Assembly (NCBI GenBank): GCA_903858815.1
Contig: CAIOKE010000218.1
Coordinates: forward strand, 1 to 64,000
From: an uncultured Planctomycetaceae bacterium
GTDB taxonomy: Bacteria; Planctomycetota; Planctomycetia; Planctomycetales; Planctomycetaceae
Reading direction: 5' to 3'
DNA length: 64,000 nucleotides
Below, piece by piece: positions 1 through 64,000 of the stretch (position 1 is its first letter; the number at the start of each line of letters is the position of its first letter). A model generated the notes under the pieces. That model did no database searches, had not been told where the DNA came from, and was given only the letters and a program-made list of their open reading frames with translations. Made by a program: the position numbers and the translations under genes.

Positions 1-70
1 CTGGTGCTCGGTGGTCCCGGGGGGGTGTGACCGAGCTGGTGCTCGGTGGTCCCGGGGGCGGGGGGCGAGC
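1..70. repeat. GC-rich direct repeat pair at the window edge
   Basis: A 23-base unit beginning CTGGTGCTCGGTGG occurs exactly twice, at 1-23 and 36-58. The second copy starts inside a hairpin (CCGAGC, loop TGGT, GCTCGG at 31-46). A related sequence lies at 45223-45247, also followed by CGAGC-GT-GG, so the two places probably carry one dispersed repeat family. The rest of 71-298 shows no convincing gene; it is the leader of the alcohol dehydrogenase. Confidence 0.7.
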
Positions 71-298
71 TGTTGGTTGGTGGTCGTGGGGAGGACAGTG
101 CGAAATTGTCTTGATTCCGGCGTGTATTCGCAGGATCGCCGCGATTCCCAAAACAAGATCTGCCGTTGTTCCGGTGTGTCTGCGGTTGGATGGTCAGCGT
201 CAGCGGGGGTATGATTCGTGCCCAACCACTCTCTGCTGCGGTCGATTGTTTGAATGCGACCGTCCTTCCCTACTGCTTCTTTTACGGCCCTGGCAATT

Positions 299-1528
299 AT
301 GCACGGCACTGTAGAACTTCCGCCATTCGACTTTCAGCAGCGAACTCGGCTGATCTATGGTCCGGGTACTGTGCAGACACATCTTGTGCAGTCTGTGCGG
401 GAATTGAATGCCGGTACGGCGCTGTTGGTGACTGATGCGGGGTTGCGTCAGGCCGGCCATGCGACTCAGGCAGAGCGTCTGCTGCGGGATGCAGGTCTGC
501 AGTGTTATGTGTACGACGATGTGCACGAGAATCCAACGTCGAATGATGTTGAGGCCTGCACTCGTTTTGCTCGCGGACGTGGCATCGACGTTCTGATTGG
601 GCTTGGTGGTGGCAGCAGCATGGATTGCGCGAAGGGCGCCAACTTTCTTCTGACGAATGGCGGTCGGATTCATGATTACAAGGGGATCGGGAAAGCTCGT
701 TTGCCGATGCTGCCGATGATTGCCGTTCCCACGACGTCCGGGACCGGCAGTGAGGCTCAGTCGTTTGCCGTAATTGCGGATGCAGAATCGCATTTGAAGA
801 TGGCCTGTGGTGATGTGAAGGCAGCGTGTCGTGTGGCTGTTCTTGATCCCTTATTGACGCTGACGATGCCGCTGTCTGTGACGGCGGCCACGGGGATTGA
901 CGCAATGACGCATGCGATTGAAAGTTTTGTGACGGTGCGTCGCAACACGATATCGGGGATGTTTGCTGGTCAGGCGTGGGAGCTGTTGTCAGCCGCCTTT
1001 CCGCAGGTGCTTGCTGATCCTTCAAGCGTGGATGCTCGCGGTCGCATGCAGCTGGGGGCATTTCTGGCGGGTGCGGCGATTGAAAACAGTATGCTGGGTG
1101 CGGCGCATGCTGCAGCCAATCCTCTGACCGCCCGCTTCGGGACGACTCATGGTCACGCCGTGGGCCTGATGCTGCCACCTGTGATTCGATTTAATGCGCT
1201 GCAGTCGAATATCGCCCCGCTGTATGCTCAATTGGTACAGCGGGCAGGCTGGGGGGCTGGATCCGGGACTGTGGATGCAAGCGTGGCAGGTGAGCAACTG
1301 GCTGCGGGGTTTGTCAGGCTGCTGAAGCTGGCAGGACTTCCGGTGACTCTGGCGGAGGTTGCGGGTGGAACGCCGTCTGCTGACGTCATTTCTGAATTGG
1401 CGGCCGATGCGGCTCAGCAGTGGACGGGGACTTTCAATCCGCGTCGAGTGGAGGCCGGGGATTTTGCGTTTCTTTACGTGCAGGCTCTGTCGTTGTTTTC
1501 TGAAGCGAGCGTGCCGTCATGGCGCTGA
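299..1528 (+). CDS. Iron-containing alcohol dehydrogenase family protein
   Basis: This 409-residue protein belongs to the group III (iron-type) alcohol dehydrogenases, which oxidise or reduce alcohols/aldehydes with NAD(P) in the cytoplasm. The N-terminal half carries the dinucleotide loop GLGGGSSMDCAK; the C-terminal helical half carries the metal-binding pattern GIDAMTHAIESFV and a later HGHAVGLMLPP, which supply the iron-ligand histidines. I start at ATG 299 because the protein there (MHGTVELPPF) aligns with the usual family start; an in-frame ATG at 254 would add 15 atypical residues. Its last 10 bases overlap the next gene, an ABC ATPase, so the two are probably co-transcribed. The substrate cannot be told from sequence. 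Confidence 0.93.
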   Translation: MHGTVELPPFDFQQRTRLIYGPGTVQTHLVQSVRELNAGTALLVTDAGLRQAGHATQAERLLRDAGLQCYVYDDVHENPTSNDVEACTRFARGRGIDVLIGLGGGSSMDCAKGANFLLTNGGRIHDYKGIGKARLPMLPMIAVPTTSGTGSEAQSFAVIADAESHLKMACGDVKAACRVAVLDPLLTLTMPLSVTAATGIDAMTHAIESFVTVRRNTISGMFAGQAWELLSAAFPQVLADPSSVDARGRMQLGAFLAGAAIENSMLGAAHAAANPLTARFGTTHGHAVGLMLPPVIRFNALQSNIAPLYAQLVQRAGWGAGSGTVDASVAGEQLAAGFVRLLKLAGLPVTLAEVAGGTPSADVISELAADAAQQWTGTFNPRRVEAGDFAFLYVQALSLFSEASVPSWR

Positions 1529-2274
1529 TTGAACTGCGAGATGTCTGCAAAACGTATGATCTGGGTGAAGTACAGGTACACGCGCTGCGTCCGACAACGC
1601 TGAAGATTGAGCGTGGGGAATATGTGGCGCTGCTGGGGCCGTCGGGTTCCGGAAAATCCACTCTGATGAATACTCTGGGGTGTCTGGACCGTCCTACGAC
1701 GGGCAGTTATCTGCTGGATAATGAAGAGATCGCGACGATGTCGCGCAACGCGCGGGCGGGGATCCGTAATCGCCACATAGGTTTTGTGTTTCAGAATTTC
1801 AATCTGCTGGCACGGACATCAGCGCTGGAGAACGTGGAGCTGCCGTTGTTGTATGGTCCGGGAATCTCGGCCCGTCAGCGTCGGCAGCGTGCAAAGCAGA
1901 TGCTGGAAATGGTGGGGCTGGGATCGCGACTGGACCATCATCCGGGGCAGTTGTCCGGTGGGCAGCAGCAGCGGGTGGCGATTGCGAGGGCGCTGGTGAC
2001 AGAGCCTTCGATTCTGATGGGTGACGAGCCAACGGGAAACCTTGATTCGAAGACCAGCCGGGAGGTGATCGAGCTGTTTCGTCAGTTGAATGAGGAGCGA
2101 GGGATTACGGTCATTCTGGTGACTCATGACCTGAATGTGGCAAAAAATGCGCGTCGAATCCTCGTTTTGAGAGACGGCAGCATTGTGGCTGACACAACAA
2201 AGTTTGAGGAGGCGTTTAACTTTCTCCATTCTACCGGATCGATACATCCGGAGGAGCAGTCACCACAGGAATGA
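1519..2274 (+). CDS. ABC transporter ATP-binding protein, MacB/LolD type
   Basis: This 251-residue protein is a complete ABC ATPase. It has Walker A GPSGSGKST near residue 40, the Q-loop FQNFNLL, signature LSGGQQQRVAIARAL, Walker B ILMGDEPTG and the switch histidine in LVTHD. The spacing and the 'LGCLDRPTTGSYLLD' style stretch are those of the MacB/LolD exporters, which act on lipoproteins, peptides or macrolides from the periplasmic side. It overlaps the upstream dehydrogenase by 10 bases and precedes a TolC-like gene by 56 bases. No MacB/FtsX-like permease is adjacent; the nearest (11812-13149) has its own ATPase, so the partner is not known. Confidence 0.93.
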   Translation: MALIELRDVCKTYDLGEVQVHALRPTTLKIERGEYVALLGPSGSGKSTLMNTLGCLDRPTTGSYLLDNEEIATMSRNARAGIRNRHIGFVFQNFNLLARTSALENVELPLLYGPGISARQRRQRAKQMLEMVGLGSRLDHHPGQLSGGQQQRVAIARALVTEPSILMGDEPTGNLDSKTSREVIELFRQLNEERGITVILVTHDLNVAKNARRILVLRDGSIVADTTKFEEAFNFLHSTGSIHPEEQSPQE

Positions 2275-2330
2275 CCCTTACAACCTGAATTCGTGTTTTT
2301 CTGCTCGGTTCTGGGCCGATTCTGCTGGCT

Positions 2331-4184
2331 ATGAGCCACAGAAAACTCAGCCAATTTCTACAGGTGTTCAGTCTGGCAGCCGGTCTGGTTGTTGCTGACG
2401 GGACATTGCAGGCCCAGCTGGTTCCGGAGGATGAGTCGCGGATTCGCTGGACTCAGCCTGGTGCAGCATCGCGTTATCGACGTCCGGCGGGACCGGAACC
2501 GGTGACTGTGGCGACTCAGGATTCGCCGGCGGAAGAGCGATTTTTGTCATTGAACGAGGCCTTGCGGCGGGCACTGGAAAACTCGGAAGTGATTCGGGTG
2601 CTGGCGGGTGTTTCGGCGACATCGTCCGGGCGAACGATCTACGACACCGCCATTGCTGTGACTCCGATTGACATAGCGAAAGCGAAGTTTGACCCGGTGC
2701 TGCAGGCCAATTCGACGCAGCGTCGCAACGAGAGTCCGTTTTTGAATCCGGTGCTTTCGGAAATCGATGGTCTGACGACGGCGGGGAATGATTATGGGGT
2801 GCGGGTGAATGACCGCAATCAATTGGGCGGGACAGCTTCGATCGGGGCGGATAATCGGTGGGACAGTCGTGATATTGGCGGCTTTGCGAGTCGCAATCAG
2901 CCGGTGATGAGTGTGAGTTATACTCAGCCGATTCTGGCGGGTGCGGGCCTGGCGGCCAATCGGGCTCCGATCGTGGTGGCTCGACTGCAGCAGGAGCAGT
3001 CCTATTTTCAGTTTAAGGATGCGATGCAGCGTCTGGTGCGTGATGTGATTTCGGCGTACTGGCAGCTGGTGCAGGCTCGCACCGAGCTGTGGGCTCGCGA
3101 AATTCAGGTGGAGCAGCTGGAGTTTTCGTTTCGCAGTCTGGAGGCGAAAGCGGATGTGGGATTAAGGAATCGTCCGGCGGCAGCTCAGGCTCAGGCGTCA
3201 TGGTCGAATGCGCGGGCCACTCTGGTGCAGGCGCGGGCCAACGTGCTGCAGCGGGAAGCAGCGTTGCGGAATATCCTTGGCCTGCCTCCGGAAGACGGTG
3301 AGCGGCTGGTTCCCTCGACCCCGCCGACCCGGGACCGGATTGAGTTTCGCTGGAAGGAGATTGTGGAGACAGCGCAGTCCAGTCGTCCGGATCTGATCGA
3401 GCTGAATCTGATACTGGATGCGGATCGGCAGCGACTGGTGCAGCAGGCGAATCTGGCGAAGCCGGCACTGGATGCGACGGCCGGGTATCGCTGGAATGGT
3501 CTGTCCGGACGGACTCCGGCGGGCGATGCTGTCAGTGCGGGTTTGGGTGACAATACGGACTGGTCGATGGGTGTGGTGTTTACGGTGCCTTTGAGTCTGC
3601 GTGAATCGCGAGCTCGGGTGCGTAATCAGGAACTGTTGATTGCGAAGGATCGTGCGAACATTCAGCAGATGCTGCATCAGGCTGAACATCAGCTGGCGAC
3701 TTCACTGCGCGCGATTGAGCAGAATCTGCAGCAGTACGAAGCGTTTCGGGAAGCGCGGCAGGCTTCGGCCTTCAACGTGCGTGCCCAGCGAGCCAATATT
3801 CAGGCTCAGCGCGACACGCTGCTGAGCGAGCTGCTGGCGATTACTGACTGGGCCAACGCGGTATCTGCTGAAGCGCAGTCACTGACATCGTACAATACGG
3901 AACTGGCGAATCTGGAGCTGCAGTCCGGCACGATCCTGGAGACTCACGGGATTCGATTCACAGAAGAGCGATTTGGCAGCATTGGTCCGCACGGCTGGTG
4001 CATGGAAGAGACCGGCAGTTATCCGCAGAGTCTTAAGGCCAGTGACACTGTGTCGCGATACAAAGAGGAATCGCGAGCGTCTGAAGAGGCCTTTGAGCTG
4101 AAGGATTTTCCGCGGCGACGCAGTGGTGGGGCGACCGGGGTGCCGGAGAATGCGGGTGGTCCGGATCTGCCCGAACCACCGTGA
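2331..4184 (+). CDS. TolC family outer membrane efflux protein
   Basis: This 617-residue protein is a probable outer-membrane channel of the TolC/OEP family. An N-terminal signal peptide ends near residue 28 (GTLQAQ). The body shows the two long alpha-helical hairpin repeats typical of OEP domains, rich in A/Q/R/E heptads (for example residues 220-330 and 440-540), with beta-strand stretches such as QPVMSVSYTQPI and DWSMGVVFTVPLSL. It is longer than E. coli TolC because of a roughly 90-residue polar C-terminal tail. Following an ABC ATPase gene, it may form the exit duct of an exporter, but the inner-membrane permease and adaptor are not here. Confidence 0.9.
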   Translation: MSHRKLSQFLQVFSLAAGLVVADGTLQAQLVPEDESRIRWTQPGAASRYRRPAGPEPVTVATQDSPAEERFLSLNEALRRALENSEVIRVLAGVSATSSGRTIYDTAIAVTPIDIAKAKFDPVLQANSTQRRNESPFLNPVLSEIDGLTTAGNDYGVRVNDRNQLGGTASIGADNRWDSRDIGGFASRNQPVMSVSYTQPILAGAGLAANRAPIVVARLQQEQSYFQFKDAMQRLVRDVISAYWQLVQARTELWAREIQVEQLEFSFRSLEAKADVGLRNRPAAAQAQASWSNARATLVQARANVLQREAALRNILGLPPEDGERLVPSTPPTRDRIEFRWKEIVETAQSSRPDLIELNLILDADRQRLVQQANLAKPALDATAGYRWNGLSGRTPAGDAVSAGLGDNTDWSMGVVFTVPLSLRESRARVRNQELLIAKDRANIQQMLHQAEHQLATSLRAIEQNLQQYEAFREARQASAFNVRAQRANIQAQRDTLLSELLAITDWANAVSAEAQSLTSYNTELANLELQSGTILETHGIRFTEERFGSIGPHGWCMEETGSYPQSLKASDTVSRYKEESRASEEAFELKDFPRRRSGGATGVPENAGGPDLPEPP

Positions 4185-4193
4185 GCGGCAGTA

Positions 4194-4550
4194 TCAGAGG
4201 CTGTGCTGAACACAGAGTGTGAGTGACTGCTGCAGTTGCCGCAGTGACTGCACAACGGTTGATTGCTGCGGCAGTCGAGTGGCGGTGCGGGCTACGGCAT
4301 CACTGCAGGCCTGCCAGAAGGCTGGGTTTCCGGGGCGCTCCGCTGCGATGATGTCCGCTGCATGCTGCAGCAGTGCGACCGTTTCGGAGCGGGCAGCTGC
4401 GGTGTCATTGCTGGTGCTGTGTGCATTGAGCAGCTGCAGGGATTGCTGCAGCTGCCGTGTCAGGCTGTTGGCCGGCTGGGTGCTGGCAGCAGCGAAGGGA
4501 CCGGCGGCCAGAGTACCGGCCAGAGTAAAGAGGGCCTGACGTCGCAGCAT
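4194..4550 (-). CDS. Small exported protein, unknown function
   Basis: This 118-residue protein starts MLRRQALFTLAGTLAAGPFA, an export signal with an RR pair that could use the Tat or Sec route, cut after AAA. The mature part is a helical, Gln/Leu/Ala-rich domain of about 95 residues with only two cysteines. I do not recognise a family. It runs convergently with the TolC-like gene, 9 bases away, and shares its strand with the LOG/STAS genes upstream, about 100 bases apart. The signal peptide and clean ORF argue it is real; it could be a small soluble periplasmic four-helix protein. Confidence 0.6.
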   Translation of the reverse strand: MLRRQALFTLAGTLAAGPFAAASTQPANSLTRQLQQSLQLLNAHSTSNDTAAARSETVALLQHAADIIAAERPGNPAFWQACSDAVARTATRLPQQSTVVQSLRQLQQSLTLCVQHSL

Positions 4551-4651
4551 GGAATTCTCCTGCCCGCTGGTGGGCTGTCTGGGACTGCAGTTTTATGGAC
4601 ACCGTTATTCTGTGAACATTGAGCGAAATGTTCAACAGGATTCGCCGGGTT

Positions 4652-5719
4652 TCAGGACTGATTTTCCGAGGGGATTCGGCCGCAGTGTCCCTCCAGCTCG
4701 CAGTTGAGCAGGTCGATCATCTGCCGCAGTCTGCCGACGGCTCGACGATCCGGACAGAAGGCGAGGCGGGGCAATTGTGCGAGGTGTTCATCGTCCGCTT
4801 CGACTCGGTGAGTTTCCGTGCGTTCGATGCGCCCTTTGGCACAGATGTCACTGAATTCGTCATTGAGTCGCTGCAGCAGCTGGTCATCGGGGGCAATGTG
4901 CAGTCTGAGCACGAGGCGTTCACCGATGAATCGCATGCTGTTATAGACGCTGTAGAACCCGAGCACTTCTTCGACGGCCTGTTCAACACTGTCAGTGACT
5001 TTGAAGAGTGACATGTCAGCGGGGGAAATGAGGCCCTGATCGAGCAGGTGTGTGCGGATGTAGCTTTCGAAATCCTTCCAGAAGGTGCCGCCGGGCTGGT
5101 CCAGCATGACGAGGGGCATCAGGTCGCGTTTGCCGGTCTGCACCAGAGTCAGAGTTTCAAAGGCTTCGTCGAGAGTGCCAAAACCACCGGGACAGGTGAC
5201 GATGGCGTGGACTTCCTTGACGAACATCAGTTTGCGGGTGAAGAAGTACTTCAGGCTGACCAGTTTGGAATCGCCGGCGATGACGGGATTGGCCTGTTGT
5301 TCGAAGGGCAGCAGGATATTGAGTCCCATGGCCATATCGCGTCCGGAACCGCGGTGTGCGGCTTCCATGATGCCGCCACCGGCGCCGGTCACGACCATCC
5401 AGCCTTCTTCCGCCATGCGGCGACCGAACTGTTCGGCGGTGTGCCATGTGGGATGATCGGGGCGAGTGCGAGCCGAGCCGAAGACGCTGACTTTGCGGTT
5501 GCGACGATACGGGGCAAAGACTTTGAAGGCGTACCGCAGTTCTCGCAGGGCGCGGCTGAGAATCTTCAGGTCTCCGCGGGCTGCATTATCGCCGGACAGC
5601 TTGTCGGCCGTGGCTTTGATTTCGGCAATGAGTTCGGCGTGTGCCCGCAGCTCGGGCACGTGTTCAATGACGTTACTTTCAGATTCCTGCGGATGCCGCA
5701 GCGGCTGACGAGCATTCAA
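4652..5719 (-). CDS. LOG family protein (TIGR00730-like Rossmann fold)
   Basis: This 355-residue protein has the LOG/lysine-decarboxylase-like nucleotide fold. The diagnostic motifs [11 protein letters not shown] and [12 protein letters not shown] are both present in the central 200 residues; in the family they bind and cleave nucleoside 5'-monophosphates (phosphoribohydrolase). It is longer than plant-type LOG enzymes, with about 85 extra residues at each end. The start is TTG 5719, chosen for AGGAG seven bases upstream; no in-frame ATG fits. It follows the STAS gene by 17 bases and is probably in the same operon. Physiological role (cytokinin-like or nucleotide salvage) is unknown. Confidence 0.87.
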
Positions 5720-5736
5720 AGCAGGCTCCTGACCGT

Positions 5737-6102
5737 TCAGTTCAGCAGGGCTTCCATGGCTTCCTGACGGTTGTCGTAAATGGCCCAGATGGTGTCGAGT
5801 GCAGTGATGCGAAGCAGTTCGAGGGCGGGGTCATTGGCACCGCAAAGTACCAGTTCGCCATTCTTGCGTTTGACGAACTTATGGCAGCGGAGCAGCATTG
5901 CGAGGAAGACGGAGCCGAAGTAGCGGACGTTGCTGAGATCGACGACCACCATCGGCGCCTGCTGATCATTCAGCGGTTCCATAATGATGTCGGCGGCGCG
6001 TTCGACAAGGTCCCACGTCAGTGATTCGATGCTGGAGGATGGTGTGACGACGACTGTGTTGTCGTGCCATTCAATGCGGAAATAGTCGGGAACGTCAGAC
6101 AC
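5737..6102 (-). CDS. STAS domain protein, anti-sigma factor antagonist type
   Basis: A single STAS domain of about 121 residues. The pattern [18 protein letters not shown] contains the serine (in FGSVF) that is phosphorylated in SpoIIAA/RsbV-type antagonists, followed by the usual '[21 protein letters not shown]' type strand-helix region. Such proteins control a partner-switching anti-sigma kinase. I prefer the GTG start at 6102, with GAGGTG four bases upstream; an in-frame ATG at 6129 would give 9 more residues. It is the first gene of a two-gene unit with the LOG protein. No RsbW-like kinase or RsbU-like phosphatase lies in the window. Confidence 0.85.
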
Positions 6103-6333
6103 AGAACACCTCGGAGGCAGGAGGTTCATACAGCAGTGCACTCTGATGGAATTGAGAGCTGCCGGGTGCAGCATATCCAAGTTGACGAATTTGGCAAATG
6201 CTGGTGGGGCAGATCACGGTTGGTTGTCGACGTGATTCGCGGGATTTGCAGAGATTCCGAATTGCCCTGCAGCAGGTCAGCGATCAGAATTCCCGAGTCG
6301 GTGGTCTCCATCGCGAGAAACGGGGCTGTTGGT

Positions 6334-7530
6334 ATGACTGAGGGAATTCAGAGATTTGGGGTGCTGCGGTTCCGGACTGTGGCATGGATCGTTGGCTTGT
6401 GGGCGATTTTTCTGCCTCCGCTGGCGAAGGATGCCGGCAATTTGCGGGCTGCGGACGAGCTGCTGACTGACGTGCGGATTCAGACGACTGATGGTGAGCG
6501 TCAGATCGCAGGCCGAGTTGTGGCTGAGGGGGCTGCGGGCGAGTTGCTGGTGGAGGACTCGATCGGCCGCATGCGGCAGCTGGTCAAAACTGAGCTGCTG
6601 TCGCGTGAGGATCGACGTGGTGAGTGGGGTCCGGCCGATTCCGCGGAACTGGCTCGGCAGCTGACGGCCGAGGCGGGAGCTGAGTTTGGTGTGCATGAAA
6701 CGGAGCATTATCTGGTGTGTTCCAACTGTGGCACCGGATATCACCAGTTTATTGGTAAGTTGCTGGAGACGGTCTATTCGCAGTATTTCAGTTTCTGGGA
6801 GAAGCTGCAGGTTTCCGTGAAGGCTCCGGAACGGCGTTTACCGGTGCTGTTGTTTCAGTCCGAGTCAGAGTTTCAGGCCTTTGCCGCTCGCATTCATCCG
6901 GAAACGGATTTTGCGGGTGTGCCGGGCTTTTATTCGGTGCGTGACAATCTGGTGCTGGTGGTTGATCTGACTCGCGATCGAGCTCTGCGAGATGTGGCGA
7001 GCGTAAGGAAGAAGCTGGCGGATCAACCGCTGCAGGTGGCGACGATCGTGCATGAAGCGGTGCATCAGCTGGCTTTCAATTCTGGTTTGCAGCAGCGTTT
7101 TGCAGATTTTCCGGTGTGGTATTCTGAGGGGCTTGCGCTGCACTTTGAACCCCCCACGGAACGTGCTCCTGTGCTTTGGAGTCGTCCGGGTCAGGTGAGT
7201 GCGCGTCATCAGCCCGAGTTTATGCGGCTGGTGCGGGATCAGGCGCTGTCCGTGCCATTATCGGATCTGCTGATCAGCGATGGGGTATTTCAATCGACGG
7301 AAACGGCAGTTGCAGCGTATGCCGAAAGCTGGGCCCTCGTGAGTTATCTGATACGTCAGAAACCGGAACAGTTTGCTGCTTACGTTGCTCGTTTGCAGCA
7401 GTTGGCTCCACTGCAGTCGGTGTCTGCGGCCGAGCGTCAGCAGATGTTTGTGGAAGCTGTGGGCGAGCAGCCGTCCGAGGTAGTTGAGCGTTTGATACCG
7501 TGGGTTCGGCGACTGCGAGTGCCGAGATAG
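6334..7530 (+). CDS. DUF1570-like putative metallopeptidase, exported or membrane-anchored
   Basis: This 398-residue protein begins with a hydrophobic segment (residues 14-28) that is either a signal peptide or an anchor. Near residue 235 it has HEAVH followed 20 residues later by WYSEGLALHFEP, which is the HEXXH...E arrangement of gluzincin-like peptidases; this pairing is typical of the planctomycete DUF1570 group. An earlier segment has CSNCGTGY. The start at ATG 6334 is chosen because upstream residues are unlike a leader and overlap the divergent STAS gene. The pathway is unknown; catalytic activity is inferred only from the motif. Confidence 0.78.
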   Translation: MTEGIQRFGVLRFRTVAWIVGLWAIFLPPLAKDAGNLRAADELLTDVRIQTTDGERQIAGRVVAEGAAGELLVEDSIGRMRQLVKTELLSREDRRGEWGPADSAELARQLTAEAGAEFGVHETEHYLVCSNCGTGYHQFIGKLLETVYSQYFSFWEKLQVSVKAPERRLPVLLFQSESEFQAFAARIHPETDFAGVPGFYSVRDNLVLVVDLTRDRALRDVASVRKKLADQPLQVATIVHEAVHQLAFNSGLQQRFADFPVWYSEGLALHFEPPTERAPVLWSRPGQVSARHQPEFMRLVRDQALSVPLSDLLISDGVFQSTETAVAAYAESWALVSYLIRQKPEQFAAYVARLQQLAPLQSVSAAERQQMFVEAVGEQPSEVVERLIPWVRRLRVPR

Positions 7531-7614
7531 TGTTGCAACGGCGTGGACAGAAGATTCTGTGCGCGGACGTGGCTGGCGATCTGCCCTGCCCTTGACCTGC
7601 CCCGTGCTGTTCCG

Positions 7615-8433
7615 TCAGCTGCTGGCACCTCGGTAGTGACTGATGGACCAGTTAAACACTATGCGAGAGCCGGCGAAGCAGGCTGCGGTGGAGGCGAGCA
7701 TAGCGATTGCGAACAGGGGTTGGCTGGCGGTGCTGAGAATTGTCTGAGCGGGGATTGTGACGACCAGCAGGATGGGCAGGATCCATGAGAAGGCAAACTG
7801 GATTGCTTCGCCGGATTCAAAGCGGCTGGCGTCGGTTCCGTCATAGATGCTGCGTGGGTATTGGGCAAAGATCGTGATATAGAACCAGAAATCGTAGAGA
7901 CCCTGATTGCGACCGAACCAGATGCTGGTGCAGGCGGTAGCGATCATCAGCGAGTAGAAGAAGGTGACAGCGATGGCGATGTAGAACAGGTACAGGAGTA
8001 TGGCAGAAGCGGGGATCGGGCGGTGGAGTTCTGACAGGGACATGACGAGGAGTGCGGTTGCCAGCAGGACCTGAGTGAACATGGCGGGGTTCAGACGCTG
8101 CAGAGAGACGAGAAACTGGGCATCGACGGGTCGGGTGAGTGCGAAATCGAGTCTTCCGGTGCGGATATGTTCGCAGAATGCCGCGCAGTTGGGCATGAAG
8201 AAGGCTTCCACGATCGAGTTGATCAGCATGCCGGTGGCCATAAAGGTGAAGTATTCATCGCGGGACCATTCGCGGATCTGGTCGACTTCGCTGTAGATCA
8301 GGCGAAACAGGGCTACGCGGGCAGCGAACCAGAAGAGGCGAGTGACGACCTGGATCAGGAAGTTTGCGGGAAACATCATTTCCCGGATCAGGGCGTTGCG
8401 GATGAACTGTCCGAGCAGACGCAGGTGAAACAT
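7615..8433 (-). CDS. ABC-2 type transporter permease
   Basis: This 272-residue integral membrane protein has about six hydrophobic segments and matches the uncharacterised ABC-2 permease group (COG3694/PF06182-like), with the characteristic 'GRLDFALTRPVDAQFLVSL' loop seen in that group. The start at ATG 8433 gives an N terminus MFHLRLLGQFIRN typical of these permeases; upstream residues are proline-rich and non-membrane. No Shine-Dalgarno is visible. The family normally works with a paralogous permease and one ATPase in a gene trio, but neither lies beside it, so it is an orphan here. Confidence 0.87.
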   Translation of the reverse strand: MFHLRLLGQFIRNALIREMMFPANFLIQVVTRLFWFAARVALFRLIYSEVDQIREWSRDEYFTFMATGMLINSIVEAFFMPNCAAFCEHIRTGRLDFALTRPVDAQFLVSLQRLNPAMFTQVLLATALLVMSLSELHRPIPASAILLYLFYIAIAVTFFYSLMIATACTSIWFGRNQGLYDFWFYITIFAQYPRSIYDGTDASRFESGEAIQFAFSWILPILLVVTIPAQTILSTASQPLFAIAMLASTAACFAGSRIVFNWSISHYRGASS

Positions 8434-8692
8434 AAGGGTGGGAGGGTGGTTGATTTTTCGTGGATCTGACAGGATTTCCAGGCAAATCCGCTGAGCTGTG
8501 GATTCAGAGGAAGCGCCGGTTGAGTCTGGCGGTTTGGGTGGCGGTCTGCAAGGCGTGTGGTGGGGATTTGGTGTGTGGAACATCAAAAACGGTGGAATTC
8601 CGAGTCGCAGAAATATCGACCCGCGCGACTTGTCGTGGTAGGATTCCCTGCAGGTGCAGGATTCAGGTGGGGCATGCGGGGAGAGCCGGGGC

Positions 8693-9109
8693 ATGGGCAG
8701 AAAAGGCTGGGGCCATCGCAATGATTCGGGCAGTCTGCTGGCATCATCATTGATTATCGGGCTGGGTGGTGGCAGTTGTCTGTTTATGGTGGGTGCGATG
8801 GCTCCGAATTCGCTGCCGCTGGCAGGCGGGATTCTGGGTGGGATTTTTTTTGTCTTTCTGACACTTGTCGCGTTGCAGCGGTTCAGTCGTGGTTTGTCGC
8901 TGGATCTGGGATTTCTGGCGGTGTTTGGTCGTAATCGTCGAGACGATGGATTGCAGGACTATCAACCGCGTCGTGCTGGCAGTGGTGGCTCAGAGAAGCA
9001 CGTTGGTACCAATCAGCCGATTACGGCCAACGAGGCTCATGAGCTGCGGATTACCAGTGCCAGCACGTGGGTACCGGCTCGTGGTCGGCGGCAGTCTGAG
9101 AATAAGTAA
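8693..9109 (+). CDS. Small membrane protein, unknown function
   Basis: This 138-residue protein has two adjacent hydrophobic segments (about residues 15-35 and 40-62) forming a hairpin, then a basic and polar C-terminal tail that is probably cytoplasmic. I do not recognise a family. ATG 8693 is used because it puts the first membrane segment at the usual distance; a GTG at 8654 is possible. Its stop codon overlaps an ATG of the next gene (TAATG at 9107-9111), suggesting co-expression with the thioredoxin-like lipoprotein. Confidence 0.68.
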   Translation: MGRKGWGHRNDSGSLLASSLIIGLGGGSCLFMVGAMAPNSLPLAGGILGGIFFVFLTLVALQRFSRGLSLDLGFLAVFGRNRRDDGLQDYQPRRAGSGGSEKHVGTNQPITANEAHELRITSASTWVPARGRRQSENK

Positions 9110-9129
9110 TGTTTAGGGGGGCAGTAACG

Positions 9130-10323
9130 ATGTGGAAATTTCGTTGTGTGGCATCGAAATCTGGTCTCCGGACGAGCTTGTTATGGGTGGGCTTGTGTTT
9201 TGTGCCGGGTTGTCAGGACGGTGCTGTTCCGGCCACCGGCGGGCCTCCTGTTGAACTGGCACCGCTGACGATTTCGGAAGGTGATGGCACAGCAGAGCAG
9301 AAGAATACGCTGTCCGTCGACTTTCAGCCGCCTGAGCAGCGTCGCAATGCGCTGGAGGCCGGTGATACTGCTCCGGCTCTCTCGATTTCCCGCTGGTTGA
9401 AAGGGGATGCATTTTCGTTGCAGGCTGGTGAGACAGTTTACGTCGTCGAATTCTGGGCTACGTGGTGTGGTCCGTGTCTGATGAGCATGCCTCACATTGC
9501 CGAGCTGCAGACGAAGTATGGGGATAAGGTGCAGATCGTGGGGGTGACGGAGGAAGAGCCTGCGGTTGTGGAGGCGTTTCTGAAGAAGATGGCACCGGGG
9601 GGGCAGCAGACATGGGAGCAGTTGCTGACATATCGGCTGGCGTTGGATGCGGATGGGGGTACGAATGCGGCGTGGATGCAGGCTGCTGGTCAGCAGGGAA
9701 TTCCCTGTGCGTTTATTGTTGGTCGTCAGGGTAAGGTGGAGTGGATTGGTCATCCGATGACGATCGACAAGCCGTTGCAGCAGGTCGTTGACGGCACGTG
9801 GGATATTCAGCGAGGCAAGCGAGAATCAGCGCTGCGTGAGTCGGTTAACGAGGCTCTTACGCAGGGAAATTTCCAGCGGGCGTTAAATCTGGCGGACGAA
9901 ATGCTGCAGCTGGACTCTGAGGAAACGGGGGCTCAGACGATCAGGATCATGGCCTTGTTTGCATTGGGGCGATCGGATGAGGCGAATGCGGTGGTGGCGG
10001 CAGTGATCGAGCGTGAGCAGGAGGATGCAGCGGTTCTGAATCAGCTGGCCTGGCTGCTGGCAACGGGCATTGAGAAAGGGGACGTGGATCTGCAGCAGGC
10101 TTTGCGGGCTGCTGAGCGCGCTGTGGAACTGGATGGTGGTCGCGACGCTAACTCCCTTGATACTCTGGCGCGGGTGCATTTCCGACTGGGGCAGTACGAG
10201 CAGGCGATTTCCCGTCAGCGGCAGGCGATTGAGCAGGCTCCGGAGGGGCAGCGTGAGGCTTATGAGTCGGTTTTGAAGGAATACGAAGCGAAGAGCGCGG
10301 CGGTGCCACTGGGGCAGCAGTGA
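9130..10323 (+). CDS. TlpA-like thioredoxin lipoprotein with C-terminal TPR region
   Basis: This 397-residue protein has a lipoprotein signal (LCFVPGC near residue 28). A thioredoxin fold follows, with the redox motif WATWCGPC near residue 110 and a cis-proline loop in GIPCAF. The last 130 residues form helical TPR-like repeats (ALNLADEMLQLDSEETGAQ; DANSLDTLARVHFRLGQYEQ). The likely role is thiol-disulphide exchange at the outer face of a membrane, for example cytochrome maturation or protein repair. I use ATG 9130 because it gives a normal n-region and has a G-rich Shine-Dalgarno; ATG 9109 would add 7 residues. Confidence 0.9.
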   Translation: MWKFRCVASKSGLRTSLLWVGLCFVPGCQDGAVPATGGPPVELAPLTISEGDGTAEQKNTLSVDFQPPEQRRNALEAGDTAPALSISRWLKGDAFSLQAGETVYVVEFWATWCGPCLMSMPHIAELQTKYGDKVQIVGVTEEEPAVVEAFLKKMAPGGQQTWEQLLTYRLALDADGGTNAAWMQAAGQQGIPCAFIVGRQGKVEWIGHPMTIDKPLQQVVDGTWDIQRGKRESALRESVNEALTQGNFQRALNLADEMLQLDSEETGAQTIRIMALFALGRSDEANAVVAAVIEREQEDAAVLNQLAWLLATGIEKGDVDLQQALRAAERAVELDGGRDANSLDTLARVHFRLGQYEQAISRQRQAIEQAPEGQREAYESVLKEYEAKSAAVPLGQQ

Positions 10324-10508
10324 GCGGACCGGGAATGCCGGAAAATCCTGCCTGAATCTGCTCTTCTGGCTTGTACTTATGGCTGCAGCAGACTGGAATG
10401 CGTCTGGTTTGCAGGTTTCGGTAACTTCGGATCCTGGTATTTCTGAAAAGTCGGCCTGACAGCTGGTCGGCGCCCGTTGTTTTTCGGGTGAAGTGGAGAT
10501 TGTCGTTC

Positions 10509-11003
10509 ATGGCCTCGGCCCCGCTCTGTGATCTTTCCGTTTTTCAGGCTGCAGCAACACCTCTGTTTACGCTGGATGACATTCGCAGCGTCAATCCTCA
10601 GCGTTTTGAGATGGAGCAGTTGACGGCCATTGTGCATGTGGATCAGTCGCAGCACCTGCTGGCTGGGTACAAGCAGCTGACGCACGAGGAATTCTGGATT
10701 CGCGGGCACATGCCGGGTTTTGCGCTGATGCCGGGAGTTGTGCAGTGTGAAGCGGCGGCCCAGTTGGGTGGCTTTTATGCACGAAAGTACAACCTGATTG
10801 GTGGCGACTACCTCGGTTTTGGTGGCATGAACGAGGTACGGTTTCGCAAGCCGGTGTTTCCGGGGATGCGTCTGGACCTGATCGCCAAAGTCACTCGCGT
10901 GATGGCTCGCAAGCTGGCCCAGTTTGATTTTCAGGGCTGGGTTGGTGAAGAACTGATGTTTGAGGGACAGATGCTGGGTGTCTCAGTGAACCGTGAAGGC
11001 TGA
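10509..11003 (+). CDS. FabZ-like 3-hydroxyacyl-ACP dehydratase (hot-dog fold)
   Basis: This 164-residue single hot-dog domain carries GHMPGFALMPGVVQCEAAAQ, matching the FabZ/FabA active-site helix: the catalytic histidine and the glutamate 14 residues later are both present. A later stretch VRFRKPVFPGMRLDLIAKV is the usual second FabZ motif. It probably dehydrates 3-hydroxyacyl-ACP in fatty-acid or a related acyl pathway. It stands apart from other fab genes, and the sequence around the histidine (FALMPG rather than RPIMPG) is divergent, so it may serve a specialised lipid. Its last 113 bases overlap the convergent gene. Confidence 0.87.
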   Translation: MASAPLCDLSVFQAAATPLFTLDDIRSVNPQRFEMEQLTAIVHVDQSQHLLAGYKQLTHEEFWIRGHMPGFALMPGVVQCEAAAQLGGFYARKYNLIGGDYLGFGGMNEVRFRKPVFPGMRLDLIAKVTRVMARKLAQFDFQGWVGEELMFEGQMLGVSVNREG

Positions 11004-11805
11004 CGAACGGGGTTTTCAGCAGTCCCGGCAGCGTCTGATATGTTTCAGTCTGCAGTTCATGCAGTCCCGGCGCTTCCGCAGGGTTGCTGTTGGCCGGTCG
11101 GCTGGTGCGACACAGTCGATCCCAGACAGACAGAACAGCCGCGAAGTTCGAGTTTGTTTCGCTGCGATTTCGCGAATGATGGATCCGGTGAATTCCGGGA
11201 GTGACCAGCAGCCATCCCAGCCAGCGATCTGTCTGTTCAGCGTTGATGGCCGAATGATGAAACTGCGAGACGGCCAGCAGCAGTGTTTCATAAATCAGCA
11301 GGTCTTCGGTGCGGATTCCAAGAGCCAGAATCACAGGGATTCTGGCGACCGTTGAGCAGGCCAGTTCACCGGGATGAAATCTGGCAGAAGTGCTGACGTC
11401 CATGGCGGTATCGCTGTGATGCACGCGATGAAATCGCCACAAGAGTGGCAGTCGATGACAGGTCAAATGCCACATCCATGTCCAGAAATCCAGCAGCAGA
11501 AGTGCGCAGCTGAATCGCACAATTGTCGGCAGAGGCTGCAGGTGCAGAAGTGCCCACGGATTCCTGTGCGACAGTTCGCAGGTTGCCACTACGAGAATAC
11601 CGGCAACCGGGAGTATTACAATGCCATTCAGGATGGCAAGGCCGTAGTTGCGTGCCGCGTGTATCAGTCGCGAGGAGACTGGTGAGGCGCGGGGGCGGAG
11701 GGTTGCAGGAGTACGTGTTTCAATGAACCAGAACAGGGCAAGGCCCATGGCGGCAGCCATGGGGCGAAGCAGAGCGAACCAGTTTGCCGGGATCTCGGCA
11801 GGCAT
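10891..11805 (-). CDS. Sterol desaturase / fatty acid hydroxylase family membrane protein
   Basis: This 304-residue membrane protein has several hydrophobic segments and the histidine clusters of the fatty acid hydroxylase superfamily: HLTCH, then HRVHH, a histidine in SARFHPGE, HHSAIN and HRIHHS. These bind a di-iron centre that hydroxylates or desaturates lipid substrates. The last 38 residues are low-complexity and run antisense over the 3' end of the FabZ-like gene, so the functional domain probably ends near residue 265. It starts 6 bases after the FtsX-type permease gene, so it is likely the last gene of that ABC operon. Confidence 0.88.
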   Translation of the reverse strand: MPAEIPANWFALLRPMAAAMGLALFWFIETRTPATLRPRASPVSSRLIHAARNYGLAILNGIVILPVAGILVVATCELSHRNPWALLHLQPLPTIVRFSCALLLLDFWTWMWHLTCHRLPLLWRFHRVHHSDTAMDVSTSARFHPGELACSTVARIPVILALGIRTEDLLIYETLLLAVSQFHHSAINAEQTDRWLGWLLVTPGIHRIHHSRNRSETNSNFAAVLSVWDRLCRTSRPANSNPAEAPGLHELQTETYQTLPGLLKTPFVSLHGSLRHPASVPQTSVLHQPSPENQTGPACEPSRE

Positions 11806-11811
11806 TGGTAA

Positions 11812-13149
11812 TCAGGAGCTGAGTGCTTCAGCGACGTCGGTGCGATAGGCTGTCAGGGCTGGTAAGAATCCGACGAGGATTCCCAGTAGTCCGAGTGCTG
11901 GAAACAGAATGGCTTCGATGGAATTGACGGCCCATGGATCAATCAGCAGACCGGTCTGCTGGATCACCCAGGGGCTGGCAAGAATCGCCAGCGAGTGTCC
12001 TGCCAGCCAGCCCCCTGCTGCACCACCAAGGCACAGTAATGAGGCTTCGGCAAGGATGATGCCGAACACGTGATGTCGGCCCGCCCCGAGCGCTCGCATC
12101 ACGCCGATCTCACGACGACGATCAACCATGGAGTTGTAGATGCTGACAAAGATTCCGACGCCGGAGACCAGAATGATGATAGCAGTCAGTACGACCAGTG
12201 CCTTCTGGATATTTCCGACAACGCTGGCCATGAAGCGCTGAATCGGACGGATGGGATTGACGGCCATCGCCTGAAAGCCTTTCTGCAGTTCGGACGAAAG
12301 GCTGATGGCATCGAAGGGAGTTGCCGGGCGTGTTTTCACGAGTATTGCCGTAACTTCCTGCATGGCGGGTGGACTATCCATGGCAAGGCCTTCAGGAACG
12401 TCCGGATTGGCGGCTCGCCGCTGGCGATAGTCCTGCAACTGCTGCAGTGCGGAATTCAGTCGCTGTGGGTCCGCTGCATAGAAGTCGCGGAGCCGTTTTT
12501 CGACTTCGTCGATGGGTTTTTCGTGGCCTTCAATCGCGTAAAACCCCTGCAGATTCAGAAACACTGTGCGGTCATTGGCCGTGCCGGTGGGGGCGAGGAC
12601 TGCGACGACAGTAAAGAGTTCATCGTGCAGGCTGCCCTGTGCACCGCCGTGGAGAATTGAAAATTTTGAGTTGAGGTCCCAGCCATTGGTGCGGGCGACT
12701 TCTGAGCCGATGATGGCGTCGAACAGGGCTGTGATACGACCACCGCGAAATCGGAACTTTCGACCGGGCATGTAATCATTTTCGAAGAACTGTGCCGTTG
12801 TACCGACGATCGGGAATGACCCCTGCTGTGTCACGTCGCCGAAAGCGAGGGGGATTGCCGCAACAACGCGTCGATCCTTCTGAATCTGTTCCAGATACAT
12901 GTAAGGCAGGTTTTCGATCGGTGGCTGGACGCGATAGACGGCACTGAGCACCAGTTGCAGATCGCTGCCTTTGGGGCCGACAATCAGATCATAGCCGATG
13001 CTGCGCTGCGTGAAGGCTGTTTCAACAGCCCCGGCGATGACCAGCACAAGCACCATCAGCATGACGCCGAGGCCGATGCTGAGGCTGGTCAGCAGTGAAG
13101 CGACGCGGCGCTGCAGAATGTTCTTCCAGGCTATTTTCAGCAGACTCAT
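11812..13149 (-). CDS. ABC transporter permease, FtsX/MacB-like
   Basis: This 445-residue protein has the MacB/LolC layout: one transmembrane helix at residues 12-40, a long periplasmic domain (about 45-310) and three helices at the C terminus (about 318-345, 368-395, 410-435). The motif MVDRRREIGVMRALGAGRHH between helices 2 and 3 is the conserved FtsX coupling region. It probably extracts lipoproteins or small hydrophobic molecules from the inner membrane using the ATPase encoded just upstream, with which it shares a 4-base ATGA overlap. Confidence 0.92.
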   Translation of the reverse strand: MSLLKIAWKNILQRRVASLLTSLSIGLGVMLMVLVLVIAGAVETAFTQRSIGYDLIVGPKGSDLQLVLSAVYRVQPPIENLPYMYLEQIQKDRRVVAAIPLAFGDVTQQGSFPIVGTTAQFFENDYMPGRKFRFRGGRITALFDAIIGSEVARTNGWDLNSKFSILHGGAQGSLHDELFTVVAVLAPTGTANDRTVFLNLQGFYAIEGHEKPIDEVEKRLRDFYAADPQRLNSALQQLQDYRQRRAANPDVPEGLAMDSPPAMQEVTAILVKTRPATPFDAISLSSELQKGFQAMAVNPIRPIQRFMASVVGNIQKALVVLTAIIILVSGVGIFVSIYNSMVDRRREIGVMRALGAGRHHVFGIILAEASLLCLGGAAGGWLAGHSLAILASPWVIQQTGLLIDPWAVNSIEAILFPALGLLGILVGFLPALTAYRTDVAEALSS

Positions 13150-13835
13150 GCGGATCGCTCCGGAGCACAGAGTTCTGGACGATTGAAGTCCTGCAGGCGT
13201 TCAATTCGCTGAAACGATGCGGCGGCCTCCATGGAATGCGTCACCAGCAGCAATGAAACATTGTGCTCACGGCACGAATCCCGGATCAGGTCAAGTATCA
13301 GTTGCTGGTTGGCCGGATCGACGTTGGCTGTGGGTTCATCAGCCAGCAGCAGCACCGGTTTGTTGGCCAGTGAGCGGGCCACTGCGACACGCTGCTGCTC
13401 ACCAACCGAAAGCCGCTTCGGAGAATGGTGCAGACGATGCCCAAGGCCAACTTTCTGCAGCAGATCACGAGCAAAACTCTGGTCCACACCTCGACCGGAA
13501 AATGTCATTCCCAGCATTACGTTTTCAAGAGCGGTGAAGGCCGGCAGCAGATTGAACGTCTGAAAGACGATTCCGATGCGAGCGGCGCGATAGCGATCCC
13601 GCACAACTTCGGGCATGGCGACGATGTCACGCCCATCAATCACTACGCGACCCGAATCCGGCGTCAGGATACCGGCAATGATATTCAGTAAGGTCGTTTT
13701 GCCACCACCGCTGGAACCTATCAGAGCAGCCTGTTCGCCCCGCTGCAGCTGAAACTGGTCAATTCCCAGTACAGGCAGACGCCCGCCTTCCGGCTGACGA
13801 TATGTCTTGCGAATGTTCTCCAGCAGCAGCGACAT
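13146..13835 (-). CDS. ABC transporter ATP-binding protein, LolD type
   Basis: This 229-residue ATPase has Walker A GSSGGGKTT, the Q-loop FQTFNLLPA, Walker B LLLADEPTANVD and the switch histidine LVTHS. The signature is LSVGEQQRVAVARSL rather than the common LSGGQ, a variant seen in some LolD-like proteins. ATG 13835 is preferred over 13868 because it gives MSLLLENIRKTYRQ, a normal start for the fold. It is translationally coupled to the permease gene. Together with the hydroxylase downstream, the cluster may export a modified lipid, but that is inference. Confidence 0.92.
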   Translation of the reverse strand: MSLLLENIRKTYRQPEGGRLPVLGIDQFQLQRGEQAALIGSSGGGKTTLLNIIAGILTPDSGRVVIDGRDIVAMPEVVRDRYRAARIGIVFQTFNLLPAFTALENVMLGMTFSGRGVDQSFARDLLQKVGLGHRLHHSPKRLSVGEQQRVAVARSLANKPVLLLADEPTANVDPANQQLILDLIRDSCREHNVSLLLVTHSMEAAASFQRIERLQDFNRPELCAPERSA

Positions 13836-13938
13836 GCAGAAGCCCGGTTCAAGGGAAACAGGGGACAATCACAAAGCAGAACCTCATACGACTGTAGCAC
13901 AGAAGGGGGCGGAATTCGAGATGCCTACCCCTGATTCC

Positions 13939-14517
13939 TCAGGGGATCGCAACACCCAGATTTCTGAGAACTGCAGACAGACGCAGCAGCGGAAGTCCGA
14001 TGATGGCAGTGGAGTCGGTCGTGCGAATCGCGTCAAACAACGCAATCCCGGCGGATTCAATCCGGTAGCTGCCAGCGCAGTCAAAGGGGGCGTCACGGTC
14101 CACATATCGCTGAATCTCTGCCGCCTGCAGCTTACGCATCCGCATTTCAATCAGTTCAGCAAACTCATAGCGATCATCGGCAGTCACTACACACACGGCC
14201 GTAATCAGGCGATGAATACGCCCTGACATGGCCTGCAGCTGGTAACAGCACTGTTCGGCTGTGCCCGGTTTTCCAAGGATGGTGCCATCGAGATCAACAA
14301 GCTGATCTGAGCCGATGACGATGTGCTGTGGGTGCAGTCGGGCAACCGCGTCGGCCTTCATGGATGCAAGTGTACAGGCCACCTGCAGGGGGGACTGGCC
14401 GGAGTTCTTGATCGCGTCTTCGTCGATGCCCGGGACCTGCACATCAAAGTCTGTCAGAATTCGAGACAGCAGTTCCCGCCGGTAGGCAGATCCGCTGGCG
14501 AGGATCACCTTTTTCAT
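13939..14517 (-). CDS. maf: Maf-like nucleoside triphosphate pyrophosphatase
   Basis: This 192-residue protein is of the Maf/Ham1-related family that hydrolyses non-canonical or canonical nucleoside triphosphates to monophosphates. It begins with ILASGSAYRRELL (family pattern LASxSPRR), has SDQLVDLDG with the catalytic aspartate and ILGKPG after it, and ends with the SYRIESAGIALFDAI and IIGLPL elements of the family. ATG 14517 fits the motif; upstream in-frame codons are ignored. It lies alone, about 100 bases from the ABC operon on the same strand. Confidence 0.92.
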   Translation of the reverse strand: MKKVILASGSAYRRELLSRILTDFDVQVPGIDEDAIKNSGQSPLQVACTLASMKADAVARLHPQHIVIGSDQLVDLDGTILGKPGTAEQCCYQLQAMSGRIHRLITAVCVVTADDRYEFAELIEMRMRKLQAAEIQRYVDRDAPFDCAGSYRIESAGIALFDAIRTTDSTAIIGLPLLRLSAVLRNLGVAIP

Positions 14518-14746
14518 GGTTTTTGCCGCTCCTAAGGAAAAAATCGACGAACTGCTCTGGAGATAACCTGGGAATTCTGTCAGAGAGAGGCTGGATGATC
14601 CAGGCAACCACGGGAATTCCGCAGGACAAGTGTGTGGACGGATTGAAGCGGGCCCCAGGGATGTCCGAAAACAGATCAGAAGGCTTGCGGACGGGCTGCT
14701 GATGGTCCTGTTGGCAGGCTGTCAGGGAAGACAGGGGGCGTCAGGG

Positions 14747-16624
14747 ATGGATCGGGTGGCCTTGCGGGCAGGATTCCGGCATTTTTTGCCGTTGCTTGCG
14801 TTGTGTGTTGCAACTGGCGTTGCGCCCGCGATGATCGTGGCTGACGAGCCATTGGGTGAAGGCGGTTCGCGGGATGCGGAGCCCGATGCGAAACTGTCAG
14901 AGCAGGCTCTGAAGGGCCTTGTCCTGCCGGCTTCCAGATCGCGGCCCGATAGTCAGGACCCGCTTGTGAAGCTGGTCTGGGAAACTCGCGAAATTCAGCG
15001 CAAGCGGATGCTCAGCACAAAAGACCATACGCCATGGCAGATCATGCATGGTGTACTGGGACTGCGACAGGATCTGCAGATCCTGCATAATGGTGAACCT
15101 GTCAGTGGTGTGGAGTGGGTGCGAAGCGGGCCTCTGTATCAGAGCGAGCACTGGTTCGAAAAAACCACGCACGGAGGTCGAGCTCACCCCTACATCAAGC
15201 CCTACTGGTTTGAGGGGCATGTCAACCAGTTTCTGGCAGTTCTGTCGATGTGCAATCTGCCATTGGACACGAAATTCGGCACAGCCTCAGGGCCAATCAC
15301 GATGCGGGACATGCTGAAGCATGCCCAGATGACCGTGAATGCTCGGGAAGAAGTTACATGGACTCTGTGGGCACTGTCGACGTATCTGCCGGCTGATGCA
15401 ACGTGGGTGAATGCCGCGGGCGAACCGTGGAGTATCGAGAAACTGGTGCAGATCGAAACGGGCAAGACCGTTGGGGGCCCCACATCGCCTTGTGGTGGGA
15501 CACACGGACTGTTTGCTCTGGCACGTGCCAGAAATGTGTATCTGCGGACTGGTCGGGAGCTGACCGGCGTCTGGTTTGAAGCTGATCGTAAGGTCAAGCG
15601 TTACATCGAAGTTGCTCGAGTGCTGAGGAATGCTGATGGCTCGCTGTCGTCAGGTTTCTTCAAGACTCGGGAATACAAGCAGGACTTTGACAAGCGCATG
15701 GGCAGTCAGGGGCATCTGCTGGAATTCCTGATGATGTCTGTCTCACAGGAAGAGCTTAAGCAGCAGTGGGTTCGCCGAGCCGTCGAGTGTGTGGCCAACG
15801 ACCTGATGGCGAATCGCCGCGAAAATGTCAGTTGCTCCCCGCTGTATCACTCACTGAATGCGTTGTCGATCTATCTGGATCGAGTGGCTCTTGAGGAAAA
15901 CGAGGCGCAGAAAGCAGCGGAGAAGAAGTCCGAGACCAAATCCATTTCACAGTCACGAGAAGTGGGGCAGCCTGTTTCTGTGGTACCGACGGTCACGGAA
16001 CCGACGAAGCCGGCAACGGCGACGGTTGTTCCTGGTTCTGCCCCACCGGCTGTACCTGTGACACCGTCAATGGCTCCCGCCCAGGCCCCGGTTCCTGCAC
16101 CCGCCCCGGCCCCGGCCCCGGCACCGGCACCGGCACCCGCACCGGCACCGGCCCCGGCACCCATGCCGGTTCCCGCACCGACATCGGCACCGACCGCTGC
16201 TGCATCTCAGCTCTTGTTGCCGACGACAGCGCCCCCGGCTGTTCCAGTGCCATTGATGGAGTTGAAGGCTGCGAATGAATCCGGGGCGGGAGTCGGGTCT
16301 GCGGTGGGGCGGGATGCTGAGAGTGTGGACGAAGCGGGCGGTCTGAGTGATCAGTTTCTGATGGAATTCATCGGAGAACTGCCGTGGTCAGCGGAGGCTC
16401 AGCCTGTTAGCGGGCAGTCGGAGCGATCCGGGGGTCTGGAAGGTGGGGACGAAGTGCTGGATTTCCAGAGTTTTATGGATGGTGCGGAGCCTGTGTTGCC
16501 GGGGCCGATCCGGCGTGGGTCCGGGGCATTGAAGCGTCCGACGGGGCGTGGTGTACCGAGCAGGATTCGGCCACCATTGCGAGTTCCGGGGCGAATTATG
16601 ACGGTTTCCGGTCAGTCTGAGTGA
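14747..16624 (+). CDS. Exported protein with Pro/Ala linker, unknown function
   Basis: This 625-residue protein has a signal peptide (residues 1-28, ending near MIVADE). Residues 40-385 form a conserved-looking helical domain with W-rich stretches (EVTWTLWALSTYLP; CGGTHGLFALARARN) that resembles the helix-pair architecture of squalene-cyclase-like or pectate-lyase toroids, but I cannot assign a family. Residues 386-440 are polar, then about 446-482 is almost pure Pro-Ala, followed by a further acidic, glycine-rich tail. The Pro/Ala stretch is probably an extended periplasmic spacer. ATG 14747 is chosen for the signal peptide; upstream in-frame starts exist. Confidence 0.72.
   Translation: MDRVALRAGFRHFLPLLALCVATGVAPAMIVADEPLGEGGSRDAEPDAKLSEQALKGLVLPASRSRPDSQDPLVKLVWETREIQRKRMLSTKDHTPWQIMHGVLGLRQDLQILHNGEPVSGVEWVRSGPLYQSEHWFEKTTHGGRAHPYIKPYWFEGHVNQFLAVLSMCNLPLDTKFGTASGPITMRDMLKHAQMTVNAREEVTWTLWALSTYLPADATWVNAAGEPWSIEKLVQIETGKTVGGPTSPCGGTHGLFALARARNVYLRTGRELTGVWFEADRKVKRYIEVARVLRNADGSLSSGFFKTREYKQDFDKRMGSQGHLLEFLMMSVSQEELKQQWVRRAVECVANDLMANRRENVSCSPLYHSLNALSIYLDRVALEENEAQKAAEKKSETKSISQSREVGQPVSVVPTVTEPTKPATATVVPGSAPPAVPVTPSMAPAQAPVPAPAPAPAPAPAPAPAPAPAPAPMPVPAPTSAPTAAASQLLLPTTAPPAVPVPLMELKAANESGAGVGSAVGRDAESVDEAGGLSDQFLMEFIGELPWSAEAQPVSGQSERSGGLEGGDEVLDFQSFMDGAEPVLPGPIRRGSGALKRPTGRGVPSRIRPPLRVPGRIMTVSGQSE
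16082..16194. repeat. Hexamer-type low-complexity repeat encoding Pro-Ala
   Basis: About 19 imperfect GCACCG/GCCCCG/GTTCCT units run in tandem and encode the Pro-Ala linker. The reverse strand of the same stretch reads as Gly-Ala, which creates a false antisense open frame. Such repeats change length by slippage. Confidence 0.9.
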
Positions 16625-16829
16625 GTTTGGTTGGTGCACAGGTTGGGTGTTCTGACTTTCGCAAATCGTCGGGTGGTGACAGGGCTGCCGGCTGTATCCC
16701 AGTTGGCCCACCTGTACAATGTCGCGTTTTGCTGCAGCTTGCAGCCAGCGGGTCAGCGAGGCGGATGTGCCCTGCCCTGCGGTTGATCAGTGCTGCCGAT
16801 GATCCCTGCGGGTGGCTGGAGTTGGTTCC

Positions 16830-18398
16830 ATGAGAATTCCGAAAGTGGCGATTACGGGTCGTCCGAATGTCGGAAAGAGTTCGTTGCTGAACTGGCTGGC
16901 CGATCGTCTGATTTCCATTGTGGATCCGACTGCCGGTGTGACGCGCGACCGAGTCACGTGGATCATGCACGAGGGCGATCGTTATTTTGAGTTGATTGAC
17001 ACGGGTGGTATAGGCATTGTTGACAGTGACGATCTGTCAGAGGACATCGAGCGTCAGATTCAGGCGGGGATTGAGGAAGCGGATCTGCTGCTGTTTGTGG
17101 TGGATGCCAAAGCCGGAATTACTCCGCTGGACCAGCAGGTAGCGCGGCGTCTGCGTAAATCATCGCATCCGATGCTGCTGGTGGTGAATAAGTGTGATTC
17201 TGCGAAGCTGGACCAGGAAGCGGCCGTTTTTCTGGAACTGGCTGATGTGCCCTTTGTGACCACCAGTGTGAAGGCGAATCGTGGGCGTGAGGGGCTGCTG
17301 GGTCAGGTTCTGGAGATGCTGCCGCAGGCGACAGAAGAAGAGCAGTCAGCGGGCGACCGCATGTTGTCTCCGGCCGATCTGCGTCTGGCGGTGGTGGGGC
17401 GTCGGAATGTCGGCAAGAGCACATTTATCAACCAGCTGGCTGAGTGCGAGCGGGTGATTGTGAGTGAGATTCCGGGGACCACTCGGGACAGCATTGACAT
17501 TCGTTTTGAGGTCGACGGCAAGGCGCTGGTCGCGATTGATACTCCGGGTGTTCGCAAGCGGAAGAGCCTTGAGAACGACATCGAGTTTTACGGCCTTGTC
17601 AGGGCTCAGCGAAGTATTCGCCGAGCCGATCTGGTGTTGATGTTCTTCGACGCGACTCAGACGATTTCACGCGTTGATAAGCAGCTGGTGGAGGAGATTT
17701 CTGAACAGTTCAAGCCCTGTATTTTCGTGGTTAACAAGTGGGATCTGGCACTTGAGCAGGGGATGACGATTGACCGCTGGGTGCGTTATCTGACGACCAG
17801 CTTCGAATCCATGCGACATGTTCCTATGGCCGTGGTGACAGCGAAGGAAGGGCGTAACATTCGCAAGCTTGTGAACCTGGCGCAGTCTGTGTTCAAGCAG
17901 GCCAGTCTGCGCATCAGCACGGCTCGTCTGAATCGGATTATTCGCGGTGGTATTGAGCGTAATGCTCCGCCGATGCGGAAGAATCGTCGTCCGCGGATCT
18001 ATTTTGCCTCCCAGATCTCAGCGTCACCCCCCACGATTATGCTCCGCTGCAATGATGCGACGCTGCTGGATGAGGGCTGGAAACGGTATCTGCTGGGATA
18101 TCTTCGCGAAGCGACGCCGTTTCGCGAAGTACCGATTCGGCTGGTGCTGCGAAGTCGCAACGAAGTGGATCCGGACGCTGTCGCACAGTCGCTGGAAGAG
18201 GAACCGCTGGATATCATGGATCTGTCAGACGACCAGCTGGACGACGGCGATCGCAGTTCTGGTCTGGATGCTGACCTGCACGGAGAAGACGTGTCTGCGC
18301 AGGGATTGCTGATGCTGGACGACGAAGACGCTGATTTCGAAGAGGATCCGGACTATCCAGCGCCGAATTTCATCGACGAGGATTCATTTCGTGGCTGA
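16830..18398 (+). CDS. der: GTPase Der (EngA), ribosome biogenesis
   Basis: This 522-residue protein has two tandem GTPase domains and a C-terminal KH-like domain, the unique Der layout. The first G domain has GRPNVGKSSLL and DTGGIG with NKCD; the second has GRRNVGKSTFI, DTPGVRKR and NKWD. Der assists 50S subunit maturation. It is longer than the E. coli protein because of an acidic tail (about residues 455-522, rich in D and E) after the KH-like domain. ATG 16830 gives the standard N terminus MRIPKVAITG. It is convergent with the kinase gene. Confidence 0.97.
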   Translation: MRIPKVAITGRPNVGKSSLLNWLADRLISIVDPTAGVTRDRVTWIMHEGDRYFELIDTGGIGIVDSDDLSEDIERQIQAGIEEADLLLFVVDAKAGITPLDQQVARRLRKSSHPMLLVVNKCDSAKLDQEAAVFLELADVPFVTTSVKANRGREGLLGQVLEMLPQATEEEQSAGDRMLSPADLRLAVVGRRNVGKSTFINQLAECERVIVSEIPGTTRDSIDIRFEVDGKALVAIDTPGVRKRKSLENDIEFYGLVRAQRSIRRADLVLMFFDATQTISRVDKQLVEEISEQFKPCIFVVNKWDLALEQGMTIDRWVRYLTTSFESMRHVPMAVVTAKEGRNIRKLVNLAQSVFKQASLRISTARLNRIIRGGIERNAPPMRKNRRPRIYFASQISASPPTIMLRCNDATLLDEGWKRYLLGYLREATPFREVPIRLVLRSRNEVDPDAVAQSLEEEPLDIMDLSDDQLDDGDRSSGLDADLHGEDVSAQGLLMLDDEDADFEEDPDYPAPNFIDEDSFRG

Positions 18399-18414
18399 AT
18401 CGACAGGTCACCGC

Positions 18415-19920
18415 TTATTCTGACTGTCGCTGAGTCAGCTGCAGTCGGCTGAAGAACGTCTGCAGCTCAAGCGGAGCTCGGTCAATATCCAGTCGCAGCA
18501 GGTCGTCAGATTCGTAGGCATCAATCTGCTGCTGAATTTCTGACAGCAGCAGTTCCAGCTCCGGACTGCGAGGCCTGTCGCGAAGCGTCCATGCCTGTCC
18601 GATCATGCCAAGCAACTGCAGGTATTTCTTTTCGGGGGCCACTTCGCCTTTTTCACGAACAGCAGCGAAGGCTTTCCACGCATCGGCGGCATCCGGCACA
18701 GCACTGGACATCAGAGCGACTCCCACCTGCATGGAGGCCAGTTCTGCTTCGGTGGATTCCGGATAGAATCGAACAACGGCATTCCACAGATCACGTCGAT
18801 CGGGCTGCAGCATAGCAAGGGCGTACTGTCGTGCGGCTGACGACTGTTTCCGGACTTCCGGCTGCACCACGGGGGCCGGCAGGCGAATTCCCGGGACAGT
18901 CAGTCGTGTGATGGCCCATGTGGCAAGCGTGCAGGCGAGTAATGCACCGGCGAGCAGTGTCAGCTGCCGGCGACGGCGTTGGAGGTAAGCAAGCGGGCCG
19001 AACGATGTGTCTGAAGGATCATTCGGAGACAACGTGGCCGCGACGGTCAGGGCGGTTTCCAGTGCGCGACCATCAGGAAACCGATCCTCCGGCTTCTTTG
19101 ACATCATGCGTTCAATGATTGAACACAGCTGCGTCGGCAGATCGGGACGGAGTGCAGCGAGTGAGGGAGGCAGTTCCTTCAGGTGCTGGACTGCCACCGT
19201 CATGGGGTTTCGGCCGGGAAACGGGGGTCTGCCGGCGAACATATGCCAGGCAGTGACTCCAAGCGAGTACTGGTCGGAACGATGATCAAGCTTCGTTCCC
19301 TGAATCTGCTCGGGGCTCATATACCATGGTGTTCCAAGCGTGGTGCCCGCCTGTGTCAGGTTCATGCGGACGGGAGCCGGCTGGTTCAGCTGGGCCAGTC
19401 CAAAATCCGTCACTTTTGCCACCGCCTGTCGATTCAGCAGGATGTTTTCCGGCTTAATGTCACGATGGACAATTCCAGCATCTGCGGCGGCTGTCAACGC
19501 GGCCGCAGTCTGCTGCAGCCATTTGATGCCGGTGGCAAAATCCGGTGGACCATGGCGGCGAATCCACTGGCTCAGATTCAGCCCGGGGACATATTCCTGC
19601 ACAATATAGGCGATTGATTTTTCCTGACCGGTCGTGATGATCTGAACCACATTCGGGTGACTGATTCCGCCGGCGGTGCGAGCTTCCTGTTCGAACCGTT
19701 TCAGCAGCACATCGCTGCGTCCTGGCAGAGATTCATTCTTCAGTACTTTGACCGCCACCTGCCGGCCAAGGCTGGTCTGTTCGGCCAGATACACGTCAGC
19801 CATGCCGCCACTGCCCAGGCGACGCAGCAGCAGGAATTCACCAATCCTCAGGTTGCTGAGATCGGTAGTTCCGACACTGTCGTCCGATGCACCGGTCGGG
19901 CGATCGTCTGAGTTACTCAC
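18415..19920 (-). CDS. Membrane-anchored Ser/Thr protein kinase (Hanks type)
   Basis: This 501-residue protein has an N-terminal protein kinase domain (about residues 30-295) with the glycine loop LGSGGMADVY, lysine in VAVKVLK, catalytic HRDIKPENILLN, DFGLAQ and GTPWYMSPEQ, so it should be active. A single membrane helix follows at about 318-336 (LTLLAGALLACTLATWAI), with a 160-residue extracytoplasmic part that has no recognised sensor domain. GTG 19920 is the start. The next gene on this strand, about 40 bases upstream, encodes an exported protein that could be co-expressed. Confidence 0.94.
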   Translation of the reverse strand: MSNSDDRPTGASDDSVGTTDLSNLRIGEFLLLRRLGSGGMADVYLAEQTSLGRQVAVKVLKNESLPGRSDVLLKRFEQEARTAGGISHPNVVQIITTGQEKSIAYIVQEYVPGLNLSQWIRRHGPPDFATGIKWLQQTAAALTAAADAGIVHRDIKPENILLNRQAVAKVTDFGLAQLNQPAPVRMNLTQAGTTLGTPWYMSPEQIQGTKLDHRSDQYSLGVTAWHMFAGRPPFPGRNPMTVAVQHLKELPPSLAALRPDLPTQLCSIIERMMSKKPEDRFPDGRALETALTVAATLSPNDPSDTSFGPLAYLQRRRRQLTLLAGALLACTLATWAITRLTVPGIRLPAPVVQPEVRKQSSAARQYALAMLQPDRRDLWNAVVRFYPESTEAELASMQVGVALMSSAVPDAADAWKAFAAVREKGEVAPEKKYLQLLGMIGQAWTLRDRPRSPELELLLSEIQQQIDAYESDDLLRLDIDRAPLELQTFFSRLQLTQRQSE

Positions 19921-19959
19921 AGCTGTGACCCACAGAAAAGTGTTCGAGAGCAGAAACGA

Positions 19960-20691
19960 TCAACGGCTCTTCTTCGCGACCGGCAGGACTGCACCACTGA
20001 TCTGCACCTTCAGGTCGCCGCGGCACTTTGCGGCGACGGGAACATTGATTCGCAGGTAGAGCGTGCCGGATTTTTTCGGAGTGTGTTCAACGCCACCGCC
20101 AATCAGGAACGGATCACCCGGCTTTCCATCCGTAAAGACCATCCCCACAAGAGCTCCGAATGGAGCACCACCGACGTGATCTTTTGCAGGATCGCCTGTG
20201 GGCAGCCCGGTCAGCGTCACCGGGGTTGTCAGATCCATGCGATAATCCCCCGTGACTACCAGACGCAGAGCCTTACCTTCCTGAACCTCGGCGACAGGCA
20301 TCCAGATCTTTGATACATCGAATTCCAGCTTTACGCCGTTTTCCTGCAGCAGTTCTTCACGAATGCCGTCCATACGCTGGCGAATTCCGGGCATCTGCGG
20401 ATTGATCTTTGCGATCCGCTCAAGTACCGCGATCGACTGCTCCTTTTCATCCTGCTTGTAGTACTCGTTGGCAACTTCCAGATATTCTGAAAGCAGCTGT
20501 TCTTCGGCTTTGCTGATACGCGATTCCAGCTGTTGTGGTGAGGCCGATTTCTCGCTGCTGTCTTTCTTTTTGGCATCCCGGTCACGGCTTTGTGCGGACA
20601 GTGGCGAGCAGGCCAGCGTGCAGATCAGCAGGGCTGTACAGAGCAGGCCTGAACGAGTCGTGAATGGGCTGAAGACGGACCGCAATGCCAT
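19960..20691 (-). CDS. Exported protein with helical N-terminal region, unknown function
   Basis: This 243-residue protein has a signal peptide (residues 1-33, ending SPLSAQ). Residues 38-115 are strongly helical and charged with TPR-like character (EEQLLSEYLEVANEYYKQ; SIAVLERIAKINPQMPG). The rest looks like a beta-rich domain with a GAPFGALVGMVF segment resembling the LecA/PA-IL-like galactose-binding fold seen in planctomycete proteins, though this is only a resemblance. It lies just upstream of the kinase gene and is probably its operon partner. Two direct repeats 70 bases upstream may regulate it. Confidence 0.72.
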   Translation of the reverse strand: MALRSVFSPFTTRSGLLCTALLICTLACSPLSAQSRDRDAKKKDSSEKSASPQQLESRISKAEEQLLSEYLEVANEYYKQDEKEQSIAVLERIAKINPQMPGIRQRMDGIREELLQENGVKLEFDVSKIWMPVAEVQEGKALRLVVTGDYRMDLTTPVTLTGLPTGDPAKDHVGGAPFGALVGMVFTDGKPGDPFLIGGGVEHTPKKSGTLYLRINVPVAAKCRGDLKVQISGAVLPVAKKSR

Positions 20692-20760
20692 GGCGCTTAT
20701 CTCCGGGGTCAGGAACAGTTTGACGAGGCCGTCAGCAGTGTGGACGAATGCCGACGCCGT

Positions 20761-20790
20761 GGGAATTCTCTCAGGTTCGAGGGAATTCTC
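20761..20790. promoter_or_regulatory. Direct repeat GAGAATTCCC, 20-base period
   Basis: The decamer GAGAATTCCC (reverse strand) occurs at 20761-20770 and 20781-20790, exactly 20 bases apart, about two turns of the helix. It sits 70 bases upstream of the exported-protein gene and right after the fhcC stop. This spacing is what a dimeric or tandem-bound regulator would use. Function is inferred. Confidence 0.35.
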
Positions 20791-20820
20791 ATAGTCCCAG
20801 CGGGGAAAAGTCTGAGTGAA

Positions 20821-21648
20821 TCAGGCGACCGAGTCCCCTGGCAGCAGGATTTCACCGAGGCCTTTTGAAGCCAGATCGCCGCGCCAGATGGTCTGACAGC
20901 GATTCAGGGCGGCACCAGCAAGCGGAAACTGCAGAGACTGCAGTCGGCGTTCCAGTAACCGCATGATGGTCAGCTGCAGCTGGCCACTGAAGGTGAACCC
21001 CGGCAGAAGTTCGGCAGTACAGCCACCGGCCAGCACGAGTGTTCCGCGGCGCATGCCGGCGCCGGCCCGTCGAGCACAGGGGCCTGCTGCGACCAGAGTA
21101 CCAGCAATCAGGTTTCTCCCCGCGCACTCCCCTACTGATCCGGCGACCGCAATCAGTCCGCGGCGCATGCAGAGGCCCGCTTCATCGCCACAGCTGCCGT
21201 GGATCAGCAGCGTGCCACCGGTCATCCCGCGGATGGACCCCGGTAATGCGCCACCAGCGCAGTTTCCCGCGTTACCGGAAATTCGAATCAGGCCACGTCG
21301 CATTTCTGCACCAGCCCAGTTCTGGACGCTGCCTGAAACTTCGATGACTCCACCTGCTAAACCGCTGCCCAGATGTCGTCCGGCCGGCCCTTCAACTCGC
21401 AGATGCCCGGCACGCATGCCGGCACCGATCCAGTGCACTCCTGACAAATCACCCTGAATGATCACTTGCTGATCAGTGGCATCGCCGGAGATCGTGAACA
21501 GTTCACCGAGTGTAACTTTTCGGTTCCCTTCAAAGACAGTCAGTTTCTGGATTTCAGAGTGAGCGATCGCAGCGAGCCTGTCCGGAGTCACTCCGTCCAG
21601 TTCGATGGGAATGGGTGTGCGAGCTGTATAAGTGAGGATCAGGGGCAT
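20821..21648 (-). CDS. fhcC: Formylmethanofuran dehydrogenase/formyltransferase subunit C
   Basis: This 275-residue protein matches subunit C of the Fhc/Fwd complex of tetrahydromethanopterin-linked C1 transfer. Residues 75-225 consist of repeated GxxMRRGxxxxxGxxG units (GAGMRAGHLRVEGPAG; GAEMRRGLIRISGNAG; GLCMRRGLIAVAGSVG; GAGMRRGTLVLAGG), which build a right-handed beta-helix. Planctomycetes are known to carry this pathway. Normally fhcA, B, D and C are together; none of the others lies in this window, so the subunit is encoded alone. Confidence 0.92.
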   Translation of the reverse strand: MPLILTYTARTPIPIELDGVTPDRLAAIAHSEIQKLTVFEGNRKVTLGELFTISGDATDQQVIIQGDLSGVHWIGAGMRAGHLRVEGPAGRHLGSGLAGGVIEVSGSVQNWAGAEMRRGLIRISGNAGNCAGGALPGSIRGMTGGTLLIHGSCGDEAGLCMRRGLIAVAGSVGECAGRNLIAGTLVAAGPCARRAGAGMRRGTLVLAGGCTAELLPGFTFSGQLQLTIMRLLERRLQSLQFPLAGAALNRCQTIWRGDLASKGLGEILLPGDSVA

Positions 21649-22127
21649 CGCAGGCTGTGAATCTGCTGGATTTTCGGATTTTATGCTGAAAACACTGAAT
21701 AAACGCGGAGGTTAAGGCAATTGACAGACGATGTGGAGTGGGTAATCGGGAGGGAAAATCGAGGACTTCCGCACCGTCCTTTCGGAAAATTCGACGAGAA
21801 ATCTGAAAATGCCGGAATGTCGGGCTGGGTAGCGTCTTGCTATTTTTTCCCGAAGATCGTAAAGTGACACAGAGTCGGTACCTTCGTTGACGTTCGTGAC
21901 GAGGGGCTGCGACTCGGGCAAGGCCATGTGAAGGTTGTCTGAACGGGTGTGATTCCTGTTTGTCAACTTCGTTGTGCCGGGTCCTTTGAGGTGTGATGCT
22001 ACAGAGTGCTCGATTATTCTTTGAGTCGTCCTGCAGTTTCCTCCCCAACAGTTTCTTTTGTGTTCTAACAGCTGCCGTTGGGGCAGCGTGCGGTGTTTTG
22101 GGAGCTGCAAGGCTCAGGGTTTGTGTG
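21649..22127 (+). promoter_or_regulatory. Long intergenic region with promoter and structured leader of the RRM gene
   Basis: No credible gene lies in this 479-base stretch. A promoter-like pair TTGCTA (21837-21842) and TAAAGT (21860-21865), 17 bases apart, would give a leader of about 255 bases. Near its end GCTGCC (22071-22076) pairs with GGCAGC (22082-22087), and the loop bases GTTGG can pair with CCAAC at 22045-22049, a pseudoknot-like or switching fold about 40-80 bases before the start. Long leaders are typical of cold-shock-type RNA-binding protein genes. Confidence 0.4.
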
Positions 22128-22508
22128 ATGAGTAAGAACATCTTCGTGGGAAGCCTGGCCTGGGCCACCACATCCGAAGGTCTTGAGAAGGCTTTCGCTC
22201 AGTATGGTAGCGTGACATCTGCAAAGGTGATCACGGATCGCGAGACCGGCCGGTCAAAGGGCTTCGGTTTCGTTGAGATGGCGACAGGCGGTGACGAGGC
22301 AATTCGTGCACTGAATGGCGCATCTCTGGACGGCCGTACGATCGTGGTGAACGAGGCTCGTCCTCGCGAAAGCCGCGGCGGTGGCGGTGGTGGCTACGGC
22401 GGTGGCGGCTACGGTGGTGGCGGCTACGGCGGCGGTGGTGGTGGTGGTGGTTACGGCGGTGGCGGCGGTGGCCGTCGCGAGCGTGGTGACCGCGGTGACC
22501 GTTACTGA
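22128..22508 (+). CDS. Glycine-rich RRM RNA-binding protein
   Basis: This 126-residue protein has one RNA recognition motif: RNP2 NIFVGSL at residues 4-10 and RNP1 SKGFGFVEM about 35 residues on, then a C-terminal tail of GGGGGYGGGGYGGG type with a final RRERGDRGDRY. It is the bacterial counterpart of the glycine-rich RNA-binding proteins that act as cold-induced RNA chaperones. ATG 22128 gives MSKNIFVGSL, the family start; it has no clear Shine-Dalgarno, though GGGAG lies further upstream. A strong terminator follows at 22564. Confidence 0.95.
   Translation: MSKNIFVGSLAWATTSEGLEKAFAQYGSVTSAKVITDRETGRSKGFGFVEMATGGDEAIRALNGASLDGRTIVVNEARPRESRGGGGGGYGGGGYGGGGYGGGGGGGGYGGGGGGRRERGDRGDRY
22378..22478. 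repeat. Tandem GGTGGCGGCTAC repeats encoding the Gly-Tyr tail
   Basis: About eight imperfect 12-15 base units (GGCTACGGCGGTGGC type) encode the GGGGY repeats of the RRM protein. Base composition is nearly pure G/C plus T, unlike the flanking RRM part. Confidence 0.85.
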
Positions 22509-22563
22509 TCACGACAGACCGACTCGCTTTGCGTGTTGGTCAGCAATCAGAAACGAATACAGG

Positions 22564-22594
22564 CCCGGGCTTCTTTGAAGCCCGGGTTTTTTTT
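22564..22594 (+). terminator. Rho-independent terminator after the RRM gene
   Basis: A perfect 10-base-pair stem, CCCGGGCTTC with GAAGCCCGGG, closes a TTT loop and is followed by eight T. It lies 55 bases after the RRM stop codon, and its T tract touches the stop codon of the convergent permease gene. Confidence 0.95.
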
Positions 22595-24089
22595 ACTGCC
22601 TGCGAAGCAGTCGAAACACAAAAGCGATGGTACCGGCAAGGGGCAGGGACACGATCGGGGTGCTGATCGACAGAGCGGTCAACCCCAGCAGGGCCTCGGT
22701 TCGAGCGAAGTGCATTTCATTGTACAACCGCGTCACTATTGGCTCGAAGGTAACAGGATGCAGCAGTGAGGCGGTGGTGACATCCCAGAACGCCCAGTGA
22801 GTCAGGACCAGCAGAGCCGCAGCCAGGGGCAAATCCTGCAGTCTCCAGATCAGACCTGTGGCCGTGCGGCGCTGCTGTGAATCTGCAGCCTGCAGCAGCA
22901 GGCTGGCGGCATGCAGGGATTCGCTGCGTTCTTCCGTCCACAGCAGCTGGGCTGCCGCGAAGGCTCGGGGCAACAGCCAGAGTATCTGTCCGAGCAGCTG
23001 TGGCAGCAGAGTATCCCATGCAGGTCTCAGCAGCGGCAGCTGAAACAGGGTCTGCAGCCCGAGTGAAAGTATCAGAGGACCTGCCAGACCGGGCAGCAGC
23101 AGGCAGCTGGAGATCACCGCGAGGACTCGTTGTCTGCCGCGCAGATCAGGGCTCAGCCGCGAGGCGATTCCGAGTGCGCAGATGGAAGCGGCGGCTGCAC
23201 AGCAGATGGAAGTTGCAAGGGAACTGGCAGTACGACGAACGGCAGTCGAGTCGGACAACAGATTCTGAATTCCGCGGAGGGCTGCGGGGGCTGACGAGTA
23301 GACTGGAATCAGAATCAGCAGACCCAGTGACAGGCCCACAAGGGCCCACGCTGCGCCGCATTGGATTCGTGACCCTGTCAGTCTGATCGGGGAAGGCTCT
23401 GCCGGCGCCGCGGATGAAGTCAGCGAGCAGGCGACTGCAAGCAGCCCCGGGATCAGCAGCAGCATTTCGAGAAGGAGTGCTGCCGCAGCCATCCTCAGTG
23501 ACTGGGACAGTGGTTGCCACGCGGCATGCGCATCAAACAGGCCGACGGCCCACGACCACGGGTGCTGGTCAATCTGCATCAGGGCTGCGGTTTCGAATTC
23601 CTGAAACACGACCACTGCGGTCAGGCTCCAGATGAGCAGAGTTGTTCGCCACGGGCCTGCCAGTTGCAGCCGCAGCCACTCGCGATACCAGCGGACTTTC
23701 GGAGTTCGTGTTCGCAGTAGCCGCCACGAGTGGATGGATTCCGTGGTGACTGACGCTGGCGGCAGAATTCGATACAGCAGCAGTCCGAGGGCCGCAGCCC
23801 GAAAAAACTGCAGTGTGCCGTAGAGCAATTCGGTCAGGACAATGTAACTGAGCCCGCCTGAAAGTCCGGCCCAGGCTGAGGCCGTCAGGCGATACTGGAA
23901 ACCGGTCACAAGATCCGGTGTAAAGAATGGCAGAACACAGCAGAGCTGACGCAGTGTGCGAGCCTGTCGCGTCCGTCCTTGCTGAATCCAATGGCTGAAC
24001 AATGGCAGGAGCAGGCAGACCAGAGTGCAGATCACAAGACTGCGGATGACGGAGGCAGTCATGGCGGTCTTCAGCATTGCATCTGACAT
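22593..24089 (-). CDS. ABC transporter permease, FbpB/ThiP-like double permease
   Basis: This 498-residue protein has about 12 hydrophobic segments arranged as two tandem permease domains, as in iron(III) or thiamine importers (FbpB, ThiP). The second half has a recognisable coupling stretch HAASLLLQAADSQQRRT in place of the usual EAA motif (EAAxxLGAs); the first half is more degenerate. It lacks an adjacent ATPase or binding protein. The substrate cannot be inferred, and the weak EAA loops make a non-classical partner possible. It is followed on this strand by nothing; upstream, 31 bases away, is the MBL-fold gene. Confidence 0.72.
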   Translation of the reverse strand: MSDAMLKTAMTASVIRSLVICTLVCLLLPLFSHWIQQGRTRQARTLRQLCCVLPFFTPDLVTGFQYRLTASAWAGLSGGLSYIVLTELLYGTLQFFRAAALGLLLYRILPPASVTTESIHSWRLLRTRTPKVRWYREWLRLQLAGPWRTTLLIWSLTAVVVFQEFETAALMQIDQHPWSWAVGLFDAHAAWQPLSQSLRMAAAALLLEMLLLIPGLLAVACSLTSSAAPAEPSPIRLTGSRIQCGAAWALVGLSLGLLILIPVYSSAPAALRGIQNLLSDSTAVRRTASSLATSICCAAAASICALGIASRLSPDLRGRQRVLAVISSCLLLPGLAGPLILSLGLQTLFQLPLLRPAWDTLLPQLLGQILWLLPRAFAAAQLLWTEERSESLHAASLLLQAADSQQRRTATGLIWRLQDLPLAAALLVLTHWAFWDVTTASLLHPVTFEPIVTRLYNEMHFARTEALLGLTALSISTPIVSLPLAGTIAFVFRLLRRQ

Positions 24090-24120
24090 GCCGCACTTCC
24101 TTCATGAGGATCCGTCGGAG

Positions 24121-24909
24121 TTATTGTGCCGGATGGACCCCGCGAGCCAGTTCTTCTTCCCAGTCATCCAGCAGAGGCCAGTCGACTGCACAGGTGCCGA
24201 AGTCAGCCATGTGCTGGTAGCGGTCCAGCCGATCAATAGCGGACTGCAGAAGTCGTCGATCGTTTCGGAACGCCGGTCCATGACTGGGCAGCAGCCATTC
24301 GACCCCACTGCCCTGGATTCTCTGCAGGGAGCGAATAAACGCGGGCAGGTCGGATCCGTGATGGGCATCGATGCTGCCGACACAACCATCGCGGAAAATG
24401 TTGTCCCCGGAAAACAGGAGCTTACCGAAGCGGAAAGCCAACTGACCAACCGCATGTCCGGGAGTATGCCAGACATCCAGATTGATGCCGTCAAGGCTTA
24501 ACTGGTCGCCTTCGTCAATCTCGAGGTCAATCTGCAGCGCCGGCAGATTGATGGAAATCTGTTGTGCCGGGATTTCGGCAAAGGCCGCGATACGATCATT
24601 GGATTCAAGGATTCTGCGGGCATGCGGGTGGGCGACCAGTCGAGCCCCGGGTAGCAGCTCTTTGGCCCGCACAAAGCCCTGCACATGGTCTGCATCGGCG
24701 TGAGTGGCCACCAGATAGCGACAGTTGGCCAGCGGGAAATCCATCTGTCGAATGAGATCGATCAATTCGTCGACCGTGTCCTCGTATCCAATATCCAGCA
24801 GCATCCAGTCGGATTGACCGTAGACGAGGTAAACACAGCACCCCAGTCGACGTCGCGCCTGAAAGTTCAGCTCAATCACGTTGGGAAACAGTTCGCGACG
24901 TTCCTGCAT
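24121..24909 (-). CDS. Metallo-beta-lactamase-fold hydrolase
   Basis: This 262-residue MBL-fold protein has the metal motif written as THADADH (so HxDxDH instead of the classic HxHxDH), the second-sphere histidine in [10 protein letters not shown], the aspartate in FSGDNIF and the final histidine in LLPSHGPAF. The substitution changes one zinc ligand but also occurs in other family members, so the protein may still be active. ATG 24909 ([13 protein letters not shown]) is chosen; the upstream residues are unrelated to the fold. It may form a unit with the permease downstream. The substrate is unknown. Confidence 0.85.
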
Positions 24910-25152
24910 CGAAATGCCTGATGTGCGGGGACAGAAGCAGCAGACGGCGTATGTCTGCGGAGAGTGCGTGATTCTAGCACGGATTCGTCTGTTCAGAAGT
25001 CCGCTTGCCTCGTGAAAAACGGGCATTTTTCGGATCTGACAGTGCGACAACATGGTTGTTTCGTGAGGAGGCCCGTATTTGTCAGCGGTAGTCACGGCGA
25101 TTTCTGTCCGCTAAGCTGCTGCGAAACCCCGGTCTTAACATGAGCAGGTCCG

Positions 25153-26091
25153 ATGTCACTGAAAACATCTTTTGCGGTTATCTATTTGCTGCTGGCAGGC
25201 GTCTGCATTCCAGTTCAGGCACAACAGCCACTCGATCCCGCCCGCAGGTATCTGATTATCCATTCGGATGATGCCGGAATGAGTCATTCCGTGAACAAAG
25301 CGACCATCGCGGCGATGGAACATGGTCTGGTGACGTCGTGCAGTATCATGACGGCCTGCCCATGGTTTCCTGAGTTTGCTGCGTGGGCGCGGCAGCACCC
25401 GGAAATGGATTTTGGGATTCATCTCACGCTGAATTCAGAATTTGAGAAGTATCGCTGGGGGCCAGTTGCCGGCCGAGATCGGGTGTCCAGTCTTGTCGAT
25501 GCCGATGGCTGGCTGCACCGTCGCAAAGAGGATGTCCAGAAGCATGCTCGGCCGGCCGATGTGGAGACGGAGCTGCGGGCTCAGATTGATCGGGCAATCA
25601 GTGCCGGAATCCGCCTGAGCCATCTTGATACGCACATGGGAACGGTGGTTTCGACTGGCGAAATGCTGGAAATTTACGTGCGTTTGGGACTGGAGTACAA
25701 GTTGCCGGTGATGATTATGCGTCACATCGACCCCGAACTTGCTGCGGGGTATCCCGATCTGGCGACAAAAAACGGTCTGTACATTGAGTCCCTGCGTGCT
25801 CAGGGGCTGCCGGCGATTGACTGGTTGTATCAGTTCTACGATGGCAATGACCCTGTCGCGAGGAAAAAACGTTATCTGGATACGTTTCACGCTCTCAAGC
25901 CGGGGGTTTCGCAGATGATTATTCATTGCGGGACTGATGATGCCGAGCTGCAGGGGATTACCGGCAGCCATTTCCTGCGTGGCGATGATACTCGAATTTT
26001 TTCCGATCCGGCGGTGAAGGCAGAGATTGAGGGCATGGGGATTGAGCTGCTGTCGTGGACTCAACTGCGTCAGCGTGCCGGCAGGCCCTGA
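25153..26091 (+). CDS. YdjC/ChbG-like carbohydrate deacetylase, exported
   Basis: This 312-residue protein has a signal peptide (cut near VQAQQ, residue 24) and a ChbG/YdjC domain: HSDDAGMSHSVN supplies the metal-binding aspartate, FGIHLTLNSE another ligand, and HLDTHMGTV the histidine pair. Family members remove acetyl groups from chito-oligosaccharides or related sugars. The signal peptide places it outside the cytoplasm, as in many planctomycete versions. It stands alone between two divergent units. Confidence 0.9.
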   Translation: MSLKTSFAVIYLLLAGVCIPVQAQQPLDPARRYLIIHSDDAGMSHSVNKATIAAMEHGLVTSCSIMTACPWFPEFAAWARQHPEMDFGIHLTLNSEFEKYRWGPVAGRDRVSSLVDADGWLHRRKEDVQKHARPADVETELRAQIDRAISAGIRLSHLDTHMGTVVSTGEMLEIYVRLGLEYKLPVMIMRHIDPELAAGYPDLATKNGLYIESLRAQGLPAIDWLYQFYDGNDPVARKKRYLDTFHALKPGVSQMIIHCGTDDAELQGITGSHFLRGDDTRIFSDPAVKAEIEGMGIELLSWTQLRQRAGRP

Positions 26092-26189
26092 TCTTTTCGC
26101 CAGTGATTGCCCCTGCCCCGTGCACGTCTACCATATGACTCAGGGAACTTCACTGTTCCGGCACTTCAGAAAACGAATGGGAAAAATCC

Positions 26190-26684
26190 ATGGATCCGAT
26201 GTTTGTACTGTCACTGGTGTCCCGCTGGATACATGTGGGCACAGCAGTTGTGCTGGTGGGCGGGCTGTTTGCTTTAAGGTTTGTGGTCCATCCGGTGCTG
26301 GCAGGACGTCCGGATGACCTTGCGGCAATTCGCGGTCGCTGGAAGAAATACGTGCACGGCGGAATTGCTCTGCTGCTGCTGTCGGGTGGGTTCAATTACT
26401 GGCGTGCGATCGCTGGCGGGCGAGTGGACGGAATCTACCATGCCATGGTCGATACCAAGATTCTGCTGGCTCTGGGGTCTTTCTTCCTGTCTTCAGCCCT
26501 TGTGGGACGCTCTGCCGGGACGCAGAAGTTCCGTGATGCCGCACCCAAATGGGCTGGAGTGGTGTTGCTGCTGGGGGCCGTCATTATTGGCCTCAGCGGC
26601 GTAGTGAAAGTTCGTGACAATGCGAAGCAGGCCAGTCTGCAGGCTGCCGGGGCTGCTGCGAATGAGACGGTCGGCCAGAAGTAA
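26190..26684 (+). CDS. Four-helix membrane protein, CopD-like
   Basis: This 164-residue protein has four hydrophobic segments (about residues 8-30, 50-68, 86-106, 122-142). The N-terminal WIHVGTAVVLVGG and the histidines in VVHPVL and YVHGG resemble the haem- or copper-binding CopD/DUF2214-like membrane family, but the match is weak. It has no adjacent partner. It is convergent with aspartate kinase, 13 bases apart. I regard the membrane topology as secure and the family name as tentative. Confidence 0.72.
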   Translation: MDPMFVLSLVSRWIHVGTAVVLVGGLFALRFVVHPVLAGRPDDLAAIRGRWKKYVHGGIALLLLSGGFNYWRAIAGGRVDGIYHAMVDTKILLALGSFFLSSALVGRSAGTQKFRDAAPKWAGVVLLLGAVIIGLSGVVKVRDNAKQASLQAAGAAANETVGQK

Positions 26685-26697
26685 CCGTCATTGAATT

Positions 26698-28488
26698 TCA
26701 GGTCATTCTGAATTCGGACTGCAGCGCCGCCAGGGCCTTTGCTGACTCCTGCGAGCTGACGACGATACTGATTTTGATCTCGCTCGTGCTGATCATATCC
26801 ACATTGATGCGATTCTCAGCGAGTGTTCGGAATACGCGACGTCCGACATCGGTGTGACTGCGCAACCCGATTCCGGTGATGATCAGCTTGCAGATTCCGG
26901 ATTCCGAGTGCAGCTCGGCCTGCGGGTAGCTGGATTTCAGCTCAGTTTGCAGTCTCTGCAGACACCGCGGGCCATCGGCGGCTGGCACCGTAAACGAAAT
27001 CCCGGAGACGCCCGATCGTGGCGTATTCTGCACGATCAGGTCCACAAGGATGCCGGCCTCCGCTACCGCTGCAAAAACCGTTGTGGCTGCGACCGGGTCA
27101 TCGGGAAGATTCCCGAGGCTGATCCGACATTGATCTGTGTCGGATGAGATATCACTGACGAGGATGCTTTCCATACTGTCAAGTCGTGAAACGATATCGG
27201 CCACGACCTCGTCCGTTGCCTCGCCCGAATTCGTCAGGCTGTTCGTGGGGCGACCATAACCCGGCAGTGGCGGAGATGGTTGATGCAGACCGAATCCGCC
27301 GTGTACGGCAAGGATCGCATCATTACAGCGATCGCTGTCGATCAGTACAGAGATCTTGATGTCGCTGGTGGTCACCACGTGGATCCGCATGTGGCTGTCG
27401 GCAAGAATCTGGAACAGGCGTGCGGCGACACCCGTATGTGTCTGCATTCCATGTCCCACGATTGACACTTTGGACAGTCCTGTTGCCTGCTGGACAGACT
27501 GGGCTGAAAGTGTGCGGGCCGCAGACTTTACCACTTCCATCGCCGCTGGCAGCTCGTCTTCAGAGACTGTGAACGAGACATTTGCGAGTCCCTCGGCTGC
27601 AGTGTTCTGCACGACCATGTCGACCGGAATTCGAGCTCCCGAGAGAGCTGTAAACAGACTGCTCATGACACCGGGCTGATCGGGCAGTCCGATCAGTGTG
27701 ATCAGAGCCTCGTTCCGCACAAAGGCGACTCCGGTGACGACAGTCTGAGTCGTGCCGTTATATGGAGCAATCAGAGTACCCGGTCCATCCGAGTACGATG
27801 GACGAACTCGCAGATTTACGGCGAACTTCTTGGCAAACTCGATCGATCGGGAGTGCATGACCCCGGCGCCGAGGCTGGCGAGTTCAAGCATTTCGTCGTA
27901 TGAGATGCGTTCCACCTTGCGGGCGTCAGCCACCACGCGCGGGTCCGTTGTGAAGACGCCTTCGACATCGGTGTAGATTTCGCAGAGTTCCGCATCGAGC
28001 ACGGCGGCGAGGGCGGTGGCAGTTGTATCGCTGCCACCGCGACCCAGAGTTGTGATATTCATTGCCGCATCCACACCCTGGAAGCCGGCTGCAATCACGA
28101 TAGCGCCTGCCGCCAGATGTTCGCGGATGCGGGCAGTGGAAATGCTGACGATGCGGGCCTTGGTGTGGGTGGTATCGGTCAGCACACCAATCTGAGCACC
28201 GGTCAGACTGATAGCCTCGGCCCCCAGCTCATGGACTGCCATTGCCAGCAGGGCGACAGATTCCTGTTCGCCTGTGGAGAGCAGCATGTCCATCTCGCGC
28301 GGACGAGGGTTGGAGGTGATGCTGCGAGCGAGGTCGATAAGTTCGTCTGTCTTGTGTCCGCGAGCGCTGACGACGACTACCACGTCGTGGCCTGCCTTGC
28401 GAGCTTTGACGGCCCTTTCCGCAGCAATTCGGATCTTTTCTGCATTCGCAACGCTGGTACCACCAAATTTCTGGACAATCACCGACAC
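26698..28488 (-). CDS. lysC: Aspartate kinase with four ACT domains
   Basis: This 596-residue enzyme phosphorylates aspartate, the first step of the lysine/threonine/methionine pathway. The kinase domain (1-250) has KFGGTSVANAEKI, the TGEQES loop and GRGGSDTTATALA. It is about 190 residues longer than the usual 400-410: the regulatory part holds two ACT pairs, roughly 265-410 and 440-590, each ending in VVTTSDIKISVLI or MISTSEIKISIVV. ACT domains bind lysine or threonine for feedback control; four suggest more than one effector. GTG 28488 is the start (SVIVQKFGGT). Confidence 0.96.
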   Translation of the reverse strand: MSVIVQKFGGTSVANAEKIRIAAERAVKARKAGHDVVVVVSARGHKTDELIDLARSITSNPRPREMDMLLSTGEQESVALLAMAVHELGAEAISLTGAQIGVLTDTTHTKARIVSISTARIREHLAAGAIVIAAGFQGVDAAMNITTLGRGGSDTTATALAAVLDAELCEIYTDVEGVFTTDPRVVADARKVERISYDEMLELASLGAGVMHSRSIEFAKKFAVNLRVRPSYSDGPGTLIAPYNGTTQTVVTGVAFVRNEALITLIGLPDQPGVMSSLFTALSGARIPVDMVVQNTAAEGLANVSFTVSEDELPAAMEVVKSAARTLSAQSVQQATGLSKVSIVGHGMQTHTGVAARLFQILADSHMRIHVVTTSDIKISVLIDSDRCNDAILAVHGGFGLHQPSPPLPGYGRPTNSLTNSGEATDEVVADIVSRLDSMESILVSDISSDTDQCRISLGNLPDDPVAATTVFAAVAEAGILVDLIVQNTPRSGVSGISFTVPAADGPRCLQRLQTELKSSYPQAELHSESGICKLIITGIGLRSHTDVGRRVFRTLAENRINVDMISTSEIKISIVVSSQESAKALAALQSEFRMT

Positions 28489-28678
28489 AGTGGGAGCTTT
28501 CGGAAAAACAGAGAGATTCAGGGTGCCATGGATGGTGAAAAGTGCCGATCACAGGTTGATGATCGGCGGATAACAACCCTTGTGAATTGTAAGGAAATTT
28601 CAGGCGGGTTGTCGTGAAGCAGCCGGAATTTGCTGAGTTCCGGAATTTTTCGCGGAAAGCCATCCGAGGAGAGCTGGC

Positions 28679-29752
28679 ATGAATTCTCTGACACTGTCGG
28701 TCGCATTGGCGTTTACCACCCTGACTGGGCTGGTGGCCGCGGTGGTCCATGGGGCGGATGATGGGGCAAAGTTGGCGCTCCAGTCGTCAGGCAACGGTGC
28801 GGAATCGGCAGAATCTGCCGCAGCAATTGTGCTGCTGACCACGCGTTCAGTCAGTCTTTCAGAGGTTCAGATTCGGCAGGCAGCAACTCAGGTCTGGGCA
28901 ACTGATCAACTCACCGTGGCCCGGCAGGATCGAGTCGATCCTGCGAAATCATCGGACAGGGCCTTGCAGCCGCTGACGTGGGTTGTGCGGGTGGGAAAAC
29001 GCACGTGCAGCGTCTCGGTTGAGGGGACACCTTTTCTGTCAGCCGACGATCTGCAAGGCACGGACGACGCCGCAGTGCGCGGCGTGCTTGAACAGCATCG
29101 AGGCTGGGTTTCCGTGGCTTCCGTCAGCAGTCCTCAGGCAAGCCCGGAACTGGCGATCGCTGAGTGCAGTCGCCTGCTGGCTGCATTGCTCGAGCAGCAG
29201 GCGATTCCAGGGACGGCCATCTGCGGTGTGATGCTGCCTGCGGATGAGCTTGTAGTTTCGTGGTCAGAGATTGCCGCTGAGGCTGTCGCATTACTGCGGA
29301 CAGAGCATCCAGTGTCGGCACTGCGAGCTCGCGCGGAGGCACCGATTCTGAGTGCCGGGCAGAATGCTGCTGCGGTGCGGCAGGCCGCTGAAATAGCCCG
29401 CAATTCGTGGTCGGAATTTGCGGTTGCCTTTGAAAAACGCAGGACTACAGGCACCAGTGGCCACAGTATTCTGGCGGAATTCACGGAGGGTTCACTGCGG
29501 GAACTGATGTGGCTGGAAGTTGTGGCACTGAAGGATGGTCGGGTTTATGGTCGACTGGCAAACAAGCCGACTCGTCTGCGCAGCCTTCGTGAGGGGGCTG
29601 AACTGCAGGTTTCGCAGTCGGCGGTGCTGGACTGGGTTTATGTGAATGCCTCGCGCAGCGAGTTACACGGAGCATGGCTTGCAAAGCAGCTGACAGATGA
29701 TCTCACGGCAGCTGAGACTGATCGAGCGGGCGTTGATAAGAGCCGGAAGTAG
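28679..29752 (+). CDS. Exported protein, unknown function
   Basis: This 357-residue protein has a signal peptide (residues 1-25, ending VVHGAD). The rest is soluble, Ala/Glu-rich and largely helical with a final beta-like part (LRSLREGAELQVSQSAVLDWVYV), reminiscent of planctomycete DUF2314-like C termini (that domain covers REGAELxVxxxxVxDWxY), so a DUF2314 domain at about 270-340 is likely. Function is unknown. GGAG lies eight bases before ATG 28679. It stands alone, divergent from aspartate kinase. Confidence 0.75.
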   Translation: MNSLTLSVALAFTTLTGLVAAVVHGADDGAKLALQSSGNGAESAESAAAIVLLTTRSVSLSEVQIRQAATQVWATDQLTVARQDRVDPAKSSDRALQPLTWVVRVGKRTCSVSVEGTPFLSADDLQGTDDAAVRGVLEQHRGWVSVASVSSPQASPELAIAECSRLLAALLEQQAIPGTAICGVMLPADELVVSWSEIAAEAVALLRTEHPVSALRARAEAPILSAGQNAAAVRQAAEIARNSWSEFAVAFEKRRTTGTSGHSILAEFTEGSLRELMWLEVVALKDGRVYGRLANKPTRLRSLREGAELQVSQSAVLDWVYVNASRSELHGAWLAKQLTDDLTAAETDRAGVDKSRK

Positions 29753-30057
29753 CGGGTGTTGCCTGGGCCCTGCAGTACATGAAGTTCTCGGTGGACCCGG
29801 ATGTCATCAGTAATCAGCGAAGTTCCCGTTGGGAGGGTGAGGCTCCTGCCGAACCGAATGTGTGTGGTTCAGCGTTCCCGAGCTGGTCCCGGGTTTGTAA
29901 CGAATGACTGCCCGTCTTTGAGCGAGGATGCCATTCGCTGTCGTTTCTCAATTCTTTGGTGGAGTGCTGAGACGCGAGGTGGGGAGCTGTTTTCCGGCAG
30001 TGCGATTTGCGGGTGAATACATGATTTCGCGTTGCTCCGTGGATTGTGACTGAGGGT
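29753..30057. other. Intergenic region with a degenerate planctomycete-type repeat
   Basis: No credible gene. At 29829-29880 the stretch GGGAGGGTGAGGCTCCTGCC is followed by GAACC (29851-29855) and GGTTC (29866-29870), which form a hairpin. From memory, GGCTCCTGCCGAGCC-type palindromes are abundant in planctomycete genomes; this copy looks decayed. Confidence 0.5.
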
Positions 30058-30702
30058 TCAGTGTGACTGAACGGTGCGGGACAGCAGCTGCACCACCTCG
30101 TCGATGTCCAGCTCTGACGTATCCACGATGACTGCATCGGCAGCGGGTTTCATGGGTGCGAGGGTTCTTTGTTCGTCGCGTTCATCGCGCTGGCGAATCT
30201 GTTCGCGGATATCGTCCCACGTACCGGGTTGACTCTTCGATTCCAGTTCGGCAAGGCGGCGTCGAGTGCGAGCGTCGAGGCTGGCAGTCAGGAAGAATTT
30301 GTAACGTGCGTGCGGGAAGACGACGGTGCCCTGATCGCGGCCTTCTGTCACCAGTCCACCAGGTTCACCGATTTGCTGCTGTTGTTGCACGAGGCATTCG
30401 CGGACGGCTGGGTTGGAGGCGACGATCGAGGCAGCGACGGCGACTTCCGGAAGTCGGATATCGGTTGAAACATCCTGCTGATTGAGGAGCAGCCGATCGC
30501 CTTCGAAGCGGATCTGGCAGCCTGCGGCGATGGTCGCGACGGCCCCGGGATCCTGCTGGTCGATGGAGCTTCGCAGTACGGCCAGTGCGACTGCGCGGTA
30601 CATGGCTCCTGTGTCCAGAAATCGCAGTCCCAGCTGCCGGGCCAGCAGTCTGGCGACTGTGCTTTTTCCTGAGCCGGCGGGGCCATCAATAGTGATGATC
30701 AT
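30058..30702 (-). CDS. cmk: Cytidylate kinase
   Basis: This 214-residue protein phosphorylates CMP/dCMP. It has the P-loop ITIDGPAGSGKSTVARLLA at the N terminus, FLDTGAMYRA in the NMP-binding region, TEGRDQGTVVFPHA (family pattern GRDIGTVVFPxA) and RRLAEL with the lid arginines, and ends with VDTSELDIDEVV, as in standard Cmk. The replacement of the usual isoleucine with glutamine in GRDQGT is conservative in position. It is a complete, ordinary-length gene with no close operon partner. Confidence 0.96.
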   Translation of the reverse strand: MIITIDGPAGSGKSTVARLLARQLGLRFLDTGAMYRAVALAVLRSSIDQQDPGAVATIAAGCQIRFEGDRLLLNQQDVSTDIRLPEVAVAASIVASNPAVRECLVQQQQQIGEPGGLVTEGRDQGTVVFPHARYKFFLTASLDARTRRRLAELESKSQPGTWDDIREQIRQRDERDEQRTLAPMKPAADAVIVDTSELDIDEVVQLLSRTVQSH

Positions 30703-30931
30703 GTGAAAAGCGGTGAAACAGGGGGAAGTGGGATTCAGCGGGAGTTGGGCAATGCTCGCTGATTTGTATTCTGTAAGTCGGGGAGTTTACTGGTAAAAAC
30801 GTTCTGGAAAAGTGCAGGTTTGATGAAACAGGGGCTGCGTGCTGTTTCCTGTGGGGTGCAAACACTAGAATTTGCCGGGTCATCTGCGGGCAAGGGGACT
30901 CTGGCAGTGGTGGCAGGCGGGAGCTGAATGC

Positions 30932-33900
30932 GTGGTCACAGCGGGCGTGGTGGACAGGATTCAGGAATTGCGACGGGCACTGCAGCTGGCAGAGCCATCG
31001 GCTTTTCTGGTTGAGCCGCGAGTCATTCGGCGTGTGATTCGGGAGCGTCATGGATTTGTGAAGCTCTCAACGGCCATTCCGCACACTGAGAGTCAGATTG
31101 TTCCGGCGGTGGAGCTGCGTGAGCTGGCGCATCCGGACGAGCTGGGGCTGGCCAGTTTTCTGCAGCTGCCTGAGATCTGTCTCTTGATCAGTCAGCCGGC
31201 AGAGGACGAGCTGCAGCACTGGCCTGTGCAGGAGCTGCTGCAGCAGGTCTGGCGGCGATTGTTTCATGCAGTGCTGGATCGTGAGTTGCAGCGGAAGTTC
31301 TGTGGTCAGTCTGAGCGAGCTGACATTCAGCAGCGGATTGCTGAACTGGGACAGGTTGCTTTCGACGAAGCTCATTTTGTGCTGCGTTCAGAGCTGCGTC
31401 TGGTAATTCCGGAATCTCGTCCCGAGGCGTGGCGTGAATTCTGTGCGGTGTTTCTTGAGCTGAGATTTTTCGAACCTGATCTGTTGTCTGTCTGGTTTCC
31501 ATCTCTGGAGGATCAGCAGCGTGTGAATCAGCAGCTGGAGGCTGATCTTCCGGTTCAGCAGATATTTCAGCGAACGATGCTGTATGGCGCGACGGCTCCT
31601 GATCAGGCCAGTCATCTGCAGCGGGACGAGGAGCGTCTTGTCAGTACTCGTCGCGAATGGTTTCTGGGAGCGGGTGCGTCGCCATCGGATCGAGCGTGGC
31701 TGCGAGCATCTCGACGGCGTGAACGGGCACATGACCGTGGTAACACGGTGGGTGCCATCGTGTATGCGATGCTGGCGGCCCGGCGAGCGGTCACGGAAGA
31801 TCGACGGCAGGCAGCGCTGGAAGCAGCACGGCTGGAGATACGTCTGCTGGTAGAACGCCTGCAGCGGGCCATCAGTTTTACGGAGTCTGACGCGGAGGAG
31901 TGGCGGGTCGCTTTATGGGAGCTGTCGACCAACGCGATTCACGGGTTCTGGAATTCGGAGAAACGTCTGCTGTTTGATCTGCAGAAGGTTTGTCTGGATC
32001 ATGAGCGAGTGAACTACAAGGTGGACCTTATTACGTGGCTGGCAAGTCGCGGTTCGCGTCCTCTGCGACGACCGCTGCAAAGTCTCCGTGAAGTCCTGAT
32101 GACGCGCCATCTGGGCAGCGCTGAGGCTCGACTGGTTTACGTGCGACTGAGTGGTGCTGAGCGGGATCGGTTATCCAGTCTGCTGCATCATGCTGCTCAG
32201 TTGTCTGAAGTGCAGATGCGGAATCGGATGCGACCGGTACTGCAGCAGACCATGCAGGATGTCGGGCTGGTGCCGCAGAATGTTCCTGAGCAGACAGCGC
32301 TTGACAAACTGGTGGATGATGCTCTGGACTGCATAGTCAGTCGCGGTTATCTGACGCTGGGTTATCTGCGGGATTCGATCAGTCGCAATGACCTGAAGCT
32401 GCCTGATCTGACTGACCTGCGGGATCTCTGGCAGGGCGATTATCTGTTGCGAGCGGATGATCGACTGGCCTTGTCGATGGATGGCGTGTATCAGCGGGGC
32501 GAATTTTATCTGCGCTGGCTGCAGACGACCAGTTCGATCTTTTTTGGCAATCGGACGGGGCGTTTTGCGACATTGTTTCTGTTGATTCCGTTTGGTGGTG
32601 CGCTGGTGATTGTGGAAGGTGTTCGGCATCTGGCGCATTTGTTTCATCGTCGCCCTGCGGTACCGGAGGCTCGGGCAGCAGCGTCAGCAGCTACAGGATC
32701 AGCAGACGTTGAGCAGTTGGCGACTGTTGATTCGGTGTCTGTGGAGTCCGGCGGTACTGATTCCCGATCTGCCTTGCGAGTTGTCGCCGAGGGGCGGGCG
32801 TCTGAGGAACCGCAGGCAGCTGTTGTGGAGGGGGCCGAGTCATCGGCGGCGGAGGTTGTGCTGATTCCGCAGCGGGGTGCTGAAGACGCGCTGGCGGCGA
32901 TGGGGCAGCAGGCCACGGATACAGCGTCATGGGTGCTGGCCGTGGGCTTTCTGCTGATGGCACTGATCCATTTGTCTCAGTTTCGGCGGCGTTTTTTCCG
33001 GTTCCTGAAGTCGCTGGTCCGACTGTTGCGGCTGGTGATTGTGGATTTTCCCCTGCAGTTTGCTCGACTGCCGATAGTGCAGACGATCTGGCGACATCGT
33101 GCGATGGTGCGATTTCGCAGGGTTGTTCTGATTCCGGCGTTACTGGCATGGCCCGTGGTGCGTGGTCTTCCCGGATTACTCATGGAGTCGCCTCCGGGTT
33201 GGCTCTGGTACGTGGTCGGTGTCTGCATCAGCAGTCTTGCGTTGAATTCGCGTCCCGGGCGGGATGCACAGGAGCTGACCACGGAATGGCTGGCGAATGC
33301 GTGGCACAAACTTCAGGCGCGAGTCTTCGTTGCTCTGTTTGATCTGCTGATCGAAGTCTTTCGGATGGTTCTGAATCTGATTGAGCGATTTCTGTATGCT
33401 GTGGATGAGTGGTTGCGGTTTCACAGTGAAGAGAGCTGGCTGTCGATTGTGGCCAAGGCAATTCTGGGTGTTGTCTGGTCCTTTGTTTCCTTCCTGATTC
33501 GGATTTATGTGAATCTGCTGATAGAACCAACGTTTCACCCGGTGAAGCACTTTCCGGTGGTGACGGTCGCGCACAAGATGATTCTGCCGGGACTGGTTCT
33601 GTTACAGGGCAGTATGGTGTCGTTGCTGCAGCCGTATCTGGGGCGAGTGCTTGCGGAGTCGGTGACGTGGTTCAATATCTTTTTTATCCCGGGGATTTTT
33701 GGTTTTGCGGTCTGGGAACTGAAAGAGAACTGGCGGTTGTACGTTTCGAACCGCCGTCCTCGTTTGCTGCCGGTTGCTGTGGGCAGTCATGGTGAAACTG
33801 TGGCACGCCTGCTGCGTCCGGGTTTCTATTCGGGGACGATACCGAAGATCTTTCGTCGTCGTCGTCGTCTTGAACTGCAGCAGGCCAGTTTCCGTCGATT

Positions 33901-34570
33901 CAGTGCTCGTCGCTCAGTGCATAGTCAGCTGGAGCACGTGGAAGAGTCGGTTCGGAATTTCGTGCGACGGGATCTGATTCGGGTCCTGCAGTTGTGTCCG
34001 GTCTGGTCGGGAACCGGTATCCGCTGTGGCCGTGTCAGTTCAGCGACAAACAGTCTGGTGGTGGAGATTGAGTGTTCTCTGCTGGGTGAGCAGCCAATTC
34101 GCCTGTTATTTCAGGAGCAGAGTGGCTGGGTCGTAGCGGGTATTGATGATCCGGGCTGTCTGCGTTTTGCGTCAGCGGACCAGCTGCGTTCGCTGCAGCA
34201 TGCACTGGAGGGTTTCTATCGCAAGTGTGGAATCGACATGGTGCGAGAGCAACTGGCGGCCATGTTTGTGCAGTCTCATCCGTACGACATCAACAGTGAT
34301 GGCCTTGTGATCTGGCCGTACGGTGATTTCAGTCGAGAGATTGTGGTGTCTCTGGAGCGGAAGAAGCAACTGCGTCCGTTACCCGCAACCGATGCAGCGC
34401 AGGCGGGGCTGGTGCCGACCGAGCGACAGGTGGTGATGTTCAATGAGTCGAGTACCATCTGGTCTGACTGGATTCAGCGATGGGAACCCAGCGTGCAGGG
34501 GCTGCCAGCGGCCTGTCTGCAGCCACCGCAGATGCGGCTGCTGAATCTGCCTGCTGACACAGGCAGCTGA
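30932..34570 (+). CDS. Very large membrane protein, unknown function
   Basis: This about 1212-residue protein is not one I recognise. Residues 1-545 are soluble, helical and charged; a first membrane helix lies near 547-568 (FATLFLLIPFGGALVIVEGV), then a 100-residue low-complexity Ala/Glu loop, further helices near 670-690, 735-775, 845-870, 895-915 and 925-945, and a basic, soluble 250-residue C-terminal part. GTG 30932 is chosen for GGGAG eight bases upstream; an in-frame TTG at 30872 would add 20 residues. It is convergent with asd, 7 bases apart, and has no close partner. Secretion, scaffold or transport roles are all possible. Confidence 0.8.
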   Translation: MVTAGVVDRIQELRRALQLAEPSAFLVEPRVIRRVIRERHGFVKLSTAIPHTESQIVPAVELRELAHPDELGLASFLQLPEICLLISQPAEDELQHWPVQELLQQVWRRLFHAVLDRELQRKFCGQSERADIQQRIAELGQVAFDEAHFVLRSELRLVIPESRPEAWREFCAVFLELRFFEPDLLSVWFPSLEDQQRVNQQLEADLPVQQIFQRTMLYGATAPDQASHLQRDEERLVSTRREWFLGAGASPSDRAWLRASRRRERAHDRGNTVGAIVYAMLAARRAVTEDRRQAALEAARLEIRLLVERLQRAISFTESDAEEWRVALWELSTNAIHGFWNSEKRLLFDLQKVCLDHERVNYKVDLITWLASRGSRPLRRPLQSLREVLMTRHLGSAEARLVYVRLSGAERDRLSSLLHHAAQLSEVQMRNRMRPVLQQTMQDVGLVPQNVPEQTALDKLVDDALDCIVSRGYLTLGYLRDSISRNDLKLPDLTDLRDLWQGDYLLRADDRLALSMDGVYQRGEFYLRWLQTTSSIFFGNRTGRFATLFLLIPFGGALVIVEGVRHLAHLFHRRPAVPEARAAASAATGSADVEQLATVDSVSVESGGTDSRSALRVVAEGRASEEPQAAVVEGAESSAAEVVLIPQRGAEDALAAMGQQATDTASWVLAVGFLLMALIHLSQFRRRFFRFLKSLVRLLRLVIVDFPLQFARLPIVQTIWRHRAMVRFRRVVLIPALLAWPVVRGLPGLLMESPPGWLWYVVGVCISSLALNSRPGRDAQELTTEWLANAWHKLQARVFVALFDLLIEVFRMVLNLIERFLYAVDEWLRFHSEESWLSIVAKAILGVVWSFVSFLIRIYVNLLIEPTFHPVKHFPVVTVAHKMILPGLVLLQGSMVSLLQPYLGRVLAESVTWFNIFFIPGIFGFAVWELKENWRLYVSNRRPRLLPVAVGSHGETVARLLRPGFYSGTIPKIFRRRRRLELQQASFRRFSARRSVHSQLEHVEESVRNFVRRDLIRVLQLCPVWSGTGIRCGRVSSATNSLVVEIECSLLGEQPIRLLFQEQSGWVVAGIDDPGCLRFASADQLRSLQHALEGFYRKCGIDMVREQLAAMFVQSHPYDINSDGLVIWPYGDFSREIVVSLERKKQLRPLPATDAAQAGLVPTERQVVMFNESSTIWSDWIQRWEPSVQGLPAACLQPPQMRLLNLPADTGS

Positions 34571-34577
34571 GGTGACT

Positions 34578-35588
34578 TCAGGATTGCCGGTGAGTTGCCA
34601 GCAGTTCCGCAATCTGCACGGCGTTGGTGGCGGCACCTTTGCGGAGGTTGTCAGAAACGCACCAGAATGTGATGCAGTTGGGGTGTGAAAGATCCTTGCG
34701 GATGCGTCCGACGAAGACATCATCACTGCCATCGCAGATTGACGGCATGGGATACTGGCCCAGAGCCGGATCGTCCAGTACGGTGATGCCGGGGAACGCT
34801 GCAAACAGCTGTCTGGCCTCTGCTGCAGACAGGGGGCGTTCTGTTTCCACATTGATAGTTTCGCTGTGGCAGTTTGAGACCGGGATACGAATGCAGGTTG
34901 GGCAGACTTCGATGGAATCGTCACCGAGGATTTTGCGTGTTTCGAAGATCATCTTCAGTTCTTCACTGGTGTAGCCATCCTGTTTAAAGCTGCCGATCTG
35001 AGGGATGGCGTTGAAGGCGATTGGGTAGCGGAAGACTTTGTAGTCGTAGGTTGTGGAATCCAGTGCAGCGCGAGTTCCGCCGAGAAGATCTGCATTACCC
35101 TGCAGTCCGGCACCGCTGGTGGCCTGATAGGTGCTGACGACGACGCGTCGCACGCGGGCGGCATCGTGCAGAGGCTTCAGGGCGACGACCATCTGTGTCG
35201 TGGAACAGTTGGGGCTGGCAATGATTCCGCGAGCGGTCAGGGCGGCTTCAGGATTGATTTCCGGGACAACCAGAGCGACGTCGGGGTGCATCCGCCAGTA
35301 GCCGGATTCGTCGATAACGCGACAGCCAGCAGCGATGGCAGACGGCAGGAATTCGGCGGCAGTTTCATCGGGGGTACTGGCGATGACCAGGTCGATCCCT
35401 TTGAAGCAGTCGTGAGTCAGTTCTTCGACAGTGATGCGACTGCCGGCAAAATCCACCTGCTGTCCGGCGCTGCGAGCGGAGGCCAGCAGGCGGAAGTTGC
35501 GAGCGGGAAAGCGGCGCTGTTCCAGCAGCTGCAGGATGATTCTTCCGACGGCACCGGTAGCACCCACCACAGCAACAGTATTAAACAC
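34578..35588 (-). CDS. asd: Aspartate-semialdehyde dehydrogenase
   Basis: This 336-residue enzyme makes aspartate semialdehyde, the branch point to lysine, threonine and methionine. The N terminus VAVVGATGAVG binds NADP; ASPNCSTTQMVVALKPL holds the catalytic cysteine; and CIRIPVSNCHSETINVE carries the substrate-binding arginine and the active-site histidine. GTG 35588 is chosen because it places the NADP motif at residue 5, with AGGGA nine bases upstream. Aspartate kinase lies 6 kb away and is not co-transcribed. The next gene upstream, divergent, is an ECF sigma factor. Confidence 0.96.
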   Translation of the reverse strand: MFNTVAVVGATGAVGRIILQLLEQRRFPARNFRLLASARSAGQQVDFAGSRITVEELTHDCFKGIDLVIASTPDETAAEFLPSAIAAGCRVIDESGYWRMHPDVALVVPEINPEAALTARGIIASPNCSTTQMVVALKPLHDAARVRRVVVSTYQATSGAGLQGNADLLGGTRAALDSTTYDYKVFRYPIAFNAIPQIGSFKQDGYTSEELKMIFETRKILGDDSIEVCPTCIRIPVSNCHSETINVETERPLSAAEARQLFAAFPGITVLDDPALGQYPMPSICDGSDDVFVGRIRKDLSHPNCITFWCVSDNLRKGAATNAVQIAELLATHRQS

Positions 35589-35744
35589 GGCAAATTTCCC
35601 TGGTGATCTTTCCGAAAAACAACGATAATCGCGACGGTAGGTCGGACTGCCGGCATTCCAGCGGGTGGAAAAATAACGAGTCTCGGCGGATTTTCCACAA
35701 AAGTCAGACAAAGGCTGCCGGCCTGCGTGTTTTGGGAAGATGAG

Positions 35745-36290
35745 ATGGACGGAGATTTCCAGTCTTTGGTCAAAGCCTGTGCTCAGCGACTGTCGCAGTC
35801 GCCCGAGGTGGCGTTGGCCGAACTGTTTGATCTCACGGCAGAGCGTCTGGTGCGTTTTGCCATATCGGTCACTTCGTCCCAGGCGGATGCAGAGGATGCC
35901 CTGCAGGGGGCTTTCTCACGGATTGCTCGCAATCCGCAACTGCTTGTCGCAGCGAAACTTCCGTGGTCTTACCTGCTGCGGACCGTGCGGAATGAATCGT
36001 TGCGGATTCTGCAACGGAACGGGGCTCAAAAACGTCTGCGGGTGACTGCTGGGGTTGGTGTGCCGACGGCCGAGCAGGAGCTGCAGAAGCAGGAAACTGC
36101 AGAGCGGGTACGCAGGATTCTGGCCGGTCTGCCGGCCGAGCAATCGGAGGTAGTGACACTGAAACACTGGGAGGATCTGACCTTTGCGGAAATCGCCGAA
36201 GTTCTGGGGATTTCGCAGAACACCGTCGCCAGTCGTTACCGTTATGCCATGGAGAAGCTGCAAAGGTCACTTGAAGGCCTGATGCAGTAG
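35745..36290 (+). CDS. ECF-type RNA polymerase sigma factor
   Basis: This 181-residue protein has sigma region 2 (residues 28-90, with SQADAEDALQGAFSRIAR and the core-binding LLRTVRNESL) and region 4 (about 120-175) with LPAEQSEVVTLKHWEDLTFAEIAEVLGISQNTVASRYRYA, the helix-turn-helix that reads the -35 box. ATG 35745 is preferred to GTG 35727. The gene 70 bases downstream encodes a single-pass membrane protein that may be its anti-sigma factor. The target promoters are unknown. Confidence 0.94.
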   Translation: MDGDFQSLVKACAQRLSQSPEVALAELFDLTAERLVRFAISVTSSQADAEDALQGAFSRIARNPQLLVAAKLPWSYLLRTVRNESLRILQRNGAQKRLRVTAGVGVPTAEQELQKQETAERVRRILAGLPAEQSEVVTLKHWEDLTFAEIAEVLGISQNTVASRYRYAMEKLQRSLEGLMQ

Positions 36291-36360
36291 TCGGTGAAGT
36301 CAGAAATTATGTGGAATTACCGGGTTTTTCTTTAACAACGATTCTTTCGTGGTTTGTTCC

Positions 36361-36777
36361 ATGATTCGTGGAATGTCTGGAATTCCGGAACCTGTGATGC
36401 CTGAGCATGACCTGTTGCGGTCAGCGGCTCCCAGTGTTCGTTTATCAGAAGGGCTGAAACAGCAGGTTCTGATGCGTTCGATAACGCAGTACCATGCTGG
36501 GCGAAGGCAACGATTTCTGATGCGAACGGTTGCTGCTGTCGCGGCGGTTACCTTGACCGGTGCAGTGCTCTGGAAGCTGAGCCGGCCGACGGAAACGCCA
36601 GCAGCTGCCGTGGGACGGACCTCGGCCACCAGCCAGCCCCTGGCAGAGGCTCCTGCTGCTGTGACGCCCAGCCTGTTGCCTCCGTCAACCGGCAGTCAGG
36701 GAACTCTCGCTGATCCTCAGGAATCGCCTCCGTCAGCTGAAGCGGTGACTCCGATCTCGATTCTCAGACCACAGTGA
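36361..36777 (+). CDS. Single-pass membrane protein after sigma gene, possible anti-sigma
   Basis: This 138-residue protein has a basic N-terminal segment of about 55 residues, one membrane helix (about 60-78, RTVAAVAAVTLTGAVLWKL) and a Pro/Ser/Ala-rich extracytoplasmic tail. The layout, cytoplasmic stub plus one helix plus outside tail, is that of small anti-sigma factors, and the gene follows an ECF sigma gene by 70 bases. No zinc anti-sigma motif (HxxxCxxC) is present, so the assignment rests on position and topology. Starts at 36361, 36373 or 36397 are all possible. Confidence 0.6.
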   Translation: MIRGMSGIPEPVMPEHDLLRSAAPSVRLSEGLKQQVLMRSITQYHAGRRQRFLMRTVAAVAAVTLTGAVLWKLSRPTETPAAAVGRTSATSQPLAEAPAAVTPSLLPPSTGSQGTLADPQESPPSAEAVTPISILRPQ

Positions 36778-36848
36778 CCTGCCTGTTTCCTGCCCGCTGA
36801 AAACTCGGTCTTCTCGTCTGAATTTCCAACGCCTTGACTCGTACCAAG

Positions 36849-37478
36849 ATGCCAGATCCTGCTCGTTACCAGATACCCGATCCGTCTGTCAGTCTGACGG
36901 ACGAGTTGATTATGCAGCACATCGGCCGTGGATCCCGAGTGATCGACCTCGGTTGCGGCGATGGCCGTCTGATGCAGCGGCTCAGCGAAGAGCTTGGTTG
37001 TGATGTACTGGGAGTCGAAGTAGATCACCGGAATATTGTCTCGGTCGTGCAGCGAGGTCTGCCAGCGATCGAGGCTGATCTGGATCGGGGACTGCAGGAT
37101 ATCCCGGACGACAGCTTCGATTTCGCCGTCCTCAGCCAGACTCTGCAGCAGGTCAGAAACCCTCGGCGATTGTTGTCAGAGATGCTGCGGGTGGCGAAAC
37201 GGGCTCTGGTAGTAGTGCCGAATTTTGGCCACTGGCGAGTTCGTCTGGAAGTGCTGAGACGTGGCCGAACACCAGTGACTCAGTCCTTTCCATGGGAGTG
37301 GTATGAAACTCCCAACGTTCACTTCATGTCGATGCGTGACTTTCGGTCACTGATGGAACGCATGGGACTGCGGATTGTGATTGAAAGTCCCATTATTCGA
37401 GGCCGTGCAGTGGATCGTCTGCTGGTGTCCAACCTGCGTGCTGACAGTGCGTTCTATCTTGTGGAACGAGGCCACTGA
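36849..37478 (+). CDS. metW: MetW-like methionine biosynthesis methyltransferase-fold protein
   Basis: This 209-residue protein has a class I SAM-dependent methyltransferase fold with VIDLGCGDGRLMQRL as motif I, and the MetW-specific stretches FDFAVLSQTLQQVRNP and SFPWEWYETPNVHFMSM. MetW works with the homoserine acetyltransferase MetX in methionine synthesis, normally encoded next to it; MetX is not in this window. ATG 36849 gives the usual MPD start. It follows the putative anti-sigma gene by 71 bases, probably from its own promoter. Confidence 0.93.
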   Translation: MPDPARYQIPDPSVSLTDELIMQHIGRGSRVIDLGCGDGRLMQRLSEELGCDVLGVEVDHRNIVSVVQRGLPAIEADLDRGLQDIPDDSFDFAVLSQTLQQVRNPRRLLSEMLRVAKRALVVVPNFGHWRVRLEVLRRGRTPVTQSFPWEWYETPNVHFMSMRDFRSLMERMGLRIVIESPIIRGRAVDRLLVSNLRADSAFYLVERGH

Positions 37479-37748
37479 CTGACGGGGCCCTGCGAATTGC
37501 GGCAAATGGGGCGGTAATTGCTGCATTCGAGCGGGTGTTGAAGCGGTTTTGGTGGTGTGGGTAATTTGCGTGCTTTGGTGTGTTCTCGTGGGGCAAAGCG
37601 CGGCGGCGGTCAGGTGGTGTTCATATTGACCCACAAGCCGGAATACTCGTAATTTGCCAGCAATGCGATCCGTACGAGGCGGGTGTGTGCCCGTTTGAGG
37701 TGCAGTGATTGAGTCCTGCTGGTGGGTTTTGAGCCCTGGTGAGCGGTC

Positions 37749-38840
37749 ATGCGGTCACGGTTGTCATGCATTCTGGTGTGCACGCTGTTCTCTGCTGTTG
37801 TCGCAGCAGACGAATATGTGGGCGTTGCCGTGCCACAGCAGACGAATCGGCGACTGGCGGTTCTGGTGCTGACTGATGGTACGGTGCTGGAAACATCACT
37901 GAAGGTTGAGGGTGGTGGTTACAGTGTGGATGTACCGGGTGGTCGTCAGTTCATTGAATCGTCCCGGGTACGTTTCATAGCGAAGGATCGTGTGGATGCG
38001 TGGCGTCAGTTGCGGGCGTCTTTTCAGGAGCTGACTCCTGACGTGCATCTGCAGATTGCTCGCTGGTGTCTGAAAAACGAACTTCGGTTGCAGGCTGAGC
38101 GCGAAGCACTGGATGCACTGAGACTGGATCCGAATCGACAGGATGCGAAGCGATTGCTGCAGCAGTTGGCGGAAAATGGTGCTGATCGTATTGAGAACAC
38201 AAGTTCGCAGTCGGCTGTATTAATGCCGCCGTTGCCGGTTGCTGGTGCTGCCGCTGCTGCGCGTTCGCTGGCGGGACTGCGACGAACCACAACTCAGCAG
38301 TTTGTCCGCAGCGTTCAACCACTGTTGTCCAGTAAGTGTGCGACGGCGGGCTGTCATGGCAGGAATTCGCAATCCGAGTTTCAGCTGCTGGCGGTTCGGT
38401 CCGGATCGGATCCGCGAACGGCGGAGCAGAATCTGGAGGCTGTGCTGAGTCAGATCAGTTTCTCTGAGCCCACTCGGAGTCCGCTGCTGAAGTATGCCGC
38501 TGATTCGCATGGGGGGCAGCGTGACATTCCGCTGCGTGGCCGGACAGGCAACCAGCAGCTGAAGACATTGCAGCAGTGGATTTCAGCAGTAGCCGCTGAT
38601 GTGGCGCCGGGCGAGAATCGGGAGTCTGTTCAGGCTGAGGCAGCGTCCATACGGATGGAGGACACTGCGCAGGCGGAGCAGCCTGAGCATGCTCATGAGC
38701 AGTTGCGGGATCTGCAGGCGGCTGATCGTGAGTTTCTGGCGGAAGCAAAGCGTTCACAGCGGCATGATCCGTTTGATCCAGCGGTGTTCAACCTTCGGCA
38801 TCATGCGAAGGCAGAGGAAATTCTCACTGAGGACCAGTGA
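37749..38840 (+). CDS. Exported c-type cytochrome-like protein
   Basis: This 363-residue protein has a signal peptide (residues 1-20, SAVVAADE). The N-terminal third is beta-rich (VLVLTDGTVLETSLKVEGGG); residues 95-140 are helical and TPR-like; residues 170-285 contain FVRSVQPLLSSKCATAGCHG, the planctomycete cytochrome domain layout, with a CxxxxCH rather than CxxCH haem motif. The tail is acidic. The haem is therefore possible but non-standard. The gene precedes a lipoprotein gene by 34 bases and likely shares its transcript. Confidence 0.78.
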   Translation: MRSRLSCILVCTLFSAVVAADEYVGVAVPQQTNRRLAVLVLTDGTVLETSLKVEGGGYSVDVPGGRQFIESSRVRFIAKDRVDAWRQLRASFQELTPDVHLQIARWCLKNELRLQAEREALDALRLDPNRQDAKRLLQQLAENGADRIENTSSQSAVLMPPLPVAGAAAAARSLAGLRRTTTQQFVRSVQPLLSSKCATAGCHGRNSQSEFQLLAVRSGSDPRTAEQNLEAVLSQISFSEPTRSPLLKYAADSHGGQRDIPLRGRTGNQQLKTLQQWISAVAADVAPGENRESVQAEAASIRMEDTAQAEQPEHAHEQLRDLQAADREFLAEAKRSQRHDPFDPAVFNLRHHAKAEEILTEDQ

Positions 38841-38874
38841 GGGAAGAGTTGAGAATTCTGAGAGGATATGGGTT

Positions 38875-39801
38875 ATGAACAGATGGAAGGTTTCCGGGCT
38901 GTTGGCATCGTTGCTGCTGATTCCGGGCTGTGGAACTATGAGTTTGATGACTCGCAGTTCTTATTCCACGATTCGCGATCCATTCATTGAGGGGACAGAG
39001 GGTGCGGCGGCCGCGGGGCTGAGTGCCGATTCTGATGGCGATACTGCGGGGCGTGTTGTCGTGGATGCGGATTCGCGTGGACCGACTGCGTTGCCCGGAG
39101 TGTCGGGCCGAGTTCGTCTGGAGGGTGATTCTGCGCTGGGTGGCGAACCTGTTCCTGCCGCTGCGACAGCTTCCTATCCGGATTCTTCGGATGCCGCAGC
39201 CTCTGGAGCTGCAGACAGCGGTGCGGGCGAAGCCGTGCTGCAGACGATGAAGGGGCCTGCTCTGGCAACGTTTCTGAGAACAGGTTCAACGCCTGCAGGC
39301 GAGAGGCTGACGCCGGAGATTGGCGAGGCTGGTGCAGGTGTAAGATCGCGTACCGGCGGTGTGATCGAGCGAACGGGACTGGAGTTGCCACAGCGGGCGG
39401 TGGGGGGCTTGCAGTCACCTGCGGCACAGGCTGCTGCCATGACATCTGACAGTGCGGAATTTGAGGGATTCAATAGTTTTCTGGCGGGTGACAGTGCAGC
39501 GACGTCGGCTGAAGTTCCGGCGAAGCGTGCTGCGGAATGGAAGCCGAAGCAGTCGCCAAAACCGGCCGCTGCGAAGACTGCCACTGTTCCGACATCTGCG
39601 GTTGTTGCGGCATCACGCAGTGAACGTCTGAAGACCCTGCAGACTGAGGGATCCGGGGAAGCTTCCGAATTGAATCCCTTTGAGGATCTTCCTTCGTTTG
39701 ATACAGTCGAGGGATCTGCTCAGCAGCAAGGCGAGCCTGCCACATTTGATGATTCATTTGGCAGTGAAGCTGACTGGAAGCCGGCAGAATTCGAACCATG
39801 A
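38875..39801 (+). CDS. Lipoprotein of unknown function
   Basis: This 308-residue protein begins MNRWKVSGLLASLLLIPGCG, a lipoprotein signal with the acylated cysteine near residue 19. The rest is disordered-looking, rich in Ala, Glu, Gly, Pro and Ser, with no recognised domain and weak composition bias (AKRAAEWKPKQSPKPAAAK). ATG 38875 has GAGG nine bases upstream. It lies between the cytochrome-like gene (34 bases) and the Gfo/Idh oxidoreductase gene (33 bases), so the three may form one operon. It may be a periplasmic tether. Confidence 0.72.
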   Translation: MNRWKVSGLLASLLLIPGCGTMSLMTRSSYSTIRDPFIEGTEGAAAAGLSADSDGDTAGRVVVDADSRGPTALPGVSGRVRLEGDSALGGEPVPAAATASYPDSSDAAASGAADSGAGEAVLQTMKGPALATFLRTGSTPAGERLTPEIGEAGAGVRSRTGGVIERTGLELPQRAVGGLQSPAAQAAAMTSDSAEFEGFNSFLAGDSAATSAEVPAKRAAEWKPKQSPKPAAAKTATVPTSAVVAASRSERLKTLQTEGSGEASELNPFEDLPSFDTVEGSAQQQGEPATFDDSFGSEADWKPAEFEP

Positions 39802-39834
39802 TCGGGTACGGTGCGATGCGCCGGGGGTAAGCAG

Positions 39835-41049
39835 ATGCGTGCGAAAATGACTGCCGGTATGGTCGGCATGGGCATGATCTTTGACGACACCTATCGGCCG
39901 TTTTTTGAGAGTGTGGCTCGTACAGGATTGTATGACCGCAGGTTTGGTGACGTTGACGTGCAACTGGTTGCAGTCGCGACGAAAACCGGCAGTCGAGCCG
40001 CGCGATATCTGCAGCAGTCTGCCGATCGGATACCGGCTTTTGAGAACTGTGCGGGGGACAATGCTGTACAGCAGATGCTGCAGCATCGGCCCACGTTTGC
40101 CTGTGTGGCAACTCCGGACAACCGGCACTTTGAGGCAGCCCGGGCGATACTTGAGGCTGGCGTCCATCTGCTGGTGGAAAAGCCATCAGTGCTGTCGCTC
40201 AGTGAACTGGATGAACTGACAGCGATTGCTGAACGTCGAGGTTTGCTGGCTCGGGTGGTTTACCACAAGCTGCTGGATCCTGATCACAAGAAGCTGCGGA
40301 CGCTGGTGGCCGACAATGTGCTGCAGCACGTGAACAACGGATATTGTTCCCTGCTGGAGCCGAGGCAGATTTCGGGTCAGCAGTTTTCCGAGTGGATTAC
40401 GGGGCGTAATCCCGGAACTTATGTGGCCGTGCATTACATCAAACTGATTGACTTCACGTTTGGTGGGCGTTTGAAGACGGTGTTGTGCACTGGACAGCGT
40501 GGGCTGGTTGGGCCACGAGATGGGAACACGTGGGATAGCTGTCAGCTGCGTTTGATTTATGAGTACGACGATGGTCGGGAAGCGGCTTTCGACATTCATA
40601 CGTCATGGGTAACACCTGATAATTTTCCGGGTTATGTGGAGCAGGAAGTTCAGTTCCGCTTCGACAATGGCATCTGGAATGGCCATTCGCGGAAGCGGGG
40701 TGTGGAGCTGACAGTCGATCAGCTGACTCCGCTGAAGCTGAAGAATACGATCAACAATCACTACAACGGCAGTTTTCTGGAACCATGGGGAGAGCGTTCG
40801 CAGCGTGGTTACGGAATTGAAGTGATCGATCGTTTTGCTCGGGAAGTGGCCTGGGTTGAGCATGGTGGAGCGGCCAGTGAACGTGGTCAGCGACTGCAGC
40901 AGATTCGAGAGCTGACATACGCTGATCTGTCAGCAGATCGTCAGGTTGTGGCAGCGATTGAAGCAATGGAGCGGATTCTGGAAGAACAGGCTGCCGGGCG
41001 ACCTGACCGTGTGGCACGTTATGACGGTCGAACAATTCAGCTGTTCTGA
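39835..41049 (+). CDS. Gfo/Idh/MocA family oxidoreductase
   Basis: This 404-residue protein is an NAD(P)-dependent sugar or polyol dehydrogenase-like enzyme. The N terminus has a modified dinucleotide loop (MVGMGMIFDDTYRP), and LLVEKPSVLSLSELDEL contains the EKP signature (catalytic lysine). The C-terminal alpha/beta domain carries VVYHKLLDPDHKKL and similar. ATG 39835 is chosen for the G-rich site upstream; ATG 39847 is possible. The substrate is unknown. Its 3' end overlaps the convergent glycosyltransferase-like gene by 13 bases. Confidence 0.9.
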   Translation: MRAKMTAGMVGMGMIFDDTYRPFFESVARTGLYDRRFGDVDVQLVAVATKTGSRAARYLQQSADRIPAFENCAGDNAVQQMLQHRPTFACVATPDNRHFEAARAILEAGVHLLVEKPSVLSLSELDELTAIAERRGLLARVVYHKLLDPDHKKLRTLVADNVLQHVNNGYCSLLEPRQISGQQFSEWITGRNPGTYVAVHYIKLIDFTFGGRLKTVLCTGQRGLVGPRDGNTWDSCQLRLIYEYDDGREAAFDIHTSWVTPDNFPGYVEQEVQFRFDNGIWNGHSRKRGVELTVDQLTPLKLKNTINNHYNGSFLEPWGERSQRGYGIEVIDRFAREVAWVEHGGAASERGQRLQQIRELTYADLSADRQVVAAIEAMERILEEQAAGRPDRVARYDGRTIQLF

Positions 41050-42383
41050 GAACCAGTTGCTGGCTGACTGCTGCGGACGGTGCCAAGCCACTGTAGTGTC
41101 TGCCAGCCACCGCTGACGGAAAGCACGATCAGCAGTGGCAGGATCGGGGTTCTCATGCGTGTATCGGTCCAGTAGAACAGATGGGTGAGCGCGAACGCGA
41201 GGCAGCAGAGCCAGACTGTGAATGTAGGTGCGTCAGGACCTGCTGATCGCAGGTGCCGGAGTGACTGCAGCAGTTTCAGGATCAGCCCGGTCCAGAGCAC
41301 GACATACCAGCTGGAAATCAGCACAGCTGTGGCGGTGCCATCGGTACCTGCGGGGCGAATGGCCCAGAATCTGCAGCACCGCAGCCAGCAGGCGCACAGA
41401 AAATCACGTGGATACAAGCGAATGGTCTGAGTTGCCAGACCGTAGTGGAACCGATCCAGTGCCAGCTCATCAGCGAGGTTGATCCCGGCAGCTGTTGCAT
41501 CAGTCAGAGTCTTACGCTGCCAGCGATCGAGGGCAGCGCCTTCCCAGGGAAACTGGTCTGTACCACGAATGACATCGCGGTAGAAGTCGGGGTTGTTTCC
41601 CAGTGCCAGTGTGTAACCGCCGTGAGTCGTGGCGGGAATAAAGGCGCGAAACTGAATGGCATTGCGGGTCAGCCATGGTGCGAGGCCGAGTGCGATTCCG
41701 AGGGCCAGCAGCAGCGGTGGTGCAGGGGTTTGCCCGGCAACTGCAGGCTTTCCGGGGCGAAGCGTGCAGATGACAAGCTGCAGCCAGATGGCGGCGGCTG
41801 CCAGCAGTACTGTGGGACGTATGAGTGCAGCGACAGCGAGCAGAAGTCCGCTGCTGAAGATGGTGAGCGGTCGAGCGGTGGGCTGACAGACTCTGGCAGA
41901 GACAGCACAGGCCAGTGTCAGCAGAGCTGCGCAGGGCACTTCAGTCATTGGCTGCAGCGAATACCTGAGCAGAAGTGGGTCCAGAGCAACAGCTGCGACG
42001 CACAGCAGGGCCGGGCGTCGGGCGAGCAGCAGAACGCCGGCCAGCCAGCCTGTGGCTATGCAGCACACGACTGTTGTGAGCAGGTTGATCAGCAGGACAG
42101 CGACGATTGGTGGAAGTCCACAGGCCAGAGGGGCAGCGAGCAGCAATGGGTAGAGTGGCGGGCGGAAGGCTGTGGGCTGTCCGGTGAATGGTCCCACAAA
42201 ACCGTGGTGCTGCAGGGTGGCCGTGGCGTGTGCCGTATAGCCATCGGCATCTTCGAGCAGCAGTGTTGGATTGTGGGCAGCCAGCAGCAGTCGCAGAGCC
42301 AGTGCCAGCCACAGCAGCAGGAGGAAACTGCGGTCAGCCATCAGTTTCCGGGGGATGGAATTGGAGACAGTGAGATCAGGCAT
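41037..42383 (-). CDS. Glycosyltransferase family 39-like (ArnT/PMT) membrane protein
   Basis: This 448-residue protein has about ten hydrophobic segments and the GT-C layout: an acidic pair near residue 45 (LLEDADGYTAHA), followed by FRPPLYPLLLA. Enzymes of this class transfer sugars from polyprenyl-phosphate donors to lipid or protein in the periplasmic face. The region ALGNNPDFYRDVIRG in an external loop fits the family. It is the only gene on this strand here and is convergent with the oxidoreductase. The acceptor and donor are unknown. Confidence 0.85.
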   Translation of the reverse strand: MPDLTVSNSIPRKLMADRSFLLLLWLALALRLLLAAHNPTLLLEDADGYTAHATATLQHHGFVGPFTGQPTAFRPPLYPLLLAAPLACGLPPIVAVLLINLLTTVVCCIATGWLAGVLLLARRPALLCVAAVALDPLLLRYSLQPMTEVPCAALLTLACAVSARVCQPTARPLTIFSSGLLLAVAALIRPTVLLAAAAIWLQLVICTLRPGKPAVAGQTPAPPLLLALGIALGLAPWLTRNAIQFRAFIPATTHGGYTLALGNNPDFYRDVIRGTDQFPWEGAALDRWQRKTLTDATAAGINLADELALDRFHYGLATQTIRLYPRDFLCACWLRCCRFWAIRPAGTDGTATAVLISSWYVVLWTGLILKLLQSLRHLRSAGPDAPTFTVWLCCLAFALTHLFYWTDTRMRTPILPLLIVLSVSGGWQTLQWLGTVRSSQPATGSQNS

Positions 42384-42693
42384 TCATCAAAAGTCAGCAA
42401 AAATCGATCAGAAACAGCCCGTTTTCCGGGGAAAGTGTGAGTGTACAGAAGCGAGCGGAGATTTTCAGTCAGGATCAAACGTTGTTGGGATCTTTCGGGG
42501 TTTTCCGTAAGTCGTTTGCCGATGGCAGTTTATGCGGCATGGTGCAATGGGCTTCCCGTTTCCCATTGTTGACTTGTTTTGCGGATTTTCGCAGATTTTT
42601 GCTCGGGCTGAATACGGGCTGGCAACTTATATTCTGTCGGGTGCTGGCAAGTCGCCTCGGCATTTCTCGCTGTGGACCTGTGGAGACTCTGGT
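42384..42693. other. Divergent intergenic region before the second ECF sigma gene
   Basis: This 310-base region separates the glycosyltransferase-like gene from the sigma gene. It is richer in A/T than its surroundings (GTTGTTGGGATCTTTCGGGG). An open frame from ATG 42532 runs into the sigma gene, but its first 54 codons have poor third-base GC and no sigma-like content, so I treat it as leader. No strong hairpin is seen. Confidence 0.45.
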
Positions 42694-43218
42694 TTGTCGT
42701 CTGCGTCGTCATTATCGCCGTCGGCCGTGTTTCTTGAACACGAGGGGTGGCTGCGCACCGTTGTCAGCAGTCGTCTGGGAGAGACGGATGCGGTCGATGA
42801 TGTGATGCAGAACATTGCGATGGCTGTGGTGCGGCAGAAGGCCGGGTTAGCCAGTGTTCAGCGAGTGGGTGCGTGGTTATATCGGATTGCTGTTCGTCAG
42901 GTGCTGATGTATCGACGGGCTACGGGGCGGCGTCGAAAACTGCTGCAGCGAGTGCAGTCTGATGGTGCTTCGGCCGTGCAACTGACAGAGCCATTATCGG
43001 TGATGCTGCATGACGAGGCTCAGAGTCGCGTGCGGCAGGCTCTGGCGGAACTGGGTGAAGTGGAAAGGCAGCTGTTGCTGTTGAAGTATGCTGAGGGCTG
43101 GAGTTATCGGCAGATTGCAGAGCGGCTGGGTGTGCAGGAAGATACGGTTGAATATCGACTGCTGAAAGCACGCAGGAATCTGCGGCGTCAGCTGAGTTCA
43201 CTGAACGTCGAGGATTGA
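42694..43218 (+). CDS. ECF-type RNA polymerase sigma factor (second)
   Basis: This roughly 174-residue protein has sigma region 2 (residues 12-70, with HEGWLRTVVSSRLGETDAVDD and VGAWLYRIAVRQVLMYRR) and region 4 (about 110-165, AELGEVERQLLLLKYAEGWSYRQIAERLGVQEDTVEYRLLKAR). The start is uncertain: TTG 42694 has GGAG eight bases upstream; ATG 42532 or 42547 would give a longer, unusual N terminus. The gene is followed at once by an anti-sigma-like gene and a PDZ protein gene, so they form a compact regulatory cluster. Confidence 0.88.
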   Translation: MSSASSLSPSAVFLEHEGWLRTVVSSRLGETDAVDDVMQNIAMAVVRQKAGLASVQRVGAWLYRIAVRQVLMYRRATGRRRKLLQRVQSDGASAVQLTEPLSVMLHDEAQSRVRQALAELGEVERQLLLLKYAEGWSYRQIAERLGVQEDTVEYRLLKARRNLRRQLSSLNVED

Positions 43219-43223
43219 GAAGT

Positions 43224-43853
43224 ATGATGTCTGAACGAGATGAACTGCTGATTCAGCGATGTATCGACGATGAGTTGTCATCTGAGCAGACTCGAGCACT
43301 GACAGGCCGTCTTGACACACTGACGGGTGGCTGGAAGGCGCTGGCCTGTGGTTTTCTGGAAGATCGTTGTCTCCGGAAATCCATCGAGACTGGACGTAGT
43401 GCTGCGGGGCTTTCTGAAGCCCAGCCGGCGATTGTGGCGACTGTGGTGACAGATCCGGTGATGATGACGCCACTTGTGCGTGGAATCAGGAAGCCTCTGG
43501 AGCGAGTCTGGCGACATCCGGCGACATCGCTGGCGTTATGTGCGGCGATTGCGTTTCTGGGCGGGCTGCTGGTACCGAATGGAAAGCCTTTCGACGACAG
43601 CGGATCTGTGACGAGGGGCGAGTTTGCAGCTGCGGGGACCAGTCGTCGCGGCGGGGGGCAGATGGAGGTCCAGATGCCCGGGCAGCGTCCGGTGAGTGTA
43701 CCGATTTTTGACAGTCGTGAAGAGTGGGTGCGGCAGAGTAATCCGCAGGTGCTGGCGCCGAATGCCGGTACTCAGTACATCATTGTTCCGACAGAGGATG
43801 GACGGGTTGTCGTGGTGCCTGTTTCGCGGGTCGCTTCGGACGGGCTGCAGTAG
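43224..43853 (+). CDS. Anti-sigma-like single-pass membrane protein
   Basis: This 209-residue protein has a cytoplasmic N-terminal region of about 90 residues (LLIQRCIDDELSSEQTRALTGRLDTL, which resembles planctomycete anti-sigma N termini), one membrane helix near 100-118 (SLALCAAIAFLGGLLV) and a periplasmic tail of about 90 residues. It starts 5 bases after the sigma gene, which favours an anti-sigma role. No HxxxCxxC zinc motif is seen, so the mechanism would be non-zinc. Its periplasmic tail may sense stress through the next gene product. Confidence 0.72.
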   Translation: MMSERDELLIQRCIDDELSSEQTRALTGRLDTLTGGWKALACGFLEDRCLRKSIETGRSAAGLSEAQPAIVATVVTDPVMMTPLVRGIRKPLERVWRHPATSLALCAAIAFLGGLLVPNGKPFDDSGSVTRGEFAAAGTSRRGGGQMEVQMPGQRPVSVPIFDSREEWVRQSNPQVLAPNAGTQYIIVPTEDGRVVVVPVSRVASDGLQ

Positions 43854-43902
43854 AGTGACAGGACATTTTTTCAGTGCTGGATTTCAGCGGAGGGGGCGAC
43901 AG

Positions 43903-44964
43903 ATGAACACAGGATTTGTGGTTATGCAGCGGGCGACGGCGGTATTACTTTCGGCTGTTGTGGTCACCGGCTCTGTCGCAGCAGACGAGCCGGCAGGTAA
44001 GGCCACAGCTGGGGCTCAGGCGCAGGCTTCCGGCGAATTTCAGGTGGAGGTCGAGGTGCAGTCCGGCGATGAGTCCCGGGAAGGCAGAAAGATTGAGTAT
44101 CGGGTGCAGCGTTCGCGCAGCGAAGGTTCCGAGGATGACAGGAAAACAGCTCCGAAGGTCACTCGGCGTTCGCGGATCGTCATCATCGGTCCGGACGGAG
44201 TTCGTCGTGAATTTGACGGCGAGGACAAGGATGGGCGTTCGATGATACTGCAGATACCCGACGGCGAGGCGTTGCTGAAAAAGCTGGAGTCGGAGGGTGG
44301 CACCGAAGGGTCAGAGCCGGAGTCGGAACGACTGATGATCGGCGTGCGGTGTGAGGCTGCCGATGTGCGACTGAGGAAACATCTGAAGCTGGCCGATGCG
44401 GGGCTGGTGGTGCTGCGAGTTGAGGAGGGTACCCCGGCAGCGCGTGCTGGCATCGAAATCGACGACATTATAATCAGTGTGGACAGCGCAGCGGTCAAAA
44501 CGCCACTTGAGCTGGTCGAAAGAATCGGCCAGTCTGCAGGTCGAGCGGTTGAGATTGTGATGTTGCACAATGGGGAACAGAAGACAGTGTCTGTGACTCC
44601 TGAAAAGCTGCAGCCCGGTTCATTTCCTGCGTGGGAGGAGACTGCGGCCAGGCAGGATGGACTGCTGCAGATGCTGCAGGGAAATCGCATGCTGAAGATG
44701 CATCCGGGGATCATGCTGGATCTGCAGTCTGATATGACTCCGGAAGAGATTCAGAAGCAGATCGAGCAGATGATGAACGGCGAGAGCATCGAAGGGATGG
44801 CAGAGGCACTGAAGGGGCTGGCCGAGAATGGCGTAGCGAAAAAATCTGAGACGAAAGAGCCTGCCGAGCCCGCGTCCGGGACGGAGGTTGAATTACAGCA
44901 GTTGAAAGCGGAGTTGCGTGAGCTGAAGGCGATCGTGGAGCAACTGAAGCAGCCCAAACTGTAG
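43903..44964 (+). CDS. Exported PDZ-domain protein in the sigma cluster
   Basis: This 353-residue protein has a signal peptide (cut near SVAADE, residue 28), an acidic charged region to about 120, and a PDZ domain at roughly 140-245 (LMIGVRCEAADVRLRKHL; GLVVLRVEEGTPAARAGIEI; DDIIISVDSAAVKTPLELVERI). No trypsin-like catalytic triad is present, so it is not a DegS/DegP protease. The C-terminal 60 residues form a coiled coil (ELQQLKAELRELKAIVEQL). It may relay misfolded envelope protein signals to the neighbouring anti-sigma. GGAGGGGG lies nine bases before ATG 43903. Confidence 0.88.
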   Translation: MNTGFVVMQRATAVLLSAVVVTGSVAADEPAGKATAGAQAQASGEFQVEVEVQSGDESREGRKIEYRVQRSRSEGSEDDRKTAPKVTRRSRIVIIGPDGVRREFDGEDKDGRSMILQIPDGEALLKKLESEGGTEGSEPESERLMIGVRCEAADVRLRKHLKLADAGLVVLRVEEGTPAARAGIEIDDIIISVDSAAVKTPLELVERIGQSAGRAVEIVMLHNGEQKTVSVTPEKLQPGSFPAWEETAARQDGLLQMLQGNRMLKMHPGIMLDLQSDMTPEEIQKQIEQMMNGESIEGMAEALKGLAENGVAKKSETKEPAEPASGTEVELQQLKAELRELKAIVEQLKQPKL

Positions 44965-45318
44965 TCCGGGCATTCCTGACGCCGAGGACAAAAGTCGGCT
45001 GGGGCCGTCAAACCGACTTCAGCTCATTGAAAAACATCGTGTTTTTGCGGTATGGGGCCGAGCAGGAATGCTCGAGCTGCGTTTTTGTCCTCGGCGTCAT
45101 TCCTGCCCGGCCATCGTTTACCGAAACAAAACCGTATAGAGACATTCGGTTTCCCTGACGTGGCCTTGTTCTGTACTGGTACCCACGGGGCAAAGGGGGG
45201 GGGCATCGGAAACGTCCCTGGGCCGGTGCTCCGTGGTGCCAGGGGGCGAGCCGTCGGGTGCGATCCTGCGATGGCGTCACAGCACACTTCATTCAGCGAA
45301 GCGCCGTGACTGCTGTTT
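44965..45318. repeat. Branched inverted-repeat element and palindromic repeat in intergenic region
   Basis: No credible gene. Right after the PDZ stop, GACGCCGAGGACAAAA (44978-44993) pairs with TTTTGTCCTCGGCGTC (45083-45098), with an outer CCGGG/CCCGG pair (44966-44970, 45106-45110). Inside are three hairpins: AAGTCGG/CCGACTT (44992-45019), AAAAACA/TGTTTTT (45030-45046), CGAGC/GCTCG (45059-45074). CATTCCTG or its inverse occurs three times. A second palindrome of GGTACC/GGTGCC type covers 45176-45242. Confidence 0.75.
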
Positions 45319-45903
45319 TCAGGGTGTATCGGGGGCCGGGGGCTCAGCAGAGGCCTGTGGGCTGGTCGTTTCCGGTTCAGTCGTGGATGCGGGAGTGTGC
45401 AGTAGCATGCCAGTATCTGGCGGTGCTACTGCGGCATAGGCTTCGATACGGTCAACGGTAAAAGCCAGCAGGGACAGCAACTGAGGGACATCACGTTCGA
45501 CAAGCTGGGTCAGCTGACCGATGCGACTGCGAAACTCATTGGACTCCTGCCCTGCTTCGATGGTCCAGCGACGGACGTTAGGCACCTGCTTCTGAGCCAG
45601 TTCCAGATTACGTGTGGCCTGTTCAAAATCCTTCTGCTCCTCGATGCAGGAGGGCCGGAAGTCACCAATGCGGCGCATCTGGCACTGATGCAGACGGATA
45701 CGAGCGGAGTTGAGTTCCTGCAGGCAGCGTTCGGCTTCCCGCTTCCAGAAACCCGGCCGATCCTGTTCCAGCCACATGAGAATCTGTCGCACCTGTCCAT
45801 CGAGTGCTGCGATGCAGGTGCGGGCTTCTTCCTGGAACGCGACGACAGCCGAAGCGAATTTACGAAGAGAGTCGGTTGATGAGACGCCGGCTGAGTTCGC
45901 CAT
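45319..45903 (-). CDS. Coiled-coil partner of the WXG100-like protein, unknown function
   Basis: This 194-residue protein is almost entirely helical from residue 8 to 155 (FWKREAERCLQELNSARIRL; TRNLELAQKQVPNVRRW) and ends with a Pro/Thr/Glu-rich tail of about 35 residues. No signal peptide or membrane segment is present. The gene follows the WXG100-like gene by 34 bases, so the two are very likely one operon. The pair resembles the WXG100-plus-coiled-coil genes seen in planctomycetes; I do not know its function. ATG 45903 is used. Confidence 0.78.
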   Translation of the reverse strand: MANSAGVSSTDSLRKFASAVVAFQEEARTCIAALDGQVRQILMWLEQDRPGFWKREAERCLQELNSARIRLHQCQMRRIGDFRPSCIEEQKDFEQATRNLELAQKQVPNVRRWTIEAGQESNEFRSRIGQLTQLVERDVPQLLSLLAFTVDRIEAYAAVAPPDTGMLLHTPASTTEPETTSPQASAEPPAPDTP

Positions 45904-45937
45904 AGGGATTCCCGATCGACAGGCTGCAGGTCAATCA

Positions 45938-46210
45938 TTACTGCTGCTGCAGGTACTCTTCAATCAGTTGTGCTTTTCTGAGCAGGTAGGGAATGAACCG
46001 TTCGTTGGATTCGACAAAGCGACCCAGCGATTTGATGTTCGCCGAAAACTCTTCTGAAAATCGCTGATGTTCCTGATCGCGCCAGGATTGACCAAGGTGG
46101 CTGAGCTGGCCACTGACAACGGCTGATTTTTCATTGAGTTCTTCATTGAAGCGTCGCAGCAGCTGGGCGAAGCGACGCAGTTCACCGGGGTCGACGATGG
46201 CCTGAGCCAT
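45938..46210 (-). CDS. WXG100-like small helical protein
   Basis: This 90-residue protein is two long helices joined by a turn, the ESAT-6/WXG100 layout, starting MAQAIVDPGELRRFAQLLRR. The central turn reads LGQSWRDQEHQRF, so the classic WxG is WRD. Length, hairpin and the W fit the family exported by type VII systems. No EccC/FtsK-type ATPase or YukD-like gene lies in the window. ATG 46210 gives the correct family length; upstream codons do not. Confidence 0.82.
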   Translation of the reverse strand: MAQAIVDPGELRRFAQLLRRFNEELNEKSAVVSGQLSHLGQSWRDQEHQRFSEEFSANIKSLGRFVESNERFIPYLLRKAQLIEEYLQQQ

Positions 46211-46582
46211 GGGGAATTTCCTGCAGTGTGAGGGGAAGGGCCTGTGTGGAGAAAACGCAAAGAGGGTGCTTCCCTGGGGCGGTATTCTTACCAATTTGGA
46301 GTGTTTTTCCAGAACTCCCGCACTTCTGATTGCAGCGGTTGGAAGGATTTTTGCGCTGAGTTGCGAGGGGCGGATGCGAGTTTATGCAGGTTTTTCACGG
46401 CTTTTGGTGATCCTTTCAGCGTGTTCTGGCATGGTATTGCGGTTATCGGGGATTTTCACAGGATTGGCGGAAGACTGGGTTAAAGTGGCAGACATTTCTT
46501 GCGAACCGTGAACCGGGGTTCGTAGGATGACGATATGCGCCGATACGGCGCTTCGTTTTTTCTCGTGAAATGAGCGATCAAG
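46211..46582. other. Intergenic region with two leader hairpins
   Basis: This divergent 372-base gap is free of convincing genes; an open frame at 46209-46511 overlaps the WXG start region and is not supported. At 46502-46522 CGAACC pairs with GGTTCG, and at 46537-46551 GCGCCG pairs with CGGCGC, followed by TTCGTTTTTT. The second looks like an intrinsic terminator placed 22 bases before the next start codon. Confidence 0.45.
46537..46561 (+). terminator. Terminator-like hairpin in the leader of a membrane protein gene
   Basis: The stem GCGCCG/CGGCGC with an ATA loop is followed by TTCG and six T. No gene on this strand lies close upstream, so it may stop a leader transcript (attenuation) or end a small RNA. 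A second hairpin (46502-46522) precedes it. Confidence 0.4.
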
Positions 46583-47005
46583 ATGACTAAGAAGCAGTTT
46601 GTGCTGTCCGCCTTTGTAGCGGCCATTCCGGCGTTTCTGCTGATTGCGGTAGTGGTGCTCAGTCTGATGGATTCGGAAACCGGAATCCTGACAGACGGTG
46701 CCAGGCCGTCGATTGCTCTGTGGGTGGCATTCGGTGGTTCGGCGCTGGGCGCGCTGATCATGGGTGTGTTGCCGTTTGCTGTGCTGATTTTTCCGGGCTT
46801 GTATCCTGTAGCCGAAGCAGCAACGACTGCTTCGGCTCCCACTGGATCGCAGACGTCCATGGGCGATTCCGGCGGGGACGATGGATTTGAAGCCGGCGGT
46901 GCTGAGGATGAATTCTCCGAGGATGATCAATACGCCGACGAGTTTGCTGCGGACGCTGAGGCTGAAGAAGAGCCTGCTCGTCCGGCGAAGGGCAGAAAGA
47001 AGTGA
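46583..47005 (+). CDS. Small two-helix membrane protein with acidic tail
   Basis: This 140-residue protein has two membrane helices (about residues 8-28 and 52-78; the second contains ALWVAFGGSALGALIMGVLPF) and an acidic tail of about 50 residues (EDEFSEDDQYADEFAADAEAEEE) ending in KGRKK. I do not recognise a family. Weak Shine-Dalgarno. YacG follows 21 bases downstream on the same strand, suggesting co-transcription. Leader hairpins lie upstream. Confidence 0.7.
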   Translation: MTKKQFVLSAFVAAIPAFLLIAVVVLSLMDSETGILTDGARPSIALWVAFGGSALGALIMGVLPFAVLIFPGLYPVAEAATTASAPTGSQTSMGDSGGDDGFEAGGAEDEFSEDDQYADEFAADAEAEEEPARPAKGRKK

Positions 47006-47026
47006 TCTGCGGGTGCGGAGCAAGTC

Positions 47027-47245
47027 GTGATTCAACCCTTGTCCTGTCCGGTCTGCAGTAAGCAGCTTGATCCTGCGGCCGATTCACAGACTTCGCCGTT
47101 CTGCAGTGATCGTTGTCGAAGAGTGGATTTTTTCCGCTGGTGGGATGGTCGTTACGCCATCGTGGAAGAGCTGGCTCCCGGGGGAGCGTTGACTGATCCT
47201 GATCTGCTGGATGCCCAGGAATCAATGCCACCGGACGAAATCTAG
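47027..47245 (+). CDS. yacG: YacG-like DNA gyrase inhibitor, zinc-binding
   Basis: This 72-residue protein has four cysteines in the YacG pattern, CPVC near residue 7 and FCSDRC near 25, and the following RRVDFFRWWDGRY matches the family's DLxxWxxGxY motif. YacG binds zinc and inhibits DNA gyrase by blocking DNA binding. GTG 47027 has GGAG seven bases upstream. The rest is acidic. It is co-directional with the small membrane protein gene. Confidence 0.92.
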   Translation: MIQPLSCPVCSKQLDPAADSQTSPFCSDRCRRVDFFRWWDGRYAIVEELAPGGALTDPDLLDAQESMPPDEI

Positions 47246-47254
47246 TTTTGTCCT

Positions 47255-47998
47255 TCAGGCCTGTTGCACATACTTCAGGAATTGCTCGGTAATCGCACTG
47301 GCGGGTGCGTCAAGGACCTGTTCCGGCGGGCCCTCTTCCACAATCGTGCCGGCCGACAGCATGTGGACTTTGTGTGCGACGGAGCGAGCGAATGGGATAC
47401 TGTGGGTCACGACAATCATGCCCTGCCCTGCTCTGGCAAGGTCGCGCATCACGTCAAGAACTTCGGCCGTACTTTTGGGGTCCAGTGCGCTGGTTGGTTC
47501 GTCGAACAGAATCGCTTCCGGCGACATCGCCAGAGTGCGGGCGATCGCGACTCGCTGCTGCTGCCCACCCGAAAGCGATGCCGGCATTGCGTCCGCCTTG
47601 AAACCCATGCCAACTCGGTCCAGCAACTGTCGAGCAACAGCAGTGGCTTCGGGGACGGACATCTTCAACACGTGAACAGGCGATTCGATGACGTTCTGCA
47701 GAACAGTCAGGTGGGGAAACAGATGAAACTTCTGAAAGACCATACCCACGCTTCTGCGAATCTTCAGCAGTGCTGCATCGCGTTCCGGGCCGGCAGTGCG
47801 AGGCAGTGCAGTACCGTTGACGATCACTGAGCCATTGTCGAATGTTTCCAGCCCATTGATCATTCTGAGCAGCGTGCTTTTGCCACTGCCTGAGCCACCC
47901 AGCAGTACGCTGACCTGTCCGGCCGTGACTTCCAGCGATACCCCCCGCAGAACGGGTGTTGTTCCGAAAGACTTCCAGAGATCGGTGATGGAGATCAT
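47255..47998 (-). CDS. ABC transporter ATP-binding protein, polar amino acid (GlnQ) type
   Basis: This 247-residue ATPase has Walker A GGSGSGKSTLLRMINGLE, Q-loop FQKFHLFPHLTVL, signature LSGGQQQRVAIARTL, Walker B ILFDEPTSALDPK and the switch histidine VVTHS. The LRMINGLE and FHLFPHLTVL stretches mark the GlnQ/HisP importers of polar amino acids. No permease or binding protein is adjacent, so it is an orphan or works with a remote partner. It is convergent with yacG, 9 bases apart. Confidence 0.92.
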   Translation of the reverse strand: MISITDLWKSFGTTPVLRGVSLEVTAGQVSVLLGGSGSGKSTLLRMINGLETFDNGSVIVNGTALPRTAGPERDAALLKIRRSVGMVFQKFHLFPHLTVLQNVIESPVHVLKMSVPEATAVARQLLDRVGMGFKADAMPASLSGGQQQRVAIARTLAMSPEAILFDEPTSALDPKSTAEVLDVMRDLARAGQGMIVVTHSIPFARSVAHKVHMLSAGTIVEEGPPEQVLDAPASAITEQFLKYVQQA

Positions 47999-48334
47999 GG
48001 GCTGAGTTGCGTGTTGGAGTTCAATTGGGGGGAGGCGGGGGCGACGCGTCTGCGGTGTCCTTCAATGGCTGTAAGCTTTGTTTGGGTTTCCCGATCATAT
48101 CGCCCGATTCGTGAGTTGTGCAAAGGGTGAACTCTTCCGACTCTGTAATTCGTTGGGATTGCCTGCCTTTTTCCTTGACCTTTGACGGCATCTCGAGAAA
48201 GTGGGGTGGCTGGTCAGGGGATTCTCCGACCGGGCACTTGTGATCAGTCGAAAACCATGCAGGGACGATGTCCTTGTTCAGTCAGTCCACCTGCATGTCA
48301 GTATTTCAACGTTTTATTTCCGGGATCAAAACCG
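47999..48334. other. Intergenic region before the carboxypeptidase gene
   Basis: This 336-base divergent region holds no credible gene. It is G-rich near 48021-48050 and has several weak TTGAC-like sites. A long in-frame extension from 48182 precedes the chosen start but lacks a leader-like content. I see no hairpin with a T tail. Confidence 0.4.
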
Positions 48335-49915
48335 ATGTGTGCTTCCCCGCGACTTTCGATGTTTTGCCTGCTGGGGCTGTGCTGGGGGCTCGGGCTGCAG
48401 TCTGCAACGGCTGCAGTGCTGCAGGCGGCGGACTCTGCAGCCAACCAAGAATCGACCACAGAGAAGTCAGCCACAGAGTCCAAACCGGCGGAAAAACCTG
48501 AGGCGGAAGAGCTGGTTTCGACAGAGCATACAGCGGAGATTGCTGGTCGACAGATTCGTTATACCGCCACTGCGGGCAAACTGCTGCTGAAGACTGATGC
48601 GCTCAAGTCGCGGGCGACGGTGTTTTTTATTGCGTACACCGTGCCGTCTGAAAACGGTGCTCAGCGTCCAGTGACTTTCTGTTTTAACGGTGGTCCCGGT
48701 TCGTCGTCGGTCTGGCTGCATCTGGGCATGCTGGGACCGAAACGGATTCGATTTCCCGATGACGCCACTTACCTGCAACCGCCGTATGCTCTGGAGGCCA
48801 ATCCGTTTTCTCTGCTGGATGTGACAGATCTGGTGTTCATTGATCCAGTCAGTACGGGCTACAGTCGTCCGGCTGATGAGGTGAACAAAAGTGAGTTTCA
48901 TGGTTATGAAGAGGACATTCAGAGCGTGGGCCAGTTCATTCATGACTACACAACGCGATTTCTGCGCTGGGGGTCACCACGATTTCTGTGTGGTGAAAGC
49001 TATGGAGGTCTGCGAGCGGCCGGTCTGACGGCTCATCTGCAGGAGCGATACAACATGGAGTTGAACGGCGTGCTGATTATTTCCGGCGCTGTGAATTTCC
49101 AGACACTGCGGTTTTCATCATCCAACGATCTGCCGAATCTCTGTTTTCTGCCAGGTTATGCAGCGACGGCGTGGTACCACAAGGCGCTGTCGCCTGAAAT
49201 GCAGGCGCGACCTGTGGCGGATGTGGTGGCTGATGCTGAACGCTTCGCACTGGGTCCTTACGCAGCCGCACTACTGAAGGGTACGGCTATTTCGGAAACA
49301 GAGGAGCGTGCAGTTGCAAAGCAGATGAGCGTGCTGACGGGTTTATCAGAAGAGTATCTGCTGCGAGCCCGCCTGCGTGTCAGTATGGGGCGTTTTGGCA
49401 AAGAATTGCTGCGTTCCCGGGGATTGACAATCGGTCGGTTTGACAGCCGGTATACCAATCGGGATCGGGATGACGCGGGCGAAACATACGAGTTTGATGC
49501 CAGTGGCGCTGCAATTTTCGGCCCGTTTACGGCTACGTTCAACGACTACGTTCGTCGTGAACTGAAATTCAATGATGCAAGGGTCTATGAGATTCTGACG
49601 GGGAATGTGCAGCCATGGAGTTATCGCAGCTTTGAAAATCGCTACGTGGATGCTTCGGAATCGCTGCGACGGGCGATGACCGCCAATCCCTCGCTGAAGG
49701 TCTTTGCGGCCTGTGGTTACTACGACCTCGCAACGCCTCATTTTGCCATGGATTACACGCTGGATCACCTTGGACTTGCAAAGCCCCTGCTGTCGAACAT
49801 CACGAAGAAGTACTATGAGGGGGGGCACATGATGTACATCCATCAGCCTTCGATGATTCAGCTGCGTGACGATCTGCTGAAATTCTACGGTGCTGCAGTC
49901 CCGCAGAACCCCTGA
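48335..49915 (+). CDS. Serine carboxypeptidase S10 family, exported
   Basis: This 526-residue protein has a signal peptide (residues 1-27) followed by the S10 fold. The motifs FNGGPGSSSVWLHLGMLGP (oxyanion loop), CGESYGGLRAAGL (nucleophile serine), and the C-terminal GYYDLATPHFAMDYTLDHL (aspartate) and GGHMMYIHQPS (histidine) give the complete triad. It probably trims C-terminal residues from peptides in the periplasm or outside the cell. ATG 48335 is chosen because it places the signal peptide correctly. An RND pump gene follows 54 bases later. Confidence 0.94.
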   Translation: MCASPRLSMFCLLGLCWGLGLQSATAAVLQAADSAANQESTTEKSATESKPAEKPEAEELVSTEHTAEIAGRQIRYTATAGKLLLKTDALKSRATVFFIAYTVPSENGAQRPVTFCFNGGPGSSSVWLHLGMLGPKRIRFPDDATYLQPPYALEANPFSLLDVTDLVFIDPVSTGYSRPADEVNKSEFHGYEEDIQSVGQFIHDYTTRFLRWGSPRFLCGESYGGLRAAGLTAHLQERYNMELNGVLIISGAVNFQTLRFSSSNDLPNLCFLPGYAATAWYHKALSPEMQARPVADVVADAERFALGPYAAALLKGTAISETEERAVAKQMSVLTGLSEEYLLRARLRVSMGRFGKELLRSRGLTIGRFDSRYTNRDRDDAGETYEFDASGAAIFGPFTATFNDYVRRELKFNDARVYEILTGNVQPWSYRSFENRYVDASESLRRAMTANPSLKVFAACGYYDLATPHFAMDYTLDHLGLAKPLLSNITKKYYEGGHMMYIHQPSMIQLRDDLLKFYGAAVPQNP

Positions 49916-49969
49916 AACAGCCGTCTGTCGGGTTGCATGCTGAGGCCAACAGGACTACTCTGGCGGACT

Positions 49970-52900
49970 ATGTTTTCCCGCTTTTTCATCGATCGTCCGA
50001 TTTTTGCGACGGTACTGTCGGTTGTGATCACGCTGTCCGGCGGGATCGCCGTTTTTACGCTGCCGGTGACTCAGTACCCTGAGATTGCGCCCCCCACCGT
50101 GGAAGTGTCCACGATGTATCCGGGTGCGAATGCTCGTGTGGTGGCAGATACTGTAGCGGCACCGATCGAGCAGCTGGTGAACGGTGTCGAGGACATGCTG
50201 TACATGTCGTCGCAGTGTACGAACGACGGCACATACACGCTGACTGTCACATTTGCTCCGGGTACCGATCTGAATCTTGCCCAGGTGCTGGTTCAGAATC
50301 GAGTGGCCCTTGCTCAGCCGACCCTGCCGGATCTGGTGCAGCGGCGTGGGGTAACCGTGCGAAAAAAATCGCCGGGCGTGCTGATGATCGTCAATCTGTT
50401 CTCGCCTGATGGTTCGCGCGACAGTCTGTATCTCAGCAATTATGCGACGATTCAGATGCGTGACGAGCTTTCGCGTGTGGATGGCGTGGGCGATATTTCC
50501 TTTCTTGGCCAGCGTGATTACAGCATGCGTGTCTGGCTTGATCCGCAGCAGATGGCGATGCGGGGCATTGCCACTGCCGACGTGCTGCGAGCGATTGAGC
50601 AGCAGAATACTCAGGTAGCAGCCGGTCAGATTGGTCAGCAGCCGACAACCAGTGGGCAGGTCTTTCAGTACACGATGACGACTCTGGGGCGTCTGGCTGA
50701 GGAGCGTCAGTTCAGCGAGATAGTGCTGCGGTCGGACAGTGAAGGTCGGATGGTGCGTCTGCGGGATGTGGCTCGAGTCGAGCTGGGAGCGGCGGCCTAT
50801 GATCAGATCTGCACGCTGAATTCGCAGCCTTCGATCGCACTTTCCATCTATCAGCTTCCCGGATCCAACGCTCTGGAGGTGGCTGATGAAATCCGGGCTC
50901 GCATGGCCGGACTGCGGGAGCGTTTTCCGCCGGGGCTTGATTACTCGATCGTCTATGACACGACGCCTTTCATACGCGAATCCGTGAAGGAAGTGTTTGT
51001 GTCTCTGCGAGATGCCGTCGTGCTGGTCTCGCTGGTGGTACTTGTGTTTCTTCGGGGCTGGCGTCCGGCGGTGATTCCGCTGGTTGCGGTTCCGGTGGCG
51101 ATCGTCGGGACATTTGCGGCGATGGCGGCTTTTGGATTCAGCCTGAATGCTCTGACGCTGTTTGGTCTGGTGCTGGCAGTCGGGATTGTGGTGGATGATG
51201 CGATCGTGGTTGTAGAGGCCGTTGAGCATAATATTGAGCATGGGCTGGCCCCTCGCGAGGCGGCAATGCGGGCTATGGATCTGGTGGCTGGTCCTGTGAT
51301 TGCCGTTGGCCTGGTGTTGACAGCGGTATTTATTCCGTGTGCCTTCATTACGGGTGTTGTGGGCCAGTTTTTCCGGCAGTTTGCGGTCACGATTGCGGTA
51401 TCGACTCTGATTTCTGCGTTCAATTCTCTGACTCTCAGTCCGGCTCTGGCGGTGCTGTTACTGAAGCCGCGGCGGGTTGGGCAGCGTCTGGAGGCCCTGC
51501 CTCGTCCGGGGCTTGGGCTGCTGGGGGCATGGCCCGGTTACCTTGCCGGACCGTCGCTGCAGTCGCTGGCTGTCACGGCTGGTGTGACGTTTACGCTGCC
51601 TGAGCGTGGCTGGCACTGGGCAGGAGCTGTCGTTGGATTTGTCGTTGTCTGGCTGCTGTCGCGACTGATCAATTCGGTTCTGGCCGCCGCGTTTGATGTG
51701 TTTAATCGGGGTTTCGAAGCGGGCACGCGGGCCTATACGGCAGCAGCCGGAATGCTGCTGAAGATCAGTCCGCTGGTCTTGCTGGGGTATGCTGCGATGG
51801 TCTGGGGGACAGCGATCGTCTTCAGCCGCACTCCGACCGGCTTTATTCCTGCGCAGGACAAGGGTTATCTTGTATTGAACGTGCGGTTGCCTGATTCAGC
51901 GTCTCTGGAACGAACTCAGGCGGTTATGGCTGAAGTGGAATCGCTGGCAGCGGCAGTGCCGGGGGTACGGCATACGGTGGCTATTGCCGGGCAATCGCTG
52001 CTGCTGGGAACAAACGCTCCAAATGCCGGTTCCATGTATCTGATGCTGGATGATTTCGAGTCGCGTGTTCCGGAAAAACTGACTGCGGACAGAATAGCTG
52101 AGCAGCTGCGTGAATTGTACGCGGATCGAATTCTTGATGCTGACATCAATGTGCTTGGGGCACCGGCGATTGAGGGGCTGGGCACTGCCGGTGGCTTTCG
52201 CGTCGTGATTCAGGATCGCGGTGAGAACGGTTTGTCAGCACTTGAGTCTGTCTGTGAGGCGACAGTGGATACGGGCAGTCAGGATGGGCGACTGCGGGAT
52301 CTGTTTTCGGGATTTCGAGCGGCAACAACATGGCTGGAACTGGATATTGATCGAGAGGCTGTGCGGAAGATGGGGCTGTCGATGGCCGATGTCTTCAATG
52401 CCCTGCAGGTGAATTTTGGTTCGCTGTATGTCAATGATTTCAATCGGTTTGGCCGTACGTGGCAGGTGAATGTTCAGGCGGAAGCTCGCTATCGCATGCG
52501 GACGGAAGATCTGCGGCGCATGTATGTGCGGTCACCGACTGCTGGCAGTGTTCCGCTGGCTGGTTTCATCCGCGTGCGACCTGTTCCGGGGCCTTTGATG
52601 ATTTATCGACATAACCTGTATCCGGCGGCATTCGTCAATGCGGATTCGGGAGTTGGTACAAGTTCCGGAGCTGCAATTCAGGCTTTGTACAATGCTGCTG
52701 AACAGCAGCTGGCCCCGGCGATGAAAGTCGAGTTCACGGAACTGGCCTTTCTGCAGCAGCTGGCCGGGAACACAGCAATGTATGCGTTTCTGCTGGCCGT
52801 GATTCTGGTATTTCTTGTGCTGGCAGCACAATACGAGAGCTGGGCGCTGCCGCTGGCCGTGATTCTTGTTGTGCCCATGTGCCTGCTGTGTTCGGCCACG

Positions 52901-53305
52901 GGCGTCGTATTGGCAGGTCTTGACATTAATATCTTTACGCAGATTGGTTTTGTGGTTCTGGTGGGTCTGGCCTGCAAGAATGCGATATTGATTGTGGAGT
53001 ATGCTCGGGCACGCAGTCTGGCGGGCGTGCCGCTGCGGCAGGCGACTCTGGAGGCTTGTCAACTGCGACTGCGTCCGATCATCATGACCTCACTGGCATT
53101 CATTTTTGGAGTCGTGCCACTGGTACTTGGTGAAGGGGCGGGGGCCGAGATGCGACGGACTCTGGGCATTGCTGTGTTCTCAGGGATGCTGGGAGTAACA
53201 GTCTTTGGAGTCCTGCTGACGCCGGTGTTCTTTTACGTGATCCAGAATGTTGTGCTCTGGCGTCGTCGCTCTGGTTCTCCGGAAAATGCTCAAGCTTCTG
53301 TCTGA
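49970..53305 (+). CDS. RND efflux transporter, HAE1/AcrB type
   Basis: This 1111-residue inner-membrane pump has the AcrB layout: 12 or more membrane helices and two large periplasmic loops. The start [19 protein letters not shown] is canonical, the TM4 motif [12 protein letters not shown] holds the proton-relay aspartates, and [11 protein letters not shown] begins the second periplasmic domain. Residues about 505-590 contain an insertion with an extra hydrophobic stretch ([16 protein letters not shown]), making it 60-70 residues longer than AcrB. ATG 49970 fits the family better than ATG 49937. No periplasmic adaptor gene is adjacent. Confidence 0.95.
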
Positions 53306-53319
53306 AAGTTGTCCTCGTC

Positions 53320-53742
53320 ATGAAATCGCGGACTGAGTATCTGACCTTGCAGCTTCCCGAACGGATGGGCTTTGTGAATATCACGGAGCGGGTGGCTCGG
53401 ATCGTGACAGAAAGTGGTGTGCAGGAAGGCCTGGTGCTGGTGAACGCCATGCATATCACAGCCAGCGTATTCATCAACGATGACGAATCGGGACTGCACG
53501 CGGACTACCGTCGCTGGCTGGAGGAACTGGCACCGTTTGATCCTTCACCCAGTCGTTATGCTCACAATCGTACGGGCGAGGACAATGCTGACGCGCATCT
53601 GAAGCGTCAGGTGATGGGGCGAGAGGTCGTCGTTGCCATCACGAAGGGCAACCTGGATTTTGGGCCGTGGGAACAAATCTTTTACGGCGAGTTCGATGGA
53701 CAGCGGGCCAAACGAGTGCTGGTCAAGGTACTGGGGGAGTAG
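53320..53742 (+). CDS. YjbQ family protein (UPF0047)
   Basis: This 140-residue protein matches the YjbQ/UPF0047 family. The signatures are [17 protein letters not shown] and the histidine-bearing [21 protein letters not shown], and the C-terminal [20 protein letters not shown]. Family members can replace thiamine-phosphate synthase in E. coli but their real role is unclear. It begins 15 bases after the pump stop. Its last 20 bases overlap the convergent DUF3999 gene. Confidence 0.95.
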
Positions 53743-55171
53743 TGGGGTTGGCTGAGTCCGATGGGCCCTGCCTGTCAGCATCCAGTCGCCGGATGGCGTC
53801 ATACAGCGACCAGCCCAGCAACACTGCTGAAACAAAGCTGACGATCCCCAGCAGCCATGGCGAGTTGAGCAGTCTGTGACCGGGGTCTGCCACCGGCTGC
53901 TTTGGCCGCAGCTGGCGCTGGACAGCCGGCAGCAGGGTGGCAGTGACTGTCGGCGTGTGCAGCTGGATCGCTCGATTCAGGGCCTGCAGGTCATGCTGCG
54001 GTTGCAGAGCGTGGTCATCGTCATACAGCAGTTGGTAACTGTGGCCGGGCTCGGTCAGCAGCAGGAGTTCGTACTGCGGGCCGCTGGCTGATGCCCCGGT
54101 GATCGGCAGTGGGGGACTGTCAAGATTCTGGACAATAATTCGCAGACGTCTGGTACGCAGTTCCGGCAGGGACAGTTCGAGCTGCTGTTCAGACAGCGTA
54201 CCTGCAGTGAAGTTGCTGATGAACCCGTCTGCTGTGTCCTGCCACTTTTCAGGCTGGTGCTGCGCTGGCACCTGCAAAGTGACTCGGCGACGGAAGTTTG
54301 TGGCGGTGGTCTGCAGGAGTATCTTTGTGATGGGACGCTGGTCACTCAGAAACTCGGCCGTTGTGGTGCGCTGAACAGGATCCTCGCGAACCTCCGTGAT
54401 TTCCAGTGGTCGGGCTTCGAGGTGAATGGATGACTTTGTCACGGATGTGGATTGAAAGGTGATCCTGTCGATACGAAAGGGACGGCGGATCCGCAGAGAC
54501 CGCTCAGACTGTTCTGTCTGTCCGCTGCTGTTGACCGTACTGCTCAGTTCACGCAATGGCGATTCCAGTTCTGCTGTGGCTGTCTGGATGCGGATCTTCA
54601 GAATTCGACCAGTAGTTTTCTGCAGTGGAACTTCCATGCGGCGAACGTCCATGAATCGTGTGTAGTCGAAGATCAGGGTGGGTTCGCATAAGGGCGTGGC
54701 TGGCGTGGTTGTTTCGTCAGTCACCTGCACTTGCTGTTCAAAATCCTGCAACGGAGTCTGAATCCGCAGCAATTCCGGCTGCGGGTCAGTATCGGTCAGT
54801 CGGACAATCAGACTCAGAGCCCCGTCGTCCTCTGGCAGCAGCTCAATCTGCTGCGGGGTCCAGAGATATGGTGTGGTGAAAGACTGCAGCCCCGGCGTCC
54901 GGCGGATCAGAAACGGGATCATTTGATGATGGTCATTGATGACCGCGACATCCGGGAATCCGGGCCGGGTATGCAGCCAGAAATCCGCATCGAGTGGCAG
55001 TCGCAGCAGTTGGGTTGTTTCGCTGGCAGCCATCTCGATCCGGCGTGATCTTTGCCGGAATTCAGAAAGTGGTGTTAAGTCATCGACTGGTTCATCAGCG
55101 GCAGCAGGTGTTGGTTGGCAGCCGAGGGCGATCAGCAGGACAAGTATGCTGCGAGGCAGAATGCTGGTCAT
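53723..55171 (-). CDS. DUF3999-like exported membrane-anchored protein
   Basis: This 482-residue protein has a signal peptide ([13 protein letters not shown]; the cysteine may also be lipidated), a beta-rich domain (residues 30-430; [37 protein letters not shown]) and one C-terminal membrane helix near 440-460 ([21 protein letters not shown]). The layout and the location next to the DUF2339 gene match the DUF3999/DUF2339 pair of Pseudomonas and others. Function is unknown. ATG 55171 gives the signal peptide. Confidence 0.82.
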
Positions 55172-55207
55172 AATTGTGCACTCCAATGGATTTCCGGCAC
55201 GTGCAGA

Positions 55208-57790
55208 TCAGATTTCCTGCTGACGACTGTCTCCGGTTGTGATGAATTTCTGGCGCGCTCGCAGGTACAGGAACGAGCCTCCAGTGACCAGCAGACCCAG
55301 TACGATGAAGGCAATGATTCGATAGAACTGATCAAGGCTGGCGAGGTCAACGAAGAACACCTTGAAGGCAACAATGCTGAACAGGATCAATCCGACATAT
55401 CGTCGTTCGCGGAGGCTGGAACGAATGCCTGTCAGCAGCAGGGTAAAGGCAAACAGTGACCACAGAATGGTAACTCCGCCGGCCTGCAGGCCGCGCAGAT
55501 GGATGTAGAGGAACGTGTTGACTTCAAGTGTCAGCCAGAGAAACAGGGTTGCCACTGCTGCCAGACCGAGTGAGGGTCTGGCGGACTGAGAGCCGGGAAG
55601 GCGGGATTCCGGCAGGCCGGAAAATCGAGTGGCAGTCCATGCAAGAAAGGTCGCAATGGATCCGAAATTGATCGCTCGGAACATGGCCTCCAGCGGACTC
55701 CACGGGCCGTTCCATGTGAATCCTGCAAGGTTCCACGAGGGCAGATCAAGGATTGCCGTTTTCAGCAGTAAGGCGCCGCCGAGCAGTGCAAACAGCAGTT
55801 GTGCCGCGGCGGAGCCAGTCTGACAGACTGCCCGGACCAGCAGAATTCCAAAACCCAGCCACAGCAGCGTGATCATCGTCATGCGAGATGCTGGCATCAG
55901 CACTCCCAGCGTGCGATGGAATTCGAGTGTCAGCCAGCAGATCGCGGCGAAAAAGACCGCCAGCATCAGCAGTTGCCTGGCCGATGAGCCGGTAAAATCA
56001 GCCTGAATGTCGTTACTTCGATCCAGTGAGCTGGCAGACGCCGATGCTGCGGTCCCGCGTGAAATCAGCCAGCTGCCCCAATACAGGCAACCGATCGGGA
56101 TACCGAACGAGACGGCTCGCTGCAGCAGCTGAAGCAGGCTGTTTGAGACTGTCTCTGCAGCGGGTGTACCACCGAACTGCTGCGGCAGATCGAAGCCAAA
56201 TACGCGGATCATGGCGATGGTGTAAAGCGACATACTGATGAGCTGCAGGAAGTTGCTGCCGATACGCGAGGCGATCCACAGCATGGCAACAGCCTGCAGT
56301 GACCAGCTGGCGGCGATCCATTGCCCGGATAACAGCAGCGGCAGAGACACAGACAGAAAGACTGCAGACAGACCGATGAATGTCAGCATCAATTCACGAT
56401 CCAGTACCCGCCGAATCAGGCAGTAGTGCACGTGCAGTGCGTAGAAGGCACTGAGCCCAAGGGCTGCAGCGGCTGACCAGCGATATCCCCAGGTGCTGTC
56501 AATCAGCCCGTAACTGATGCCGAAGAAGGCTGCGGCGTTCAGAAACAGGACGATGACATCCAGCAGATTGGAGCGGACCCTCGTACGCAGGTTGTAGATG
56601 AATACCATCGTCGAGAACATGCCGAAGAAGGCCACGAGAAACGGCATGACCTGCCAGAAGTGAACGGTCGGTACAAAGGCTCTGAGTGATGCCAGCACGA
56701 GGATGTGGTGGCAGATAAAACCCAGATAGCTGAGCAGTGGCCAGCGACGAAAGGCAGAGACTCCCAGAATGCCGCAGCCGAGGATCAGCAGGTAGCTGTA
56801 AAGTCCGGGAAAATTGACCGTCTGAGTGGAGAGCATGACGGGGGTCAGGTAGCCGCCCAGAACTCCCAGCACAGCCGTCAATCGTGAATCGAAGCGAACT
56901 GAGATGAATCCGGCCATGACAGTGACAGCCGTCATCAGAGCGAACATGAGACCATCATCAATCAGATGATACAGACCGCCAGCGGCGAAGACGCTGAAAT
57001 ACAAAGTGGCAGTGCCGGCGCCCAGCAGGCCCTGTCCGATCAGGCGATAGTTACCGGTAAGCAACTGGATGCCCGCTGTCAGCATACCCAGCCCCGTGCA
57101 ACCGGAAAGGATCGCGCGGGCTGTGGGCGACAACATTCCATGATCAATGGAATACTTCAGGAAGAATCCTACGCCGACAAGCACCAGCAGCAGACCGATG
57201 CGCAGCAGCCACTGGCTGGCCACAGCAAATTCCCATGAAACACCCTTTGGAATGTGCTCTTCACCCACGACGATCCAGTTCCAGATTCTGTTCAGTACGT
57301 CAGTGGCTGCCGTTTCGAACTGGTTACCGGGACGTGCAGGATCGACGGCAGCTGTTTTGGGATCGGGGACGTGGACTGCAGGTGTCGCATTCTTTGGCCT
57401 CAGGCTTGTTCGCAGTTCGTGTTTGTCAGAATGCGACGATTGAGAAGGCGTGGCAGCGGGCACGTCGGGACTTTTGCTCACAAGCACTGTTTCTGCAGGC
57501 GTGGCTTTGGGAGTTGCCTCGCTGGCTGCTGTCGTTGGGGCTGTCGTTGGGGCTGTCGTTGGTGCGGGTTGAGCAACGGAAGTGACGCTGGATCTGAGCG
57601 TGGGCTCTGCAACCGTGCTTTGCTGAGCCAGAACGGCGTCATAGATGGCCTTCATCTGCAGGGTGGTACGCTGCAGATTGTCACGCTGCTCGCTGCGCAC
57701 AGTAAGGATTTCCGTGTGTAGTCTGCGGATGGCAATGAAAACAGCCAGCAATCCCGCAAGGCCCAGCCAGATTTCCAGAACGTCGACCAT
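55208..57790 (-). CDS. DUF2339 polytopic membrane protein
   Basis: This 860-residue protein has an N-terminal helix ([19 protein letters not shown]), a coiled and Pro/Thr/Ala-rich cytoplasmic stretch (about 25-150), then about 24 hydrophobic segments rich in Leu, Phe and Tyr, the DUF2339 layout. A small direct repeat ([12 protein letters not shown]) at residues 72-84 comes from a 12-base tandem repeat at 57530-57565. It precedes the DUF3999 gene by 36 bases, probably one operon. ATG 57790 is used (GTG 57793 is also possible). Function is unknown. Confidence 0.88.
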
Positions 57791-58197
57791 CACAACAGCT
57801 CCTCAGTCTGAACCCTGGTTTCCATCGTTTTACCACTGCGCGCAGAAACTCCACCGGGGACGTTTCAACAGTCTCTGCACGTGCCGTGCCGCGGGTTGTG
57901 CGTATTTTTAAGTCGTTTGTGCAGATGGGTTTATGCTAGTTCTGTCCAGTGTGCGAAATGGTGTCACTTCGGGCGGGGGACGTTTTTTGTGTGCTGCATG
58001 CGCAGCATTTGTTTTTGGGATGCCTTGCGAACGCAGAGAGACGCTCGTACGGCCCGGCCTCTGTTGGTCGGACTGCTGCTGGCATCTGAACAGGTCAGGC
58101 TGCGGACGCCCCAGGTTATCGCGAGCGCGGTCCTGCAGTCAGAGTCTGCGAGCAGATTCCGGCGGGGGGCAGGTTTGTCTGTCGAGCGGGACGCGTT
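57791..58197. other. Intergenic region without a credible gene
   Basis: This 407-base stretch lies between the DUF2339 start and the end of the kinase gene. Open frames here are short and lack coding character. A small hairpin TGCTGC/GCAGCA (57992-58007) followed by TTTGTTTTT could be a weak terminator on the plus strand. No repeat found. Confidence 0.45.
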
Positions 58198-59508
58198 TCA
58201 GTGTCCGGCAGCGGCCATTTTCAGCAGACCCATCAGGGTCTCTTCCTGTTCAGCGACTTCCCGCAGCGGCCAGGAGAATCTGGCAGCCAGTCGTCGGCGC
58301 AGGGCGGGAAAGGCCTGGACAAGGCCACCAGAGACGGCCAGTTGAGTCCACGCAGGCGTGTCAGTCAGGCGACGAGAACATTCGAGGTAACTGTCAGCCA
58401 TGAAATCGAAGGCCGCACAGAACAGATTTCCGACAGTCAGGTTTTCTGTGGTGATGTGCGAGATATTTCCCGCATCACCCATGGCACTCGAAAAGAAGCT
58501 CAGGTCACAGGAGAGACCATTGCTGGTATCACAGTCTGTGGCCGCGGCAATCAGCTGCCACGAGTTACTCAAAGTGATACCGGCAGACCGAGGCAGTTCT
58601 GTCAGCAGGGCTTCCAGAATGGTCAATGAGCGACCAGCGGGAATGTGAGTGACTGTATTCAGGAACTGCCCGTTAAACCAGCAGCGAGTCTGGCAGTTGC
58701 CGGGTTGAAATGTGGAAGTGATCTGACTGACCTGAGAGCCGGTAGAGCAGTTGATTGATAATTCAGTACTCTGCAGATCGATGCCAAGCAATGCCGCCTG
58801 CTGATCTCCGATAGCGGCGAAGCAGTTCAGTCTGCGCCCATTGAAAGAGAGTTGTCCAACCGGTTCGGATTCAGCGATGGGCTCGGGCCAGTGTAAGCCG
58901 TCGATTCCGGCTGCAGCGAAGGCCTCATGGTGCCAGTCGTTGGTTTGCAGGTTGAGCATGCCGATGCCCTGTGATCGGTGCATACGGGGAATGGTCCCGC
59001 AGAGTTCAGCGATCACATAATCACCAACCGTGACCGGGACAGCATGCTGTGGCAGCTGGCGAGCCTGAGCCAGCCAGTACAGCAGGGTGGTAGCCGAGCC
59101 TGGCTTCAGTTCTTTTCCGAGGTCTTCGAACTGCTGATCAGTCCACGATGTACGCAGCTGGTGCAGCAGTGGAGTGGTACTGTTGGGGGCTGGCAGCAGG
59201 CTTCTCTGGTCGCGCCATGACAGGTAGTTGGTGATTGGTTGCTGTTGCTGATTGAGCAGCAGGACTCCGCCCATCTGGCTGCTGAATCTGACGTGTTCGG
59301 CATCAGGGGCTGCCTGCAGCAGCGATTGCAGTACCTGTCGCGTGCTCTGCACGATCTTGGCAGGAGACACTTCATGGAAACCGGAGGGCAGTGAATTGAC
59401 TGGTCCGGGGAAGGCTGCTTTTTCAATGTGCTCGACGCGACCGGTCGCGACGTTGAGTACACCGCCTTTGATGGAGGAGGAGCCGATATCGATTCCGAGA
59501 CACCGCAT
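58198..59508 (-). CDS. FGGY-family carbohydrate kinase
   Basis: This 436-residue protein has the sugar kinase N terminus GIDIGSSSIKGGVLNV, the phosphate 1 loop, a mid-domain NCSTGSQVSQI and a C-terminal VSGGLVQAFPALRRRLAARF, typical of FGGY kinases that phosphorylate xylulose, gluconate or related sugars. It is about 60 residues shorter than usual FGGY enzymes, mainly in the C-terminal domain. The upstream dehydrogenase gene is 39 bases away, so both probably act in one sugar-acid or polyol pathway. The substrate is unknown. Confidence 0.88.
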   Translation of the reverse strand: MRCLGIDIGSSSIKGGVLNVATGRVEHIEKAAFPGPVNSLPSGFHEVSPAKIVQSTRQVLQSLLQAAPDAEHVRFSSQMGGVLLLNQQQQPITNYLSWRDQRSLLPAPNSTTPLLHQLRTSWTDQQFEDLGKELKPGSATTLLYWLAQARQLPQHAVPVTVGDYVIAELCGTIPRMHRSQGIGMLNLQTNDWHHEAFAAAGIDGLHWPEPIAESEPVGQLSFNGRRLNCFAAIGDQQAALLGIDLQSTELSINCSTGSQVSQITSTFQPGNCQTRCWFNGQFLNTVTHIPAGRSLTILEALLTELPRSAGITLSNSWQLIAAATDCDTSNGLSCDLSFFSSAMGDAGNISHITTENLTVGNLFCAAFDFMADSYLECSRRLTDTPAWTQLAVSGGLVQAFPALRRRLAARFSWPLREVAEQEETLMGLLKMAAAGH

Positions 59509-59547
59509 AGGAGACCTGTTTCTGCAGGCAGTGATTAAGTGATCTGA

Positions 59548-60603
59548 TCAGACTTCGGCTGGCAGGGGAATGGAGACAAGTTTTGCTGCTTCCTGCAGCT
59601 TTGCTCGTACGTCTGCCGGCAGATCGATGCCCAGTTTTTCGGCTTCCCGAGCGATATCGAATTCACGCTCGCCCGGCAGCAGAACACCGGTAGCCCCGGC
59701 TGCGGGCGGGGCTGCATGGATTTCGTCGATCAGGGTACGGATCCGGGAGTTGAACTGCTGTCGGTCAGTCATGGCATCAATGTTGATGACGGTCATTGAT
59801 GCGTTGTGCCATGATGGTCGATCGACGGGATCGAACATCCAGCTGCCAACCTGCCACGTCATGTGACCTCCGGGAATCAGCCCTGACAATACTTCGCACC
59901 ACAGTCCCAGTCCGTAGCCTTTGTGCCCGGCCATGGGGGCCAGTGCTGCGGAGTGTGGGTACAGCGATCCGTCCGTTGTGGGCAGTCCATCGGGCCCGAT
60001 CAGCCATGTGGGAGGAATGGTTTCTCCGCGTTGCCACGCTGCATAGACCTTACCACCGGCGACTGCTGCCGTGGCGATATCCAGCAGAATCGGGTTGCTG
60101 TCGGTGGGGATGGCGAATGCCAGTGGGTTGCTGCCAAGGACAGCAGTGCGTGAACCCGGAGCAGCCACGCTGGGAATGTCATTGCCGGTGATCATTGCTG
60201 CGCAGCCGTGGCGAGCGGCGAGGAGTGCGTACTGGCCGGCCGCGCCGATATGGCCTGTGTTGCGGATCGAAACAAAGGCCACTCCACAGGCCTGGGCCTT
60301 CTGGATGGCTGTCAGCATGGCATTGTGGCAGCCCACCTGACCCAGGCCCGAATCACCGTCGATGACTGCCCACGCGGGGCCTTCGCGTTCAATACGCGGG
60401 ATAGCCGCCGTGCGATAACCGCCACCCTGCAGTTTGCGGAGGTAACCAGCCAGCAGTTTGGTACCGTGTGTAAAGACACCAAGCAGATCAGTTCCTGTCA
60501 GCGTTTCGGCTGCGGTGCTGGAGTCCGTGCTGTTGAGTCCAGTGGCTTGAAAGCAGTCGGTGGCGAAGGTTCGCAGGACATTCAGTGGAACTCGTGAGTT
60601 CAC
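59548..60603 (-). CDS. Malate/L-lactate dehydrogenase family (Ldh_2) oxidoreductase
   Basis: This 351-residue NAD(P)-dependent enzyme matches the Ldh_2 family (malate, ureidoglycolate, 2,3-diketogulonate reductases). The motifs are VFTHGTKLLAGYL near residue 40, SIRNTGHIGAAGQYALLAA with the catalytic histidine, and GHKGYGLGLWCEVLSG near 235. GTG 60603 is the start. It is probably co-transcribed with the FGGY kinase, so a sugar-acid reductase role is likely. Directly upstream, beyond a terminator, is the DUF1559 module. Confidence 0.92.
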   Translation of the reverse strand: MNSRVPLNVLRTFATDCFQATGLNSTDSSTAAETLTGTDLLGVFTHGTKLLAGYLRKLQGGGYRTAAIPRIEREGPAWAVIDGDSGLGQVGCHNAMLTAIQKAQACGVAFVSIRNTGHIGAAGQYALLAARHGCAAMITGNDIPSVAAPGSRTAVLGSNPLAFAIPTDSNPILLDIATAAVAGGKVYAAWQRGETIPPTWLIGPDGLPTTDGSLYPHSAALAPMAGHKGYGLGLWCEVLSGLIPGGHMTWQVGSWMFDPVDRPSWHNASMTVINIDAMTDRQQFNSRIRTLIDEIHAAPPAAGATGVLLPGEREFDIAREAEKLGIDLPADVRAKLQEAAKLVSIPLPAEV

Positions 60604-60620
60604 GGGCAGTCTTTCATAAC

Positions 60621-60653
60621 AAAAAAATCCGCGGTGGTTGGAGCCACCGCGGA
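60621..60653 (-). terminator. Rho-independent terminator after the DUF1559 module
   Basis: A 10-base-pair perfect stem, TCCGCGGTGG with CCACCGCGGA (60628-60637, 60644-60653), encloses loop TTGGAG and is followed on the minus strand by seven T. It lies about 45 bases after the lipoprotein stop at 60699, ending that transcript before the Ldh_2 gene. Confidence 0.93.
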
Positions 60654-60698
60654 AGATGATGTATTTGGCTGGCCGAGACCAGTCTACAGGGAAAAAAG

Positions 60699-61139
60699 TC
60701 AGTTCAGATCCAGCTTCAGTTCGGAGCTGCCTGATTCCGGAATCTCAAGGGAGAGGCCTGAGTCTTCCGGACTGGCGTACTTTGCCGGGAACTGCACGGG
60801 TGGTTTGGGAAGTTTCTTCGGATCTTCCACAGTTGAGCCGAGTCCGTCGTCTTCGGGCGGTTGCCAGATCACCGAGACCTTGTGAGTTCCCGGAACTGCT
60901 CCGTCGCCGACCGCGTTAGTGCCGAGCGTGAATCGACCTTCAGTGTCCGTGGTGCCACTGGCCGTACGCTGGTCCCCGGCAGGGTGCAACGTTACGGTGA
61001 AACCGGCCAGCGGTTTCCCCTTGTAGGTCAGGACTCCGGAGGCTGAAACAGTGCGGAAGATCTCTGCCTCAGGAGTATAGTTGCCACCGCATCCTGCGAG
61101 CAGCAAGGTTGCTGACAAAAGAAAATGCCGTCTCAGCAT
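60699..61139 (-). CDS. Lipoprotein with carboxypeptidase-regulatory-like domain, DUF1559 partner
   Basis: This 146-residue lipoprotein has the signal MLRRHFLLSATLLLAGCGGN, with the cysteine at residue 17. The mature part is one beta-sandwich of the CarboxypepD_reg-like type (SGVLTYKGKPLAGFTVTLHP; TTDTEGRFTLGTNAVGDGAVPGTHKVSV). In planctomycetes these small proteins usually follow a DUF1559 gene, as here, 73 bases downstream. Their role is unknown, perhaps cell-surface or pilus-related. A terminator follows the stop. Confidence 0.9.
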   Translation of the reverse strand: MLRRHFLLSATLLLAGCGGNYTPEAEIFRTVSASGVLTYKGKPLAGFTVTLHPAGDQRTASGTTDTEGRFTLGTNAVGDGAVPGTHKVSVIWQPPEDDGLGSTVEDPKKLPKPPVQFPAKYASPEDSGLSLEIPESGSSELKLDLN

Positions 61140-61212
61140 GATAGTCCCTGGGGTACATGAAGGTCATGGAATGTTCGATATCCGGCTGCCCGGAAACGAG
61201 ATCGAGCACTTA

Positions 61213-62187
61213 CTACCACTCAGATATCACTTCGCCACCATTGATACTGCCCACAGATCTCCAGACGCGGATATCTACGTTTTCGCTGACAAACCGAACA
61301 GATCCATCTCCGAGCACAAGTTGTGAGCCACCGGTATGGAAGCTGCGGGTTGCCAGATGTCCACGATCGAATCCGACGCTGCGAATGCAGTCACGCAGTC
61401 TGGAGTTTGGGGTCAGTGTGTGGGAGTAGAAAGTTGCTACCACAACTCCGCGGTAATACTGCTTGCCGCGATAAAGGATGGCGCTGGTCGCACGATTATC
61501 GCAGGCCGCTACCGGAATCGTATCACCCGTTGGGCTGGCATCCCACGTTGCGAAAGGCAGATTCGTGGCAACCCACAGATCCTGGGGAGTGCCTGCGGCC
61601 ACAACGCCTGAGGTGGGTGATCCACTGCTTGGCCCGAGGATAATTTCGGCGAACATACCTGTATTGGACAGGCCGTCGACGAAGTCTCTGAACAGGGCGC
61701 CTCGATTACGGCCGAATGGTCCGCGGTCTGCAGCATAGTTGGCATTGTCGCCGAGGCTTTGCACATAATTGGTGGTGCCACAACCGTTGGGGCACTGGGT
61801 GGGGGCGAGGACGAAGCCGGGGCTGCCGATTTGTGACGGGCACTGCAGGATTGCCAGACGCTGCTGCCGCGCATTCAGGTTGGTTGCGTGGGAGTTGATG
61901 TCGACGTTGAAGTTGAACTGATTGTATTCGTTGCTGGCTTCGAAGTACGGCAGGATTTGAGTGTGAGTCGATGCGTTATTAACGCCGAGGAAGCCGGGGG
62001 GCAATCGGGTGTGCGTGCCTTCGTAGTTGTGCAGCGCAAGGCCAATCTGCTTGAGATTATTCTTGCACTGAGTCCGGCGGGCTGCTTCGCGGGCCTGCTG
62101 GACCGCAGGCAGCAGCAGGGCCACAAGGATGGCGATGATGGCAATCACCACCAGCAATTCGATCAGGGTAAAAGCACGACGTTTCAT
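61213..62187 (-). CDS. DUF1559 prepilin-like protein
   Basis: This 324-residue protein has a class III/IV prepilin-like N terminus: [19 protein letters not shown], where the residue after the basic stretch is the processing and methylation site, followed by [17 protein letters not shown] typical of DUF1559. Near the C terminus is [21 protein letters not shown], the family's H-X9-DG motif. These pseudopilin-like proteins are hugely expanded in planctomycetes. ATG 62187 gives the conserved start; a codon at 62211 would add 8 atypical residues. Confidence 0.96.
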
Positions 62188-62612
62188 GCAGACCACTCCA
62201 GAAAAAGACACCGAGGAACACAGACGAACAGGTCGCCGGACCGCCGGAGGACGTCAGGAATGGAGTAGAATGAGGCGGCAGGCCTGAACCGTTTGCAGAA
62301 CGGGTCTGTTCGAGCAACGTGGGATCATAGCTGCGACGGGAATTTCAACGACAGGGTAAATTCTGGATTAATTCACGAAATTGCTGGATTCTGTCTGATT
62401 CTCAATCCTGAAGATGGGTGTGTGTGGCGGCTTGAGGATGTCAGATCCGGGTTGCTGATTCCTGGTGGATTGCAGTTCCGCCGTTCGTGCGGGAATGTGT
62501 CCTGACAAATCTCCGGCGTACTGGTAGAATTGGAACGAGCGCGGCGGGCACAAGCCCTGCACGTTGGCATCGGCAGGTGTTGGGCGGCGGTTTTGACGGG
62601 CAGTGATTTTCC
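62188..62612. other. Divergent intergenic region between DUF1559 and DUF6677 genes
   Basis: This 425-base region has no supported gene. It should hold the promoters for both directions. No strong hairpin or repeat is evident. A short A/T-rich part lies at 62350-62410 (GTAAATTCTGGATTAATTCACG). Confidence 0.45.
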
Positions 62613-63506
62613 ATGGCAGATCCACGAGTTTCCCTGCGGCAACCGATTGTGGCGGCGCTGTTGGCGTTTCTTTTACCGGGGCTGGGGCACTGGTATCAGG
62701 GGCGTCGCTTCAAAGCTGTGATTTTTTCGGTCGGGATTCTACTGCTGTTTGGTTGGGGGCAGGTTTTGGGTGAGGGGCAGACGACTTACAGTCGTCTTGT
62801 TCTGCGAGCAGGCCCGGATTCGCCTCAGTTTTCCGAAGTTGCTCCGGTTTCCAAATCGTCCTTTGGCTATTGGGCTCAGGTGCTGATTGGCATGCCGGCG
62901 TTGCCCGCGTTACTGCAGGAAGGGCGATTCAACGCTGACGACGATTCCGTGGGTTTCCTGGATACTGAAATCCGCAGTGATTTTGTGGGTGCCCTGATCG
63001 AAACGACGCGTCAGGGTGACCTTCGAACGCCTGTGACGGGAACCCTGCAGATCGTGCCTTCGCGCCCCGAGGGCAGTCGGACTGTGGAAGGAACGATTAC
63101 GCTGGATGGTGCCGGTGGTGCAGTCAGCTACCAGCTGGGTGGAGAGGTCAGGCTGGGACGCAGGGTATTCGGATCTCCACGGCGTGGGATTGAATGTCGG
63201 CTGGTGGATGACAAGGGAGATTTTCAGTCGGCGCGAATCGAGGGTACGATCCAGCGGAGTTTCTGGAACTGGTACATGGCTCCAATGGATACGGCCGAAC
63301 TGGATCGTCTGCATGGAAGTTTAAGTCGGCAGTATGATGTGGCAGCGGTTCTGACGTGGATTGCGGGACTTTTGAATCTGATGGTGATCTGGGACGCTGC
63401 TCTGGGCCCGGCGTATGGTTATGGTGACGAGAGATCATCTGAGGCCGAGGGCGATGGTGGTGGTGCCGGTGGGCCCGCCCCGGTTCCCGGAAAGTCGGCT
63501 GTCTGA
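62613..63506 (+). CDS. DUF6677-like membrane protein
   Basis: This 297-residue protein begins with a pair of membrane segments (ALLAFLLPGLGHWYQGRRFKAVIFSVGILLLFG), the pattern of the small TM2/DUF6677 family known from planctomycetes. The middle (about 90-235) is a soluble beta-rich domain, and a C-terminal helix near 250-270 follows (VAAVLTWIAGLLNLMVIWDAAL). The C-terminal tail is polar. Function is unknown. A 58-residue membrane protein gene follows 45 bases downstream. Confidence 0.82.
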   Translation: MADPRVSLRQPIVAALLAFLLPGLGHWYQGRRFKAVIFSVGILLLFGWGQVLGEGQTTYSRLVLRAGPDSPQFSEVAPVSKSSFGYWAQVLIGMPALPALLQEGRFNADDDSVGFLDTEIRSDFVGALIETTRQGDLRTPVTGTLQIVPSRPEGSRTVEGTITLDGAGGAVSYQLGGEVRLGRRVFGSPRRGIECRLVDDKGDFQSARIEGTIQRSFWNWYMAPMDTAELDRLHGSLSRQYDVAAVLTWIAGLLNLMVIWDAALGPAYGYGDERSSEAEGDGGGAGGPAPVPGKSAV

Positions 63507-63551
63507 GGGCTTTCAGGTGCTCTGGTTTTTTGACACAAAGGTATCAGTGGA

Positions 63552-63728
63552 ATGGATTTAAGTTTGCTGACTCAGGCTGCACCCCTGACTGCCATCGTGT
63601 GCCTTGTGTACACGGCAACGCGATTTGAATTGCCCGAGAAGATCATTCGTTCTGCGTTGGTGATGTATGGCAAGACGATGGTGTTTCTTGTGAGTGCCTG
63701 GTGCTTGCTGTACTGGGTTTCTGGCTGA
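63552..63728 (+). CDS. 58-residue two-helix membrane protein
   Basis: The ATG at 63552 opens a 58-codon frame reading MDLSLLTQAAPLTAIVCLVY, with two hydrophobic segments (about residues 6-22 and 38-56) joined by a charged turn FELPEKIIRSALVMYG. It sits 45 bases after the DUF6677 gene on the same strand, in a place where planctomycetes often have a small membrane gene. Codon use is consistent with coding sequence. Function is unknown; it may be a subunit of the preceding protein. Confidence 0.65.
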   Translation: MDLSLLTQAAPLTAIVCLVYTATRFELPEKIIRSALVMYGKTMVFLVSAWCLLYWVSG

Positions 63729-63916
63729 CTTCGCCTTTGAGTCAGCGAAATCCCCCGGAAAACGCCATAGTTGCGTGGCATTGGTTTGACATTCCGGGCG
63801 ACCAGAATGACAATTCCGGGAGGTGCGGATGTCTTCGGCATCCGGTCAAGCCTGTTTTCCCGTAGAACTGCGGATGGAATTGTCTGCCATCAGTGGAACC
63901 TGCCAGCCTTCAAGCC

Positions 63917-64000
63917 GTGGCTGATCAACTGCCTGCCAGTGCTGTCTCAGTCGGCACTGCTGCTGTCGCTCGTGTGCCGGTTGTTGGTATTGTCGGGGGT
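63917..64000 (+). CDS. coaE: Dephospho-CoA kinase, N-terminal part only
   Basis: From GTG 63917 the frame runs open to the window end and reads a short leader then VARVPVVGIVGG, which is the beginning of the CoaE P-loop (V-x-G-L-T-G-G-I-G-S-G-K-S in known proteins). GTG 63893 is an alternative start. Only 28 codons are visible, so the P-loop lysine lies outside the window and the assignment is tentative. CoaE makes CoA from dephospho-CoA. Confidence 0.5.
   Translation, partial: MADQLPASAVSVGTAAVARVPVVGIVGG

What the first reader, a model, noticed from the sequence alone, without database searches (positions are those of the whole stretch)
44966..45110. Cloverleaf-like folded element directly after the PDZ gene
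A 16-base-pair perfect stem (44978-44993 with 45083-45098), continued by an outer CCGGG/CCCGG pair across a symmetric CATTCCT/ATTCCTG internal loop, encloses three separate hairpins (7, 7 and 5 base pairs). CATTCCTG occurs twice directly and once inverted (45063-45070), so an alternative fold exists. It begins two bases after a stop codon. It could be a non-coding RNA, a mobile palindromic element, or a 3'UTR regulator. Antisense reading gives a small open frame that looks like an annotation artefact of the repeat.
Basis: seen in the sequence. Interest (0 to 1): 0.6.

Follow-up and report, generated by a model that had tools for sequence, protein, structure and literature searches.

The report
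Mini-transposon inserted inside a palindromic repeat
The cloverleaf is a 121-base defective transposon sitting in the loop of a second, smaller repeated palindrome just behind a gene; many copies and a likely helper transposase gene lie elsewhere in the same genome, and the mini-transposon carries a copy of the kind of target it jumps into.

Summary
The fold is real, but it is best read as DNA anatomy, not an RNA gene. Positions 44978-45098 are a MITE (121 bp, 16-bp terminal inverted repeats). It is flanked by a 6-bp direct duplication, ATTCCT, and sits in the loop of a GTAG-tagged REP palindrome (44961-44977 plus 45105-45112). The repeated CATTCCTG is the duplicated REP loop plus the loop of a second REP carried inside the MITE. 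The genome holds at least 152 matches to a MITE model and 283 REP matches. It also holds one insertion sequence (1849 bp) with the same ends, duplication and REP target, whose open 549-aa DDE transposase is closest to, but below the curated cut-off of, the IS1182 family. Of 57 collected copies, 27 have exact 6-bp direct repeats, 2 have 7-bp ones, and none has lengths 3-5 or 8-10. Stem changes show no covariation above shuffles. The syntenic gene pair of a congener lacks both REP and MITE. Fourteen nested arrangements show MITEs inserted into REPs of other MITEs. REP-targeting insertion sequences and IS1182-family use of hairpins are known. A MITE carrying its own transposase's preferred target looks like a new variant, as far as my searches show.

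The parts
43894..44964 (+). PDZ-domain gene (start codon uncertain; the longest frame opens at 43696) whose TAG stop is part of the REP's GTAG tag
   Evidence: ORF list; Pfam PDZ_2 46.7 bits; sequence
44961..44977 (+). Left half of the outer REP: GTAG tag 44961-44964, arm CCGGGC 44966-44971, loop and first copy of the duplication ATTCCT 44972-44977
   Evidence: Sequence; the uninterrupted palindrome occurs 283 times in the genome at up to 1 mismatch, reversed control 0
44978..45098 (+). MITE, 121 bp, subfamily A
   Evidence: Copies in the own genome
44978..44993 (+). Left terminal inverted repeat GACGCCGAGGACAAAA; with the next 4 bases identical over 20 bases to one end of the insertion sequence L100:162-2010
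45054..45080 (-). REP carried inside the MITE (minus strand GCAG tag, arms GAGC/GCTC, loop ATTCCT); most copies have GTAG
   Evidence: Sequence; alignment A1; 39 of 46 listed GAGC/GCTC REPs lie in MITE-model matches
45083..45098 (-). Right terminal inverted repeat
45099..45112 (+). Second copy of the duplication ATTCCT (45099-45104) and right half of the outer REP, GCCCGGCC (45105-45112)
   Evidence: Sequence; duplication statistics
45319..45903 (-). Convergent neighbour gene (no Pfam match), conserved next to the PDZ gene in the congener G010

Best explanation
A non-autonomous transposon (MITE) inserted into the loop of a GTAG-type REP palindrome at the 3' end of the PDZ gene. Shown: terminal inverted repeats; a 6-bp target-site duplication equal to the REP loop; dispersed copies in this and one related genome; and, in the same genome, an insertion sequence with matching ends, the same duplication and the same REP target, encoding an open 549-aa IS1182-like DDE transposase. 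Inferred: that this or a related transposase acts in trans on the MITE ends and joins them 6 bp apart at the edges of the REP loop, so that repair duplicates the loop (possibly on a REP extruded as a hairpin or cruciform). The MITE carries a REP of its own, so each insertion adds a potential target; nested MITE-in-MITE arrays show that such targets have been used. The cloverleaf results from palindromes within palindromes: split REP, inverted repeats, inner hairpins and internal REP.
For: Own-genome copies: 61 matches to 44950-45130, 196 inverted-repeat hits against 20 for the reversed control, 152 sequence-model matches (150 candidates scored, a lower bound and many partial). Exact direct repeats flanking 57 pairs: 6 bp in 27, 7 bp in 2, none at 3, 4, 5, 8, 9, 10. 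Outside REPs, 9 of 27 have a perfect 6-bp repeat; 12 of 27 have at least 5 of 6 against a shuffled mean of 2.2, maximum 9 in 2000. 30 of 57 rejoin to a REP, with both orientations equal, 15:15. Insertion sequence L100:162-2010, 1849 bp, AGGAAT on both sides, halves of a REP outside, ORF 549 aa, DDE and DUF772 domains, IS1182 model E 5.4e-53. Its end is identical to the window MITE end for 20 bases. Related insertion sequences in G021 have GACG ends and 6- or 7-bp duplications. Congener G010 MITEs: 4 of 6 fetched have a perfect 6-bp duplication, one of them ATTCTT on both sides. G010 lacks REP and MITE at the syntenic locus: genes 71 bp apart against 354 bp here. Nested arrangements: 14 in the own-genome loci (10 with a stricter pattern), reversed and shuffled controls 0.
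Against: Only 27 of 57 copies have a perfect 6-bp duplication; several have mismatched or inverted flanks (L033, L092), which I ascribe to decay, nesting or recombination without proof. In G010 contigs chosen for CATTCCTG at one end, only 4 of 13 with a detected partner repeat had a perfect duplication. The REP share is biased by the first query, which contained REP flanks: among 27 copies found without it, 11 rejoin to a REP and 9 have a perfect duplication. Half-REPs at one flank let 215 of 2000 mismatched flank pairs rejoin to a REP. The transposase scores below the NCBIfam IS1182 cut-off (180.6 against 270 bits). It is a single copy, its own two ends differ at 4 of 16 bases, and MITE and insertion sequence share only the ends. 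Trans-mobilisation was not tested. G010 has MITEs but no match to the transposase.
Confidence: 0.87

Rival explanations
1. A structured non-coding RNA or 3'UTR regulator of the PDZ gene, kept by selection for its fold.
For: Very stable fold, z -6.9 and -8.0; position right behind a stop codon; one pair of the internal REP stem changes on both sides, A-U to G-C, in 4 of 41 distinct copies, all from the congener.
Against: RNAalifold covariation term only -0.2 kcal/mol. For the window's fold, cells paired 88.5% against 88.5% in shuffles and covariation score 0.074 against 0.077. Two pairs of the long stem are unpaired in 30 of 41 and 24 of 40 copies. Absent at the syntenic locus of G010. No Rfam family, no promoter-like site, and no terminator-like site at the element.
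Confidence: 0.04
2. A REP/BIME composite spread by a RAYT (Y1 tyrosine transposase), the 6-bp repeats being merely parts of neighbouring REPs.
For: The REPs have the GTAG tag and a hairpin; Y1_Tnp genes are common in relatives, 43 of 59 genomes. A RAYT that was lost or fell in an assembly gap could have spread the free REPs.
Against: No Y1_Tnp match in the own genome or in G010. Nine copies outside REPs have nine different perfect 6-bp duplications, which the REP loop cannot explain. The same ends bound a DDE insertion sequence.
Confidence: 0.05
3. A variant of the best explanation: the transposase recognises only a short sequence (C-ANNNNT-G), and the REP hairpin plays no part; REPs are hit because they offer that sequence in hundreds of copies.
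For: 23 of 27 perfect duplications are flanked by C and G. The nine non-REP targets have only 2-3 of 6 arm matches. The G021 relatives use AGCTTT, ATAAATT and AAATCTA sites whose flanks are not this REP.
Against: 18 of 27 perfect duplications are exactly ATTCCT or AGGAAT, a large share for one 6-mer. I did not count all C-ANNNNT-G sites of the genome. CATTCCTG is itself enriched, 722 against 56 for the reversed control, and how much of this lies in REPs was not counted, so sequence and structure are not separated.
Confidence: 0.4

Closest known systems
ISRm22 of Sinorhizobium meliloti (IS4 family in PMC1525189, subgroup IS4Sa in PMC2266710; passages read)
   Same: DDE insertion sequence that inserts at the symmetry axis of REPs and makes 6-bp direct repeats; 6 of 9 chromosomal copies perfect, the rest ascribed by the authors to recombination
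   Different: An autonomous element; no MITE derivative and no REP cargo are mentioned in the passages I read; a different transposase family
IS1272 and the IS1182 family (PMC5678879; passages and part 1 of the Discussion read)
   Same: IS1182-related transposase; stem-loops as targets; 16-bp inverted repeats; the authors' model includes a route (pathway c) in which only the loop is duplicated, the pattern seen here
   Different: IS1272 itself replaces the stem-loop and leaves no duplication; here arms are kept and the 6-bp loop is duplicated
GTAG-tagged REPs (PMC3733652; abstract, passages, sections 5 and 7 read)
   Same: GTAG tag, short GC-rich stem, hundreds of copies; the paper lists REPs in Rhodopirellula baltica and some REPs embedded in other palindromes
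   Different: Here the REP is split by a DDE-type MITE and a second REP is cargo; no RAYT detected in the genome
Bacterial MITEs such as RUP, NEMIS, ERIC, Nezha (described in PMC3733652, background passage)
   Same: 70-300 bp, inverted repeats, no coding capacity, mobilised in trans, fold strongly
   Different: REP-loop target and a copy of the target on board; I did not compare sequences with those families

Membership tests
MITE | Short, non-coding, with 15-30 bp terminal inverted repeats | tested here: met
   121 bp, 16-bp inverted repeats; subfamilies of about 121 and 131 bp
MITE | Target-site duplication | tested here: met
   27 of 57 exact 6-bp, 2 exact 7-bp, none at other lengths from 3 to 10
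MITE | Multiple dispersed copies | tested here: met
   also in G010
MITE | Full-length element with the same ends | tested here: met
   L100:162-2010
MITE | Mobilised by that transposase | not testable with these tools
   Needs a transposition assay
IS1182 family (transposase of the partner element) | NCBIfam NF033551 curated cut-off, 270 bits | tested here: not met
   180.6 bits, E 5.4e-53, nearly full-length; next family ISNCY 87.4 bits. Four relatives score 156-209.9, also below
IS1182 family (transposase of the partner element) | DDE domain with N-terminal DUF772 (feature recalled) | tested here: met
   PF01609, PF13751, PF05598 all above gathering scores
GTAG REP | GTAG tag next to a short GC-rich stem, high copy number | tested here: met
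   283 matches at up to 1 mismatch, reversed control 0
GTAG REP | Association with a RAYT (Y1_Tnp) gene | tested here: not met
   No PF01797 match in the own genome or in G010; both are draft assemblies
Structured non-coding RNA | Compensatory changes above background | tested here: not met
Structured non-coding RNA | Transcript | not testable with these tools
   No expression data

The most novel reading that the evidence does not exclude
A self-supplying target system: a MITE that carries the preferred target (a REP) of its own transposase, so that each jump brings a new landing site and nested arrays build up. The GAGC/GCTC REP subtype would then be spread aboard the MITE by a DDE transposase, without a RAYT. 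It would also be a natural case of the loop-duplication route that the IS1272 authors drew as pathway c for IS1182-family transposition.
Probability: 0.4. Interest if true: 0.6.

Novelty: new variant of a known kind. Interest (0 to 1): 0.42.

Why it matters
It removes a candidate RNA and puts a testable transposition system in its place. It gives many natural insertions that show where an IS1182-like element joins a palindrome (loop duplicated, arms kept), in contrast to IS1272, which deletes the palindrome. It suggests one way in which REPs can multiply without a RAYT: as cargo and target of a DDE-mobilised MITE. For annotation, it shows that a MITE nested in a REP looks like a first-rate structured RNA in one sequence and should be checked by copy number, duplication and covariation.

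Tried and rejected
Non-coding RNA: rejected on covariation, absence at the syntenic locus and lack of an Rfam match. tRNA-like: ARAGORN found none. A recombinase or inversion site suggested by the repeated CATTCCTG: rejected because the two outer copies are direct and other insertions have other duplicated 6-mers. A BIME spread by a RAYT: no Y1_Tnp in the genome. Promoter or terminator at the element: none found (one weak terminator-like site lies inside the PDZ gene).

Named relatives: the genome-contig scan with the transposase found 21 pattern matches, none encoding a relative. A DNA pattern scan then gave 22 stretches: 21 from one MAG, uncultured Planctomycetaceae LaPlata-b_bin-0686, whose contig lengths 5607 and 4606 equal those of G010 contigs 570 and 443, and one from Henriciella without a partner repeat (L154), taken as chance. 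The window's own genome has no name in these tools.

Rows dropped and caps: one duplicate pairing (L015 593-733) was removed before the counts (58 pairs to 57). One search listed 100 of 196 hits and one search listed 150 of 152 or more. One search used the first 100 of 283 REP matches and 72 typed intervals. Alignment A1 held 37 of the 57 own copies (subfamily A near 121 bp) and 5 of 6 fetched G010 copies. The nested pattern was sought only in the fetched own-genome loci L001-L100.

Literature: searches (50 papers, 20 listed; 14; 5; 15; 6; 5; 0). Apart from the four papers named under Closest known systems I saw listings only. The statement that no MITE with its own REP target is in print rests on these searches of open-licence PMC papers and no more.

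Full report
Observation. The stem 44978-44993 / 45083-45098, the outer arms, the three inner hairpins and the three CATTCCTG motifs are there, and the fold is far from chance on either strand (z -6.9 and -8.0). The window has no Rfam hit at gathering threshold and no tRNA.

Copies. A search of the window's own genome (6.39 Mb, 373 contigs) with 44950-45130 gave 61 matches; 285 first-look candidates, 40 scored. The inverted-repeat pattern GACGCNNNGGACAAAA gave 196 hits at up to 1 mismatch against 20 for the reversed control. A sequence-only model of 42 copies gave 152 matches with 150 candidates scored, so a lower bound; many are partial. There are two size classes, about 121 and about 131 bp.

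What the copies show. Lined up, the copies agree from GACGC to GCGTC and differ outside. The bases next to the ends are direct repeats of each other. Over 57 own-genome pairs, exact repeats occur at length 6 in 27 and at length 7 in 2, and at 3, 4, 5, 8, 9 and 10 in none. Eighteen of the 27 are ATTCCT or AGGAAT; the nine others are nine different 6-mers. Thirty of 57 rejoin, once one duplicate is taken out, to the palindrome GTAGCCCGRGCATTCCTGCYCGG, which occurs uninterrupted 283 times in the genome and 0 times reversed. This share is raised by the first query, which contained REP flanks; of 27 copies found without it, 11 rejoin to a REP. The MITE lies in either orientation in the REP (15:15).

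The window copy in these terms. REP left half 44961-44977, its GTAG tag providing the TAG stop of the PDZ gene; MITE 44978-45098; duplication and REP right half 45099-45112; internal REP of the MITE on the minus strand at 45054-45080. The inverted CATTCCTG at 45063-45070 is that internal REP's loop.

Helper. One single inverted repeat opens an 1849-bp element (L100:162-2010) with inverted repeats at both ends (12 of 16 bases alike), AGGAAT on both sides, and the two halves of a REP outside. One end is identical to the window MITE's for 20 bases. It encodes a 549-aa protein with DDE_Tnp_1, DDE_Tnp_1_6 and DUF772 domains. Its best NCBIfam model is IS1182 at E 5.4e-53, but below the curated cut-off (180.6 against 270 bits). 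It is the only copy in the genome. Of 99 genomes searched (own included), 18 have some match to the transposase, the long ones outside the own genome at 32-39% identity. In G021 three copies of a relative have GACG ends and duplications of 6 or 7 bp (AGCTTT, ATAAATT, AAATCTA) at sites that are not this REP. So the form of the ends and the duplication length extend to that relative, while REP targeting was seen only in the window genome and G010.

RNA test. On 42 aligned copies the consensus fold gains only -0.2 kcal/mol from covariation. For the window's own fold no measure exceeds shuffles: paired cells 88.5% against 88.5%, covariation score 0.074 against 0.077. The perfect 16-bp stem of the window copy is not typical: columns 6/121 and 7/120 are unpaired in 30 of 41 and 24 of 40 copies. 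One pair of the internal REP stem changes on both sides in 4 copies, all from the congener, which fits upkeep of the REP palindrome as DNA or RNA.

Relatives. MITE DNA is found in the own genome and in the congener G010 only (2 of 99). The REP is found 283 times in the own genome, 40 times in G010 and at most once in the other 57 searched. Neither of the two has a Y1_Tnp match, while 43 of 59 have; 14 others of the 59 lack it too, so the lack alone is not telling. In G010 the PDZ gene (66% identical) and its convergent neighbour are 71 bp apart with neither REP nor MITE, against 354 bp in the window. Of 6 fetched G010 MITEs, 4 have a perfect 6-bp duplication; one is ATTCTT on both sides.

Own target on board. 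Of the first 100 listed REPs, 39 of 46 with GAGC/GCTC arms lie in MITE-model matches, against 2 of 54 with GGGC/GCCC arms. The former subtype is thus mostly MITE cargo, the latter mostly a free repeat. Fourteen places in the fetched own-genome loci have an inverted repeat, half a REP, then a second inverted repeat, 10 with a stricter pattern, and 0 in reversed and shuffled controls. This is what insertion of a MITE into another MITE's REP gives.

Known background. Insertion sequences that target REPs are known; ISRm22 inserts at the REP axis with 6-bp repeats (PMC1525189, passages read). IS1272 of the IS1182 family targets stem-loops and replaces them, and the authors' model includes a route in which only the loop is duplicated (PMC5678879, passages and part 1 of the Discussion read). 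GTAG REPs are known in several phyla (PMC3733652). I did not find, in the searches made, a MITE that carries its own transposase's REP target.

Verdict. As a class this is known (a MITE in a REP), with an instructive twist: own target on board, loop-exact duplication by an IS1182-like element, no RAYT detected. Shown: anatomy, copies, duplication, partner element, lack of covariation, absence at the syntenic locus, nesting. Inferred: trans-mobilisation, any role of the hairpin, amplification through self-supplied targets.

Noticed in passing
G000 contigs C108:5971/6167, C109:3567/3763, C121:72/268: Pairs of REPs exactly 196 bp apart on three contigs, which suggests another repeated unit that contains REPs.
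   Followed up: no
G000 contig C146:4620, 4700, 4781: Three REPs in one orientation at 80-81 bp spacing, a small tandem array.
   Followed up: no
L008 near 144 and L087 near 133: A MITE end runs straight into one shared stretch (GATAGGGGTAGGGAGGACC...) in both loci; it reminds me, from recall only, of the end of a group II intron.
   Followed up: no
L032, L035, L046, L080, L086, L089: Subfamily B MITEs carry, behind the inverted repeat, a second palindrome like GTAGTCTGGGCTTTAGCCCGGGC, perhaps a second REP family.
   Followed up: partly
L033, L092 (own genome), L138, L139 (LaPlata-b_bin-0686): MITEs with an inverted instead of direct flanking pair (AGGAAT...ATTCCT or the reverse), as if copies in opposite orientation had recombined.
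   Followed up: no
window 44961-44964: The GTAG tag of the REP supplies the stop codon of the PDZ gene; the G010 orthologue ends with other codons, so the REP's arrival may have reset the C-terminus.
   Followed up: partly
G000 and G010: Both REP-rich genomes lack a Y1_Tnp (RAYT) match although 43 of 59 searched genomes have one; how the free GGGC/GCCC REPs spread is open.
   Followed up: partly
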